Source of the DNA: Opitutaceae bacterium
Lineage (GTDB): Bacteria > Verrucomicrobiota > Verrucomicrobiia > Opitutales > Opitutaceae
DNA: 50,041 nucleotides
Direction of reading: 5' to 3'
NCBI GenBank assembly: GCA_016794625.1
Contig: JAEUGY010000108.1
Coordinates: 1-50,041, forward strand
Part shown: one piece after another, positions 1 to 50,041 of the stretch
Position numbering within the stretch: position 1 is the stretch's first letter
Layout: each line of letters starts with the position of its first letter
Notes under the pieces: generated by a model
Told to the model about the DNA's origin: nothing
Database searches by the model: none
Seen by the model: only the letters and a program-made list of their open reading frames with translations
Made by a program: the position numbers and the translations under genes

Positions 1-146
1 GCGATCTCAAGACCGAGTTCCACTACCCCGCCATCCACTTTGTCGGAGACGCGGTCCTCGTGGCCTACAGCTTCAATGTCACCGGCGGACCGCACATGGG
101 CAGCCTGCGCATCCGCCGCCTCACGCTCGACTGGCTGCAGCACTGA
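1..146 (+). CDS. C-terminal fragment of a sialidase-like (BNR repeat) protein
   Basis: Only the last 47 codons are inside the window; the frame is open from base 3 to a TGA at 144-146. The residues include HYPAIHF, VAYSF and LRIRRLTLDWL, a pattern typical of the last blade of six-bladed sialidase/BNR-repeat proteins, which act on secreted or surface glycans. A full-length relative lies at 38733-39839 (-), which ends with a comparable SYPALIQ...HITYTW...IRHVVVDP stretch. The start and catalytic residues are outside the window, so the enzymatic class is a family-level guess. Confidence 0.6.
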   Translation, partial: DLKTEFHYPAIHFVGDAVLVAYSFNVTGGPHMGSLRIRRLTLDWLQH

Positions 147-194
147 ACCAGCGCGCGGTTGCCACTTGGCACTGTCGCTGGCAGACCCTTGATC

Positions 195-1196
195 ATGGAT
201 CGACGTGCTTTTCTCCAGGTGCTTGGCGCGGCCACGGGAACGCTTGTGGGTTTTTCGGCGGAGTCCGACCTGAAGATTCAGACCGTCATGGGTCCGGTGA
301 GCTCGACGACGCTGGGGCTGACGCTGTCCCATGAGCATGTCCTGGTGGACTTCGTGGGGGCCGAACTCGTGGGTCCTCATCGCTATGTGATCGAGGATGT
401 ACTCGCAGCCATCCGACCCCACGTTGAGCAAGCGTATCGGTCGGGTGTGCGAGCGATCTTCGAGTGCACTCCCGCCTTTCTCGCCCGGGATGTCCGTTTG
501 CTGCGTCGGCTGAGCGAGGAGACCGGCGTCCATTTTGTCACCAACACCGGTCTCTACGGTGTGCGCAACAACCTGTTCCTGCCACCGTACGCTCACACCG
601 AGACGGCCCGGCAACTGGCCGACCGCTGGATCCGGGAGGCCCGCGTGGGGATCGACGGCAGTGATATCCGGCCCGGATTCATCAAGAGTGGGGTGGATGT
701 GACTCCCCAGCTTAGTCCTCATCACCGAAAGTTGGTCGAGGCGGCGGCGCTGACCCACCGCGAGACAGGATTGACCATCGCGGTGCACACCGGCCGCGGT
801 CCGGGTCTGGAGGCACTGGATGTCTTGAAGGGGGCTGACGTTTCTCCGAACGCCTTCGTCTGGGTCCACGCGCAGAATGCGCTCGACGACGCCTTGTTCG
901 CGGCGGCCGACCGGGGAGCTTGGCTGTCGTTTGACGGAATCAATACCCCCACGCTGACACGGCACCTGCATCTCTGTCGGGAAATGAAGCGACGCGGGCT
1001 GTTGGGTCAGGTGTTGATCTCCCATGACGCCGGATGGTTTGATCCCGCGAAACCGGGCGGCGGCAGCTTTCGCCCGTACGATCTTCTTTTCTCGGCTTTC
1101 CTGCCCATGCTGCGCGCCGACGGCTTTAGTGAGGATGAAATTCGGCTACTTCTGGTGAGCAACCCCGCCCAGGCTTTTGCCGTGCGGCAGCGGTGA
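195..1196 (+). CDS. Phosphotriesterase-family metal-dependent hydrolase, exported
   Basis: A 333-residue protein of the phosphotriesterase/PHP-type amidohydrolase superfamily (TIM barrel, two metals bridged by a carbamylated lysine). The ligand set can be read: HEH at residues 46-48, K164 in FIKSGVD, H198 in AVHTG, H225 in WVHAQ and D278 in SHDAG. All expected residues are present, so it should be active. The family includes lactonases and esterases; true organophosphate hydrolysis is not implied. I chose ATG 195 (MDRRAFLQ) because it starts a twin-arginine-like hydrophobic leader; an in-frame ATG at 159 would add 12 residues ahead of it. It follows the sialidase-like gene by 48 bases, so the two may be co-transcribed. 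Substrate unknown. Confidence 0.85.
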   Translation: MDRRAFLQVLGAATGTLVGFSAESDLKIQTVMGPVSSTTLGLTLSHEHVLVDFVGAELVGPHRYVIEDVLAAIRPHVEQAYRSGVRAIFECTPAFLARDVRLLRRLSEETGVHFVTNTGLYGVRNNLFLPPYAHTETARQLADRWIREARVGIDGSDIRPGFIKSGVDVTPQLSPHHRKLVEAAALTHRETGLTIAVHTGRGPGLEALDVLKGADVSPNAFVWVHAQNALDDALFAAADRGAWLSFDGINTPTLTRHLHLCREMKRRGLLGQVLISHDAGWFDPAKPGGGSFRPYDLLFSAFLPMLRADGFSEDEIRLLLVSNPAQAFAVRQR

Positions 1197-1374
1197 GTAT
1201 AAATCCAAAGACGTCAGGGGTCCGCCGAAAGAGTCAGCCCCGAATGCTTGTGCTCGAGGAATGGGGATGATGCATCTCTAAATTTAGAGTCTTGCGTCTC
1301 GAGGCGCTGCGACCGGTCGATGACGGGAGAAAGACGCCGGGCCGGATGGAATATCCCGTACGGTGGTCGCTCTC

Positions 1375-1659
1375 ATGCTGACGATGATTGCAAGAGAGAC
1401 TAGAACCGGAAGGTTGAGCGACTCTGAGCCCAAGGGCCAAAGGGGTGGGCTGCGACTGCTTCTGGCCCTCACTGGGCTGGCGAGCCTTGCGGGGTGCACC
1501 GTGGTGCCCGTCAATCAGCAACGCTTGGTGGCGAAACCTGGGATGTTGTTTGCCGATGAAGCCACCCTTTACGCCCGGTCAGCGCTCCGCGGGCAACTCG
1601 AGTCCGGTGCGGCCGTTTCCGGCGGGGCCCAAGCCGCCGGATGTACCTCATGTCGCTGA
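1375..1659 (+). CDS. Small DUF4266-type lipoprotein
   Basis: About 94 residues. A hydrophobic stretch ends in a lipobox (LASLAGC, Cys about residue 41), followed by a short mature chain ending GGAQAAGCTSCR. DUF4266 proteins are small lipoproteins with a Gly-rich, Cys-ending tail, and in my recollection sit beside DUF3570 barrels and thioredoxins, often with an ApbE flavin transferase; the next gene here is exactly a thioredoxin-DUF3570 fusion. The leader before the hydrophobic core is long, so the true start could be ATG 1375, ATG 1384 or TTG 1414. The gene overlaps the next one by 10-19 bases, indicating translational coupling. No ApbE gene is in the window. Function unknown. Confidence 0.7.
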   Translation: MLTMIARETRTGRLSDSEPKGQRGGLRLLLALTGLASLAGCTVVPVNQQRLVAKPGMLFADEATLYARSALRGQLESGAAVSGGAQAAGCTSCR

Positions 1660-3329
1660 TCCGACACGTTTCTTTCGCCAGGACTCCGGGGGCGCACCCG
1701 CGGCTGCCGGTGTTCGGCTTGCTGATCGTTCTCACCCTGGCGATCGCACCCGCCGCGCCCGCCTCCGACTCCGTTGCTCTGCCCGCGGCCCGACCAGAGC
1801 GGGGCTCCGCGGAACTCGTCGATCTACGCTCGCTGCGCGGCAAGATTGTCGTGCTGGATTTCTTCGCCCACTGGTGCGCGCCGTGTTTGCGTGCGACCCA
1901 GCTGATCGAGGACGAGGTCCGCCAGCCGTATGCCCGCAGCGGCGGCACCCGCAATGGCCACCCGGTGGAGGTCATCGCGGTGAACCTCGAGGCCTCGCAA
2001 GCCCAGCGAACGGAACGCTTTCTCGAGCGCACTCGTCCCCACCGCGTCGTTGATGATTTTGGCGGTGTCTGGCTCGCGGCGTTCGGGGGCAAGGCGCTTC
2101 CGTTTGTCGTCGTGCTCGACGGGACCCGAGCTGACGCAGCCGGAGGCGGGTGGAAGGTGCTCTCGACGAGCGCGGGGTTGGAGAGCGTCGGGGCGCTGGT
2201 CGCCACGATTGAGTCAGTTGCCGGACTCCAGCGGGATGACTCGGGAAGTCGCGATCGTCCGGAGGTTCCTATCTCCCAGGACCGGGCGACGGAACGCCGG
2301 CTGGAGACCAGTTTTGAACGGCTGTGGGCAGACGACATCGCGGTCAGTCAGGCGTCCCTCCAGGCGCGCACGCGGTGGCAAGGCACGGAGTGGGCCCTGA
2401 GCTTTGCCACAACGCGCTACCGGCTCGATTATCAGCCGGTCTCGTTCGACCTCGCAGGCGCCGCCGTCACGCGCGAAGAAGTCAACACCGCGCTGCAACT
2501 GAACGCGAAGCGATCGCTCTCCGAACGCTGGACACTGCTGGCCGGCGGGGGAGGCTACCGGGGATTCACCCACTTCCGCACGCTCTGTCTCGATGAGTAT
2601 TTCCATCAACAATACGGTCGATTCTCCAGCAGCAGCGGAATCCCCGGTCTCGACCGCTACCGTCCTGCCGCGCCCCGGGGGGCGAGCCTGACCACGGGCG
2701 CCCGTTGGGAGTACCTGCCGGGGTCGGGATTTGTCCAGGCTTCGGTCTCCTGGTTGACCGACCGTGTTTCGCCTGGCTACGAGATTGATTTTGAAGGCTT
2801 GCGGCGAGGCGCAGAAACACTCGTCACTCGTTCGGCCGCGCTCAGCTTCGAAAACGTGCTGTCCCCGCGGCTGCGCACGCTGGTCGAGTTGCGAGCGGCG
2901 GAAACCTCGGAAAGGGACCCCCGGCTGGGAGGCGAGGTTTCGGTCAACCTGGCCCTGAGTGAACGCGGCGTGCTGCGCTTTCAGGCCGGGGGATCTCGCG
3001 AGGGCGCTGAATTCCGTGCGCGCTACGCAGGCGTCACGCTTGAGTGGGAACTTGACCGAGGCTGGGCCGTCTTCGCTGACGGCCGCTTCTACAAGGACTC
3101 CGGTGAGATCGAGAACGCCTTGCTCTTCACCAGCGCTGCTCCCCGCGTGATCCAGCGTCAGGCGGGCCTGGGCCTGCGCTGGGCGGGTGAACGGTCATCG
3201 CTGCGGCTTGCGGTGGCGCCCATGCGCACCCGCTACGGCGATGTCGGCACCCAGGTCGATTTTTTCCGAAATCTCTACCGAAGCCGTGACTGGAGCTGGG
3301 TCCAGGCCGCGGCCCAGTTCTCTTTCTAA
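1641..3329 (+). CDS. Thioredoxin-DUF3570 outer-membrane beta-barrel fusion
   Basis: 562 residues with a signal peptide (hydrophobic core about 22-41). Residues about 58-195 form a TlpA/thioredoxin-like domain with active site W78-C79-A-P-C82. From about residue 225 to the end the sequence alternates aromatic and polar residues and ends in FSF*, as in outer-membrane barrels; it matches the DUF3570 type. In relatives I know, thioredoxin and DUF3570 are separate genes; here they are one chain, placing a periplasmic thiol-redox domain on a barrel. The start overlaps the DUF4266 gene; ATG 1641 or 1650 are both possible. The next gene begins one base after the stop, so this is an operon. Confidence 0.8.
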   Translation: MYLMSLIRHVSFARTPGAHPRLPVFGLLIVLTLAIAPAAPASDSVALPAARPERGSAELVDLRSLRGKIVVLDFFAHWCAPCLRATQLIEDEVRQPYARSGGTRNGHPVEVIAVNLEASQAQRTERFLERTRPHRVVDDFGGVWLAAFGGKALPFVVVLDGTRADAAGGGWKVLSTSAGLESVGALVATIESVAGLQRDDSGSRDRPEVPISQDRATERRLETSFERLWADDIAVSQASLQARTRWQGTEWALSFATTRYRLDYQPVSFDLAGAAVTREEVNTALQLNAKRSLSERWTLLAGGGGYRGFTHFRTLCLDEYFHQQYGRFSSSSGIPGLDRYRPAAPRGASLTTGARWEYLPGSGFVQASVSWLTDRVSPGYEIDFEGLRRGAETLVTRSAALSFENVLSPRLRTLVELRAAETSERDPRLGGEVSVNLALSERGVLRFQAGGSREGAEFRARYAGVTLEWELDRGWAVFADGRFYKDSGEIENALLFTSAAPRVIQRQAGLGLRWAGERSSLRLAVAPMRTRYGDVGTQVDFFRNLYRSRDWSWVQAAAQFSF

Positions 3330-3330
3330 C

Positions 3331-4962
3331 ATGAATACGCTCCTTTCGTCCTTTGCCCTGCGAACAGGCTCGTGGCTGACGCTTTGGTTCGTGCTCGCTG
3401 GGTTCGTCCCGATGATGTCCGGACAGTCGCGCTATGTCGCGGGCGATCTGGTCCAGCCTTTTAGCCTGACCAATCGAGCTGACGGAAAGCCCGTGAGTCT
3501 GAACGACTTTGAGGGCAAGGTGGTTTTCCTGGAATGGTTCGCCTGGTGGTGCCCGTTCTGCCAGGCAGCCGCCTCCCAGATCGAACCTGGGATCGCGGCG
3601 TACTATCGCACGCGGAACGGCAACCTCAACGGGGTGCCAGTGATCCATGTTTCGGTTAACCTGCAGAGCGGCCAGGAGGCGCAAACGCAGGACTTCGTCA
3701 ACCGCTACGGACTGGGGCTGGTGCTCAATGACTTCAACCGGGGCCTGGCGGATCGCTTTCATGCAGGTGGCCAGCCGCTCTTCGCGATCATCAATGGCGT
3801 GGCCGGATCTCCCAGTCACCGGCAGTGGGAGCTGATCTACACCCAGCAAGGCTACGGGCAGCTCCAGTTTCCCATCGAAACGTTTCGGCAGGCGATCGAT
3901 TCGGTCAAGGCGGCCGCCGTCTCTGCGCCAAAAATCCTGACCCAGCCGGCTTCTCAGGCTGTCCCGATTGGATCGCCGGCCTCGTTTTCCGTCGTCGTCG
4001 AGGCGTCAGCCGGAACGCCCACGTTTCAGTGGCGACTGCATGGGATCGATCTTGCCGGAGCGACGGCGGCGACCCTCCTCGTATCAAACACGCAGCCCTC
4101 CCAGGCCGGGCTCTACTCGGTGGTGGTCACGCAGGCAGGGAACAGCATCGAAAGTGCGCCGGCGGTGCTGGCCCTTTCCAGCTCGGCCAAGCTTGTGGGT
4201 TCAGGGCAGGAATTTCCCGACATTCTTCACCCCAGTGGGACCACCTACGATCAGATCCTTCTCGCCGGCACGGCGGCGACGATCACGGCGGACCCGGGCC
4301 AGGTCACGCGGCTCTCCTACATCGATCTCAACGACGACATCGTGCAGGTCGAATTCGCTGGAGCTGGCGCGCTTACGATCACGCTCGACGGCGCCACGGG
4401 CCCCTCCCTCCCCCTCAAGTACAATCAGGGCACCGCGTACATGAAGGGGCACGCCCGGCTGACCTTGGCGGGGACTACGGCGGACACGTTCCTGAGTGTC
4501 TTCTCAGTGGGCCGGTCGAACGCGGTCAACCAGGCCCTTTTCAAGGAGGGTGAGCTCTACGATGGCGTGGCGGACCTTGCCGTGCTCGGAGTGGTCAGCC
4601 CCGCCGGACGGCTCGGGGGTGTCCGACTAGCCAATACCGAGTTGTTTGCCAGCCGCGGCTTCGCGGGTATTCTGGCTTCTGGTGTTCGCATTGGCGGCCC
4701 TCTCAATCTCCACAATCTGACCGCCTTGGAGGAGGCGTTGCCGATATTGATCAGCGGCCCGATTGACAGCGGGCAGATCTTTCTCACCGGCGGTGATCTC
4801 CTTCAGAGCAATGGTCGAACGATCGAGTTCGGCAATGCGCAGAGGGTGGTGATGTCCGCTGGCACCACGTCGCACGGCGTTTTCCAGCCGGCGCAGGCAA
4901 ACCGCGGCCGGCTGCTTCGCGGCGGGGTGGATGTGACCCAGGAGGTGGTCCAGAACCCTTGA
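3331..4962 (+). CDS. Redoxin domain-immunoglobulin-like domain secreted protein
   Basis: 543 residues. Signal peptide about 1-32; redoxin/TlpA-like domain about 35-195 with W73-C74-P-F-C77; Ig-like domain about 199-290 (starts PKILTQPASQAV, ends with the AGLYSVVV...IESAPAVL pattern of bacterial I-set repeats); then about 250 residues rich in small residues with no family I recognise. ATG 3331 is chosen because it lies one base after the previous stop and begins a good signal peptide; the frame is open upstream but overlaps the barrel gene. It probably acts in the periplasm or at the surface, exchanging disulfides with the neighbouring barrel/thioredoxin protein (inference). Confidence 0.75.
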   Translation: MNTLLSSFALRTGSWLTLWFVLAGFVPMMSGQSRYVAGDLVQPFSLTNRADGKPVSLNDFEGKVVFLEWFAWWCPFCQAAASQIEPGIAAYYRTRNGNLNGVPVIHVSVNLQSGQEAQTQDFVNRYGLGLVLNDFNRGLADRFHAGGQPLFAIINGVAGSPSHRQWELIYTQQGYGQLQFPIETFRQAIDSVKAAAVSAPKILTQPASQAVPIGSPASFSVVVEASAGTPTFQWRLHGIDLAGATAATLLVSNTQPSQAGLYSVVVTQAGNSIESAPAVLALSSSAKLVGSGQEFPDILHPSGTTYDQILLAGTAATITADPGQVTRLSYIDLNDDIVQVEFAGAGALTITLDGATGPSLPLKYNQGTAYMKGHARLTLAGTTADTFLSVFSVGRSNAVNQALFKEGELYDGVADLAVLGVVSPAGRLGGVRLANTELFASRGFAGILASGVRIGGPLNLHNLTALEEALPILISGPIDSGQIFLTGGDLLQSNGRTIEFGNAQRVVMSAGTTSHGVFQPAQANRGRLLRGGVDVTQEVVQNP

Positions 4963-5081
4963 GTTGCGTCCAGGTCCGGGGAGACCCGCGCCCGACTTGG
5001 GAGATAACGCTCGAACCGGCCGATACACACGGAATAGGCAGGGCCGCCGACGCTCTCATCCCACAGCTTCCCAGAATTCCT

Positions 5082-5204
5082 ATGAAAAAAAATATCCTGA
5101 TGCTCCTCGGTGTTGCAGTGGTTTTCGCCCTTGGCACGGCTTGCTTTACGCCGTCGTCCAAGCCCGACACTTCGGCCCCCACCGCCGAGCCGGCCAGGAA
5201 GTAG
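5082..5204 (+). CDS. Tiny (40-residue) lipoprotein-like peptide
   Basis: Starts at ATG 5082 (MKKNILMLLGVAVVF) and ends at 5204. A basic N-terminus and hydrophobic core are followed by GTAC (imperfect lipobox, Cys21), then only 19 residues rich in Ser, Thr, Pro and Ala. It sits 119 bases after the redoxin-Ig gene and 9 bases before the radical SAM gene, so it is likely translated with the latter. Its size and place just upstream of a radical SAM enzyme and an Lgt-like protein make it a possible substrate or precursor of those enzymes; this is inference. It could also be a simple entericidin-like lipopeptide. Confidence 0.6.
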   Translation: MKKNILMLLGVAVVFALGTACFTPSSKPDTSAPTAEPARK

Positions 5205-5213
5205 GACCCGCCC

Positions 5214-6518
5214 ATGGCGCGAATCCGGCAGGACGACACGGAGACTCGTTCCGCGCTGGCGACGGCATGGGCGCGCCTGCCCGAGGCGCTCCGCACGCCA
5301 ACGCAATACCTCGGCCGCCACTACGCCGGCTGCGGCGCCACCATCGGCGCGATGCCCAAGTGCGACTTCGCCTGCGCCGGGTGCTACCTGGGTGAAGACG
5401 CTAATCGCGCCCGACCACGCTCCTTGGCGCAGATCAAGTCCCAGCTCCGCGAACTCCGCGCCTGGCTCGGTCCCACGGGGAATGTCCAGCTGACCGACGG
5501 CGAGGTTTCCCTCCGCCAAGAGGCCGAAGTCATTGAGCTGATCCGCTACGCCCGCGAAATTGGGCTCGTCCCTATGCTCATGACGCACGGCGAGACATTT
5601 CGCCGCAAACCAGGCCTCCTCGAACGTCTCATGGTCGAAGGCGGGCTCACTGAAATCAGCATCCACATCGACACCACGCAGCGCGGCCGGCGCGATCACT
5701 TCGCGCGCGTCACCAGCGAATCTGACCTCGATCCGCTGCGCGCAGAGTTCGCGGCGATGATCCGCGGGGCGCGCAAGAGCACCGGCCGCCGTCTCGAAGC
5801 CGCCTCGACCGTCACCGTCACGCGCGACAACCTCGCCGAGGTCCCCGGCATCGTCCGCTGCCTGCTCGCGCACGCCGACGCGTTCAAGATGGTCAGCTTC
5901 CAACCCCTCGCCGACGTCGGCCGCACCGATCCGAGCCTGCGCGGCGTCCACCCCGACGAACTCTGGGCAAAGATCGCGGAGGGCGTCGGCGATCCAGCCC
6001 TCCGCCGAGGCGAAGGCTCACTCGGCCATCCGTCGTGTTCGCGATTTGTGCAGGGTCTCGCCGTCAAAAATCCGACGCCCAACCGCCCGCGACTGTATCC
6101 GTTCTACCGCAGCGACCAGCCCGATGAGATCAACGCACTGCAGGAACTGTTCGACCGCGTCGGCGGCATGTCGTTTCGCCTCGATGATCGTTGGACGGCG
6201 TTGCGCCGCGCCGGCTGGATGCTGGCGCGCCACGGCGGCTTCGCCCTCACACGCCTCCTCCCGCAAGCGTGGAAACTTTGGCGGCGGGCCGGCACGTTGC
6301 GGGGAAACTACTTCGCCATCGTGAGCCACCACTTCATGAGCGCGGCCGAAACCGCCACACCCGAGGGCCGGGAGCGGCTTGACGTGTGCGCGTTCAAGGT
6401 CTCGATCAACGGCAAGCTCGAGTCGATGTGCGCCGTCAATGCGCTCGGCCTCCGCGAAGCCTTTTACCGCGAAGGACAACCCGCCGCCGCGCCGTCCACG
6501 GTCGTTGCGCTCACATGA
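5214..6518 (+). CDS. Radical SAM protein
   Basis: 434 residues. The cluster-binding motif C50-x3-C54-x2-C57 (KCDFACAGCYLG) is typical of radical SAM enzymes that bind [4Fe-4S] and cleave S-adenosylmethionine. It is followed by barrel-like segments (VQLTDGEVSLR, EISIHID, FKMVSFQPL). Extra cysteines occur near the C-terminus (DVCAFKV, SMCAVNA), perhaps an auxiliary site. The gene starts 9 bases after the tiny lipoprotein gene and overlaps the Lgt-like gene by four bases (ATGA), so the three form one unit. Radical SAM enzymes in such contexts often modify peptides or lipids; the substrate cannot be read from sequence. Confidence 0.85.
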   Translation: MARIRQDDTETRSALATAWARLPEALRTPTQYLGRHYAGCGATIGAMPKCDFACAGCYLGEDANRARPRSLAQIKSQLRELRAWLGPTGNVQLTDGEVSLRQEAEVIELIRYAREIGLVPMLMTHGETFRRKPGLLERLMVEGGLTEISIHIDTTQRGRRDHFARVTSESDLDPLRAEFAAMIRGARKSTGRRLEAASTVTVTRDNLAEVPGIVRCLLAHADAFKMVSFQPLADVGRTDPSLRGVHPDELWAKIAEGVGDPALRRGEGSLGHPSCSRFVQGLAVKNPTPNRPRLYPFYRSDQPDEINALQELFDRVGGMSFRLDDRWTALRRAGWMLARHGGFALTRLLPQAWKLWRRAGTLRGNYFAIVSHHFMSAAETATPEGRERLDVCAFKVSINGKLESMCAVNALGLREAFYREGQPAAAPSTVVALT

Positions 6519-7213
6519 CGCCCTACGGCTTCTTCGCCGCCGCGGGGGCCGTCACCGCCATCGCCTGGCTGCGCTGGAATCACCGCGCGATGGGTCTTTC
6601 CGAGAATGAGTTCTGGGCCGCGCTCTGGCTGATCGTCGCCGGGGCCGTCATGGGCGCGAAGGCACTCTTCGTCCTGCTCGGATGGCCTCACTTCGCGAGT
6701 GGCGAGCTGCACTTCTGGGGCGACTTTGGTTCCGGCTTTGTCTTCTTCGGTGGCCTGATCGGCGCGGCGGTTGCCGGCGGCGGTTTTGCATGGCGGCGAA
6801 GGTTAGCCTTCTGGCGCGGCGCCGACTATTTTGGCGTCGCGCTGCCCGTGGGCCACGCAATCGGTCGCGTGGGCTGCTTTACGCAAGGCTGCTGCGCCGG
6901 CCGCGCGCCGCATCCCGTGCAACTCTACGAGTCCGCCGGTCTGCTCGTGATCGCACTTCTCACTCATCGCGTCCTGCGGGCCGTCACCGCCGGCCAGCTC
7001 ACGCGCGGCACCGCGTTCTGCACCTACGGCCTGCTCTACGGGGCCCTACGTCTCGTGCTCGACCCGCTCCGCATCGACGGCCGACCGGAACGCTTGCTCG
7101 GCCTTTCGCACCAGCAAGGCATCGCCCTCGGCCTGATGCTTGTCGGCGCGGCCGGCATCGCGTGGCTGCGTCGCCCGCACGATCGATCAGGCGCTGGATC
7201 CGATCTGGTTTGA
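6515..7213 (+). CDS. Lgt-like (prolipoprotein diacylglyceryl transferase family) membrane protein
   Basis: 232 residues with several hydrophobic helices (about 5-20, 30-60, 75-95, 150-165, 205-225). The motif GHAIGRVGCFTQGCCAG followed by HPVQLYES corresponds to the conserved R-[IV]-G-N-F-x-N-G-E and H-P-x-Q-L-Y-E region of Lgt, which transfers diacylglycerol to the lipobox cysteine of prolipoproteins. It is shorter than usual Lgt (about 260-300) and has GCFTQGCC in place of the canonical sequence, as in Lgt paralogues rather than the housekeeping enzyme. The ATGA overlap with the radical SAM gene shows coupling. A dedicated lipidation partner for the tiny lipoprotein upstream is an attractive inference. 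Confidence 0.8.
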   Translation: MTPYGFFAAAGAVTAIAWLRWNHRAMGLSENEFWAALWLIVAGAVMGAKALFVLLGWPHFASGELHFWGDFGSGFVFFGGLIGAAVAGGGFAWRRRLAFWRGADYFGVALPVGHAIGRVGCFTQGCCAGRAPHPVQLYESAGLLVIALLTHRVLRAVTAGQLTRGTAFCTYGLLYGALRLVLDPLRIDGRPERLLGLSHQQGIALGLMLVGAAGIAWLRRPHDRSGAGSDLV

Positions 7214-7263
7214 GGCTGATGGGCCGCACCAGGAACGACTCCAAACCCGTCAAGCGCTCTGCC

Positions 7264-8031
7264 CTACTTCTGCACGTTGAGCGACCAATCGTAGTCGGTG
7301 AACATGACTTTTACCTGCGCTGGATCGGCAAGCGCGGCGCGCTGCGCCTCGGGCAGAAACGGTTTCACATACGCCGCCAGCGAACCGGCCGGCTTGATGA
7401 AGTCGTCGTCATACCACTTGAAGATGGGCGAGAGATGCAGGGTACCCGTCGCCGCGTCGAAACGGTTCTTCGAGGTCTCCGCCAGAAACACTCTGGTCTG
7501 GTCGTCAAGCTGGGCGTACAGGCGCGCGCCGACATAGGGCTCGCCTCGCAGGGGCGGACACCCCACCGCCGCGCACACCAGCGCGAAGTGAATGCGCGGC
7601 TCATCATACTCCACCCGGATCACTTTGTTTTCGAGGTGACTGAGCGTCATGATCTGGCCGCCCTGCCGCACGATCAACTCCCTCCACGCCGCCCCCGGCA
7701 GCAATCCGATGGCGCGAATGCTCTTCACCGGATAGTGGTTGATGATCAGCCGCAGCGTCTGCGCGTTGTAGAGATTGATGAGCAGCGCGAGCCGGTCGGC
7801 CTCCGCCCAGCGCGCAAACTCCGCCGCCGGCACCGCCGCGATTTCCTTCAGGTAGTCGTCGAGCTCGGCCGGATCCGTTTTCAGCTTGGCGTAGTCGACG
7901 TTCCCATTCTTCACAAACGCGGTGAGCACTCGTCCGAACCGCCCATGATTCTGGTCAAACACGTCGGCGGCGCCCGCGCTCGCAGCCGCGAGGCCGGCCA
8001 GCAGCACGGTAAAGAGGAAACGCATAGGCAT
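7264..8031 (-). CDS. DUF547 domain exported protein
   Basis: About 255 residues starting MPMRFLFTVLLAGLAAASAGA, a clear signal peptide; ATG 8025 is a second possible start. Residues include DYAKLK, LINLYNAQTLRLI, SIRAIGLLPGAAW, LSHLENKVIR and FALVCAAVGCPPLR, the signature series of DUF547 proteins, whose biochemical role is not established (a papain-like fold has been proposed). It is convergent with the Lgt-like gene and divergent from the ECF sigma gene; the 171-base divergent region probably carries promoters for both, but none is recognisable. Confidence 0.8.
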   Translation of the reverse strand: MPMRFLFTVLLAGLAAASAGAADVFDQNHGRFGRVLTAFVKNGNVDYAKLKTDPAELDDYLKEIAAVPAAEFARWAEADRLALLINLYNAQTLRLIINHYPVKSIRAIGLLPGAAWRELIVRQGGQIMTLSHLENKVIRVEYDEPRIHFALVCAAVGCPPLRGEPYVGARLYAQLDDQTRVFLAETSKNRFDAATGTLHLSPIFKWYDDDFIKPAGSLAAYVKPFLPEAQRAALADPAQVKVMFTDYDWSLNVQK

Positions 8032-8202
8032 GTTGAAATGAGAGCGGCTGCAGCGGGAGTTATTCCGTCCGTTCTTGATTCCTCCGCCATCACTTGCGCC
8101 CCACTGCCGATAACTTGCAGGAAGGCCCGTTGATGCGATCCGTCCGCAGCGGCGGTGGTTGCCACAACACCGGTCAAGAATCTCGGGCCTCGGATGGAAT
8201 AG

Positions 8203-8784
8203 ATGACAATTTCCCGCACTCTTATCCCGGTGGACGACTTGGACTACGAACAAGCTGTGGCGCTTTATCACGAAGACCTTCACCGGTTCGCGCTCAGTCT
8301 CGCACGCAACCCGGACGACGCCCGCGATCTCACACAGGAGTCCTACTGCCGGCTGCTCGGGAAAAGTGGGCAGCTCCGCGATCGCACAAAAGTGAAGTCC
8401 TGGCTTTTCACCACGCTCTACCGCATTTTCCTGGGCTGGAAACGTCACGAGAAGCGCTTCTCTCACCTTGAGTTTTCCGTCGCGGAGCAGCAACTGCCCG
8501 CCGTCACCGTCGATCTGGTCGAGAAGATGGACGGAGCCATTGTCATGGAGGCGCTCGATGAAATTGACGAACATCACCGCACGCCGCTCGTACTTTTTTA
8601 CCTCCAAAGTCTCTCCTACCGTGAAATCGCCGACCTGCTTGAAGTGCCCGTGGGCACGGTGATGTCGCGGCTCTCACGGGCGAAGGCCATCTTGCGCACG
8701 CTGGTGAGCGAACGCTCCGCCCGCGATCCGTCTTCCAATGTGATCCCGCTGCCCGCCGCCCGGCGGATCAAATCCCAACCTTAA
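8203..8784 (+). CDS. ECF-type RNA polymerase sigma factor
   Basis: 193 residues. Region 2 is at about 17-80 (YHEDLHRFALSLARNPDDARDLTQESYCRLL, VKSWLFTTLYRIFL) and region 4 at about 120-165 (HRTPLVLFYLQSLSYREIADLLEVPVGTVMSRLSRAKAIL), which contains the -35-recognising helix-turn-helix. These are the two domains of extracytoplasmic-function sigma factors. The stop overlaps the start of the next gene (TAATG), which encodes a membrane protein of anti-sigma layout. The pair probably responds to an envelope signal. No extended C-terminal regulatory domain is present. The regulon is unknown; the neighbouring DUF547 gene is a possible target. Confidence 0.9.
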   Translation: MTISRTLIPVDDLDYEQAVALYHEDLHRFALSLARNPDDARDLTQESYCRLLGKSGQLRDRTKVKSWLFTTLYRIFLGWKRHEKRFSHLEFSVAEQQLPAVTVDLVEKMDGAIVMEALDEIDEHHRTPLVLFYLQSLSYREIADLLEVPVGTVMSRLSRAKAILRTLVSERSARDPSSNVIPLPAARRIKSQP

Positions 8785-9521
8785 TGAACCGAGAAGAAGC
8801 TCAATTCATCCTCGGTGCCTATCGTCCAAACGGCGCCGATGCCCATGATCCACAATTCCAGGACGCGCTTGCCCTCGCGCAACGTGACCCGGAGTTGGGC
8901 CGCTGGCTCGCTGAGCAGCAGGCTCTCGACCGTGCCTTCTCGGCCAAGATTCGTAGTCGTCCCTTGCCCGGCGATCTGAAGGCCCAGCTCCTGCTCGCCC
9001 GCACCACCGTCCGTCGTGGCGCGTGGTGGCGCAAGCCAGTCTGGCTGGCCACTGCCGCGTGTTTCGCCGTCCTGCTGGTGGCCGGTGGTCTGTTGTTGAG
9101 CGGACGCGGTCACACCGCCGAATTCGCCGCCTTTCGTGATGCGATGGCTGCCGCCTCGGCCGATATGGGCGATCATGCCGATGTCTGGGGCCTCGACACC
9201 GATGGCTACCGAAAGTGGTTGGCCAAGAACCGCGGCACGTCCGACTTTGTGCTTCCCGCATCGCTGGCCGACCGGGGCATCGCTGCTTGCAAGATCGTCG
9301 AGTGGCAGGGCCACCGCGTCACGATGCTCTGCCTGAAGTCCGGCGGCCAACACTTGGACCTGTTTGTCATCAACGCCTCCGAGTTGCCCGGCATTGCCCT
9401 GGGCTCGAAGCCGCTGCTTGTCGCCGACAGCGGTGCTACCACCGCCGCGTGGCAGCACAACGGAAACGTCTACTTGCTGGCCGGCACGATTCCGATGGAA
9501 GAGTTGCGGCAGTTGCTCTGA
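8784..9521 (+). CDS. Membrane anti-sigma factor-like protein
   Basis: 245 residues: cytoplasmic N-terminus about 1-85, one transmembrane helix about 88-108 (VWLATAACFAVLLVAGGLLL), and an extracytoplasmic domain of about 135 residues. The N-terminal part has no HxxxCxxC zinc motif, so it is not a standard zinc anti-sigma domain. The one-base overlap with the ECF sigma gene and the topology support a role as its partner; direct binding is inference. The external part (VWGLDTDGYRKWLAKN..., ACKIVEWQGHRVTMLCLKSGG) does not match a family I can name, and could be the sensor. Confidence 0.75.
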   Translation: MNREEAQFILGAYRPNGADAHDPQFQDALALAQRDPELGRWLAEQQALDRAFSAKIRSRPLPGDLKAQLLLARTTVRRGAWWRKPVWLATAACFAVLLVAGGLLLSGRGHTAEFAAFRDAMAAASADMGDHADVWGLDTDGYRKWLAKNRGTSDFVLPASLADRGIAACKIVEWQGHRVTMLCLKSGGQHLDLFVINASELPGIALGSKPLLVADSGATTAAWQHNGNVYLLAGTIPMEELRQLL

Positions 9522-9795
9522 CCCTGCCGATCCAGAACCGCGGTCGCCAGATACTCGCGGACGATGACGTATCTGCGCTCGTGCGGGTCGACCCAATGGG
9601 GTCAAACCGTTTGACGTTTTGAGCTGGGTCGGATGTTCGGACGAGGGATCATGCCATTGCCGCGGCGCACCTTGTCGAAATCTTCAGCGCCGAGTGCGAA
9701 CGGCGTCGAGCCGATCCCAAGAGCGTTTCTCTGCCAACCGTGCACCTTTCTCGAATCGAACCGTAGTAACACCCTGAACCAGGGCTCGACCCCGC
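9522..9795. other. Intergenic region between convergent genes
   Basis: 274 bases between the anti-sigma-like gene and the 3' end of the binding-protein gene. I see no gene. It contains a short perfect inverted repeat, GTCAAAC-C-GTTTGAC at 9601-9615, followed by GTTTT; the one-base spacer makes a normal hairpin poor, so it could be a protein site or a weak terminator. Confidence 0.4.
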
Positions 9796-10758
9796 TCAGC
9801 GCTGAATGCGTGGCGTGTAGACAAAGGCTTCAAGGTCGACCCGCCGTTCAAGGAAGCGGTGCTCCACGAAAACAGATTGGCACGCCTCCCACTCCTGGCG
9901 GGTCATCAACGGCATGATGGAAGAGGCCGGGGTCGGCTGGACGAGGGGCGCGATCTGGCCAAGCGATGCGAGTTGGTAGGCGCGGTCGAGCTTGGGGTTC
10001 CACGTCTTGAGTATCAGATCGATCGTGGCCTCCGGGTGCGCGAGGGCAAACGCCCAGCCGCGTCGGCAGGCGGCGAGGAAGCGCTCCACGAGCGCGGGGT
10101 GCGCTGCGAGGGTGGCTTCCGTGACAAAGAGCACCTGGGAAGGGGCGAGGTAGCCATGGTCCTTGGCGTGGATGAAGTCGCTCTGCCCCGGCGCGCGCAG
10201 CTTGAGGGCGACGTTCTCATCCAGCGAATACCCCTGCATGAGATCGACGGTCCCCTCGAGCAGGACGCGTGGATCGTAACCGACCTCGGTCATGACCACG
10301 TCCTTCAGCGTGAGTCCGACACGAGCCAGGGCAACGGCCAAGACCTTCTCCCCGTCATGGTGGATGCCCACTTTGCGGCCGCGGAAGTCCGCGGCGGTCC
10401 GAATGCCGCTTTTCTTCAGGACCATCCAACCCATCGGGCTGGAGTGAAACATCGGGGCGAGAGCGACCACGGGCCGGCCCTTCTGGCGCTCCAGCAACAG
10501 GACATTGCTCTCCGACACCCCAAACGCCAACCCCGTCGCTGCAACCACCGATTCCACGACTCCCGCGCTTTTCGGCGATTCCTTCAGGTCAACGGCAAAA
10601 CCCGCTTCTGCAAAGTACCCCTGCTCCACCGCTTGGTAGAGGCCGGCGAACTGTGCGTTGAAGATCCAGTCCAGCTGGACCCTGACCGGCACGGCTTCAC
10701 GGGCCGTGAGGACCGAACTCAGCCAAAACAGGCACGCAAGACAAAGGAAGTGACGCAT
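9796..10758 (-). CDS. NMT1/THI5-like ABC transporter substrate-binding protein
   Basis: 320 residues from ATG 10758 (MRHFLCLACLFWLSS, a good signal peptide); an upstream ATG at 10785 would add nine residues. The chain shows the family pattern: VRVQLDWIFNAQFAGLYQAVEQGYFAEAGFAVDL, then FRGRKVGIHHDG, VDLMQGYSLDEN and a long helical C-terminus (HPALVERFLAACRRGWAFALAHPEATIDLIL). These periplasmic proteins bind pyrimidine precursors of thiamine, taurine, alkanesulfonates or related ligands. No permease or ATPase gene is adjacent, so it is an orphan here. No thiamine riboswitch pattern is visible upstream. Ligand unknown. Confidence 0.85.
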   Translation of the reverse strand: MRHFLCLACLFWLSSVLTAREAVPVRVQLDWIFNAQFAGLYQAVEQGYFAEAGFAVDLKESPKSAGVVESVVAATGLAFGVSESNVLLLERQKGRPVVALAPMFHSSPMGWMVLKKSGIRTAADFRGRKVGIHHDGEKVLAVALARVGLTLKDVVMTEVGYDPRVLLEGTVDLMQGYSLDENVALKLRAPGQSDFIHAKDHGYLAPSQVLFVTEATLAAHPALVERFLAACRRGWAFALAHPEATIDLILKTWNPKLDRAYQLASLGQIAPLVQPTPASSIMPLMTRQEWEACQSVFVEHRFLERRVDLEAFVYTPRIQR

Positions 10759-11058
10759 GCCGGCGTAGAGCACGAAACGCACCATCGCGTCCGTCCGGCA
10801 GCACTTTAGGAACGAACCAGGAGACGCCAGGATAGCCCAACGTCCAAGGCCGGAGCGTCTCGACCGGCTTTAGCGCGCTGATTACGGTCTGGCCGACAAG
10901 ATCCCCTACCACAGCGTACTCGCCTAGTTTCGCACGTGTTTTGGCGGCGATCGGTTCGAACCGATCCTCTTGCACGTCGCCACGGGTCTCTGCGTTGGGG
11001 CCGACGCGATTGGCGGCTGTCGCAAAAAAGGCGTCCAGGTTCGTGCTGGGACGTCGGG
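10759..11058. other. Intergenic region upstream of the binding-protein gene
   Basis: 300 bases between the start of the binding-protein gene and the end of the DUF4394 gene. It presumably holds the promoter of the former. I see no RNA gene, riboswitch, terminator hairpin or repeat in it. A short minus-strand open frame (10697-10975) overlaps the coding start and lacks family features. Confidence 0.4.
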
Positions 11059-12237
11059 TCAGGGTAGTTCGTACACCTCCACGATTGCCACTCCGCCGGT
11101 GGCGGTGCCCACGCCGTTCACCACGGCGGTATAGGCACCGGGATCAAGGGTGATCAAGACGGAGGACTCCTTGGTGGATCCGGGCGCATATCCAGACGCG
11201 GTGATTTCGGTTGCCCTAGGATTCGTCGTCCAGTCGTCATTCTGCTCAAGCAGCGTCGATCCGCGATACACCTGGAGGCGGGTGTCGGTCAGCACATTCG
11301 TCAGTCCAAACGCGGCCAGCGAGGGACCGCGCACATTCACCAACACGGTGACGGGCTGGCTGCCTTGGATCACAAAACCGCTGATCAACACACCTTCGCC
11401 GGGCGTCACCAGGCCGCGCGCCGACGTATTCACAATCGCCAGCGCCGGTTCTTTTGGCACCAGCGCCACATCATTCGCTCCAGCCGGGAGCGCGCTCACC
11501 AGAGTGGCGGCACCGGTGGACAAATTGATCCGATAAAGTCCGGGGGAACCCCCGACCACGAGCGAAGCGTAGGCGACCCCGGGGGCAAAGATATCAAATC
11601 CCACCACCGCGGACGTATCCACTCCGAGTGGTCCCACCGTGCGTAAGACACCGTCATTCGGCGGATTCTGCACCACGAGGACGTCGCGGTCGTAGTCGAT
11701 GTCATAGAGGGTGGTGGCCGTCGCCAGGCGTCCCGCCACGCTGTTCGTGTAGCCGGCCCCGGCGACCGACGTCGGTCGTCCTGCGCCGCTGTCGTCGGGC
11801 GCGTACGCCAGGGCGCCATCGGTGGTCACCGCTCCCGTGTCCACGTTGATCCGGAAATTCTGGCCGGTGTTCGAAATCACACGCAAGCGGTCGGGCACGG
11901 GATTGAAGTCCACTCCGAAGGCCGTCCCGGAAAGCGGGGAACTGAGCGTGGAGAGCAAGGTTGCGGCGCCTGTCGCAGGGTTCAGAACGAACAGTCGGCT
12001 TTGATTCGTCACTCCGACCAGCGTGCGGTTGACCGGCCGGAAATCGATGCCGACCAACGACTCGCCGACATTCAACCCGGTCACCGGCACCGGGGTGCCC
12101 GCCGCAGGCGCCCCGACCGCAAAGGTGGCCAGTGACGTGCCACCGATGAGCGCAACGCCCTGCTGCGCCCGGGCTTGAGACAACATTCCGACACAGAGGA
12201 GCAGGCCAAGTCCAAGACTCGTTTTCATGGTATTCAT
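11059..12237 (-). CDS. DUF4394 secreted protein with Opitutaceae-type C-terminal domain
   Basis: About 392 residues. Signal peptide (MKTSLGLGLLLCVGMLSQARA); a DUF4394 propeller-like region about 25-270 with repeats such as VGIDFRPVNRTLVGVTNQSRLFVLNPATG and DYDRDVLVVQNPPNDG; then a C-terminal domain of about 125 residues (NTSARGLVTPGEGVLISGFVI ... GVAIVEVYELP). The same C-terminal domain ends the protein at 23214-24500. Starts at ATG 12237 or 12228 are both reasonable; the frame continues to 12258. It is probably secreted or displayed at the surface. It stands alone between two gaps of 300-450 bases. Confidence 0.8.
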   Translation of the reverse strand: MNTMKTSLGLGLLLCVGMLSQARAQQGVALIGGTSLATFAVGAPAAGTPVPVTGLNVGESLVGIDFRPVNRTLVGVTNQSRLFVLNPATGAATLLSTLSSPLSGTAFGVDFNPVPDRLRVISNTGQNFRINVDTGAVTTDGALAYAPDDSGAGRPTSVAGAGYTNSVAGRLATATTLYDIDYDRDVLVVQNPPNDGVLRTVGPLGVDTSAVVGFDIFAPGVAYASLVVGGSPGLYRINLSTGAATLVSALPAGANDVALVPKEPALAIVNTSARGLVTPGEGVLISGFVIQGSQPVTVLVNVRGPSLAAFGLTNVLTDTRLQVYRGSTLLEQNDDWTTNPRATEITASGYAPGSTKESSVLITLDPGAYTAVVNGVGTATGGVAIVEVYELP

Positions 12238-12688
12238 AGGGTTCGAGCGGGAGCGCATGGCAGCCCGTCACAAAAATCTACGACCTGCGATCACCGGCGG
12301 ATGCGAAAATCTTGCGCCCCCGCCCCGCCGGCCGGATTCGCACCTGCGCCGATCCGACCAGGATGGATCCATCCGACGGCGTCGGTGACCTCGCAGGCTT
12401 CGATCCCTATTCGTAGTTGAATCTTACTTACTGCTCAGACTTCGTCCCCGTTGCAACGGCCATGAGCTGAACACCTCGGCGGGTGACCGATCTACGTGAT
12501 CGGAGATCCCATGAACCTGTGGCGTCTTCGAACCTTTCTGGCGATGTCCGCGCTCGCATGATCAATGCCGTCGACCCTGAGAAAACCTTCTCCGACGCCT
12601 CCGGAAAGTTCCGGCTCAATGCGCTCAATGGGACGTTGAACAGCGGAGAAATCATCTCCGACCCCAAGTCGACCGATCGGAAATCGTT
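12238..12688. other. 451-base region without a supported gene
   Basis: This lies upstream of the DUF4394 gene and downstream of the propeller-like gene, so it should hold the DUF4394 promoter. A 16-codon frame at 12510 (MNLWRLRTFLAMSALA, then stop) looks like a signal-peptide stub and could be a decayed gene remnant. Short open frames on both strands (12428-12692) have no recognisable features. No repeat or RNA is visible. Confidence 0.35.
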
Positions 12689-13531
12689 CTAGGGCTTCGT
12701 CTCGGTCCACGGGCCTGTCACCCGGCCGGTGATGATCTCGCGGGTGCGTTTGAGGATGAGGTGGACGACGCCGGGTTCAACGGGGTCCCAGGCGAACGCC
12801 TGGCCTTCGCCGGTCATGGGCACGGTGCCCACCCAGCGGAGCGCGGGTCCGGCCTCGGGGAATTTCAGGATGTAAAACTCGGGTTCATCGTGGCCGGTCA
12901 CAAAGAGGTGCCCGCCGGGTCCCAGGGCGCCACCGGAAATACTGTAGCCGCGGGATGCGAGTCGGGCGACGAGGTCCGGCGGGAATACCCAGCCCGCACC
13001 GGTCGGGCGCCAGGCATCGTCATACTCCACGAGGCGCGTCCACTCGGGTCCGCGGCCGGGTTCGCCTCCTCGTTTGGCATAGTGGACAAAACACGCGAGC
13101 CAGCGGTCATTCCGCCGGACAAACCAGGTGAGCGATCCATCGGTCCGGCCGAAACTGTGCGAACCCACGTGGCGGAGGGTGACCGTATCCCAGATCTCAA
13201 CGGAGCTGAACATGGGTACGCCGGGGTAGTTGGAGTGCGCACAGTAAAGCCGGCCTTGATGCACGACTCCGGCGTTGAGGTGCGTAAGTGGATCGCCTTC
13301 GGGACACTCCCAGCGGGCGAGTCGGCGGCCGGTGGCCCGGTCATACTTTCCGAGTTCGTGGTTGCCGATTGCATACAGGGCGTCGGCGGTCGCCGCCACG
13401 CCCTGCCGGGCCTCCACCGCCGGGCGGCGGCTGAGCTCCTCGAAGCGCCAGGGATTCGTCCCTTCCACCGCCTTCGTGGGCGGCACCACCGCAGCCAGCG
13501 TCAGCCCCAGCAGGGCGAGAAGTCGTTTCAT
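12689..13531 (-). CDS. Secreted propeller-like protein of unknown function
   Basis: 280 residues from ATG 13531 (MKRLLALLGLTLAAVVPPTKA, a signal peptide); ATG 13546 adds five residues. The rest reads like a beta-propeller: VAATADALYAIGNHELGKYDRATGRRL, VHQGRLYCAHSNYPG, SVEIWDTVTLRHVGSHSFG, SGGALGPGGHLFVTGHDEPEFYILKFP. Similar proteins in planctomycetes and verrucomicrobia are uncharacterised. It lies 80 bases downstream of the GntP-type permease gene on the same strand and may be the last gene of that unit. No catalytic motif is visible. Confidence 0.7.
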   Translation of the reverse strand: MKRLLALLGLTLAAVVPPTKAVEGTNPWRFEELSRRPAVEARQGVAATADALYAIGNHELGKYDRATGRRLARWECPEGDPLTHLNAGVVHQGRLYCAHSNYPGVPMFSSVEIWDTVTLRHVGSHSFGRTDGSLTWFVRRNDRWLACFVHYAKRGGEPGRGPEWTRLVEYDDAWRPTGAGWVFPPDLVARLASRGYSISGGALGPGGHLFVTGHDEPEFYILKFPEAGPALRWVGTVPMTGEGQAFAWDPVEPGVVHLILKRTREIITGRVTGPWTETKP

Positions 13532-13626
13532 GGTTTCGAGGTTCATGGTTGGACGCTGCGAGTCAAATCGTGCTTCACCCGACGCGCGTTACGTTTCCGT
13601 CATGCACGAAGCCGGCAACGGGAGCG

Positions 13627-14988
13627 TCAGACCAGGAAGAGGCTCAGGACAAACACGGTGGCGATGCCGGTCAGCCCCGCGATCGCCGTGGCGACGGTGA
13701 CGAGTCGGTAACCTTGGGACACCGAGAGTCCGGACATCTGCGTGATCACCCAGAAGTAGCTGTCGTTGACGTGCGACACCATCATCGCCCCGGTCGCGAT
13801 CGCCAGCGTGGCGAGCGCCGGTCCCGCCCCGGTGGCCAGGCCCATCGACGGCAGGAGGTGCGACATGAGCGAGGCGGTCGTGATCATGGCCACGGTGGAC
13901 GAACCGATCGCAGTCTTCAGGCCGACCGCCACAATGAACGGGAGAAGGATGCTGAATCGCCCTAGGTTGAGGGAAGCCAACCCGTCGCCGATCAACGTCG
14001 CCATCGGCGTCTCCCGCAGCACTCCGCCCAGCGCGCCTCCGGCAGCCGTGATCAGGATGATCGTGCCCGCATCGCGCAAACCCTCGCCGCACCAGGCACC
14101 GAACGCCTCCCGGCCATGGCGTCGCACCACAAACCAGACCAGAAATACGCCCAAGACCAACGCGGTGTTGGGATCGCCCAGCAGGCCAAAGAACGCACGC
14201 ACAGCTCCATCGCCTAGCGGCCGTCCGGGCAGATCCGAGATCGACTTGAGCGCGATGAGCAAAACCGGAAAGAAAATGGGCCCAAAGGCCGCTTTCACGC
14301 CATACGTGGCCCCTTCACCCGCCGGGTTTTCCGGTGGGTTCGCCGCGCGACCGCCGGGGTCCGGGCTGACAAAGATCCGACGGCCGGCATATTGGGCATA
14401 GGCATAGGTGGTCGCGAGCACCGGCAACGTCACCAGCAGCCCGAGCAGGATCACCGTGCCGACGTCGGCCCGCAGCTCACCCGCGGTCGCCAGGGGGCCG
14501 GGTGTGGGCGGGACGAGGCAGTGCGTGGCATACAGGCCCATGCTCAAAGCGACGGCAAAGGAGGCGAGGGACACGCCGGTCTGGCGAGCCAGCGATCGCG
14601 TCAGGGGCGAGAGGATGACGTAGCCGGAATCGCAGAACACGGGGATGGAGACGAGGGCGCCGGTGCAGGACATCGCCAAGACCGACCGGGCGCGGCCGAT
14701 CAACTTCAACATGGCATTCGCCATCACGATCGCGCATCCGCTCTTTTCCAGGACGGTGCCGATGATGCAGCCGCAGGCAATGACGATGCCAATGTAGCCG
14801 ACCGTCTTGCCAAATCCGCCTGTCAGCGCCGCCACCGTCTTGGACGGCGACAGTCCCCCGCACAGTCCCATGCCGTAGGCGGTGAGGAGCAGCGCGAGGA
14901 ACGGGTGCATCTTGTAACGCGTCGTCGCGACCACAATGAAGGCGATGCCGACCGCGAGGGCGACGAAGAGGAGGGGTCCGGAGAACAT
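13627..14988 (-). CDS. GntP-family gluconate/organic acid:H+ symporter
   Basis: 453 residues, strongly hydrophobic throughout (roughly 12-14 membrane helices). Family marks include ALTGGFGKTVGYIGIVIACGCIIGTVLEKSG, IPVFCDSGYVILSPL (a conserved GntP motif), THCLVPPTPGPLA and AGGALGGVLRETPM. GntP permeases take up gluconate, related sugar acids or small hydroxyacids with protons. ATG 14988 (MFSGPLLFVALAVG) is preferred to the upstream start at 15042, because it begins directly at the first helix. It lies downstream of a LacI-type regulator on the same strand (117-base gap), which probably controls it. The exact substrate cannot be told. Confidence 0.88.
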   Translation of the reverse strand: MFSGPLLFVALAVGIAFIVVATTRYKMHPFLALLLTAYGMGLCGGLSPSKTVAALTGGFGKTVGYIGIVIACGCIIGTVLEKSGCAIVMANAMLKLIGRARSVLAMSCTGALVSIPVFCDSGYVILSPLTRSLARQTGVSLASFAVALSMGLYATHCLVPPTPGPLATAGELRADVGTVILLGLLVTLPVLATTYAYAQYAGRRIFVSPDPGGRAANPPENPAGEGATYGVKAAFGPIFFPVLLIALKSISDLPGRPLGDGAVRAFFGLLGDPNTALVLGVFLVWFVVRRHGREAFGAWCGEGLRDAGTIILITAAGGALGGVLRETPMATLIGDGLASLNLGRFSILLPFIVAVGLKTAIGSSTVAMITTASLMSHLLPSMGLATGAGPALATLAIATGAMMVSHVNDSYFWVITQMSGLSVSQGYRLVTVATAIAGLTGIATVFVLSLFLV

Positions 14989-15105
14989 GGGAAGGGGTGC
15001 GAGGTGGACCCAACCTCCCCCCGCACGTACCGGGAGGGGCAACTGATTCGGTCCGGATCAGCAGCCTGCACCGGCACCCGGCGCGGAGGCAAGACCCGCG
15101 CTGCC

Positions 15106-16149
15106 TCAGGCTCCGCCCGCCACGGTCCGCAGCGATTTCCCCGGCGTCCACCGTCCCTCGACATGGATGCGCTGGGGAAACTCCGGCACGCCGCGCTCGC
15201 CCCGGTGGATCATCGCGACCAGCACATCGACCGCCACCGCACCAATCTCGGTGGAGCTCTCCACCACACCCGCCACCCGGGGGTCCGGGCGCACCAGATT
15301 GGGAAACGCGACGCCCAGATCCTCGGGCACGCGGACTGCGAGCTGCCGCAGATCGCGGAGAATCACGTCCTTGACGGCTCCGACAATGGCGTCCGGACGA
15401 TGGCGTCGGAGCCAGACTCCCAGCGTGGCGGCATCCTCGTAATTGGCCAGCAGGAGCGGCGGCGGCGGCGGTTCGCCCTCCGCTCCGTATTCATGCACCA
15501 GATAGGCAGCCAGGTAGTTGCGGTCGGTGCGGAGGTCGTGATCCTTGGCCAGGACTAGCCCGATCCGGCGGTAGCCGAGTTTCTGCACCTGCTCCAGTGT
15601 CAGGCGCATGTCCCGGTACTGGGTCGAGACCACGGTGTGGAGATGGGGCGAGCTCAGCGAGTAGCCGAACGTCACAGTCGAAAAATCCCGCCAGGGAAAG
15701 TCGATCACCGTGTCGGAACGGGGCTGCGGACTGAGCAAAAGTCCGGAGATGTTGCGCGCCCGCAGGATCGCTGCGAGCCGGTCGGGCGTCACCTTCGGCT
15801 GGTTAAAGTCATACACCTCCAGGCCGAAGCCGTGCCGGCGCGCCCGCGCCACCGCGCCGTCATGAAAGTCGATGAAATGCTGGGTGCGCCGCCAGTTGTG
15901 CCCGAAAGCCGAGTTGACCAGCCAGGCGAGCGTGCCGTGGTAGGTCGCTGGGCGGTTTCGGCTGCGATACGCCGCCAGCGCCGAGAGCATCGGATCGGGG
16001 GCATACCCCAGCCGGGCCGCGATCCCGGCGATGCGCTTCCGGGTGCGCACCGGAATGCTGGGGTGGTTGTTCAGCGCCATGGACACCGTGGCCCGGGTGA
16101 CCCCGGCCTTGTCCGCGATGTCCTGCTGGGTTACGCGGGGCTTATCCAT
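15106..16149 (-). CDS. LacI-family transcriptional regulator
   Basis: 347 residues. The N-terminal LacI helix-turn-helix is at residues 7-27 (TQQDIADKAGVTRATVSMALN) with the hinge region following (RTRKRIAGIAARLGYAPDPMLSALAAYRS). The periplasmic-binding-protein-like effector domain fills the rest (ISGLLLSPQ, FGYSLSSPHLHTVVST, LGYRRIGLVLAKDHD, VPEDLGVAFPNLV). It is 39 bases downstream of the HEAT/cytochrome gene and upstream of the GntP-type permease, so it likely senses a carbohydrate or sugar acid and regulates these neighbours. I could not identify an operator with confidence. Confidence 0.92.
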   Translation of the reverse strand: MDKPRVTQQDIADKAGVTRATVSMALNNHPSIPVRTRKRIAGIAARLGYAPDPMLSALAAYRSRNRPATYHGTLAWLVNSAFGHNWRRTQHFIDFHDGAVARARRHGFGLEVYDFNQPKVTPDRLAAILRARNISGLLLSPQPRSDTVIDFPWRDFSTVTFGYSLSSPHLHTVVSTQYRDMRLTLEQVQKLGYRRIGLVLAKDHDLRTDRNYLAAYLVHEYGAEGEPPPPPLLLANYEDAATLGVWLRRHRPDAIVGAVKDVILRDLRQLAVRVPEDLGVAFPNLVRPDPRVAGVVESSTEIGAVAVDVLVAMIHRGERGVPEFPQRIHVEGRWTPGKSLRTVAGGA

Positions 16150-16188
16150 GAAGGTCGGAGGCCGGCTTCCGGTAGAGGTCTGCGAATG

Positions 16189-18933
16189 TCATCGGTCATC
16201 CCCCAAACCCGCCACGTAGGCGAGCAGGTCGCGCAATTCGAACCGCGAGAGGGCCGCGGGTACGCCCGTCTGCAGGCAGGCGCCGGGTGCGCCCGCGTCG
16301 AGCAGCGCCGTGAGCACGCGTTCGCGGGTCCAGCCGGTCACGGAACCGGTGAGGCGGTGGGGCGGCCCCTCCTCCGTCCTTCCGGATCGCGTGGTGTGAC
16401 ATTGAATACAGCTTGAATTCGCGGGACGCTCGAAGATCACCCGGCCGGCCTCCCGGTCGCCTCCGGCCAGCACCCCGCGGTGCCGCGCCAGTCGCTCGGG
16501 GGAAGCCCGCCGGGCGGCCTGCAGCTCGCGGAGCGCCGTGACCACGCCGACGTCGGTGCGTTGTTCCGCCGCGAAGAGCAGTTCGGCCTCCGCGGCCGCC
16601 GGCACCTCACCCGCCGCCAGTCGCTGGAGCGCCCGCACGAGCACTTCGTCCGCCCGCGCATCCGCCATCCCGGCGAGAACCAGGTACACGCGGCGCTGCT
16701 CCTCGGCCGTTCCGGTCTGGCTCATGGGTTCAAGCAAGGGCAGGCAGACGGCCGGGTGGCGTCGGGCGAGCACGGGAATCGAGGCGAGACGCAATTCGAC
16801 GCGGGGAGACCGGGCGGCGTGCTGGGCCGCGACTTCCAGCCGGAGGTCATCGAGCGTTTCCAGGGCCTGCAACGCGGCCACGCGCGTGGCCACCGGCCGT
16901 GCCTCCTGGTAAACCACGTCCCACAGGGCGTGCCCGGCACCGACCACCCCGAGTCCGGCCACCGCCCGGAGGGTGGCGATCTGGATCTCTTCCGGCGTCC
17001 TCGCCGGCATCCGGGAGAGGAAGTCCACAAAGATCTCCCGCGCCGGCGCGGGGTCGCGCGGGGGGAGCGGAGGGAGCGGCCGGCCGTTGACTCGGTCCCG
17101 GTCCGGGGGCCGGCCCCAACGTGCGAGGTGGTCGAGCGCTTCTGCCCGGTGCACCACCGGCGCGTTGATCCGGGCGGCGAACTCGGCCAAGGCCCGGGCA
17201 TTTTCCGGCTGGCCGAGGAGGGCGTGGGCCTGCAAGGCCCTCCTCACCACGGGCTCGTCATCCCAAGGCGACGACTCGAGCTGCGCCGCGAGCGCGGGCC
17301 GCGCGGAGGGGAGTTCAAGATCGTGCACCGCAATCACCGCCTCCCGCACCACCTCCGTGTCACCATCCTCGAGGAACCGCGCCACCACCGGGTCTCGCAT
17401 GCGTCGATAGGCCAGCAGTCCACCCAGGCGCACGGCGCGGGCGGGATCCGTGAGGGTCGCGAGCAGCGCCGGATCGGGACCGAGCCGCGCCAGCGCCACG
17501 ACGAGAGCATGGCGGACGAGCAGGTCGCGGTCGTCGTTGCGTCGGAGGGTCTCGATCAACGCCGGAATGGCATCGGGACGCCGGAGCTTCCCCAAACTCT
17601 GCGCCGCAAAGTAAACGACCCGGGGCGCGGGGTCGCGCAAGGCGGCGCGCAGCGAGCGAAACGCCTCGATACGAAAGGCGTCACCCAGCACTTTCGCGGC
17701 CTGCGCCCGGAGTTCGTCGTCGCGGTCCTCCAACAGGGCCGGCACGCGATTGAGCGCCGCCGGCACTGTCTCCGCGAGCTGGCCCAGCGCCCAAAGGGCG
17801 TGCCGGCGGGCAAGCGGAGCGGCCTCCACCCGCAGGACAATGGCCTCAAGGCTCGGCACACTGGACGCACCGCGTCGGGCCCATTCGAATTGCGCGGCGA
17901 GACGGTCGCGTCGGTCGGTTGCGGCCAGCCACGTGGTCAGTTCCTCCGCGTCAACCCGGGTGAGATCAGCCGCGGGTGGGTGACGAAGGGACGAGGCCGG
18001 CTTGGGAAACGAGGCTCCGGCTGCCTCACGCGTCAGCACCCAGATCCGCCCCCCGGGGGTGTCGGCCCCGGCGGTCCGGCGGCCGAGCTCGGCAACGTGC
18101 AACGAGCCCTCGTCGGCAAACGCGACACCGGCTGGTTGGAGCCCCGCCACGAGGCACCGGCCCGGTTGGACGGCGAAGCCGGCCCCGTCGGACTTTAGGC
18201 AATACGAATGGACCAGGCTCTCCTCGGGCGTCCGGCCGAGATGAGCCACGACGAGAGCGCCGGTCGGATCTGCGGCCCGGTCCGACTTAGGATCGAGGGC
18301 GAGCCCGATGGGACCGCCCTCCATCGTGCCCGCCGGGGGCACAATAAACGCGGGCCGCCGGCGATCCGTCCGGTTCCAGCGTCCTTCGCGCATCCACGGA
18401 CTCGCCTGGGGATCCGGCAGCGCAGCAAACGCTTCCCGCCAGCCGCTGTCGCCTCCCTCCACCACCGGCACGAGGCGCGCCGCGTCGCCCCACCCCGCCT
18501 CCGCATCGGTCGTGAACAGGTTGCCGGCATCATCCCACGCCCAGCCTCGGGGACGCCGCAGTCCAACCGCCACCTGTTCGCGCTGCGATCCGTCACGGCG
18601 ACTGCGCCAGATCTCGACGGACTCCGCATCCGTCGTCCCAGTCTCGTCTCCAACCAAAAAATACAAGCGATCATCCGGACCGATCACAGGCGCAAGCGGC
18701 TCAATCGCAGCTGGATGCCCTCTCTCGTGGGTCTCTCCGGCACCACGCTTCGGTCCGTCCGCACGCTCCAGGTTCGCCCCCTGCGGCGGTGGGGTCCGGC
18801 GCGTCACCGTCCAACCACGCGCCACCTGAAGTCGACGGGCGGCGGCGGACTCCGCCACGGCCTGCGTCGCATCGGGAGGCGCAGCGGCGAGCTGGAGCCC
18901 GGCCGCGAGCAGGAATCCGGCCCGCCATCGCAT
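16189..18933 (-). CDS. PVC-type HEAT-repeat protein with C-terminal cytochrome c motif
   Basis: 914 residues from ATG 18933 (MRWRAGFLLAAGLQLAAA signal peptide); upstream ATGs at 18966 and 19011 are alternatives. Order: an N-terminal propeller/dehydrogenase-like part (about 50-310; DDRLYFLVGDETG, VPVVEGGDSGWRE, GPIGLALDPKS), HEAT-like helical repeats (about 350-780; DDELRAQAAKVLGDAFRIEAF, RVVYFAAQSLGKL), and a C-terminal haem-binding domain with the motif CIQCH (NSSCIQCHTT). Such proteins are abundant in Planctomycetes and Verrucomicrobia and are thought to be exported sugar or polyol oxidases. The distal methionine ligand is not certain. It is divergent from the TonB receptor gene. Confidence 0.85.
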   Translation of the reverse strand: MRWRAGFLLAAGLQLAAAPPDATQAVAESAAARRLQVARGWTVTRRTPPPQGANLERADGPKRGAGETHERGHPAAIEPLAPVIGPDDRLYFLVGDETGTTDAESVEIWRSRRDGSQREQVAVGLRRPRGWAWDDAGNLFTTDAEAGWGDAARLVPVVEGGDSGWREAFAALPDPQASPWMREGRWNRTDRRRPAFIVPPAGTMEGGPIGLALDPKSDRAADPTGALVVAHLGRTPEESLVHSYCLKSDGAGFAVQPGRCLVAGLQPAGVAFADEGSLHVAELGRRTAGADTPGGRIWVLTREAAGASFPKPASSLRHPPAADLTRVDAEELTTWLAATDRRDRLAAQFEWARRGASSVPSLEAIVLRVEAAPLARRHALWALGQLAETVPAALNRVPALLEDRDDELRAQAAKVLGDAFRIEAFRSLRAALRDPAPRVVYFAAQSLGKLRRPDAIPALIETLRRNDDRDLLVRHALVVALARLGPDPALLATLTDPARAVRLGGLLAYRRMRDPVVARFLEDGDTEVVREAVIAVHDLELPSARPALAAQLESSPWDDEPVVRRALQAHALLGQPENARALAEFAARINAPVVHRAEALDHLARWGRPPDRDRVNGRPLPPLPPRDPAPAREIFVDFLSRMPARTPEEIQIATLRAVAGLGVVGAGHALWDVVYQEARPVATRVAALQALETLDDLRLEVAAQHAARSPRVELRLASIPVLARRHPAVCLPLLEPMSQTGTAEEQRRVYLVLAGMADARADEVLVRALQRLAAGEVPAAAEAELLFAAEQRTDVGVVTALRELQAARRASPERLARHRGVLAGGDREAGRVIFERPANSSCIQCHTTRSGRTEEGPPHRLTGSVTGWTRERVLTALLDAGAPGACLQTGVPAALSRFELRDLLAYVAGLGDDR

Positions 18934-19535
18934 CCGCGGCACGGAGATGAGGCTCAACGCGGGCATGAGCGGGATCGGGCAGAACGCGCGGCGCTGCGTC
19001 GGGTGGACCACGAGAGACGGTCGAGACGCGCGCGGGGCGTGCGGGACAAAGAGAAAGGGCGGAGAATCATGCGGCTTGGGACTCCGGAGGAGGAACGCGG
19101 CCAGAAAGAGAGGTCCGGGAAAGAGGGGCTAGGTGCCGGCGGGGTTTCGTCACCGGCACGACGCGGCGCGGCAGAGGAAATGTCCGGCAGCGAGCATCTG
19201 TCAAGTGACGAAGCCGGTTCACCCGTCCCTCCCGCGCTCAACGCTGGAAGGACATCGGGAACGTTCGTAGTGCTTTTCTGTTACACACCGACCACCGCTG
19301 CCTCGGTGGATCTGCGGCCGTGGTGCTGCAGCGGGCGTCGAAACCCTCGGAGGGACGACACCTGGTTTTACTTTACTGTGTAAGTATCAGCACGGTTGTC
19401 CCCGCCCTGGGTTTCTCGCACCACTGGACCCACCTCAGCGCTACCCCCTCTCCGAGCACGCGTTACACGTCGGCGTCTCCTCAACGGTCCTCCCGCACCG
19501 TAGCACCTGCTTTCGCCCCTCGATCCGAATTTCCC
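18934..19535. promoter_or_regulatory. 602-base divergent control region
   Basis: This separates the minus-strand HEAT/cytochrome gene from the plus-strand TonB receptor gene and must hold promoters for both transcripts. A small palindrome GAACGTTC lies at 19259-19266. I did not find a convincing -35/-10 pair. Open frames running through it on both strands are extensions of the true genes or artefacts. Confidence 0.5.
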
Positions 19536-22500
19536 ATGAAACTACTCCACGTCATCCCTCCTCGGGCATGTCGTTCGCCCGATTGTTCGATGCTTCCTCT
19601 CCGCTGGCCTGCGCTGGCCCTGCTCTGGAGTGCGCTCTGCATTCCAGCCTCGGTCGAGGCTCAACGCGTCGAGCCTCCGGAGGACGGCAAACCCAAGGGG
19701 GAGACCATTGTCCTGTCTCCGTTCGTCATCTCCGAGTCCGGCGCCGTCGGCTACCGTGCCACCAACTCCACCTCGGGCACCAGCCTGAACACACCGCTCA
19801 AGGAGCTCCCGATGTCCATCCAGGTCATCACGGAGGAGTTCATGTCCGACATCGGCGCGACGGACTTCACGGAGGCGCTGGCTTACTCCGCCGGCGTGTT
19901 CTCGGACACGCAGGAAGCCGAGGGCGGCTCCAATACCAGCAATGCCAACGAGGGTGGAGGTTCGGCGGAGCGCTCGGCCTCGGCCAGCGCCCGCGGTAAT
20001 CGGTTCGCGAACGTGGTCACCATTCGCGGCTTTGATGTGCCGTTTCAAACCCGGCTCGGCTTCCGTGTCGGCGGTCTGGTCATCACCCCGACGACCAATA
20101 TCGCACTCGGGGGGCTGCTCGACTCGGTGAACATGGACCGGCTGGAGGTGGTCAAGGGCCCCAACTCGCTGCTCTACGGCGTCGGCGTGCTCTCGGGCAT
20201 CGTAAACACGATCCCGAAAAAACCGACCTCCGCTCCGCAGTTCGACGCCTCTGTCTCGGTCGGCAGCTACGGCTTCCGTCGCGGCACCCTCGATGCCTCC
20301 ACTCGTGTGTTCAAACGCGGCGACCACTCGTTGAACGCCCGTGTCGCCGGCTCCTGGGAGGAGCGGGAGCACTACACCGACTGGCAGACCAAAAAACAGC
20401 AGTATCAGGTGGGTCAGCTCGATTACTTCTACAAGGACAAGGCCAACGCCTTTTTTGAATTCCAGACATCCCGGTCGAAGCTCAACGGAACCGGCGACCA
20501 GTGGATTTTCGACGACGGCGGCGGCTCGGAGCCGTTCTTCCGCAACGAATGGGATGAAGCCTACAATTTCGCCCGCCAGTCCGGACCGATCGCCGGCGTC
20601 GGCGAGGTCTCGCGCCGCATCATCACGGTCGACGCCGCGGGTCGCCCGCTGCGCAACCCGCGGGTGGAACTGTTCTACACCGAAGCCGACCCCGCCAAGC
20701 GGCGCCTGATGGGCGGAGCCCTGCCTGACTCCACGCGGCTGACCGGACCGGACACGTACGAAAAGCGCGACGAGGACAATCTGTTGTTCAACGTCGATCT
20801 CACCCCCACCCAGAATCTCGCCCTCTCCGGCGGGGCCTACTACACGAAGCAGGAGACCGAGGAGTTCGCGCTCAACGTTCTTAACATCAACAACGCGGTG
20901 GGTGGCGTGAACCTGCGCAACACCCTCACTGCGATCGGCGACACCGAATTCACCGTCAACGACGTGGTTTCCGTCACCAATCCGTTCTTTGTGACACGCG
21001 ACCGGCTGAACGCGGCCGACGTCAACCCCTTCGACAATGTCAAACTGACCCGCTACTGGTGGAGCAAGCGTCCCACGTCCAGCGAGTCCTTCCAGTGGCG
21101 CCTGCGGGCCACGTATGCGCGCGACATCGACGTGCCGGTCATCGGCGCCAGCAACCACCGCGTCCTGGTGGGCAACCACTTCATCAATGACAAGGTCCGG
21201 TTCCTCAATGGGGAGGAAACCGCGGTCCGCGCCTACAATCGCGACACGGCGCTGACTGATAGTCTCTACTTTCGTCCGGTCGACGACTACTCAGTCTTTC
21301 GCTACAAGGGCGAGAGCCTGGCCATGCCGGGTACGCGCTACTCGGAGCAGGATATCTGGTTTCGTGGCTACTATGGCGTCTACCAGGGCAAATTCTGGAA
21401 GGACAAGATCGGCACGATCCTTGGTCTGCGGTACGATGAGTACAACGCCACCACGCGCGACTTCATCCGTCTTTCGCCGGAGCGGACCGCCGGGCTGACC
21501 CAGGCGCAGATTCAGGCGCAGGAAGTCGGCTACGTGAACAACCCGGACAATCTCACCTACGGCACATTCCCCGCGACGGACAACTTTCCGGAGGCGATCA
21601 GCAAATGGTCGAAGACGTTCGCCCTCAACTACCAGATCACCGACCAGATCACGGCCTATGGTCTCTACTCGGAGGGCATCGCGCCCAACACGGGCCTGAC
21701 CGACGGCAATAACGAGTTCATTGAAGCCGAGGAAACCTCGTCCCGGGAGATCGGCGTCAAATTCAGCCTGAAGAACAACCGCCTCTCCGGCAGTGTATCG
21801 GTGTATCAAATCAAGCGAAAGAATGCGATTTGGGACTTCGCCTACGCCCCCGCTCCGGCCAAGTGGATCGGCTCCCCCAACCCGCCAGTCAACCTCCAGG
21901 TCACCTCGAACCGTTTTGATCCGACCCCGTCGGTCGGACGCCAGGTGCTGACCTACGGCATCAACGCCAAGGAGACCCCGCCGGAATTCCAGAACGCCTA
22001 CGTCGCCGGCAACTCCTCGACCATCGACCCGAACACCCTGCACAAGACGTACTACATCACGACCCGCGATCCGGCGGGCAACACGATCCGGCAGCAGATC
22101 CCCGGGCTGATCGATTTCGCCAACCCGGGCGGCACCGCGAACGATCCGCAGATCTTCTACGTCAAGCACTCGGACATGGATACGCCGTTCGACTTTTCCT
22201 ACACGGACGCCGGCAAGCTGGTGACCAAGCGCTTCACCTGGCGGCAGTGGTTCGAAAAGGCCTTCTTCAACCGTGCGGTGTCCGGCAGCGTTCCGGGTCA
22301 GTACGATCCCATCAATTACACCCGCCAGGAATCCTTCTTCGGCGAGTTCAAGGGGGGCAACAATCCGTCGCTCGACAGCTCGTCCGGCGCCAACGTGACC
22401 TTCGATGACGAGGCGCGCGGGGGTGACGTGGAGATCATCTTCCAGCCCAACCCCAACTTCCAGCTGCTGTTCAACTATTCCTACACCGAACGCGCCGCCC

Positions 22501-23126
22501 AGGGGGCGTTCAACATGGTGGACTATATCTCGCTCGAGGATGGCAATCTCTTCGCCGGCACGGAGTACGATCGCATCGTCCAGGTGTTTGGCCGCGAGGC
22601 TTTCGGCATCCAGTCGAAGGACACCAATGGGGACGGCTTCGCCGACGAGTTCCTCGACCGGAACGGCCGCGAGATCAACGAGCAGAACCCGTTGCGCCCG
22701 AGCGACGCCATCTCCGGGATCGACGGCGTCAGCCTGTTTTTCAACCCGGCCCATCAGGTGACCGTTTGGGGCAAATATGATTTCACCGCCGGCCGATTGA
22801 AGAACCTGGGTTTGGGCCTGGGCGTCAACTATTCCAGTGGCGCGCCGACCTCGATCACGATTGGCGGCCGGAGAATCGGCGAGAATCTCTTCCCGACGCC
22901 CAATACGCCCGAGAATTGGACGGTGAACTCCGGACTCTATTACAAGTTCAAGGCCGGTCCCACCCGCTGGCGGCTGCGGCTGAACGTCAACAATCTGCTC
23001 GACGACCGCGTCGATGGCACCACCGCCTCCTACACCGACGCGTTCAACAACCGCACGGTGAACAAGCGCACCGAGATCTTCCGCTACCCCCGTTCCATCC
23101 GTTTCTCCGCTTCCGTCGACTACTGA
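19536..23126 (+). CDS. TonB-dependent outer-membrane receptor
   Basis: 1196 residues from ATG 19536. The signal peptide is somewhat long (core PLRWPALALLWSALCIPA). A TonB-box-like segment (ETIVLSPFVIS) is followed by a plug domain (LKELPMSIQVITEEFMSDIGATDFTEALAYSAGVF; LEVVKGPNSLLYGVGVLSGIVNTIPKKP) and a 22-strand barrel ending in RFSASVDY*, with terminal aromatic. The size is typical of large verrucomicrobial receptors, which import siderophores, vitamins or oligosaccharides. The genes that follow (secreted protein, sugar isomerase) favour a carbohydrate or related substrate. The frame is open to 19320, but that extension is not leader-like. Confidence 0.92.
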   Translation: MKLLHVIPPRACRSPDCSMLPLRWPALALLWSALCIPASVEAQRVEPPEDGKPKGETIVLSPFVISESGAVGYRATNSTSGTSLNTPLKELPMSIQVITEEFMSDIGATDFTEALAYSAGVFSDTQEAEGGSNTSNANEGGGSAERSASASARGNRFANVVTIRGFDVPFQTRLGFRVGGLVITPTTNIALGGLLDSVNMDRLEVVKGPNSLLYGVGVLSGIVNTIPKKPTSAPQFDASVSVGSYGFRRGTLDASTRVFKRGDHSLNARVAGSWEEREHYTDWQTKKQQYQVGQLDYFYKDKANAFFEFQTSRSKLNGTGDQWIFDDGGGSEPFFRNEWDEAYNFARQSGPIAGVGEVSRRIITVDAAGRPLRNPRVELFYTEADPAKRRLMGGALPDSTRLTGPDTYEKRDEDNLLFNVDLTPTQNLALSGGAYYTKQETEEFALNVLNINNAVGGVNLRNTLTAIGDTEFTVNDVVSVTNPFFVTRDRLNAADVNPFDNVKLTRYWWSKRPTSSESFQWRLRATYARDIDVPVIGASNHRVLVGNHFINDKVRFLNGEETAVRAYNRDTALTDSLYFRPVDDYSVFRYKGESLAMPGTRYSEQDIWFRGYYGVYQGKFWKDKIGTILGLRYDEYNATTRDFIRLSPERTAGLTQAQIQAQEVGYVNNPDNLTYGTFPATDNFPEAISKWSKTFALNYQITDQITAYGLYSEGIAPNTGLTDGNNEFIEAEETSSREIGVKFSLKNNRLSGSVSVYQIKRKNAIWDFAYAPAPAKWIGSPNPPVNLQVTSNRFDPTPSVGRQVLTYGINAKETPPEFQNAYVAGNSSTIDPNTLHKTYYITTRDPAGNTIRQQIPGLIDFANPGGTANDPQIFYVKHSDMDTPFDFSYTDAGKLVTKRFTWRQWFEKAFFNRAVSGSVPGQYDPINYTRQESFFGEFKGGNNPSLDSSSGANVTFDDEARGGDVEIIFQPNPNFQLLFNYSYTERAAQGAFNMVDYISLEDGNLFAGTEYDRIVQVFGREAFGIQSKDTNGDGFADEFLDRNGREINEQNPLRPSDAISGIDGVSLFFNPAHQVTVWGKYDFTAGRLKNLGLGLGVNYSSGAPTSITIGGRRIGENLFPTPNTPENWTVNSGLYYKFKAGPTRWRLRLNVNNLLDDRVDGTTASYTDAFNNRTVNKRTEIFRYPRSIRFSASVDY

Positions 23127-23213
23127 AGCCCTGTCCTCCGCCCGTCACGCCACCGCGCCCCGACGGCGCGAGGCCCCTGCCTTGTCTCTTTTTCCAGTCA
23201 CACCCATCCATCC

Positions 23214-24500
23214 ATGAAAACACGCACGCTTGCGACCCTCACCCTCCCACTCTGCCTTGCCCTGAACGTCCAGGCCCAATGGCAGAAATTCGACGACTTC
23301 CAGGGAGGCAACCTCAACAAATGGACGTTCACCCAGAGTGACGTCGGCACCACGGCCGATTCCAGCGTCGAGATCGTCAACGATCCCGACACCGCCGCCG
23401 CGGCCGCCGGCAACAAGGTCATGCGGATGAATCCGGGTTCCCCCTACGCGAGCGACCATCGCAGCCGGCTCATCGGACGCGTGCCTCCGATCAACTACGG
23501 AACGACCGGCACCCTGTTCTTCCGCTGGTACACCGCGACCGTGACGATCAATGGGACCAAGTTCGCGCCGGAGATCGACATGGTGGTCGGCATGTCCGCG
23601 GTCGACATCCCCACGCAGTACAACGAGTATGGACCCCTGACCGGCTTCGATGTGGGTGAGCAGCAGTACCGCGCCTACAACGGTGACGCCAATCCCCTCA
23701 CTCCGGCCTCGGTCATCGGCTTCCAGAACATTCTGGCCAACAACCGGCCGAACGATGTCTGGGTTTCCCAGTGGTTCTATGTGCGCAATCTCGACGTGGC
23801 CAACCAGCGCCAGGACTATCAGGTCTACAATCGCGTGGGAGCCACCGGCACACCGGTGCTCGTCTATCCCTTCGAAGCGGGCGAGTTTGCCGGTTTTCGC
23901 GCCAAACCCGACGGCGATCTTGACCGGGCCAACGCCCATCTTGATGTGTTTGCCTTCACCAATAGCGCCGGCACCATCGCCGTCCCGCAGGCGCTCGACG
24001 CCGCCTACTATGCGGATGACGTCTACGTCGACCAAAACGGGCTGAATCTCTCGGATCCCGCCGCTCCGGGTGGCACCCCGGTGCCGAGCACGGCTCCGAA
24101 ACTGGTCAATATCGCTACGCGTGGCGAGGTTCTGACGGGGGACAAGATCCTCATCGCCGGCTTCACCATCTCCGGTTCTTCACCGCAGCAAGTGCTGATC
24201 CGCGCGGTCGGTCCCACACTCGGCGGCTTCGGTGTCGCCGGAACGCTCCAGGCTCCCGTTCTGACCCTTTTCACCTCGGCCGGCGCCCAGCTCAACACCA
24301 ACACCCGATGGGGCACGGCGACCAACGCCGCCGCCATCCCGGCGGCCGCCGCCTCGGTCGGCGCCTTCCCGCTGACCGCCGGATCGGCCGACAGCTGTCT
24401 GCTGGTCACCCTGCCGCCGGGCGGCTACAGTGCCCAAGTCAGCGGTGCGGGCGGCACGACCGGCGTCGTCCTGGCCGAAGTCTACTCCATCTCCCAATAA
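23214..24500 (+). CDS. Secreted protein with lectin-like N-terminus and Opitutaceae C-terminal domain
   Basis: 428 residues. Signal peptide MKTRTLATLTLPLCLALNVQA. Residues about 23-290 look like a jelly-roll/concanavalin-type beta-sandwich (WQKFDDFQGGNLNKWTFTQ, GTLFFRWYTATV, YYADDVYVDQNG), often seen in glycan-binding or PEP-CTERM-related proteins. The last 130 residues (KLVNIATRGEVLTGDKILIAGFTISG ... GVVLAEVYSIS) are the same domain found at the end of the 11059-12237 protein. It lies 87 bases after the TonB receptor gene, so it is probably co-expressed and acts at the surface in the same uptake process. No catalytic residues identified. Confidence 0.78.
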   Translation: MKTRTLATLTLPLCLALNVQAQWQKFDDFQGGNLNKWTFTQSDVGTTADSSVEIVNDPDTAAAAAGNKVMRMNPGSPYASDHRSRLIGRVPPINYGTTGTLFFRWYTATVTINGTKFAPEIDMVVGMSAVDIPTQYNEYGPLTGFDVGEQQYRAYNGDANPLTPASVIGFQNILANNRPNDVWVSQWFYVRNLDVANQRQDYQVYNRVGATGTPVLVYPFEAGEFAGFRAKPDGDLDRANAHLDVFAFTNSAGTIAVPQALDAAYYADDVYVDQNGLNLSDPAAPGGTPVPSTAPKLVNIATRGEVLTGDKILIAGFTISGSSPQQVLIRAVGPTLGGFGVAGTLQAPVLTLFTSAGAQLNTNTRWGTATNAAAIPAAAASVGAFPLTAGSADSCLLVTLPPGGYSAQVSGAGGTTGVVLAEVYSISQ

Positions 24501-24513
24501 CCCTCCCCTTCCC

Positions 24514-25461
24514 ATGTCCCAACTCTCCTCCCGCCGAGATTTCTTCAAGCGTTCGGCGAGCCTCTCCCTGGTCGCCGCCGCCGGTCTCGGTCTTCCCGTC
24601 GTGTCCTCTTTCGGGCAAACCCCGTTTCGTCGTCGCGGCGGACCCAAACTGAAATCCAGTCTGAACGCCTACTCGTTCAGCGACGCCCTCACCGCGCGCG
24701 ATGGCAAGCCCGCGGAGATGACGCTCTTCAACCTGCTGGATTTCTGCGCCGACCAGAATTTCGACGCCATCGACCCAACCGGTTACTTCTTCCCGGGGTA
24801 CCCGAAGGTGCCGACCGACGCCTACATCGCCACCTTCAAGCGACGCGCGCACGAGCTGGGCCTGGCCATCAGCGGGACTGGCATCCGCAACAACTTCGCC
24901 CAGGCCGACAAGGCTGCCCGTGCGGTCGATGTGCAGCGGGCCAAGGACTGGATCGAAGCCGCCGCCAAGATGGGCGCCCCGGTTCTCCGCGTCTTCGCTG
25001 GACACGAGGACAAGGACGCCAAACGCGACGAGGTCGCCAAGTGGATGGCGGAGGACCTGCAGACGTGCTGTGAGCACGGTAAAAAATTCGGCGTCATGGT
25101 GGGTGTGCAAAACCACGGCGACTTCCTCAAGACCGCCGAGCAGACGATCGACATGGTCAAGCGGGTCAACTCCGAGTGGCTCGGGGTGATTTTGGATACT
25201 GGCAATTACCCGACGGACCCGTACCGTGAGATCGCCGCGGTCCTGCCCTACACGGTCAATTTCCAGATCAAGGAGAGCCCATACGGCAAGGACAGTCCGA
25301 TCCGCCTCGACCTCAACCGGTTCGTCAAGATCGTGCGCGACGCGGGGTATCGCGGCTACCTGCCGATCGAAACCCTGCCCGTCGTGAACGTGAAGTACGA
25401 GCCGCTCAAGGTCGTGCCGCGCTTCCACGCCGAAGTCCAGGCGGCGTTCAACCGCAGTTGA
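24514..25461 (+). CDS. Twin-arginine-exported sugar phosphate isomerase/epimerase-like protein
   Basis: 315 residues. Starts at ATG 24514, 13 bases after the previous stop; the N-terminus SSRRDFFKRSASLSLVAAAGLGL is a Tat signal peptide. The rest is a xylose-isomerase-like TIM barrel (AP endonuclease 2 family) with LKSSLNAYSF, FDAIDPTGYF, VLRVFAGHED, VMVGVQNHGDF, GVILDTGNYP, and GYLPIETLP, giving the usual His/Asp/Glu metal ligands. These enzymes isomerise or epimerise free sugars, keto sugars or inositols. It ends the TonB-receptor transcription unit, since a strong terminator follows. Confidence 0.88.
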   Translation: MSQLSSRRDFFKRSASLSLVAAAGLGLPVVSSFGQTPFRRRGGPKLKSSLNAYSFSDALTARDGKPAEMTLFNLLDFCADQNFDAIDPTGYFFPGYPKVPTDAYIATFKRRAHELGLAISGTGIRNNFAQADKAARAVDVQRAKDWIEAAAKMGAPVLRVFAGHEDKDAKRDEVAKWMAEDLQTCCEHGKKFGVMVGVQNHGDFLKTAEQTIDMVKRVNSEWLGVILDTGNYPTDPYREIAAVLPYTVNFQIKESPYGKDSPIRLDLNRFVKIVRDAGYRGYLPIETLPVVNVKYEPLKVVPRFHAEVQAAFNRS

Positions 25462-25474
25462 TCCTCAGCCCGAG

Positions 25475-25504
25475 CCCGCCGTCCACCCCGTGGACGGCGG
25501 GTTT
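25475..25504 (+). terminator. Rho-independent terminator
   Basis: A perfect 12-bp stem, CCCGCCGTCCAC (25475-25486) and GTGGACGGCGGG (25490-25501), with a three-base loop CCC, is followed by TTT. It lies 13 bases after the isomerase stop codon and ends the TonB receptor-secreted protein-isomerase unit. The T-tract is short, but the stem is very stable. Confidence 0.85.
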
Positions 25505-25560
25505 GCGTCGGACCGCCCTTTCGTCCCGTATCTGTGTCGCCCTTCCTTCCCGCCCGTCCG

Positions 25561-26775
25561 ATGTTCCGCTTTCTGCTGACTCTTCTGCTGTGCGCCGGTT
25601 CTCTCCGGGCGCAGACCCCCGTTCCGCGTGGCTCCGGTCCGGAACTGGAGCGCAATCTGCCGGCCGGGTTCAAACGGCTCGAGCTCGGCGCCGCCGCGCC
25701 CGCCTTTCGTCTGCTCGGGGTGGATGATCGCCACTACACGCTGGCTGACTTTGCCCAGTACAAGTACCTGCTGGTTGTTTTCCTCTCCAATCATTGTCCC
25801 TACTCCCACGCCGCCGAGACGCGCATGATCCCCTGGATCAATCGTATGAAGTCAGCGGGTCTTGGCGTGGTGGCCATCCAGCCCAACCACCCGGACGCGG
25901 TCACGGTGGACGAACTCGGCTACAGCAAGTACAACGACAGCTTCGAGGAGATGAAGCTCTACGCCGCCGAGAATCACTTCACGTTCCCCTACCTCTACGA
26001 TGGCGAGACCCAGGCCGTTGCACAGGCCTACGGCGCACTCGCCACGCCGGACTTGTTCCTGTTCGACGAGAACCGGAAGCTGCGGTACTCGGGTCGCTTC
26101 GACGATTCCCGGTTTGAAGAGGCCTCCACGGTGACCCGTCACGACGCCATTGCCGCCTTTGACGATCTGCGCGCCGGACGACCGGTCGCAACCCCCTACG
26201 CCCGTCCGATGGGTTGCGCCGTGAAGTGGCTGACCAAACTGGAGAAAGCCACCACAGTCACCCGTGAGACCAAGTGGGAGCACGATCCCATCACCCTCGC
26301 ACCCATCGACGCCGCCGGCGTGGCCGCCCTGGTCAAGAACCCCACGAACAAACTCCGGTTGATCAATGTGTGGGCCACCTGGTGCGCGCCCTGCGTCGCT
26401 GAATTTCCCGAACTCGCCAAGTTCTCCCGCCGCCTACGGCGCCGCGACTTTGAGGTGATCACGATCAGCCTCGACGTCCCCAAGGATCAGGCGAAAGCCC
26501 TGGCCTTTCTCCAGGCCCAGCACGCCGGCATGCCCGCGCGCATCACCGCCACCCTCAAGGCGGAGGGACGCACCACCAACAATTACCTCTACACCGCCAG
26601 CAGCACCGACGCCCTCGTCCAGGCCCTCGACCCCGAGTGGCCGGGCCCGATCCCGCACACCGTCCTCGTCGCCCCCGGGGGCAAGATCCTCTGGCGCTAC
26701 AACGGCCCCTTCGACGCCACCACCCTCGGCCGCCGCATCCTCGACGAACTCGGCGGCTTCTACCCCCTCGAGTGA
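25561..26775 (+). CDS. Two-domain exported thioredoxin-fold protein (redoxin + TlpA-like)
   Basis: 404 residues from ATG 25561 (MFRFLLTLLLCAGSLRAQ signal peptide); an in-frame ATG at 25534 is less likely. Domain 1 (about 38-200) resembles the AhpC/TSA-redoxin group with active site C79-P-Y-S82, so it keeps only the first cysteine. Domain 2 (about 250-400) is TlpA-like with W274-C275-A-P-C278. Domain 1 could act as a peroxiredoxin or a disulfide acceptor that domain 2 reduces (inference). The gene follows a terminator, so it has its own promoter within 25505-25560. It is one of five exported thioredoxin-fold genes in the window. Confidence 0.85.
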   Translation: MFRFLLTLLLCAGSLRAQTPVPRGSGPELERNLPAGFKRLELGAAAPAFRLLGVDDRHYTLADFAQYKYLLVVFLSNHCPYSHAAETRMIPWINRMKSAGLGVVAIQPNHPDAVTVDELGYSKYNDSFEEMKLYAAENHFTFPYLYDGETQAVAQAYGALATPDLFLFDENRKLRYSGRFDDSRFEEASTVTRHDAIAAFDDLRAGRPVATPYARPMGCAVKWLTKLEKATTVTRETKWEHDPITLAPIDAAGVAALVKNPTNKLRLINVWATWCAPCVAEFPELAKFSRRLRRRDFEVITISLDVPKDQAKALAFLQAQHAGMPARITATLKAEGRTTNNYLYTASSTDALVQALDPEWPGPIPHTVLVAPGGKILWRYNGPFDATTLGRRILDELGGFYPLE

Positions 26776-26820
26776 CCCTCCCCCTTTCTCCTTTACATTC
26801 CAAAAGCCCCCCCAATCTCC

Positions 26821-26902
26821 GTCATTCGTCATTCGTCATTCGTCATTCGTCATTCGTCATTCGTCATTCGTCATTCGTCATTCGTCATTCGTCATTCGTC
26901 AT
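26821..26902 (+). repeat. 7-bp tandem repeat (GTCATTC), about 11.7 copies
   Basis: Bases 26821-26902 are perfect tandem copies of GTCATTC, filling most of the 125-base gap between the thioredoxin gene and the ThuA gene. The array runs into the ATG start codon at 26901, so the normal ribosome-binding position consists only of repeat units and has no Shine-Dalgarno sequence. As 7 is not a multiple of 3, a change in copy number would shift any frame reading through it, and would alter the spacing of upstream signals. Confidence 0.97.
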
Positions 26903-27899
26903 GCTCCTTCGATCCTTTCTCCCGCGCCTGCTCGCCGCCGCCCTGCTCACCGCCTGCCTGCACCACCCGGCCATGGCGGCCGCTGACGCGCCGAAAAAGG
27001 TCCTGTTCTTCAGCAAGTCCTCCAACTTCGAGCACTCGGTCATCAAGCGGTTCAACGGACAGCCGAGCTGGGTCGAAAACGTGCTTTCGGAACAGGGTCC
27101 GCGGCGCGGCATCGACTTTGTCTTTTCCAAGGACGGCAGTCTTTTCACCGCGGAGTACCTGGCCCAGTTCGACGGATTCATGTTCTATACGAGCGGCGAA
27201 CTGACCGCAGTGGGTCGCGACGGCAATCCGCCGATGACTCCGGCAGGCAAGGCCGCCTTCCTCGACGCCATTTACAAGGGCAAGGGCTTCGTGGGGGTGC
27301 ACTCGGCCGGCGACACGTTTCACACCGGCGAAACCGCCGCGACGGTGACGAGTCAGGCCCGCACCTGGCGGTACAAACACCATGGCGACCAAGCCGACCC
27401 CTACATCCGCATGCTCGGGGGCGAATTGATCGTGCATGGCACGCAGCAGATCGCGAAGTCGCGGGTGGTCGATCCGGGATTCCCCGGTTTCGCCTACCTG
27501 GGAGCGACCTTTCCGATGATGGAGGAGTGGTACTCCATGACCGACTTCTCCCCTGACATGCATGTCATCCTCGTTCTGGAAACCGCTTCGATGCGGGATC
27601 CCAACGCCGGCCCCAACTGGCCGCCTCCCGGCGGCTATATTCCGTATCAGCGTCCCGACTATCCCACGACCTGGGCCCGCATGCATGGCGAGGGACGAGT
27701 CTTCTACACCGCCATCGGGCATCGGGAGGACACGTGGACGAATCCGATTTTCCACGACATGCTTTTTGGCGGGCTCGCCTGGTCCGTGCGCAAGGCGGAG
27801 GCGGCCGTCACGCCCAACCTCAAACAGGTAGCCCCCGGAGCCTACGAGCTCCCGCCGGTCTCCGCCCCCGTGGGCGGCCTCCCGCCGGTGAAGAAGTAA
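26901..27899 (+). CDS. ThuA-domain (trehalose utilisation-like) exported protein
   Basis: 332 residues. MLLRSFLPRLLAAALLTACLHHPAMAA is a signal peptide; LTACLH could also serve as a lipobox. The ThuA-like glutamine-amidotransferase fold follows: KKVLFFSKSSNFEHSVI, YLAQFDGFMFYTSGEL, GKGFVGVHSAGDTFH, and GRVFYTAIGHREDTW. ThuA-like proteins in Verrucomicrobia often accompany DUF1080 glycoside-active proteins and act in carbohydrate metabolism, with no firmly known reaction. ATG 26901 is at the end of the GTCATTC array; the frame is open further upstream through the array, but that would encode RHSSFVI repeats before the leader, which is implausible. Confidence 0.85.
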   Translation: MLLRSFLPRLLAAALLTACLHHPAMAAADAPKKVLFFSKSSNFEHSVIKRFNGQPSWVENVLSEQGPRRGIDFVFSKDGSLFTAEYLAQFDGFMFYTSGELTAVGRDGNPPMTPAGKAAFLDAIYKGKGFVGVHSAGDTFHTGETAATVTSQARTWRYKHHGDQADPYIRMLGGELIVHGTQQIAKSRVVDPGFPGFAYLGATFPMMEEWYSMTDFSPDMHVILVLETASMRDPNAGPNWPPPGGYIPYQRPDYPTTWARMHGEGRVFYTAIGHREDTWTNPIFHDMLFGGLAWSVRKAEAAVTPNLKQVAPGAYELPPVSAPVGGLPPVKK

Positions 27900-27944
27900 C
27901 GCCCGGCACGCGCGTCCGAGGATTCCGACCCACCGCGCTGCCCC

Positions 27945-28327
27945 ATGAATCCCCGTCGGTTCGATCCTTCCCGGCGCGCCTTCTTCCCGACCGCCGGGAG
28001 CCTGTTCCTCGCCGCGGCCGCCACTCCGGCGACTCTGCCGGCGCAGACTCCGCTCTCGCTCCCTGATCAACTCTACACCACGGAGGATCCGACACACGGC
28101 AAGCGGCGGTTGTTTGACGGCAGCCCCTTGCGGGGCTGGTGGGCCATTCCGAGGCTGGACCCCGGGCCCGTGTTGGGTGAGGACGACCCGACGGTTACCG
28201 ACCTCACAGCACGCACGCTCGCGCACGCCCAGAAGCGAAGGCGATGTTGGAGCACACCAGTTCCTGGACCGTAGTCGATGGCGCCGTCGTCGGAGGCCAG
28301 CAACCCGCCGGCGCGGTCGGGGAATAA
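27945..28327 (+). pseudogene. Broken DUF1080 (3-keto-disaccharide hydrolase-like) gene
   Basis: The frame starting at 27945 encodes a Tat-like leader (MNPRRFDPSRRAFFPTAG) and the beginning of a DUF1080 domain (RRLFDGSPLRGWWAIPRLDPGP), then loses the family pattern after AHAQK. In the next frame, from about 28242, the pattern resumes with MLEHTSSWTVVDGAVVGGQQPAG before a stop at 28325-28327. A single missing base near 28231-28240 would explain this. The remaining 100-150 residues of the domain are absent, so the gene is both frameshifted and truncated. A sequencing error could explain the shift, but not the missing 3' half. Confidence 0.75.
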
Positions 28328-28385
28328 GAAGGCCTGGTGGAGGCTCTCACGTGGGTGCCGATCCCGGCCGTCACTCGTCCTCCCT

Positions 28386-28946
28386 ATGAAAATTGCCCTG
28401 CTCTCCCTCGCCTCCTCCCTCTTCGTCGCCTGTCTCCCGGCAGCCGAACCTTCCGCCACCACCGCCGAACCGGGGCCCAAGGTGGGCCAGGCTGCGGCGG
28501 CCTTCACGCTGCCGGCGCCCGCCGGCGGTGATGTCTCCCTGGCATCGTTGACGGCCGCCGGGCCGGTGGCCGTGGTGTTTGTCCGTTCGGCCGATTGGTG
28601 TCCCTTCTGCCGGAAGCAGCTGGAGGAGCTGCAGAAGGAACTGCCCTCGCTGCAATCCGCCGGGATCCAGGTGGTCGCGATCAGCTACGACTCGCCGACG
28701 GTCAATCTGGCCGCGACCAAGAAGCTGGGCCTGACCTACCCCCTGCTTTCCGATTCCGGGAGCAAGATCATCGATGCCTATGGGCTCCGCAACGAGCAGG
28801 CCAAGGGGCGGGCTGAGGGCGTGCCGCATCCCGCCATCCTCGTTGTTGACCGCAAGGGCATCATTCGCAGCAAGCTCATGCGGGAAAACTACCGCGACCG
28901 CCCGGCGGCCAGCGAAATTCTCGCCGCCGCCCGAAGCCTGAAATGA
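28386..28946 (+). CDS. Exported peroxiredoxin/AhpC-TSA-like protein
   Basis: 186 residues from ATG 28386. MKIALLSLASSLFVACLPAAE is a signal peptide, with VAC a weak lipobox. The redoxin domain contains VVFVRSADWCPFCRKQLEEL (C72-P-F-C75), VVAISYDSP, YPLLSDSGSKIIDAYG and GVPHPAILVVDRKGII, the standard peroxiredoxin-like order. The CxxC in place of a lone peroxidatic cysteine suggests thiol-disulfide exchange rather than strict peroxide reduction. It follows the broken DUF1080 gene and is convergent with the four-thioredoxin gene (18 bases between stops). Confidence 0.88.
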   Translation: MKIALLSLASSLFVACLPAAEPSATTAEPGPKVGQAAAAFTLPAPAGGDVSLASLTAAGPVAVVFVRSADWCPFCRKQLEELQKELPSLQSAGIQVVAISYDSPTVNLAATKKLGLTYPLLSDSGSKIIDAYGLRNEQAKGRAEGVPHPAILVVDRKGIIRSKLMRENYRDRPAASEILAAARSLK

Positions 28947-28964
28947 GGTCGAACGCGGCGCGTC

Positions 28965-31472
28965 TCAGTCCCCGCGCGCCTTCAACTGCTTGGCCCCGCG
29001 GGCCACAATCTCAGGATCGACGTTGATCCCGGCCTTGGCGAGAGAGGCATCGAGGATCACTTCGCCCGGCAGGTAGCCGATGACGATGTCGACCACCTTG
29101 CCACTGCGATCGATGATGAACTGCGTGGGAATGCCGCGCACCCCGTAGAGTTTGTTCGAAGCGCGATCCGCACCGCGCTCCGCCTTGTCATGGGTCCAGA
29201 GGATGTCGGGATACTTGGCGGCGTTGGCCTTGACCCACGACTCGAACTTGGTGCGCACATCGTTGGTGCAGGAGCCGAGGACCACCACGCCCTGATCCTT
29301 GTACTGGGCGGCCACCTGCTGGGTGTGCGGCATGGCCGCCATGCAGGGACCGCACCACGTGGCCCAAAAGTCGAGGATGACGACCTTGCCCTTGAAGTCG
29401 GAGAGCTTCACGTCCTTGCCGTCGAGAGTCTGGGTAGTGAAATCCGGTGCCATCGCGCCGACCTTGAGCTCCTGACCACGCGGCTCGGGTGCCTTGGGTT
29501 TGGTTTCCTCGGCCGTCCACACCTTCTTCGGCTGGTCGGCCGCCGCCAGTTCGAGCCCGGCGCGGAGGAAGAGGTTGCCCAAGCCTTCGGAGTATTGGTC
29601 GCCAAATCCGGGGATCCAGCCCACCATCCGGCCCGCGGCGTCGATCACCACGGTGGAAGGCACCGGAGGCATGACACCCGCGGTCTTCACGGTGAAGAGG
29701 TTGTCGTAGTGGTTGCGAGATGCCTTGCGGAATTCAGCTTTTTCGTCGTCGGTCATCTCCTCCATCGTCTTGTCCGGCCGCGGCGGCCGGCCCGTGGGAT
29801 CGGCGAAGAGGGGGAAATTCACCTTCGACTGATTGGCAGTCAGCCACTCCTGGGTTTCGGCGAGGGTGGCGAAGCCACTCAGGCCGATAAAGGCGACACC
29901 GGGGTAGCGGGCGCTCCACGACTTCCACGCCGCGAGGTAGGCGTCGCCCGGCCCGTTGGCCCCGCTCCAGATGCCGATCACGGTCAGCTTGCCGGGGGCT
30001 AGAGTGGAATATTTGACCGGCGAACCGTCAAGTTTGAGCAGGTCTCCGTCCACCATCGGATCGCCCGGTTTGAGTTTGCCGAAGCCTTCATAAAACGGCG
30101 CGCGCGGAATCGCGGCCGCGGCGGCGCGTTCCTTTTCCTCCGCCTCCGCCTGGGCGATCTGGGCTTTGCCCTTGGCCACGGTGGCCGCATCCACGGTGAC
30201 GCCGGCCGCCGCCAGCGCCGCCTCGGTGCGGGCGTCGTCGGCGCCGCCATTGCCGACGACCACGCTGACGATCTTCCCATCCCGGCCGATGATGAACTGA
30301 GTCGGGATGCCGGAGACGCCGTAGAGACGGTTGGAGGCGCGCGCCTCGAACGTGGCCCCGCCGCGTTCGTTCGGGTCAAATGCCCAGATCAGACCGGGGT
30401 ATTTTGGCGCGTTGACGGGTATCCATTTCTTAAAGGCGGCAACGGTGTCGCTCGTGCCCGAAGCCAGCACCACCACGCCCTGATCCTGATAGCGGGTCGC
30501 GATCTTCGAGGTGTGCGGGAACGAGGCGATGCAGGGGCCGCACCACGTGGCCCAGAAGTCGAGGATCACCACCTTGCCCTTGAAGTCGGAGAGTTTCACC
30601 TCGGCGCCGTCCACGGTGAGCGCCGTGAAGTCGGGCGCCACCGCGCCGGCGGCGAGCGTCGCCTTGCGCACGGCGGGCGCGGCCGCTCCACCGGCGGGCG
30701 CGGCAACGGTGGCCGCGGCCATCATACCGCCCGCGGCCATCGCCGGAGCCGGCTTGGCGGCAGGCGCGGACGCTGGCGCCGATGCACTGGCCGCCGCAGC
30801 CGCAGCCGGAGCGGCGGCGGCGTTGGCCTTGGGACGTGGCGTGGGCTCCGGGGGCAGGTGCGCGGTGGGAATGGAGAGTCCGGCCTTCGCGAGCAGACGG
30901 GTGACCGCAGGATTTTCCTTATCGCCACCGCCGCCGGCGCGGCCGACGACGCGACCGTCGCGGCCCACCACAAAAATGCTGGGGAACATGGAGGCGCCCC
31001 AGTTATTCCGGAACACGGAGTTGGCAAAGTCCTTGCCCGCGCTGTCGTGGGCGGTGGTGAACTTGAACGCCGCCCCCGTGCGCTTCACCCAGGCGTCATA
31101 GTTTTCGCGGGTATCCGAGGCACAGACGGCCAGCACCACGAGCCCTTCGGCCGCGTAGGTTTCCGCCATTTTGCTGTTGTGCGGCATGGCCGCGATGCAG
31201 GGGCCGCACCAGGTCGCCCAGATGTCGAGCAGCACGATCTTGCCGCGGTAATCGGAGAGTTTCACGTCGGCGCCATCGGGGCCCTGAACCGTGAAATCAG
31301 GGGCCAGATCACCCGGCTTCGGACCCGTAGGCATGCGTTTCACCGCGCCTGCCGCCGGAGGGGTGGCCGCGGCGCTGGCAGGCGTTGGCGCGGTCGCCGG
31401 ATCAGCGGCCTGCGAGGATGCCACCCACGACAGACCGAGCGCGGCAGACAAAAGGAGAAGGGACGATTTCAT
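28965..31472 (-). CDS. Exported protein with four tandem thioredoxin-like domains
   Basis: 835 residues from ATG 31472 (MKSSLLLLSAALGLSWVASSQAA). Domain 1 about 52-205 (WCGPC at 88-92), an Ala/Pro-rich linker about 205-270, domain 2 about 270-430 (WCGPC 310-314), a charged linker, domain 3 about 466-645 in which the active site reads WSGANGPG (502-509) with no cysteine, and domain 4 about 668-830 (WCGPC 706-710). Each keeps the cis-proline segment (FPSIFV, IPTQFI, VPSTVV, IPTQFI). Domains 2 and 4 are very alike, suggesting internal duplication. TlpA proteins normally have one such domain. It probably works in the periplasm as a multi-site disulfide reductase (inference). Confidence 0.9.
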   Translation of the reverse strand: MKSSLLLLSAALGLSWVASSQAADPATAPTPASAAATPPAAGAVKRMPTGPKPGDLAPDFTVQGPDGADVKLSDYRGKIVLLDIWATWCGPCIAAMPHNSKMAETYAAEGLVVLAVCASDTRENYDAWVKRTGAAFKFTTAHDSAGKDFANSVFRNNWGASMFPSIFVVGRDGRVVGRAGGGGDKENPAVTRLLAKAGLSIPTAHLPPEPTPRPKANAAAAPAAAAAASASAPASAPAAKPAPAMAAGGMMAAATVAAPAGGAAAPAVRKATLAAGAVAPDFTALTVDGAEVKLSDFKGKVVILDFWATWCGPCIASFPHTSKIATRYQDQGVVVLASGTSDTVAAFKKWIPVNAPKYPGLIWAFDPNERGGATFEARASNRLYGVSGIPTQFIIGRDGKIVSVVVGNGGADDARTEAALAAAGVTVDAATVAKGKAQIAQAEAEEKERAAAAAIPRAPFYEGFGKLKPGDPMVDGDLLKLDGSPVKYSTLAPGKLTVIGIWSGANGPGDAYLAAWKSWSARYPGVAFIGLSGFATLAETQEWLTANQSKVNFPLFADPTGRPPRPDKTMEEMTDDEKAEFRKASRNHYDNLFTVKTAGVMPPVPSTVVIDAAGRMVGWIPGFGDQYSEGLGNLFLRAGLELAAADQPKKVWTAEETKPKAPEPRGQELKVGAMAPDFTTQTLDGKDVKLSDFKGKVVILDFWATWCGPCMAAMPHTQQVAAQYKDQGVVVLGSCTNDVRTKFESWVKANAAKYPDILWTHDKAERGADRASNKLYGVRGIPTQFIIDRSGKVVDIVIGYLPGEVILDASLAKAGINVDPEIVARGAKQLKARGD

Positions 31473-31722
31473 GGAGGAGAAGGATTCGCGCGGCACGGGG
31501 CCTGGCGGGCCGGATGCGCGGCCTGACCTGAACCCATCCGACCGCCCCTCCGGGGAGGAACCACACTGGCGGACGGAAAAAGGGCCGCAAGGTGTTTAAC
31601 ATGCGGCAGCTGGGGAAACCTCGTTTGGGCAATCGTGCCTATCCCGAGGCCAGGCTCGGACCCTCCTACAGAGGCGGACGCGCCGGCGCCGCAGCCGCCC
31701 CGGTTCTGCTCCGGTAGAGGGC
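31473..31722. other. Intergenic region upstream of the four-thioredoxin gene
   Basis: 250 bases upstream of ATG 31472, followed by the composite repeat at 31723. It should carry the promoter of the four-thioredoxin gene on the minus strand. I see no gene, RNA or convincing promoter boxes; short open frames on both strands are GC-rich artefacts. Confidence 0.4.
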
Positions 31723-31900
31723 GGAGGCGGTACCGAGGGTCCCGTCGCGGCCTCAGCGAGGCCACCTCCAACGGGAACCGCAGGGTGCTATCCTGGAGGG
31801 CGCCGCTCCGTCGGCGCCGGGTGCGCGTCGCGTGCACCCAAACGGCCGGGCGTGGAGATTCGTGGGACCGTCCCCGTGGCGTCGACGGAGCGACGCCCTC
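31723..31900 (-). repeat. Composite REP/BIME-like element (copy B)
   Basis: Read on the minus strand, it begins with a 106-bp unit (31900-31795) bounded by inverted copies of GGAG plus a 20-nt hairpin. The hairpins are GGCGTCG-CTCCGT-CGACGCC and GGCGCCG-ACGGAG-CGGCGCC, whose loops are complementary. Next comes GGAG + GTGGCCTC-GCT-GAGGCCGC, then an inverted GGGACC/GGTACC hairpin closed by CTCC. It matches copy A at 46669-46910 in order and in about 85% of bases over the 106-bp unit. Its left end supplies two bases of the stop codon of the gene ending at 31899. Confidence 0.88.
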
Positions 31901-32408
31901 ACTTCCAATAGGCCGGCACAAACACATAGGCTCCCGCACGCTGTTCCCAATGCGCAGCCACATAGGTGGTCGCAGCGGGGGGAGGGACTTCCCAGCGTCC
32001 TTTCAACCAGCTGTAACCGCGACCGTCCCAGGACCAATAGCCGGGAATCCAGATCGCGTGGGGCGACGGAGCCGCGGTGATCGGTCCTTCCGCCTGCGGG
32101 GGCGGCGGGGCCGGAGGCTCGGGCATGGTGCGGTGGCGCGGGGGCGGCTGGGACCCATAAATCGTGCCTTCGCGGTGATCAACGCCATTGCCAATGGCCC
32201 CGCCCGTCACCGCACCTGCCACCCCGCCGATGATCGCGCCGCCGAGGGCATCTCCCCCGCGGCTGTTGTGCCCGATCACCGCTCCGGCGATCGCACCCAA
32301 CGTACCTCCAACGACCGCACCTTGCTCGGTGCGGGGACCGGAACCGACGCAGCCGGTGAACAGAGTCGCCAACGCGGCTCCGGAAGCGAGAATGAGCGAT
32401 TTATTCAT
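31899..32408 (-). CDS. Glycine-zipper lipoprotein with YXWGXW-like C-terminus
   Basis: 169 residues. Leader MNKSLILASGAALATLFTGC with lipobox FTGC (Cys20). A glycine-rich segment about 30-80 (GAVVGGTLGAIAGAVIGHNSRGGDALGGAIIGGVAGAVTGGAIGNG) forms two glycine-zipper hairpins, as in Rick_17kDa/OmpA-like lipoproteins. The C-terminus about 115-169 holds aromatic repeats (WIPGYWSWDGRGYSWLKGRWEVPP ... HWEQRAGAYVFVPAYWK) of the YXWGXW type. It is anchored in the envelope; role unknown, perhaps stress-related. The next gene upstream (32548-33060) encodes another small exported protein on the same strand. Confidence 0.82.
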   Translation of the reverse strand: MNKSLILASGAALATLFTGCVGSGPRTEQGAVVGGTLGAIAGAVIGHNSRGGDALGGAIIGGVAGAVTGGAIGNGVDHREGTIYGSQPPPRHRTMPEPPAPPPPQAEGPITAAPSPHAIWIPGYWSWDGRGYSWLKGRWEVPPPAATTYVAAHWEQRAGAYVFVPAYWK

Positions 32409-32547
32409 AGGTCAGCCTGAAAAGGAGGGTTGTGCCCACAGCCCATGCGGCCCGACCGCCATCGGCGGGCCCACGAGGTCGGACGTCCCGCATCGGCTCG
32501 GGTTCGGCCCATCGGCCGCGTTCCGCTCCGACCGCAGGAACACGCTG

Positions 32548-33060
32548 TCAGCGGCGGTAATGGCCTCGTCCACCCCACCGTCCGTATCCCACCCCCAAAT
32601 GCACGGACACCGGCGGGTACCAGCGGTAGGGATACGTCCAATAATCCGGATAGTCATCGTAGTAGATCACGCGCGGCGCCGGACGGTACACCACGGTGCG
32701 CCTCTCGGTCACCACCGTCGGCGTGGTCGGCGTGCCGGACGGCGGCATCACTTGATAGACCACGGTGTTGGTGCTGCCGTTCGGCGCCCGAAACACGGCC
32801 AGAACTTGAACGTCGGTTTGCTCAATGCGCTCCAGGGTCAGGCCCTGCGCCGCGGCCGCTTCCGACAGCTCTTTGCCGGTCGGCAGGCGGGGCGTGTGCA
32901 CGATCTGTTGGGGAGCCGCCGCCGGGGGAGCGGCGGGCGCCATTGTCACGACCGGGGCCGTCGCCGCCGCCGCCTGCGCCGGAGTCAGGGACTGGGCCTG
33001 CATCGTGGTCACCGCCGCGGTGGCCAGGGCAAGCGTGAGGGAGAAGGGGGTGGTGTTCAT
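32548..33060 (-). CDS. Small exported Tyr/Trp-rich protein of unknown function
   Basis: 170 residues. Signal peptide MNTTPFSLTLALATAAVTTMQAQ; an Ala/Pro-rich region about 25-50; a short folded part (GKELSEAAAAQGLTLERIEQTDVQVLAVFRAPNGSTNTVVYQVMPP); and a Tyr-rich tail (VIYYDDYPDYWTYPYRWYPPVSVHLGVGYGRWGG). Tails of this kind occur in uncharacterised envelope proteins of Verrucomicrobia. It is 139 bases upstream of the glycine-zipper lipoprotein gene on the same strand and is probably co-transcribed. No enzymatic motif is visible. Confidence 0.7.
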   Translation of the reverse strand: MNTTPFSLTLALATAAVTTMQAQSLTPAQAAAATAPVVTMAPAAPPAAAPQQIVHTPRLPTGKELSEAAAAQGLTLERIEQTDVQVLAVFRAPNGSTNTVVYQVMPPSGTPTTPTVVTERRTVVYRPAPRVIYYDDYPDYWTYPYRWYPPVSVHLGVGYGRWGGRGHYRR

Positions 33061-33376
33061 AGGCAGAGGAAGGGAAGCGCTCGGCTAACGATACGCTCCA
33101 GGGTGCTTGACCGCAACGGGTTCACGCGGGTTCCGTCCGCCCCCCAGCGGTGGCCTCGACTCACTGAACCTACGGTTCATCAAGGATCTACCACACTCGT
33201 CCCGCCGCGACCCGCCCACGCAGGTCGTCGGCAAGAACCCGCGGGGCAGCCTGGTCGAGGACGGCGCCACCGCCTCCCGGGGGTGGGCGCGTTTCGAAAC
33301 CGGGCTCCCCCAAACGGGTTAGGAAACCAGGGTCACTTTTGACATGGTTCGGTCTCGCGTCTTCACACTCGGTCCC
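33061..33376. other. Divergent region upstream of the chaperone-like gene
   Basis: 316 bases between divergent genes. A TTGACA at 33339-33344 is a possible -35 box for the plus-strand gene, but the matching -10 region about 17 bases later (TTCACA) is poor. I see no repeat, terminator or RNA. Confidence 0.3.
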
Positions 33377-33868
33377 ATGAGCACCGCACCGACCGAGCTT
33401 CCCTCCAGTTTGTTGCAATCCTGGATCTCCGAGTTGAACCGCGACTTGGGCTGGGAGGGTAAAGTCGACGACGAGGGGTTCTGCGTCTTCAACGGCAAGG
33501 ATGGACAAGTGGTCGTCGTGCAGGCCGACGACCGGACGGGCGGCCTGCGGTTTTCCGCCGAGGTCGGCGGTCCGGTGGCGGCCGGGGACACCGTCCTGCC
33601 CGCCACGCTGCTGACGGCCAACTACCGCGGCGCGAGCGTCGGCGCCGCCTTCTTCTCGCTCCACCCGGAAGACCGGCGTATCCAGCTGGAATTGGTCTGG
33701 AGCGATCCGGACCGCGGCGGTATCGATCGATTCGCTACGCTGGCGGCACGCTTCAGTCAACTCGCCGACCTCAGCCGGCAGCGCATCTCCAACGGTACGC
33801 TGGGCGAAATCTGGGCCGTGGTGGACGATCCCGGAAGCCGCGCGGCCGGCGACATGATCCGCGCCTGA
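33377..33868 (+). CDS. CesT-like type III secretion chaperone-fold protein
   Basis: 163 residues from ATG 33377 (MSTAPTELPSSLLQSWISELNRDLGW); an in-frame upstream ATG at about 33344 would add 11 residues. The order helix - FCVFNGKDGQVVVVQAD - GLRFSAEVG - VLPATLLTANYRGASVGAAFFSLHPEDRRIQLELVW - C-terminal helix FATLAARFSQLADL is the CesT/SycE small acidic chaperone layout. Such proteins bind one effector and are usually encoded beside it. The next gene starts 22 bases downstream. No secretion apparatus gene is in the window, so the role is inferred from fold pattern alone. Confidence 0.6.
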   Translation: MSTAPTELPSSLLQSWISELNRDLGWEGKVDDEGFCVFNGKDGQVVVVQADDRTGGLRFSAEVGGPVAAGDTVLPATLLTANYRGASVGAAFFSLHPEDRRIQLELVWSDPDRGGIDRFATLAARFSQLADLSRQRISNGTLGEIWAVVDDPGSRAAGDMIRA

Positions 33869-33890
33869 CCAGGGCCGTTCCCTCCCCGCC

Positions 33891-34310
33891 ATGTTCAACA
33901 ACGTCAGTCCCAACAACGTCGCCAACACGTACGATGCCGTCAAAGGCATCAAGGACACGTACGACACCTTCCAAAAAGGCTCGACCGTCGACAAGGGTTT
34001 CGCCGCCACCAAACTCGCCTCCACCTTTCTTGGCATGCTGCCGGGCAAGTACGGCCTCATGGGAAGCATCTCGAGCATGCACCTGAATGCGGCGGAAAAC
34101 ATGCGAAATCCATCCATCAAGGGATTCGTCGACCTGGGCTTCGACGTCGCCAAAACCGCGACCTCCTTCCACCCCGGCGCCAATCTGGTCGTCCGCGGCA
34201 CGGAGGTGGTGAAGGACTCCTTCGTCTACTGCTACAACAATCCCAAGGAATTCCGCGCCCACCTCGCCCTGTCGCCCTACCACCCGGATCGCGCCAGCTT
34301 CACGGAGTGA
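33891..34310 (+). CDS. Small protein paired with the CesT-like chaperone
   Basis: 139 residues, no signal peptide, no family I recognise. The N-terminus (MFNNVSPNNVANTYDAVKGIKDTYDTF) is rich in Asn, Ser and Thr, as is common in type III secreted proteins, and the middle has amphipathic helices with Gly and Ala (KGFAATKLASTFLGMLPGKYGLMGSISS). It is 22 bases after the chaperone-like gene and probably co-translated. A secreted substrate is a reasonable guess, not shown. Its last 11 bases overlap the 3' end of the MFS gene on the other strand. Confidence 0.55.
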   Translation: MFNNVSPNNVANTYDAVKGIKDTYDTFQKGSTVDKGFAATKLASTFLGMLPGKYGLMGSISSMHLNAAENMRNPSIKGFVDLGFDVAKTATSFHPGANLVVRGTEVVKDSFVYCYNNPKEFRAHLALSPYHPDRASFTE

Positions 34311-35550
34311 CCGGCTCCGCACTCGGGCGGGTTCGGCGCTGCCGGCGGGAGACATAGAAGATCAGTCCGGCGGAGACCAGGAGATTGACCGCCGCAAACT
34401 GGAAAATCAGGCGCACGTCCACGTGGGCGTCGCGCAGCACGCCGCCGGCATAGATGCCGAGTCCGCCGACAATCGCGCTGAAGAAACTGGATACACCCCA
34501 GCTCGTGGCGCGGTAGCGGGGGTCCACCAGCAGGCAGAGCATGGGCATGAGGTTGGCGTCAGCCATGTAACGCGCCGCCCCGTACGCTGCGAGGCCGCCC
34601 AGGGCCCACCCGAGCGTCGGCGCCTGCGTGAGCACCAGCACGGCCGGCGCCGCCGCGCACAGCCCGATCACCGGCACGAGAAACCGGGCCTGCTCCCGGG
34701 TGCGGCTCCAGCGGTCCGCCCAGAGGCCGCCCCCCACGAGTCCGACCAGCGCCGCAAGGTTGAGGCAAAGGGTCGTCGCCAGCCCGGCCTGGCCCTGGGC
34801 GAGCGAGAACTGCTCCTTGATGTAGGTGGGCATCCATCCGATGACCGACCAGCCGACCACACCCAGCACGCAGGAAAACACGAGCAGGACGACGTAGTCG
34901 CGCTGGCCGAACAGGCTGCGCAGCGCCTCGCCCAAACGCACCGGCGCCTCCGTCGTCGTCGTGGCGGCGGGCGGCACCGCCGGGTCGCGCAGGCCCACGG
35001 CGAGCACCATGGAAAACGCGAGGCCGATCACGCCGAACAGCTGAAACGCCACCTTCCACCCGGGACCCTCCGCCAGCCAGCCGCCCACCCCGCTCAGCGC
35101 GGCACCGGTCATCGCCCCGCTGAGCAACAGTCCGGAGGCGAGCGACCGCGTGGGTCCGCGGTGGTACTCGACCACGAGCGCCACCGAGGCCGGCACACAG
35201 GCCACCTGGGCGAGCGCGAGCAGGGCACGCAGGGTGACGAGCTGGCCGAAGGTGGTGGCGTAGGCGGTCAGAAAGGTGACGAGGGACCACGCGAGCAGGG
35301 TGACAAAAATGACTTTGCTGCGGCTGAACCGGTCCGCGAGGAATCCGGCCAGGGGGCTGCACACGCCATAGACGACCAGCACCACCGAGGTGAGCAGTCC
35401 GAACTGGGCCTCGGTCATCGGGATCGCCTCCTTGATCGACCCGCGCATGGTCGTGATCATCAGGCGGTCGATGTAGTTCAATACGCCCGTGATCCAGAGC
35501 AGCACCACCACGACCCAGGCCCGCGTGCTCACGGTTTCAGTCGACGTCAT
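34300..35550 (-). CDS. MFS transporter (organic anion/sugar acid type)
   Basis: 416 residues, 12 predicted membrane helices. After MTSTETVSTRAWVVVVLLWITGVLNYIDRLMITTMRG comes the classic loop motif GFLADRFSRSKVI between helices 2 and 3, and a second copy-like GGLWADRWSRTREQ between helices 8 and 9. This resembles the hexuronate/ACS family. ATG 35550 is chosen, as the upstream extension (to 35742) is not membrane-like and overlaps the lyase gene. It lies 16 bases after the heparinase-like gene and would import the products of that lyase (inference from order). Confidence 0.9.
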   Translation of the reverse strand: MTSTETVSTRAWVVVVLLWITGVLNYIDRLMITTMRGSIKEAIPMTEAQFGLLTSVVLVVYGVCSPLAGFLADRFSRSKVIFVTLLAWSLVTFLTAYATTFGQLVTLRALLALAQVACVPASVALVVEYHRGPTRSLASGLLLSGAMTGAALSGVGGWLAEGPGWKVAFQLFGVIGLAFSMVLAVGLRDPAVPPAATTTTEAPVRLGEALRSLFGQRDYVVLLVFSCVLGVVGWSVIGWMPTYIKEQFSLAQGQAGLATTLCLNLAALVGLVGGGLWADRWSRTREQARFLVPVIGLCAAAPAVLVLTQAPTLGWALGGLAAYGAARYMADANLMPMLCLLVDPRYRATSWGVSSFFSAIVGGLGIYAGGVLRDAHVDVRLIFQFAAVNLLVSAGLIFYVSRRQRRTRPSAEPVTP

Positions 35551-35566
35551 GGCGTGGCAGCAGGGT

Positions 35567-37513
35567 TCATCGTCCGACCAGTTGCTCCGCGGTCCAGCGG
35601 TCCTCGCGTCCGTCCAGCGCGACGACCAGACTTCCCTCGTCGCCAAACGTGACCGCACGCACCCGGGGTGCCTCGAGGTAGGGGTGAAACAACGCCAGCA
35701 GGACCGTTCGCGTCGCCCGCCGTCGGCGCAGAACAAATCCATGCCGGCGAGTCGGCGGGTTGGCCGGCGAGGTGCCGGTCACGATCCGCTCCCCTGTCGC
35801 CGGTGGCAGCCAGAGTCGCAGCCCCCACGCCGCCTCGCGCCACTCGAATCCCGCGGTGCCGGTCAGCGTGCGCTCCTGCAGGTCGGCGAGGTGCGCATAG
35901 GCGTTCCCGCCTGCGAGCGAGCTTAGCGGCCGGGCCCGGGCGTCCGCAGTCAGCACGCCCGCACCGTGAAAAATCCAGTCCACCTCGCGGTCCGCCGCAC
36001 ACTCCACCGTCACCACATCGACAAAGTACTCCGCGCGGGTCTGCACCGCGCGGCGCATCTGCACCCCTTCCCAAGCGACCGAGGCCACCACGGAGTCGGG
36101 CGCAAACCGCTCGATCCGGCCCGCCACGGACGGCTGCGACGCTCCATCGATCAGCACGGTATTGTGGCTCAACGTCTGCCGGTACCAGGTTTCGAGCGAC
36201 GCCACGCCGTAGCCCGGCGTGCCCAGATCGGGTGAAAACCGCCAGCCGTGCGCCCAACCGGTCAGGCTGAGTTTGTCGGGATGCCCGTGGTGGCCGCCGT
36301 GCGGTCCGGATTTCACCAGGATGTCCACGTCGGCGGCCGGCCGCAGGACCGCCAGTCCGGACTCCGGCAGCAGGACACTGGTCCGCGCCGCCGCCGGCGG
36401 GTCCGGCAGCTCCTCCGCGCCGAAGAGCAGGGCAAACACACTGTCGCGCGGAACCGCCCGGTAGGCCCGCTGCAGCACCCCGGCGAAGGCCGGTTCACCG
36501 AGCAACGCATAGCCGATCTCGTAGAAATCGGGGGCCGGGGGCACGCCGTGACAGCAGGGACCGAGCAGGCTCGTAAAATACCAGCAATCATTGGTCGCCG
36601 GCAACGTGCCGTCCGGGTGCGCGCAGGCGATGGGGGCGAGCAGACCCGCCCGCACCGGCGGGAGGTGAGTGATTGTAGTGGTAGGATCGTGACGAAACGC
36701 CACCGCCGACATCAGGATCGCCCACACGGAATAGAAGTGGTAGCTCATCGATCCCTCGAACCAAAGCCCGTCCCCGAGCATGCCCTCGCGTAACTGGGAC
36801 CGCTGACCCAGCGCGCCCTCCAGGGCAAACGCGATGAAGTCGGCCCGCCCGGCCACGCGGCCCAGGGTGGCGATGGCGGCATTGTGCCAGCAGGTGAAGT
36901 TGTGGATGGCGCCATAGCGCCGCCGCATCAGGTGTTCCGCGGCGGGCACAAACAGCCGCGCGAGGATGCGCTCCCGCTCGTCGGGGGCCAGGGTGTCTTC
37001 GATCAGCGAATACGCCCAGGCCAGCGGGATGCTCCAGACGGACTCGTCCAGCGTGGTGTAGGTGGCGACCCCGGGGTTGATGCCGGTGCGGGCGCAGCCC
37101 TGGTAAAAGGCATACCGGTCGGCGTATCCGAGCAGGATGCCGCGCACGGTGGCGGCCGGGGCGGGGTCCTCCTCCGCGCACGACAGCACCGCCAGCCGGA
37201 GCGCGGCCTCGGCGAGGTGGTGGTTGGCGAACCAGCGCCAGGCGGCGTCGAACTTGTCGCCCTCGAAACGCGCTCCGTCGACCGGGCAGCGATGTTCGGT
37301 CGGCCGGTGCGCGTCGAAGCGCAGTTCGACGCCGTGTTCGGGGCAGATGAAGTCGTGATAGTACCCGCCGGGGAGCTCCGGCACGGACAGCCGCAATGCG
37401 GCAAACGCGGCGGCGTCGCGACGGAGACGCGCCAGCGCCGGCTGGAACGCCACGCTCCGGGCCCGGGCGGGCAGGCGCCTGCGTTCCTCCGCGGTGAGCA
37501 GGGACCTAGGCAC
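35567..37513 (-). CDS. Heparinase II/III-family polysaccharide lyase-like protein
   Basis: 648 residues. The N-terminal part (about 1-340) is an alpha/alpha toroid (WFANHHLAEAALRLAVLSCAE, VWSIPLAWAYSLIEDTL, NFTCWHNAAIATLG); the C-terminal beta-sandwich contains GPHGGHHGHPDKLSLTGWAHGWRFSPDLGTPGYG and LSHNTVLID, hallmark heparinase II/III-like segments (PL12/15/17 region). The HHGHPDKL motif supplies a catalytic His. No signal peptide is evident, so it may act on imported oligosaccharides. I chose GTG 37513, since GGAGG lies six bases upstream; it overlaps the glycosyltransferase stop. Substrate (alginate, heparinoid, other uronate) not determined. Confidence 0.85.
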   Translation of the reverse strand: MPRSLLTAEERRRLPARARSVAFQPALARLRRDAAAFAALRLSVPELPGGYYHDFICPEHGVELRFDAHRPTEHRCPVDGARFEGDKFDAAWRWFANHHLAEAALRLAVLSCAEEDPAPAATVRGILLGYADRYAFYQGCARTGINPGVATYTTLDESVWSIPLAWAYSLIEDTLAPDERERILARLFVPAAEHLMRRRYGAIHNFTCWHNAAIATLGRVAGRADFIAFALEGALGQRSQLREGMLGDGLWFEGSMSYHFYSVWAILMSAVAFRHDPTTTITHLPPVRAGLLAPIACAHPDGTLPATNDCWYFTSLLGPCCHGVPPAPDFYEIGYALLGEPAFAGVLQRAYRAVPRDSVFALLFGAEELPDPPAAARTSVLLPESGLAVLRPAADVDILVKSGPHGGHHGHPDKLSLTGWAHGWRFSPDLGTPGYGVASLETWYRQTLSHNTVLIDGASQPSVAGRIERFAPDSVVASVAWEGVQMRRAVQTRAEYFVDVVTVECAADREVDWIFHGAGVLTADARARPLSSLAGGNAYAHLADLQERTLTGTAGFEWREAAWGLRLWLPPATGERIVTGTSPANPPTRRHGFVLRRRRATRTVLLALFHPYLEAPRVRAVTFGDEGSLVVALDGREDRWTAEQLVGR

Positions 37514-38564
37514 GGTACGCCTCCAGGGTGGTGCGCGCGATGCCGTCCCATGAGAGCTCGCGAAGGCGTTGGTCAATGCCCGGGCGCAACGCGTCGCGCC
37601 GTATCCCCTGCGCCTGTTCGAGCGCGCGGCGCAGGCCGCCCTCGGCCCCGGGCTCGTAGAGCGCCCCGACGGTGGGGTCGACCAGCTCGGGCAGGCAGCC
37701 GATCGCGGGCACGAGCACCGGGCAGTGGAAGGAAAGCGCGGTGATGGCGGAACCCGAGGTCAGGATGTCGGTGAACGGGAACACGGCCACGTCGGCGGCG
37801 TTGAAGAACCACTGGAATTCCTCGTTCGCGTAGAAGGACGATTCCCGCAGCACGATCCGCGGGTCGGCCTCGCGCGCCCGCGCCACCACCCGCGCTCCGT
37901 AATCGCTGCAGATGCGCGCGGCGAAGAGGAAACGCAGGTGTTCACCCGGGAGCTGGAGAAAACTCTCCAGCAGGGTGTCGACGCCTTTGTTCGCACGCAC
38001 ATTGCCGAAAAAGAGATAGACGAACTGGTGGGGCTCGAAGCCGAAACGCGCCCGTGCCTCGGCCGGGCTGACGTGGTTGGGATACGCGTCGCAAAAGTGG
38101 CCGTGGGGCGCGAGGTAGACCGCGTCGGAACGGTGAAACGTCGTGCGCAGCAAGGTTCGCGCCCGTTCGCAATGGACGATCACCGCGCTCGCCGTGGCGG
38201 TCAGGGCGAGCCGGGCGAGGTGATCGAGGTCCGGGGTGACGCTGTCGTGAGGATACAGGTTGTGCATGGTCCACACGACCTTGTAGCCCAGACTGCGCGC
38301 CAGCCGGAGTGCGTCCATCAGAGCGGCGCAGCGACGTGTGCTCTCCTCCAGACTGCCCGCCGCATAAAGCGCCCAGGGCCAATGGAGATGGAGGACCGAA
38401 TAGGTGTCGCGGTGAGCCCGCAGCCAGTCCGGCGTCAGGTTTTCCTTGAAACCGGCCTCAAGCCGCACTCCCAGCGGGGCCATCGAGCGGGCCAGCAGGG
38501 CGGCATAGGGATTGGCCCGGTCGAGGGAAAGTCCGGCGGGTTCCCAAAACACGAGAGCGTTCAT
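37506..38564 (-). CDS. GT4-type glycosyltransferase
   Basis: 352 residues, cytoplasmic. GT-B fold with a C-terminal nucleotide-sugar domain: FVYLFFGNVRANKGVDTLLESFLQL, RFLFAARICSDYG, and the E-x7-E region ADVAVFPFTDILTSGSAITALSFHCPVLVPAIGCLPELV that typifies family GT4. The N-terminal half holds LHLHWPWALYAAG and VVWTMHNLYPHD, typical acceptor-domain motifs. It probably builds a surface glycan or glycolipid. It overlaps the lyase gene by eight bases, so it is the first gene of the transferase-lyase-MFS unit. This mixture of building and degrading enzymes may be an exopolysaccharide system (inference). Confidence 0.85.
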   Translation of the reverse strand: MNALVFWEPAGLSLDRANPYAALLARSMAPLGVRLEAGFKENLTPDWLRAHRDTYSVLHLHWPWALYAAGSLEESTRRCAALMDALRLARSLGYKVVWTMHNLYPHDSVTPDLDHLARLALTATASAVIVHCERARTLLRTTFHRSDAVYLAPHGHFCDAYPNHVSPAEARARFGFEPHQFVYLFFGNVRANKGVDTLLESFLQLPGEHLRFLFAARICSDYGARVVARAREADPRIVLRESSFYANEEFQWFFNAADVAVFPFTDILTSGSAITALSFHCPVLVPAIGCLPELVDPTVGALYEPGAEGGLRRALEQAQGIRRDALRPGIDQRLRELSWDGIARTTLEAYRA

Positions 38565-38732
38565 GCTGGGGTGACCGGCTCGTGGTCAGCGAAGCGAGCG
38601 CCGAAGCAGCCCGGTGGCTGAACGCGACTCAAGCGGGGATGAGAGCTCGCATGGCATCGGGAACGACCATCCCCGCGGCACGTGGCTTGGCAACGGTGGG
38701 CGAGGCTGGCATTTTTTTTGTCAGGCTCCCGC

Positions 38733-39839
38733 TCAGCGCGGCCAGTCGCCACCGACAAAGTCCCGCCCCACCAGACCCGCCGGATCCACCACCACATGCC
38801 GGATGCGCTGGCGCTTCCACGTGTAGGTGATGTGGACCCGGCCGTCGGCCGTCTGGATCAGGGCAGGATAGCTGTATTCGCCTGGCTCATGTTCCAGCAC
38901 CAGCGCGGCCTGCCACGTGTGGCCGTCGCGGGACACGGCCACATTCAACGGCGTGCGTTTGCCGCCCCACTTGCCCGGCTCACCCGGCACGTGATTGTAA
39001 ACGATCAGGTGGCGGCCGTCCCGCAACGTCACGGCATCGGTGCCGGAGTTCGGATTCGGCAGCGTGCCCAACCGAAGGGGTTCCCACGTGGTGCCGAGGT
39101 CATTCGAGGCGACCTCGAAGATGCGATTCTGGCGCGAGCGCCCGATCGCGAGCAGCCGGTTGCCGCCGAGAAACAGGATGCTGGGCTGGATGGCTTGAAT
39201 GGCGACACCGTCATTCACCGGTCCGATCAACTCCCACGTCTTTCCGAGGTCGCGGGTGCGCTCGAAATGCACCGACCACCGGCTTGGCCGCTCCGGCGTT
39301 TCGTTGCTCACCGGAGAGAGGATGTCGCCATTGGGCAGCTGCACCGGCTTGTTCTTGATCGGCCCCAGAATCCCCTCGGGCAGCCGGCGCGGGGTCGACC
39401 AGGTTCGTCCGCCATCGGTCGACTCCGTCAGCATGCCCCACCAGGTTTCCGGCGTCGGACCCACCTTGTAGAACAAGAGCAAGGGCCCGTTCGCGGGCTG
39501 GAACAGGACCGGGTTCCAGGTCGGGTGACGCTGCACGGAACCGTCGGGCCGGCGGAACTGAATGCCATTCGCCACCTCGACCGAAGGTGTCCAGCGTCCT
39601 CCTTCGCGACGGGCGACCCAGATGCCGACGTCGGGGTCCTTCTCCTTCGTGCCACCAAACCACGCCGCCACCAATCCGTGGGGCGTTTCCGCCAAGGTCG
39701 ACGCGTGGACCTGTGGGTACGGTGCGGATTCGAAAATGAATTCCCGCATCACTTCAGTCGCCACGGCCGGGGTCCCCAGCAGCCCCCCGAGGAACGTCAG
39801 GCACCGGAGCAGTCGAGAAAAGCGGGGAGACAAAGGCAT
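38733..39839 (-). CDS. Exported sialidase-like (BNR repeat) glycosidase
   Basis: 368 residues. Signal peptide about 1-27 (LLRCLTFLGGLLGTPAVA). Six-bladed propeller marks: HASTLAETPHGLVAAWFGGTKEKDPDVGIWVARREGGRWTP, STDGGRTWSTP, RDLGKTWELI, SNDLGTTWEPL, SRDGHTWQAA (Asp-box repeats S-x-D-x-G-x-x-W) and EYSYPALIQ. The family removes sialic acid or other sugars from glycans; many verrucomicrobial members are not true sialidases. It is 168 bases upstream of the glycosyltransferase gene on the same strand and may be co-regulated. It resembles the fragment at 1-146. Confidence 0.85.
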   Translation of the reverse strand: MPLSPRFSRLLRCLTFLGGLLGTPAVATEVMREFIFESAPYPQVHASTLAETPHGLVAAWFGGTKEKDPDVGIWVARREGGRWTPSVEVANGIQFRRPDGSVQRHPTWNPVLFQPANGPLLLFYKVGPTPETWWGMLTESTDGGRTWSTPRRLPEGILGPIKNKPVQLPNGDILSPVSNETPERPSRWSVHFERTRDLGKTWELIGPVNDGVAIQAIQPSILFLGGNRLLAIGRSRQNRIFEVASNDLGTTWEPLRLGTLPNPNSGTDAVTLRDGRHLIVYNHVPGEPGKWGGKRTPLNVAVSRDGHTWQAALVLEHEPGEYSYPALIQTADGRVHITYTWKRQRIRHVVVDPAGLVGRDFVGGDWPR

Positions 39840-39922
39840 CAGAGGAAGAGAGGGGAGCCGCTCGTGATATCCACGACATCAGCCAAGTCAGCCCAGAAAA
39901 CAAAACCATCCACCGAGCGCCC

Positions 39923-39974
39923 CCGTTGGAGGTGGCCTCGCTGAGGCCGCGACGGGACCCACCGGTCCCGCCTC
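39923..39974 (+). repeat. REP-like palindrome with inverted tail (copy C)
   Basis: CCGTT-GGAG followed by the hairpin GTGGCCTC-GCT-GAGGCCGC, then GACGGGACCCACCGGTCCCGCCTC, which is a second hairpin in inverted orientation. The same two-hairpin arrangement occurs at the right-hand end of the composite elements at 31723 and 46910. Confidence 0.85.
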
Positions 39975-40006
39975 TGACGTTCCTTGGTTGCCGCGATGCC
40001 AATCCT

Positions 40007-40034
40007 CGCGGCCTCGGCGAGGCCACCTCCAACA
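40007..40034 (-). repeat. REP-like palindrome (copy D)
   Basis: On the minus strand this reads TTGGAG + GTGGCCTC-GCC-GAGGCCGC, the same GGAG-footed palindrome as copy C, 30 bases away and facing it. Together they form an inverted pair. Confidence 0.85.
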
Positions 40035-40100
40035 GAAGTTTTCCGCCGTGGTTTTAGGGCGTCCTCGGGGAGGCCGCCTACCTACCTGAGACCCGAAGGG

Positions 40101-40970
40101 TCAGGCGTTGAGGGCGAGGGAGGCGGCCTCGAAGGACGCCTCGGTCTTGACGATGGCAGGTTCGAAATCGGCTTCCGTCAGCCCCACCACGGCCAGCTTC
40201 TCCGGCGTGATCGTCCAGAGATTCTCTTCGCCTTGAAAACTGCGACAGACGAAACGGGCCATGCCGTTCGCAACGTTGATCAGGACCCCGAGCGCATTCT
40301 CCTGTTCGCCCGGCTCCGTGACGTAGTGGTTGCGGATCGCCGCGCCCATTTCCGGCGGGAAATTCCATTCCTCGAGCAGCAGCGCCGTGACCTCACAACT
40401 GGAAATCCCAAACACCCGCTTTTCCCAGGTCAGGTAATCCGGCCAGCGTGATGGCGCAAAGAGCGGCGCGGACGCCGAGTCGCCCCGTCCCACCCGATCG
40501 AGGACCATCAGGCCCACCGACCGCAACAAACCCGTGCTGTAGGCAATCCGCGGATCGATTCCCGCGGGGCGTGCGAGCGCTTCCGCCGCCAACGCTCCAT
40601 AAAGCATGTTGTCGCGCAGCAGTTTCGCACTGATGTCGTAACACTGCAGGGTGTTCTCGCTCAAACGAGCCGCCGTGGCGGAGCCCACCAGCTTCAAAAT
40701 CTGGCCGAAGCCTACGCACTTCACCGCTTCTTCCGTCGTGGCGATGCTGCGGCCGCGACCAAAGAGCGGGCTGTTGCTGATGCGGACAATCTTCGCGGCG
40801 AGGGTCACATCCCGGCGCAACAACTCCGCAATTTCATCCAGGTCACTGTCGACGTTCTGCAACAGCTCCGTCAGCTGGGACAACACCCGGATATCAGCCG
40901 GGAGCGTGCGCGCGATTTCGATGATACGTTCGCGAGACAACGAGGGGGATTCGGTTAGGCAGGTGCTCAC
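40101..40970 (-). CDS. HDOD-domain signalling protein
   Basis: 289 residues. The HDOD fold (a relative of HD phosphodiesterases without the metal site) starts at about residue 20: LPADIRVLSQLTELLQNVDSDLDEIAELLRRDVTLAAKIVRISNSPLFGRGRSIATTEEAVKCVGFGQILKLVGSATAA. The later HD pair is absent (AYSTGLLRSVGLMVLDRV). Proteins of this type act in signalling and motility regulation by protein contact. The start is GTG 40970, with GAGAGGG about 9 bases upstream; I see no nearby ATG. It follows the LMF1-like gene on the same strand after 141 bases. A second HDOD protein lies at 47760-49451. Confidence 0.85.
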   Translation of the reverse strand: MSTCLTESPSLSRERIIEIARTLPADIRVLSQLTELLQNVDSDLDEIAELLRRDVTLAAKIVRISNSPLFGRGRSIATTEEAVKCVGFGQILKLVGSATAARLSENTLQCYDISAKLLRDNMLYGALAAEALARPAGIDPRIAYSTGLLRSVGLMVLDRVGRGDSASAPLFAPSRWPDYLTWEKRVFGISSCEVTALLLEEWNFPPEMGAAIRNHYVTEPGEQENALGVLINVANGMARFVCRSFQGEENLWTITPEKLAVVGLTEADFEPAIVKTEASFEAASLALNA

Positions 40971-41111
40971 GTTGGAGACCCTCTCGGCTCAAGTGTCTTT
41001 CGACCTAAGAAATATTCTGAGATATTTCATGAAAGCCGAACGCCATCGTTTGCATCTACATAGGTATTGCCATTACTCCGTAGTGCACTCGTAGAACCTC
41101 CGCGCAGCCGG

Positions 41112-43232
41112 TCAGCGACGCGTCGCGCGCGCGTCGAGCAGGGCCCGCAGAGCTCGCCTGCGATCCTGCGCGGCGGCGAGCCCGGTGGCACCCAGTCGCT
41201 GCCGCAGGGTGTCGGCATAGGCGCGGGCTTGCGGATGTCCGGCCTCCGCCGCCAGCTCGAACCACGCAAACGCCTCGACCTCGTCCTGCCTGGTCCCTTC
41301 GCCCGTCGCCAGACAGACGCCAAGTTCGAACTGCGCGGCCCGATGCCCCTGTTCGGCCGCCCGCTGGAACCACGGCACGGCCTCGGCGGCATCCGCCGGC
41401 CCGCCCGCGCCCTCGGCCACCATCACCCCAAGATTGTACTGCGCTTCGGCCACGCCCTGTTCAGCGGCCCGCCGAAACCAACGGCGGGCCTCCGTCGGCT
41501 GCTTCGACGCGCCGCGGCCGATGGCAAACATGAATCCGAGATGCGCCTGGGAGTCCGGGTTGCCCGCCTCCGCCTTGGCGCGTTCCACATCGAGCACGGT
41601 CACCGCGCGCTCCACCCGCCCGGACGGACTAACGTACAGCATCGGAGCATAGTCGCCGATGTCCTCCCGTTTCCAAAATGCGCCCGTGCGACGCCACGTC
41701 TCCAGGTCCGTAAACCTGAGCCGGTAAAGTCGCATGCGGAGGAGCGTGGGCGGGCGGTCTGGAAAGGGATTCTCGGCGAAGAGACCGACGACGCGGGTGT
41801 TGCCGGCGAGGAGGTGTGAGGCCACCAGCGGGATCAACGGCTGTTCCTGACCAGTTGAACCGACGATCTGCAGGGTCGCTTCAAATCGCAGAAAACGGGG
41901 TGCGATGAACCCGGCGACGCGATGCTCGTCCTGCGGAAGGTGGTGGTACCGGTAAGGTCGCCACGTCTTCCCGGCATCATTGGAGCCGGCAAACTCCACC
42001 GTCAGGCGTTGCTGGAGGAAGGTCTCGTAGAGCGTGTAGGAATTCGCGCACTTGAAATCGAGAAACGCATACCGGAGGGGACGTGCGGTATCGTAGGAAA
42101 AATCCGCCACCGGTCGGCTCAGGCCGAGGCCAAAGACATACCACGTCAGGCCAAAATGGGTCCACAACCCCGCGTACAGCAGTCGGGTCCGCCAGGCCGG
42201 ACGAGGGAGCGAGACCACCCCCGGGGCCGACGTTTGCGCGAGCCAGGCGGCGAGACGGCGGAGGCGCAATCGCTCCGCCGCCTGGGTCATCATCTGATCA
42301 TCGAGCAGGAGCAGTCCCAGCCCTGCCGCCGCCGTGTTCAACCAGCCAAAGTTGGCCGTGGCCTGGATGCCCCCTTGCAGCGCCCACCACAAGCCGAGCG
42401 CAATCCAACGGCCGCGCCGTCCCGCAAACACCGCCAGGAGCGGCGCCAGCAGCTCCGCCAAAAACGTCAGACCGATCTCGAAGAGGTGATAGGTGTGAGA
42501 CAGCTGGTGATCCAAAAACCCCAGAATCGTGGGAAAGGGCGCGGTTTCATACATGACCTCCATCGCCGTAAAGTCCCGCCAGCGGGGCTCTCCGGACAAC
42601 AGCTTCACCAAACCATCCTCAAACATGACGCGGAAGAGGAGCCAGCGCACCATGAACAGGACCAAGGGCGACGGCGGTGACTGCGCCCCCAACCCCGGCC
42701 GCAGCCCGCGCGGGGCGTACGGGATGCACACCAGCGCGGTTTCAATCATCAGCCCATCCATCTGCGTCGGGGAAAACACGTGGTAGACCGACACAAAGGA
42801 CAGCAGGACCAGCCAGCAGAGAAACAGAGCCAGCCGCGGCCAAAGGTTGCAGACCAACGCCACCGCCGCGGCAAGTCCCAGCCATGCCAGTCCCGCCAGC
42901 GCCACCGGACCCGAGTCGATCCAGAACAGGCTGGGACACCGCAGCACGGCTGCCCCTAGGCTTCCATGCGTCGTCCGGACATGCTCGAGGAATCCGGTCA
43001 GGGGCGCGACGCCGTCCGGGCCGATCAGCGCCGGGGCCTCCGTCACCACCCCGGAAAACACCACGACGAACACCGCTCCCACCGCCCGCAAAACGAGCCA
43101 TCGCGGCCACAGGTGGCTGGCCCCCGGCGCCACGCCGGCAAAATCCAGCAGCCTGCCCCAGACCCATCGGAACCAAGACCGCGAGACGGGGACCGGCACA
43201 GGGGAGGTTCGAGGGGACGATGGGTGCGACAT
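41112..43232 (-). CDS. Lipase maturation factor (LMF1)-like protein fused to Sel1 repeats
   Basis: 706 residues from ATG 43232 (MSHPSSPRTSPVP); upstream start at 43316 is less likely. Residues about 20-300 have eight or so membrane helices with LMF1 marks (GPDGVAPLTGFLE, SVYHVFSPTQMDGLMIETAL, LLFRVMFEDGLVKLLSGEPRWRDFTAMEVMYETAPFP, HTYHLFEIG, QATANFGWLN). A soluble part follows (EFAGSNDAGKTWRPYRYHHLPQDE). Residues about 575-690 contain three Sel1-like repeats (AHLGFMFAIGRGA..., AQYNLGVMVAEGAGG..., AQFELGVCLATGEG...). LMF1 helps fold secreted lipases in animals; bacterial function is unclear. I do not recall this fusion as usual. Confidence 0.85.
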   Translation of the reverse strand: MSHPSSPRTSPVPVPVSRSWFRWVWGRLLDFAGVAPGASHLWPRWLVLRAVGAVFVVVFSGVVTEAPALIGPDGVAPLTGFLEHVRTTHGSLGAAVLRCPSLFWIDSGPVALAGLAWLGLAAAVALVCNLWPRLALFLCWLVLLSFVSVYHVFSPTQMDGLMIETALVCIPYAPRGLRPGLGAQSPPSPLVLFMVRWLLFRVMFEDGLVKLLSGEPRWRDFTAMEVMYETAPFPTILGFLDHQLSHTYHLFEIGLTFLAELLAPLLAVFAGRRGRWIALGLWWALQGGIQATANFGWLNTAAAGLGLLLLDDQMMTQAAERLRLRRLAAWLAQTSAPGVVSLPRPAWRTRLLYAGLWTHFGLTWYVFGLGLSRPVADFSYDTARPLRYAFLDFKCANSYTLYETFLQQRLTVEFAGSNDAGKTWRPYRYHHLPQDEHRVAGFIAPRFLRFEATLQIVGSTGQEQPLIPLVASHLLAGNTRVVGLFAENPFPDRPPTLLRMRLYRLRFTDLETWRRTGAFWKREDIGDYAPMLYVSPSGRVERAVTVLDVERAKAEAGNPDSQAHLGFMFAIGRGASKQPTEARRWFRRAAEQGVAEAQYNLGVMVAEGAGGPADAAEAVPWFQRAAEQGHRAAQFELGVCLATGEGTRQDEVEAFAWFELAAEAGHPQARAYADTLRQRLGATGLAAAQDRRRALRALLDARATRR

Positions 43233-43380
43233 AGCTCCGACGCCCCCAAGCGTCACCACCGCGCCCTTCAAGTCAGGCACAATCCGAAGAGACCAACCAC
43301 CCCGCCTCTGCGCCAAAATCGCTACTTTGCGCGATCGGTTGAACTTCTAGGCCTGACTTCGACCCATTTTCGGTCCCTTC

Positions 43381-43396
43381 TGGCACTCTACATGCA
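43381..43396 (+). promoter_or_regulatory. Candidate sigma-54 promoter for the second TonB receptor
   Basis: CTGGCAC at 43380-43386 and ATGCA at 43392-43396 match the -24/-12 consensus TGGCAC-N5-TTGCA with correct spacing and one mismatch (A for the first T). It lies 85 bases upstream of the receptor start codon at 43481. No bacterial enhancer-binding regulator gene is in the window, so this is a motif match only. Confidence 0.4.
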
Positions 43397-43480
43397 GCGA
43401 CGGCTTCGGCAATTTTGTTGCCTTTAAGCATCCTGCGGCGGCCCGCGCCGTCTTCATTTCACCCAAGCCACCAACACCCA

Positions 43481-46423
43481 ATGACCATCAGACAACTCGG
43501 TAAGCCAACGACCCTGGCTTCGATCCTCGGGGTCCTGACCTCGATTCCCCTGGCGCTCGCCCAATCCGTCACTCCACCGGCCTCCGCGCTCAAACCCGAG
43601 CAGGACATCAAACTGGAGAAGTTCGTTGTGACCGGTTCGCTGATCAAGCGCATCGCCGGCGAAAGCGCCCTGCCGGTGCAGACGATCACGATCGAAGAGA
43701 TCGAGCAGCAAGGCATCACCAGCGCCGAGCAGCTCATCAGCACGATGAACATCAACGGCAACGGCCTGGACAACCTCGCCAGCAATGCCGACGTCGTCTC
43801 CGGCGCCGCCCGCGGCAATAACGGCGCCACCTCCGCGAACCTCCGCGGCCAGGGTGCCGGCGCGACCCTCGTGCTGCTGAACGGCCGCCGCGTCGCCTCG
43901 CACGGCCTGAACGGCGGCGTGGTCGACCTGAACTCGATCCCCTTCGCGGCGATCGAACGCGTCGAAACCCTCAAGGACGGCGCCTCCGCCATCTACGGCA
44001 CCGACGCGGTCGGCGGCGTGATCAATTTCATCCTCAAGACGAACTACCAGGGCGTGACCTTGAGCGGCGCGACCGACATCACGGAGGACGGCGGCGGCAA
44101 CATCCACCGCTTCTCCCTGCTCGCCGGCATCGGCGACCTCGAAAAGGACAAGTTCAATGTCATGACCTCGCTCGCCGTGTCCGACCACAAGGTCCTCCGC
44201 GGCGACCAGCGTGACTTTGTGAATACGTTCCAGCCGGATCGCGGCCTTTCCGTCGACACCCGCGGCACGCCCATCGCCACGATCTTCCCGCTGACGACGC
44301 TCTACACGGCGATCAGTCGCGACAACATCGACAACACCGGCCGCGGCACCGGCCCGGCCGACCCGCAGAATCCCACGGTGCGCATGAGCGGCGGCATCAA
44401 CATTGTCGACCTGCCCGGCGGCGTGGGCTACGCCGGACTCGACGGCATGGGGCCCTACGATGAACTGCTCTGGGCCACGCCCACGGCCAAGTATGCATCG
44501 GCCTGGGACACCGGACGCGCCGCCGTGCTGCAGCAACCCGTGCGCAATTCCAACCTCGTCACCCGGGGCACGGTCAAACTCGGCGAACACCGCCTGATCG
44601 GCGAAGCCGTCATCGGCCGTTCCGAGTCGATGAAAAGCTTCTCCGCGAATCAGATCACCAGCGCCGTCGGCACCTCCAACATCAGCCTGCCCAACGGCAC
44701 GGTCGTGCCGAATCCCTTCCGCAATCTCGCCTACCCGAGCACCGGAGCGGACTACAACCGCGTCTTCAACGCCCTGCTCGCCTACTTCCCCGCCATCGCG
44801 CCCAACCGAGGCCAGCCGCTCGCCTTCCGCTGGCGCGCCACCCCGGCCGGCAATCGCGAGATCGAGACGCGAAGCGACACGCAGCGGTTCCTCGTCGGTC
44901 TGGAAGGCCCCCTCACGTTCCTCGACAACTGGGACTACCGCCTTGGCGTGACCCGGGCGGAGAGCAAGAGCAAGTCGAAGCTCGTCAATGGTTACTTCTA
45001 CACCCAGGGCTTCGCCAATCTCATCAACACCGGCGTGCTCAATCCGTTCTCCTACACGCAGACGCCCGATGCCCTCGCGGCGCTGGACAAGGTCAGGGCC
45101 AATGGCGTTGAACTCTACGGCGGCACCTTCACCTCGGAGAACGCCGACTTCACCGCCTCCGGTCCGCTCTTCCAGCTGCCGGCGGGAGAAATGGTCGGCG
45201 CGGTGGGAATCGACTGGCGCGTGGAAAAATATTTCTTCGCCGGCGACCAGCGTCCGAATGCCAACACCATTGAAGCCGTCGTCTTCAATGCACCCTTCGA
45301 CAACGCCCTCGCCACCGCGGGCACGCTCAAGCGCACGATCAAGTCCGCCTTCGCCGAGGTACAGATCCCGCTCCTCAAGGGGCTTGATCTGAATCCCGCC
45401 GTGCGTCTGGACGAATACACGGGTTTCGGCCGGACGACCAACCCCAAGGTCACACTCCGCTACGCGCCCTCCGACAAATTCCTGGTGCGCAGCACCTACA
45501 GCACCGGTTTCCGCGTGCCGACCTTCAAGCAGATGTTCGACCCGACCACGCGGTCGACCTATGCCGGCAATGACTTCCCCGATCCCGCACTGGGCACCAA
45601 CGGCGTGATCACCCCCACGGCTCCGGCGGTCAAACCCGACATCCTGGGCGGCGGCAAAGCCGACCTGCAGCCCGAAGAAGCCGTCATGTACTCGGCCGGC
45701 GTGGTGTTCGCGCCCAACAAGAACATCAGCGGCAACATCGACTGGTGGTCGGTCGAGCGCGACGGGCAGGTGCAGATCCTCAGTCTCACCCAGCTCGCCC
45801 GCAACTACGACCTGTTCAAGGACCGCTTCCTGCGCGACACCGCGGGCAATCTGCTCGCCGTCGACACCCGCTGGCTCAACAGCGGCGAGACCGTCACCAA
45901 GGGCCTGGAATTCGGCCTGCGTGGCGACACCGACGCCCTCAAGGGCAAGATCTCCGGTGGGTTCGACCTCTCCTACCTGCTGGAGAAGAAGTCGCGCCTG
46001 CTCGCCAACGCTCCGTTTGGTCCAAGCGAGGTGGGCCAATGGACGCGCTCCAACGATCTCGGTATCCGGATCAAGCACACCGCCTTCATCAGTTACCGCA
46101 AGGGCAACTGGACCGGCATGGTGCACCAGATCTACCGCGGCGGCTACGTGGACCAGGTCCTCCCGGGTGTCGCCAACGGCACGATCAAGCCCGTCAATTG
46201 GAACCCCAAGGTGGACGCCTACCAGACGTATAACCTGAGCGTCACCTATCGCGGCATCAAAAACATCACGATCATCGCGGGCATCAAAAACATCCTCAAC
46301 ACGGACCCGCCCTTCTCCGTCGCCTACGACAGCAACTCCGGCGCCGGCAGCAGCTGGGAGCCCCGGGTCGCCGATCCCCGCGGCCGCTCGTTCTCCCTGC
46401 GCGTGGACTACCGCTTCCGCTAG
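43481..46423 (+). CDS. TonB-dependent outer-membrane receptor
   Basis: 980 residues from ATG 43481 (MTIRQLGKPTTLASILGVLTSIPLALAQ signal peptide). A TonB-box-like LEKFVVTGS is followed by the plug (SALPVQTITIEEIEQQGITSAEQLISTMN; ATLVLLNGRRVASHGL; IERVETLKDGASAIYGTDAVGGVINFILK) and a barrel ending in LRVDYRFR*. The NGR-R and GASAIYG..AVGGVINIIL motifs place it with the oar/iron-type receptors that accept large or complexed substrates. A candidate sigma-54 promoter lies upstream and a terminator downstream, so it is probably monocistronic. The substrate is unknown; no neighbouring uptake genes are nearby. Confidence 0.93.
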   Translation: MTIRQLGKPTTLASILGVLTSIPLALAQSVTPPASALKPEQDIKLEKFVVTGSLIKRIAGESALPVQTITIEEIEQQGITSAEQLISTMNINGNGLDNLASNADVVSGAARGNNGATSANLRGQGAGATLVLLNGRRVASHGLNGGVVDLNSIPFAAIERVETLKDGASAIYGTDAVGGVINFILKTNYQGVTLSGATDITEDGGGNIHRFSLLAGIGDLEKDKFNVMTSLAVSDHKVLRGDQRDFVNTFQPDRGLSVDTRGTPIATIFPLTTLYTAISRDNIDNTGRGTGPADPQNPTVRMSGGINIVDLPGGVGYAGLDGMGPYDELLWATPTAKYASAWDTGRAAVLQQPVRNSNLVTRGTVKLGEHRLIGEAVIGRSESMKSFSANQITSAVGTSNISLPNGTVVPNPFRNLAYPSTGADYNRVFNALLAYFPAIAPNRGQPLAFRWRATPAGNREIETRSDTQRFLVGLEGPLTFLDNWDYRLGVTRAESKSKSKLVNGYFYTQGFANLINTGVLNPFSYTQTPDALAALDKVRANGVELYGGTFTSENADFTASGPLFQLPAGEMVGAVGIDWRVEKYFFAGDQRPNANTIEAVVFNAPFDNALATAGTLKRTIKSAFAEVQIPLLKGLDLNPAVRLDEYTGFGRTTNPKVTLRYAPSDKFLVRSTYSTGFRVPTFKQMFDPTTRSTYAGNDFPDPALGTNGVITPTAPAVKPDILGGGKADLQPEEAVMYSAGVVFAPNKNISGNIDWWSVERDGQVQILSLTQLARNYDLFKDRFLRDTAGNLLAVDTRWLNSGETVTKGLEFGLRGDTDALKGKISGGFDLSYLLEKKSRLLANAPFGPSEVGQWTRSNDLGIRIKHTAFISYRKGNWTGMVHQIYRGGYVDQVLPGVANGTIKPVNWNPKVDAYQTYNLSVTYRGIKNITIIAGIKNILNTDPPFSVAYDSNSGAGSSWEPRVADPRGRSFSLRVDYRFR

Positions 46424-46452
46424 TCCGTCCACCCCCCGTCCCTCCCCCACCC

Positions 46453-46487
46453 GCCCCTCCGCCGCCCGCCGGCCGAGGGGCTTTTTC
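46453..46487 (+). terminator. Rho-independent terminator after the second TonB receptor
   Basis: GCCCCTC at about 46452-46458 pairs with GAGGGGC at 46475-46481 (7 bp, extended by partial GC pairing around a 16-base loop), followed directly by TTTTTC. It lies 29 bases after the receptor stop codon. The loop is rather large, but the T-tract is good. Confidence 0.7.
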
Positions 46488-46526
46488 TTGTCCGCGCCCC
46501 ACCTCCAAAACGCCCCTCTGCCCCCT

Positions 46527-46556
46527 CCGTTGGAGGTGGCCTCGCTGAGGCCGCGT
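46527..46556 (+). repeat. REP-like palindrome (first of the island)
   Basis: CCGTT-GGAG + GTGGCCTC-GCT-GAGGCCGC. It is 61 bases from an identical unit at 46588. The intervening 35 bases carry a smaller hairpin (ACACCC-TTCA-GGGTGC). Confidence 0.88.
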
Positions 46557-46587
46557 GTTTCGCACCAGCACACCCTTCAGGGTGCGC

Positions 46588-46617
46588 CCGTTGGAGGTGG
46601 CCTCGCTGAGGCCGCAT
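46588..46617 (+). repeat. REP-like palindrome (second of the island)
   Basis: Same 26-base GGAG-footed palindrome as at 46527, 61 bases on. The spacer before it resembles the spacer at 46829-46858, so palindrome plus spacer has been duplicated as a unit. Confidence 0.88.
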
Positions 46618-46668
46618 GGCTTTTTGGAGGCTCCCCACGACCTCTGTGGAATGGGATTGGCCTCAGGT

Positions 46669-46910
46669 GGAGGGCGTCGCTCCGTCGACGCCGCGGGGAC
46701 GGTCCACATATTTCCGCGCCAGACCGTTTTGGGAAACGCGACGCGCAACCGGCGCCGACGGAGCGGCGCCCTCCAGGAGAGAACCCTGCAGGTGCCCGTT
46801 GTTGTAGGCGGCCTCGCCGAGGCCGCATTTTTCGCACCACCACGCCCTGGAGGTGCGCCCGTTGGAGGTGGCCTCGCCGAGGCCGCGACGGGACCCTCGG
46901 TCCCGCCTCC
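46669..46910 (+). repeat. Composite REP/BIME-like element (copy A)
   Basis: Bases 46669-46774 are the 106-bp unit: GGAG + GGCGTCG-CTCCGT-CGACGCC at the left, and the inverted partner GGCGCCG-ACGGAG-CGGCGCC + CTCC at the right. Two palindromes follow, at 46796 with the foot GTAG + GCGGCCTC-GCC-GAGGCCGC, and at 46859 with GGAG. The element ends with GACGGGACC-CTC-GGTCCCGCCTCC, an inverted hairpin with its own GGAG foot on the other strand. The order matches copy B at 31723-31900, apart from one extra palindrome unit. Confidence 0.9.
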
Positions 46911-47126
46911 GCCTTCCGCACAGCTCCGACCGACGATCATCTGATGTCCTCCGACCCTTCACGGCCACCGTTCTTTCAAACGAGAAGCAGTTACCCCCTG
47001 AAACCGGAACTTCAGCCGAGCTGGAAATGTGAGGGATCGTTGTAATCCAGTCCTCCTTGCACGCAGTGGAGCTACGGATACTCAAACCGCGGACCCTGTT
47101 GTCTCATCAACCCTCTGCATTCCAGC
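46911..47126. other. Upstream region of the NTF2-like gene
   Basis: 216 bases between the repeat island and ATG 47127, presumably with the promoter of the next gene. I see no clear -35/-10 boxes, RNA or repeat. Short open frames here are artefacts of GC-rich DNA. Confidence 0.4.
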
Positions 47127-47687
47127 ATGAAAACCCGTTACACCTCCCTGCTCCTCGCCCTGCTTTCACTGGGGGCCAGCCAAGTCTTCGCCGCGGCCAA
47201 AGGCGGACCGCCCCCGATCACCGTCGAACAATTGCACGCCGCTAAACAGGCATGGTGCGACGCCCTTCTGCTCATCAGCAAGACCAACCGCACGGGCGGC
47301 GATGCCCGCGCCGTGGCCGAGAAGGTCATCGACGGGGCCTACAACTACGCGGCCGCGCCGGTGCTCTTCAAACCCACCCTGGCGTATGGCAAGAACACAT
47401 TCCGCACCACCCGAGAGAGCGCGTTGACCTACTTCGTCGGCAACAACCCGAAGTTCCCGGAGGACTCCGGCTTTGCACTCAAGCCCTGGACGGAAGCATC
47501 CTTCAAAATCGCGGGGACCTATATCGAAGGCCCGATTGGCATCACCATGGGCCACGTGACGCTCACCGACAACGCGGGCAAGCAGACCACCGTGGAAAAG
47601 ACGTTCGTCTTCCGCCACGGGGATGACGGCAAACTGCGCATCGTGCTGCACAAGTCTGCCATCCCCTACGCTCCGGCGAAGACCTGA
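47127..47687 (+). CDS. Exported NTF2/SnoaL-like protein
   Basis: 186 residues. Signal peptide MKTRYTSLLLALLSLGASQVFA. The mature part (AKQAWCDALLLISKTNRTGGDARAVAEKVIDGAYNYAAAPVLFKPTL ... SALTYFVGNNPKFPEDSGFALKPWTEASFKIAGTYIEGPIGITMGHVTLTDNAGKQTTVEKTFVFRHGDDGKLRIVLHKSAIPY) matches an exported family that, as I recall, databases sometimes label phosphoribosyl-AMP cyclohydrolase, though it has none of that enzyme's zinc-binding cysteine motifs and looks like a cone-shaped NTF2 fold. The true role is unknown. It precedes a hairpin shared with the convergent HDOD gene. Confidence 0.75.
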   Translation: MKTRYTSLLLALLSLGASQVFAAAKGGPPPITVEQLHAAKQAWCDALLLISKTNRTGGDARAVAEKVIDGAYNYAAAPVLFKPTLAYGKNTFRTTRESALTYFVGNNPKFPEDSGFALKPWTEASFKIAGTYIEGPIGITMGHVTLTDNAGKQTTVEKTFVFRHGDDGKLRIVLHKSAIPYAPAKT

Positions 47688-47697
47688 CGCCCGGCTT

Positions 47698-47727
47698 CGT
47701 CTCCCGACCAAATCCGGATGGGAGACG
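47698..47727. terminator. Hairpin between convergent genes
   Basis: CGTCTCCC (47698-47705) and GGGAGACG (47720-47727) form an 8-bp perfect stem with a 14-base loop, in the 72-base gap between the NTF2-like gene and the HDOD gene, which converge. There is no T-tract on either side, so it may be a weak bidirectional terminator. Confidence 0.4.
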
Positions 47728-47759
47728 TCGCGGTCCGCCCGACCCGGGTGATGGCGGTT

Positions 47760-49451
47760 TCAGGCATGGGTGGCTTCCTTGAGTTCAAGGAACATCCGTC
47801 GGACCTGGATCTCAAACTCCGCCATCTTGAACCCGGGAAACAGGCGCGGGCGGATCGCCGTCCAGGCCTGGGTCTGCTCGATCGCGGGCGCGCTGCGCTC
47901 GGCGAGCTCGCCATCGTGTCCGATGTGGTGATACAAACACAGCTCGCGCGCGAGAGCGATGGCGCAGACGAGCTCGCCCGCCTCCCCGAGCGCGGCCTCG
48001 AGGGGGCGCTCGGCCAAACGGATCACCGTGCAGAAACGTTCGGGCAGGCCGATCCGCCGCGCGAGTTTCTCACCCAGGTCCCGGCTCTCCGCTCCGAGGT
48101 AGCGGCGCTCCGCCACCGCCAGCGGCACTTTGAAGGTGCGGGCATGGCGCACCGTGGCCTCGATCGCATAGGGATGGAGGTGGCAGAGCACGAGCTTGCC
48201 CAGGTCGTGCATCAATCCGGCCTGATACGCGACCGCCGCAGCGTTCTTGAACTGGAGGTACTCGCAAATGACCCGGGCCAGGCGGCCCACCCCGACCTGA
48301 AACCGCCAGAATTGCGGCCAGGTGAGCGGAGGAACAAAGAACGACTCCTCTTTCGCCATGGGGATCTGTTTGGCCAGCGTCGCCAGGCGCTCGCTTCCCA
48401 TCAAGCTGACCGCGCCCGCGAGGTCTTCAATCGCGGTCATGTCGTCATGGCGGAGCTGATTCGCCGCCGCCAGCACTGTGCACGCCAGTCCGGGATCCTG
48501 GACCACGAGGTCGACCACGTGTTGCACGTGCGTGCCCGCCCGGTCCGCCGCCATCTGAAAGGACGCGAGCACGGAATCAATGACGGGGCACGCGGTCAGT
48601 TTCTCCGTCTCCGCCTCGAGCACACCCGCCCCCAGCATGGGTCCGCCCTGAATCACATCGGCCTCGAGCCAAAGGGCGCGTCGCTGGGCTTCCTCGGCGG
48701 CGTGGCGGTCGTCTTCGCCAAAGCCCGTCGTGTGCAGCATGCCGGGATGCAGGTGTTCAAAGATCAGTTGTCCCATCCAGGCAAAATCCTTCTCCGCTGT
48801 CCGCAGCATCGACCAGTCACCCCGCTCCGCGCCGGCCTGCACGGCCGCGAGGTACTCGGCCACGGCCCACACCCCTGCCGCCTCGGCTTTCTCGCTCAAG
48901 GCCAGGACCTGCCGGAGCACCTCCGCATGGGCCGGCTGCTCCTGACCGAACTGGCTGCCCAGGAAGCGTCCGGTCGGCTCCATCGCTCCCTCCAGCTCGA
49001 CCCGGCGACGCCGCAGCTCGGCCGGATCGAGCTGGAGCTGGGCGCAGAACGATTTCTCCTCCTCAAAGTGCATCGCACGCCACGGGGTTTTGAGCGCCTT
49101 CTCCAGCTCGCGATACACCACCTCCTCCCGGTACGGCTTCACGAGGTAGTTCTGTACGCCAACGCCAAGCACGGCTTTGACCACCTTGGGATCGCCGACC
49201 GCGGTGTAGACAATCACCGGGATCTTCTTGAGCAGGGTATCCGACCGCAGGCGCTGGAGCAGCCGCACGCCGTTTTCGCCGGTGAGGGTCAATTCCAGCA
49301 CGACGAGGTCAAAGGCGACAAAATCGCGCAGGAGCTTCCAACCCTCCTCGGCCGTGGTCGCGACCGCACACCGATGCGATCCTCGGCTCAAAAGGCCGCG
49401 CAGCGCCCGGTGCGCCACTTCGTTCGAATCCACCAAAAGAAGATTGGCCAT
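47760..49451 (-). CDS. Pseudo-receiver-HDOD signalling protein
   Basis: 563 residues. Residues 1-120 are a response-regulator receiver fold (NLLLVDSNEVAHRAL, FDLVVLELTLTGENGVRLL, IPVIVYTAVG, NYLVKPYREEV). The phosphorylated aspartate position reads Glu (E53 in VLEL), and the acidic pair is D8-S9, whereas T83 and K105 are kept. A helical middle region (about 125-285) is followed by an HDOD domain (about 295-500) that retains GLMHDLGKLVL. A Glu at the phospho-site could mimic permanent activation, or make the domain a docking module. It pairs in theme with the HDOD protein at 40101-40970. Confidence 0.85.
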   Translation of the reverse strand: MANLLLVDSNEVAHRALRGLLSRGSHRCAVATTAEEGWKLLRDFVAFDLVVLELTLTGENGVRLLQRLRSDTLLKKIPVIVYTAVGDPKVVKAVLGVGVQNYLVKPYREEVVYRELEKALKTPWRAMHFEEEKSFCAQLQLDPAELRRRRVELEGAMEPTGRFLGSQFGQEQPAHAEVLRQVLALSEKAEAAGVWAVAEYLAAVQAGAERGDWSMLRTAEKDFAWMGQLIFEHLHPGMLHTTGFGEDDRHAAEEAQRRALWLEADVIQGGPMLGAGVLEAETEKLTACPVIDSVLASFQMAADRAGTHVQHVVDLVVQDPGLACTVLAAANQLRHDDMTAIEDLAGAVSLMGSERLATLAKQIPMAKEESFFVPPLTWPQFWRFQVGVGRLARVICEYLQFKNAAAVAYQAGLMHDLGKLVLCHLHPYAIEATVRHARTFKVPLAVAERRYLGAESRDLGEKLARRIGLPERFCTVIRLAERPLEAALGEAGELVCAIALARELCLYHHIGHDGELAERSAPAIEQTQAWTAIRPRLFPGFKMAEFEIQVRRMFLELKEATHA

Positions 49452-49610
49452 GGGGTAATAGGAGGCTGTACGAGCTCAACCTTTCAGCGGCGCGGGGCTC
49501 GCGCAAGAATCGAGTGCGGCCGCGGGCAGGGTGACCACACGTGGGCTTGGCGCGAGGGAGGGTCCGTGGTAGAGACAGGAAATCGGCCTGTCCCTTCCTG
49601 CCCCTACCCC

Positions 49611-50041
49611 ATGAAATCACGTCCCGCCTTTCTCCTCCTGCTGCTCCTCCTCCTGCCCGGATTTGCCCTGGCCGTGACGCCCGACCCGGCCGCGGCCTGG
49701 CGGTCGGCCGACGACGCCCGGGTCGCGGCGATGCTCTCCGCTTCCCCGACCCAGCTCGACGCGGTCTTCTCCGATGAACTGCTCTACGTCCACTCGAACG
49801 GTGCCGCCGATACCAAGGCCTCCTTCATCGCGGCGCTGACCGGTGGGAAAACCCAGTACCGTTCCATCACCTACGAGCAACGCGACTTTCGCGAAGTGGT
49901 GCCCGGATTGGTCCTGGTCAACGGACGCTGCCGGGTCGTCGTGGGGAGCAAGGAACCCTTCAACGACCTGCAGCTCAGCTTCCTCGCCGCCTATCGCCTG
50001 GAACGAGGCGTCTGGCGTTTCCTCGCCTGGCAATCCTGCCG
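49611..50041 (+). CDS. Exported NTF2-like (DUF4440) protein, 3' end missing
   Basis: 143 codons are inside the window and the frame is still open at its end. ATG 49611 begins MKSRPAFLLLLLLLLPGFALAV, a signal peptide. The mature part (AWRSADDARVAAMLSASPTQLDAVFSDELLYVHSNGAADTKASFIAALTGGKTQYRSITYEQRDFREVVPGLVLVNGRCRVVV) follows the DUF4440/SnoaL cone pattern: helix, then DELLYVHSNG and later strands. Such proteins range from small enzymes to binding proteins. It is divergent from the pseudo-receiver-HDOD gene across about 160 bases. Confidence 0.8.
   Translation, partial: MKSRPAFLLLLLLLLPGFALAVTPDPAAAWRSADDARVAAMLSASPTQLDAVFSDELLYVHSNGAADTKASFIAALTGGKTQYRSITYEQRDFREVVPGLVLVNGRCRVVVGSKEPFNDLQLSFLAAYRLERGVWRFLAWQSC

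What the first reader, a model, noticed from the sequence alone, without database searches (positions are those of the whole stretch)
46669..46910. GGAG/GTAG-footed inverted palindromes with the architecture of RAYT-mobilised REP/BIME elements
Several palindromes in the window each carry GGAG, or once GTAG (46796 unit), just 5' of a 19-20-nt hairpin, and they occur in inverted pairs: 46669/46774, 31795/31900 and the GGCCTC/GGGACC pair. GGAG/GTAG feet plus paired inverted hairpins are the hallmark of REP sequences mobilised by RAYT (IS200/IS605-related) transposases in other phyla. The two hairpins of the 106-bp unit have complementary six-base loops (CTCCGT, ACGGAG), so they could kiss in RNA or single-stranded DNA. 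I do not know of a description of this set in Verrucomicrobiota.
Basis: partly seen in the sequence, partly recalled or inferred. Interest (0 to 1): 0.75.

Follow-up and report, generated by a model that had tools for sequence, protein, structure and literature searches.

The report
GGAG-footed REP hairpins with RAYT transposase
These short hairpins are repeats present in hundreds of copies that a single-strand transposase probably copies around this Verrucomicrobial genome; repeats of this kind were already known in a relative, but here their usual GTAG tag has mostly become GGAG, alongside changes in the part of the enzyme expected to read it.

Summary
The palindromes are real, far beyond chance, and present in hundreds of copies. 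They are REP elements of two types. A/D has an 8-bp stem, 3-nt loop and GGAG or GTAG foot; B has a 7-bp stem, CTCCGT loop and GGAG foot. An intact RAYT gene (NF047646, 107.8 bits, cut-off 80) lies between A/D pairs on contig C67 of the same genome. B is the REP of a second RAYT clade, seen in three same-genus genomes but not found in this assembly. The third palindrome (GGGACC) keeps no foot genome-wide. GTAG REPs in Opitutus terrae were published in 2013, so the kind is not new. The variant may be: on the same D hairpin a relative (probably O. terrae) has GTAG at 31 of 32 sites, GGAG at 0; here GGAG is 82 of 100 listed. Among 148 RAYTs (66 without a readable foot) motif YFDR goes with GGAG (11 of 11) and FFDH with GTAG (52 of 53). 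The changed residues align with E. coli TnpA_REP F98 and H101, and the own RAYT appears to have gained them separately. Only about two independent changes support the link; exceptions exist; mobility and specificity are inferred.

The parts
46532..46554 (+). A-type REP, foot GGAG, stem 8 bp, loop GCT
46593..46615 (+). A-type REP, foot GGAG
46669..46692 (+). B1 hairpin (GGCGTCG-CTCCGT-CGACGCC), foot GGAG; left half of the 106-nt feet-outward B pair
46693..46750 (.). spacer of the B pair, recognisably conserved between copies
   Evidence: 52 matches, 46 of them (self included) over the whole 106 nt or nearly, the others at 83-92% identity
46751..46774 (-). B2 hairpin (GGCGCCG-CTCCGT-CGGCGCC), foot GGAG
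46804..46826 (+).
46864..46886 (+). A-type REP, foot GGAG, joined to hairpin C
46890..46910 (-). C hairpin (GGGACC); partner of A in a compact pair; foot GGAG here but not kept genome-wide
31723..31743 (+). C hairpin of an inverted C-A pair
31749..31769 (-). A-type REP, foot GGAG
31795..31818 (+). B2 hairpin, foot GGAG
31878..31901 (-). B1 hairpin with altered foot TGAG, reaching the 3' end of the ORF 31899-32408(-)
39928..39950 (+). A-type REP, foot GGAG; feet-outward pair with the next
40010..40030 (-). A-type REP, foot GGAG
40061..40081 (-). degenerate A-type REP, foot GTAG, 2 mismatches

Best explanation
The palindromes are REP elements of two RAYT-linked systems, sitting in composite, BIME-like arrays between genes. 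System alpha is hairpins A and D (8-bp stem, loop GCN, foot GGAG or GTAG). Its RAYT is the 161-aa HUH/Y1 protein on contig C67, itself framed by D/A pairs. System beta is hairpins B1/B2 (7-bp stem, loop CTCCGT, foot GGAG), paired feet-outward in a 106-nt unit; its RAYT clade (motif xWD then T, R or V) occurs in congeners. Proposed mechanism (inferred from E. coli, S. maltophilia and Marinomonas TnpA_REP): the RAYT binds the single-stranded hairpin, uses the foot as a guide to choose a CT cleavage site, and moves a pair of REPs as a single-stranded unit into intergenic DNA. In the alpha system foot base 2 has mostly changed from T to G, together with F98Y and H101R (E. coli numbering) in the foot-reading segment of the RAYT. 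A3 and G4, thought to select the CT site, are kept, so cleavage at CT should survive the change. Shown here: copy number, fixed feet, pairing geometry, RAYT framed by REPs, foot/motif association. Inferred: cleavage, movement, and that these two residues read base 2.
For: Copies and controls. Feet left free. Intact 161-aa ORF, HVH motif, NF047646 107.8 bits (cut-off 80); only solved relative found is TnpA_REP 4er8, E 9.4e-10. D and A' hairpins on both sides of the RAYT, 9 of 9 with GGAG. GTAG hairpins on both sides of the RAYT in 45 of the 67 loci (of 81) that have 400 bp on each side; next-best tag GTTG 10, others 0-2. GTAG at 162 of 454 hairpin-strands near RAYTs against 28 of 767 far away, foot not preset. 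Beta RAYTs: 7 of 11 distinct loci printed have GGAG hairpins with loop CTCCGT, 6 of them on both sides. Spacings (A-D feet-out 61-62 nt in 23 of 31; B-B 57-58 nt in 14 pairs). Foot change on one hairpin core: D in G012 31 GTAG of 32, in G000 82 GGAG of 100 listed of 104 (Fisher 5e-18). Foot against motif. Own RAYT placed with GTAG-type Opitutales RAYTs, YFDR needing at least two origins. Different array at one orthologous site. Foot/cleavage model: PMC8266576 (passages).
Against: The C67 RAYT is flanked by the GGAGCT variant of A plus D, not by the commonest A (GGAGGT, GTAGGC). GTAG feet persist in 31 of 89 sampled A copies, so one enzyme may not explain both. No beta RAYT was found in G000 or G001, and no close alpha RAYT in G001 (best 34%), which has 249 A copies. 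R at position 101 alone is not enough: two FFDR RAYTs have GTAG. One YFDH RAYT (L203, 2 hairpins) has GGAG and another (L207) GTAG. About 2 independent changes of foot, 1 on starred branches, so no phylogenetic significance. 66 of 148 RAYTs had no readable foot. The AU test against one YFDR clade is marginal, p 0.043, and the group was named after a first tree. Four of the 11 beta loci printed have other loops. The guide model worked for Marinomonas Mb only; attempts to redirect cleavage by foot changes failed for E. coli and S. maltophilia, and the latter barely cut GCAG (PMC8266576, passages). No cleavage or movement was observed.
Confidence: 0.82

Rival explanations
1. The GGAG feet and the YFDR motif are each inherited in a few lineages and their association is phylogenetic coincidence; foot base 2 is loosely read and drifts.
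For: About two independent changes of foot. FFDR with GTAG and YFDH with either foot. In S. maltophilia TnpA_REP, foot mutants still bind, and in Marinomonas Mb only the last two foot positions are strongly selected with a CT site (PMC8266576, passages).
Against: The own RAYT has Y and R together, apart from the other 12 YFDR RAYTs, while its REPs share the hairpin core of its sisters and differ in the foot. H101 is named with the foot-interacting residues of E. coli TnpA_REP in PMC6006769 (passages).
Confidence: 0.4
2. The mix of GGAG and GTAG feet reflects two alpha RAYTs with different specificity, one of them lost or unassembled; the arrays are a mosaic of both.
For: Foot and stem base are linked (GGAG mostly with GT, GTAG with GC). 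Inverted A/D pairs within 70 nt are mostly same-foot: 46 of 55 (not tested against chance, which is high because GGAG prevails). The assembly has 127 contigs and some REPs lie at contig ends.
Against: No second alpha RAYT found in the genome at the cut-offs used; 9 of 55 pairs mix feet.
Confidence: 0.4
3. The elements are not mobile; they are transcription terminators or mRNA-stabilising hairpins kept by selection downstream of genes.
For: All three window clusters lie between genes, the stems are strong, and REPs are said to act on RNA (PMC3733652, passages).
Against: A foot kept outside the stem; fixed multi-hairpin units; a different REP family at the orthologous site in G001 (with the caveat that the right flank did not match); RAYT framed by the same hairpins. 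No Rfam match at E<=1 in 46400-47150. A secondary role is not excluded; position relative to genes was not measured genome-wide.
Confidence: 0.07
4. The 106-nt B unit is a classical MITE of a DDE transposase rather than a REP pair.
For: Near-fixed length and conserved spacer.
Against: In relatives B-like hairpins with the same GGAG foot and loop frame Y1 RAYT genes. Target-site duplications were not examined.
Confidence: 0.05

Closest known systems
GTAG REP families of Opitutus terrae (GTAG-17, -19, -20; Di Nocera et al. 2013, PMC3733652)
   Same: Foot plus short hairpin, dimers with 1-2 bp spacing, high abundance, and probably the same order of bacteria. A genome whose size (5,957,605 bp) I recall as that of O. 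terrae PB90-1 (G012, unnamed handle) carries the A-like and D hairpin cores with GTAG feet.
   Different: Here GGAG prevails.
Group 3 TnpA_REP / REP systems (S. maltophilia REPtron Sm; PMC8266576, passages)
   Same: 16-nt perfect palindrome broken by a 3-nt loop starting with G, foot directly at the stem, D at E. coli position 100.
   Different: Foot GGAG in the majority; Y at 98 and R at 101 in the own RAYT.
E. coli REP/BIME with TnpA_REP (4er8)
   Same: HUH/Y1 protein, foot + hairpin, RAYT framed by inverted REP pairs, mosaic arrays.
   Different: E. coli REPs have a bulged stem and accept no foot change (PMC8266576, passages).
Pseudomonas REPs (Table 1 of Nunvar et al. 2010, PMC2817692, passage)
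   Same: Several read TGTGGGAG-CGGGC, so the letters GGAG also stand next to a stem there.
   Different: The field reads that foot as GTGG/GTAG two bases off the stem; here GGAG is in register with GTAG on the same hairpin, directly at the stem.
IS200/IS605 elements
   Same: Same enzyme superfamily and single-strand hairpin recognition.
   Different: NF033573 scores only 28.9 bits (cut-off 55). No terminal cargo element was sought.

Membership tests
REP element (GTAG-type) | Short hairpin, 20-40 nt, in high copy | tested here: met
   A 434, B-type 330, D 104 copies, reversed controls 0
REP element (GTAG-type) | Conserved tetranucleotide just 5' of the hairpin | tested here: met
   A 85/89, B 58/62, D 27/28 GGAG or GTAG with foot left free. 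C fails: 8/23
REP element (GTAG-type) | Tetranucleotide is GT[AG]G, as in the search rule of PMC6006769 | tested here: not met
   Majority GGAG: A 54/89, B 58/62, D 23/28. I therefore file it as a variant
BIME/REPIN | REPs in alternating orientation at regular spacing | tested here: met
   A-D feet-out 61-62 nt in 23 of 31, B-B 57-58 nt in 14 pairs (others 54-135), A-C 5 nt between matches in 30
REP element (GTAG-type) | Mostly intergenic | tested here: inconclusive
   3 of 3 window clusters lie between genes, one touching an ORF's 3' end; not measured genome-wide
RAYT / TnpA_REP | HUH + Y1 catalytic motifs and RAYT family score | tested here: met
   HVH and YIQHNPV present; NF047646 107.8 bits, cut-off 80
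RAYT / TnpA_REP | Gene framed by REPs that also occur dispersed | tested here: met
   D and A' hairpins on both sides of the C67 gene; dispersed copies
RAYT / TnpA_REP | Cleaves cognate single-stranded REP at a foot-selected dinucleotide | not testable with these tools
   needs protein and oligonucleotides
RAYT / TnpA_REP | Fold like 4er8 | not tested
   sequence match only (E 9.4e-10); prediction machine busy

The most novel reading that the evidence does not exclude
A natural specificity switch in the REP/RAYT system. Two residues in the foot-reading segment (E. coli F98 and H101 to Y and R) turn a GTAG-reading RAYT into a GGAG-reading one. The switch happened at least twice, and in this genome it was followed by conversion of most of the dispersed A/D population to the new foot on an unchanged hairpin core, with the GTAG copies as the remnant.
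Probability: 0.45. Interest if true: 0.72.

Novelty: new variant of a known kind. Interest (0 to 1): 0.58.

Why it matters
How a RAYT and its REPs stay matched, and how a dispersed population of hundreds of copies can change its recognition tag, is to my knowledge not settled. This genome and its relatives offer matched pairs: the same hairpin core with GTAG in one species and GGAG in another, and RAYTs that differ at two identifiable positions. That gives a direct binding and cleavage test, and perhaps a way to predict feet from RAYT sequence. It also suggests that automatic REP searches restricted to GT[AG]G miss whole populations, among them those of the second (beta) RAYT clade, where 11 of 12 readable feet are GGAG (23 unreadable).

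Tried and rejected
Considered and rejected: (a) kissing loops as a special feature: two inverted copies of any hairpin have complementary loops. (b) One palindrome family: A/D and B belong to different RAYT clades. (c) GGGACC (C) as a REP in its own right: foot kept in 8 of 23. (d) The three long Y1 proteins L001, L003, L004 as the cognate RAYTs: NF047646 below cut-off (48.4-51.1 bits) and no A, B or C hairpin in the 3.2-kb loci (L003 has one loose, chance-like match to the generic B pattern); in wider stretches L062 and L183 hold none, L182 one D-A pair about 6 kb from the L004 gene. (e) The C65 Y1 protein as cognate: it is framed by another hairpin (E, GTAG foot). (f) R at position 101 alone as determinant: my first reading after (H in 68 of 68 GTAG loci, R in 4 of 4 GGAG loci). 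The second set weakened it. Its raw tally (83 loci): H with GTAG 21, GATG 1, GTGG 1, GAGG 1, unclear 10; R with GGAG 12, GTAG 2, GCGG 1, GTGG 1, unclear 5; T with GGAG 6, GAGG 2, GCGG 1, unclear 14; V unclear 1; 4 loci without motif. By reading, L203 (YFDH) has GGAG.

Rows dropped: 10 loci without a recognised RAYT motif (L104, L105, L110, L113, L140, L174, L251, L256, L261, L263), L208 and L213 as repeats of G012 and own, and 13 identical sequences (166 to 153). In some searches, three rows with a wrong motif hit; also L272 and L075 (long branches); three feet were set by reading (L203, L207, L195). One search used 73 of 150 rows. Most of the 21 own-genome stretches were chosen because they hold REPs, so they say nothing about density. 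Loci were gathered by similarity to the own RAYT and to L177, a GGAG-type RAYT, so foot frequencies are not those of all RAYTs. In one search only 40 of 271 first-look candidates were scored. One search was meant to show the feet of A in G001, but leading N are ignored; the 7 A copies in fetched G001 loci read GGAG 4, GTAG 1, CTAG 1, GGAA 1.

Led nowhere: Rfam; structure prediction (not completed). Messing 2012, Bertels 2017 and Ton-Hoang 2012 are not held, so which foot base residue 101 touches was not read. PMC3116915, PMC3686654 and PMC8049555 appeared in listings and were not opened.

Full report
WHAT IS THERE. The window is one contig (C126) of a 6.45-Mb, 127-contig genome. Its nearest named RAYT relatives are mostly Opitutaceae/Opitutia, so I take the host to be in the order Opitutales (inference). 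In the window three clusters of palindromes lie at 31723-31901, 39928-40081 and 46532-46910. All three are between genes, the first touching an ORF's 3' end: a triple redoxin-domain protein and a WXXGXW protein; a BNR-repeat protein and an HDOD protein; a TonB-dependent receptor and an unassigned 186-aa ORF. Shuffles give 0.00 and 0.09 matches where 4 and 8 are found.

ANATOMY. Hairpin A is GKAG-GYGGCCTC-GCY-GAGGCCGC: foot, 8-bp stem, 3-nt loop. Folded alone as single-stranded DNA, its foot is unpaired. Hairpin D, absent from this window, is GKAG-GYGGGGTC-GCN-GACCCCGC. Hairpin B is GGAG-GGCGNCG-CTCCGT-CGNCGCC and forms a 106-nt pair with feet outward, one arm GGCGTCG and the other GGCGCCG, joined by a conserved spacer of 57-59 nt. 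Hairpin C (GGGACC) almost abuts A: 5 nt between the pattern matches, 1-3 nt between the stems depending on which end pairs are counted. Genome counts: A 434, D 104, B-type 330; reversed-pattern controls 0. With the foot left free in 24 sampled stretches: A 54 GGAG, 31 GTAG, 4 other of 89; D 23, 4, 1 of 28; B 58 GGAG of 62; C only 8 GGAG of 23. Spacings are regular: A-D feet outward at 61-62 nt in 23 of 31, A-B at 26 nt (10 pairs), A-C at 5 nt (30 pairs). A hairpin census that presupposed no foot (766 distinct hairpins in 400,867 bases, 10 of them seen four or more times) returns variants of A, B, C and D, plus one other (CACCGC, 6 copies) without such a foot.

THE RAYT. PF01797 finds four Y1 genes in the genome. 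One, on C67, is 161 aa, with HVH and YIQHNPV motifs; it passes the NCBIfam RAYT model at 107.8 bits against 80 (the query lacked the start Met), and its only solved relative found is E. coli TnpA_REP, 4er8. It is framed by D and A' (GGAGCT) hairpins in units of about 124-129 bp on both sides, 9 of 9 with GGAG feet. The other three are 333-345 aa, score below the RAYT cut-off and have no A, B or C in their 3.2-kb loci. A weaker relative on C65 is framed by a different, GTAG-footed hairpin, E.

FAMILY-WIDE FEET. A scan of named genomes gave 80 RAYT loci, the best of 141. With no foot preset, GTAG stands at 162 of 454 hairpin-strands within 400 bp of these genes against 28 of 767 further away; GGAG shows no enrichment (17 of 454 against 30 of 767). 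With the own locus added, GTAG hairpins are on both sides in 45 of the 67 loci with enough sequence, GGAG in 2 (one of them ours), GTGG 2, GTTG 10, GAAG 2, GTCG 1, GCAG and CTAG 0. So GTAG is the rule among these RAYTs and the window's genome is an exception.

TWO RAYT CLADES. A second search in 288 genomes of the phylum and 53 fetched stretches gave 83 loci, partly the same as before. They exposed a second clade with motif xWD then T, R or V. Seven of the 11 distinct beta loci printed have GGAG hairpins with the loop CTCCGT, the window's B type, six of them on both sides; the other four have other loops. L219 and L236 carry the very stem GGCGCCG. The clade is one side of a branch with support 100/98 (10 rows; 35 rows, 100 by SH-aLRT). 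Congeners G002, G008 and G009 have such RAYTs, and B-type REPs number 16, 179 and 87 there; G005 has 118 without a detected beta RAYT; G001 has 148; G003 and G012 have 0. G000 and G001 gave no such RAYT; in a fragmented assembly with REP-framed genes that is weak evidence of absence.

FOOT AGAINST ENZYME. The alignment to 4er8 puts own residues Y107 and R110 (counting the start Met) on E. coli F98 and H101, in the segment W94-R104 discussed as foot-interacting in PMC6006769 (passages read; it notes that H101 is sometimes R, without naming a consequence in what I read). In 148 RAYTs: FFDH with GTAG 52, GTGG 1, unclear 37; FFDR with GTAG 2; YFDR with GGAG 11 (one by reading), unclear 2; YFDH with GGAG 1 and GTAG 1 (both by reading); TFDH with GATG 1, GTGG 1, unclear 1; xWD with GGAG 11, GAGG 1, unclear 23; other motifs unclear 3. 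The own RAYT is placed among Opitutales FFDH RAYTs and not with the other 12 YFDR (0 of 200 bootstrap trees have YFDR as one side of a branch; AU p 0.043; the immediate branch has modest support, 86/68). Those sister RAYTs carry GTAG on the same inner hairpins (GGCCTC-GCT-GAGGCC in L102, GGGGTC-GCT-GACCCC in L101-L104). Counted genome-wide with the foot free as GNNG, the D core has GTAG in 31 and GCAG in 1 of 32 sites in G012, and in our genome GGAG 82, GTAG 17, GTCG 1 in the 100 listed of 104; the 18 listed of 158 in G001 are all GGAG. The tree allows only about two independent foot changes, one on starred branches, so the association cannot reach significance by independent pairs.

TURNOVER. 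The TonB-receptor gene left of the 46.5-kb cluster is 85% identical in G001 up to window base 46500. There the match ends. The 1.5 kb held beyond it in G001 contains none of A, B, C or D; it has two E-type hairpins with GTAG feet by pattern and further variants by eye. The right flank did not match, so a rearrangement at this point is not excluded; gain or replacement of arrays after the two species parted is the simpler reading.

MECHANISM. By the model tested on Marinomonas Mb, A3 and G4 of the foot select a CT cleavage site, and T2 and G4 a CA site; for E. coli and S. maltophilia redirecting cleavage by foot changes failed (PMC8266576, passages read). GGAG keeps A3 and G4. I therefore expect CT cleavage to be kept and the CA option lost, and the enzyme to have adapted its contact with base 2. 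The A loop (GCY) and 16-nt palindrome match the format of the S. maltophilia REP studied there, whose first loop base G scored high in SELEX. Cleavage, movement and base reading are inferred.

KNOWN OR NEW. REPs with GTAG feet in Verrucomicrobia, and Opitutus terrae as highly enriched in them, are in PMC3733652 (passages and one section read). That paper lists foot variants GYAG, GYRG, GTRG, GTMG and GTGG; PMC6006769 used GT[AG]G for its automatic search (passages). Table 1 of PMC2817692 (passage) shows Pseudomonas REPs in which the letters GGAG also adjoin the stem, read there as GTGG or GTAG further out. GGAG feet in register with GTAG, and a link to residues 98/101, did not turn up in my searches, which cover open-licence papers only and were seen mostly as listings. 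I file the find as a new variant of a known kind.

Noticed in passing
L181:9249-10200 (G000:C65 ~98.2-99.2 kb): A third REP-like hairpin, E (GTAG-N-GGAACGCG-GAA-CGCGTTTC), frames another Y1 gene (ORF 9415-10170) in the same genome; 11 copies in 24 sampled stretches, 7 with GTAG one base before the stem.
   Followed up: partly
L289 (G001:C212), after position 2597: At the site orthologous to window base 46500 the congener carries GTAG E-type hairpins and none of A, B, C or D.
   Followed up: partly
L001:727-1764(-), L003:1456-2457(+), L004:1447-2457(+): Three related 333-345-aa Y1 proteins with no A, B or C REP in their 3.2-kb loci; a longer Y1 class of unknown ends.
   Followed up: no
window 26806-26930: Tandem repeat of a 7-nt unit (CGTCATT) in about a dozen copies.
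   Followed up: no
L203, L202, L204: RAYTs branching next to the YFDR clade have feet GGAG (L203), GTAG/GTCG/GTGG (L202) and GTGG (L204) on near-identical hairpins (GCGGGGTG-NNNN-CACCCCGC), a possible series of intermediate steps.
   Followed up: partly
window 28965-31496: An 843-aa protein with three redoxin/thioredoxin-like domains in tandem, seen as DNA repeats D1 and D5.
   Followed up: no
G000 contigs C24, C25, C50, C53, C59: REPs lie within 250 bp of contig ends, so the assembly may break at REP arrays and RAYT genes inside arrays may be missing.
   Followed up: no
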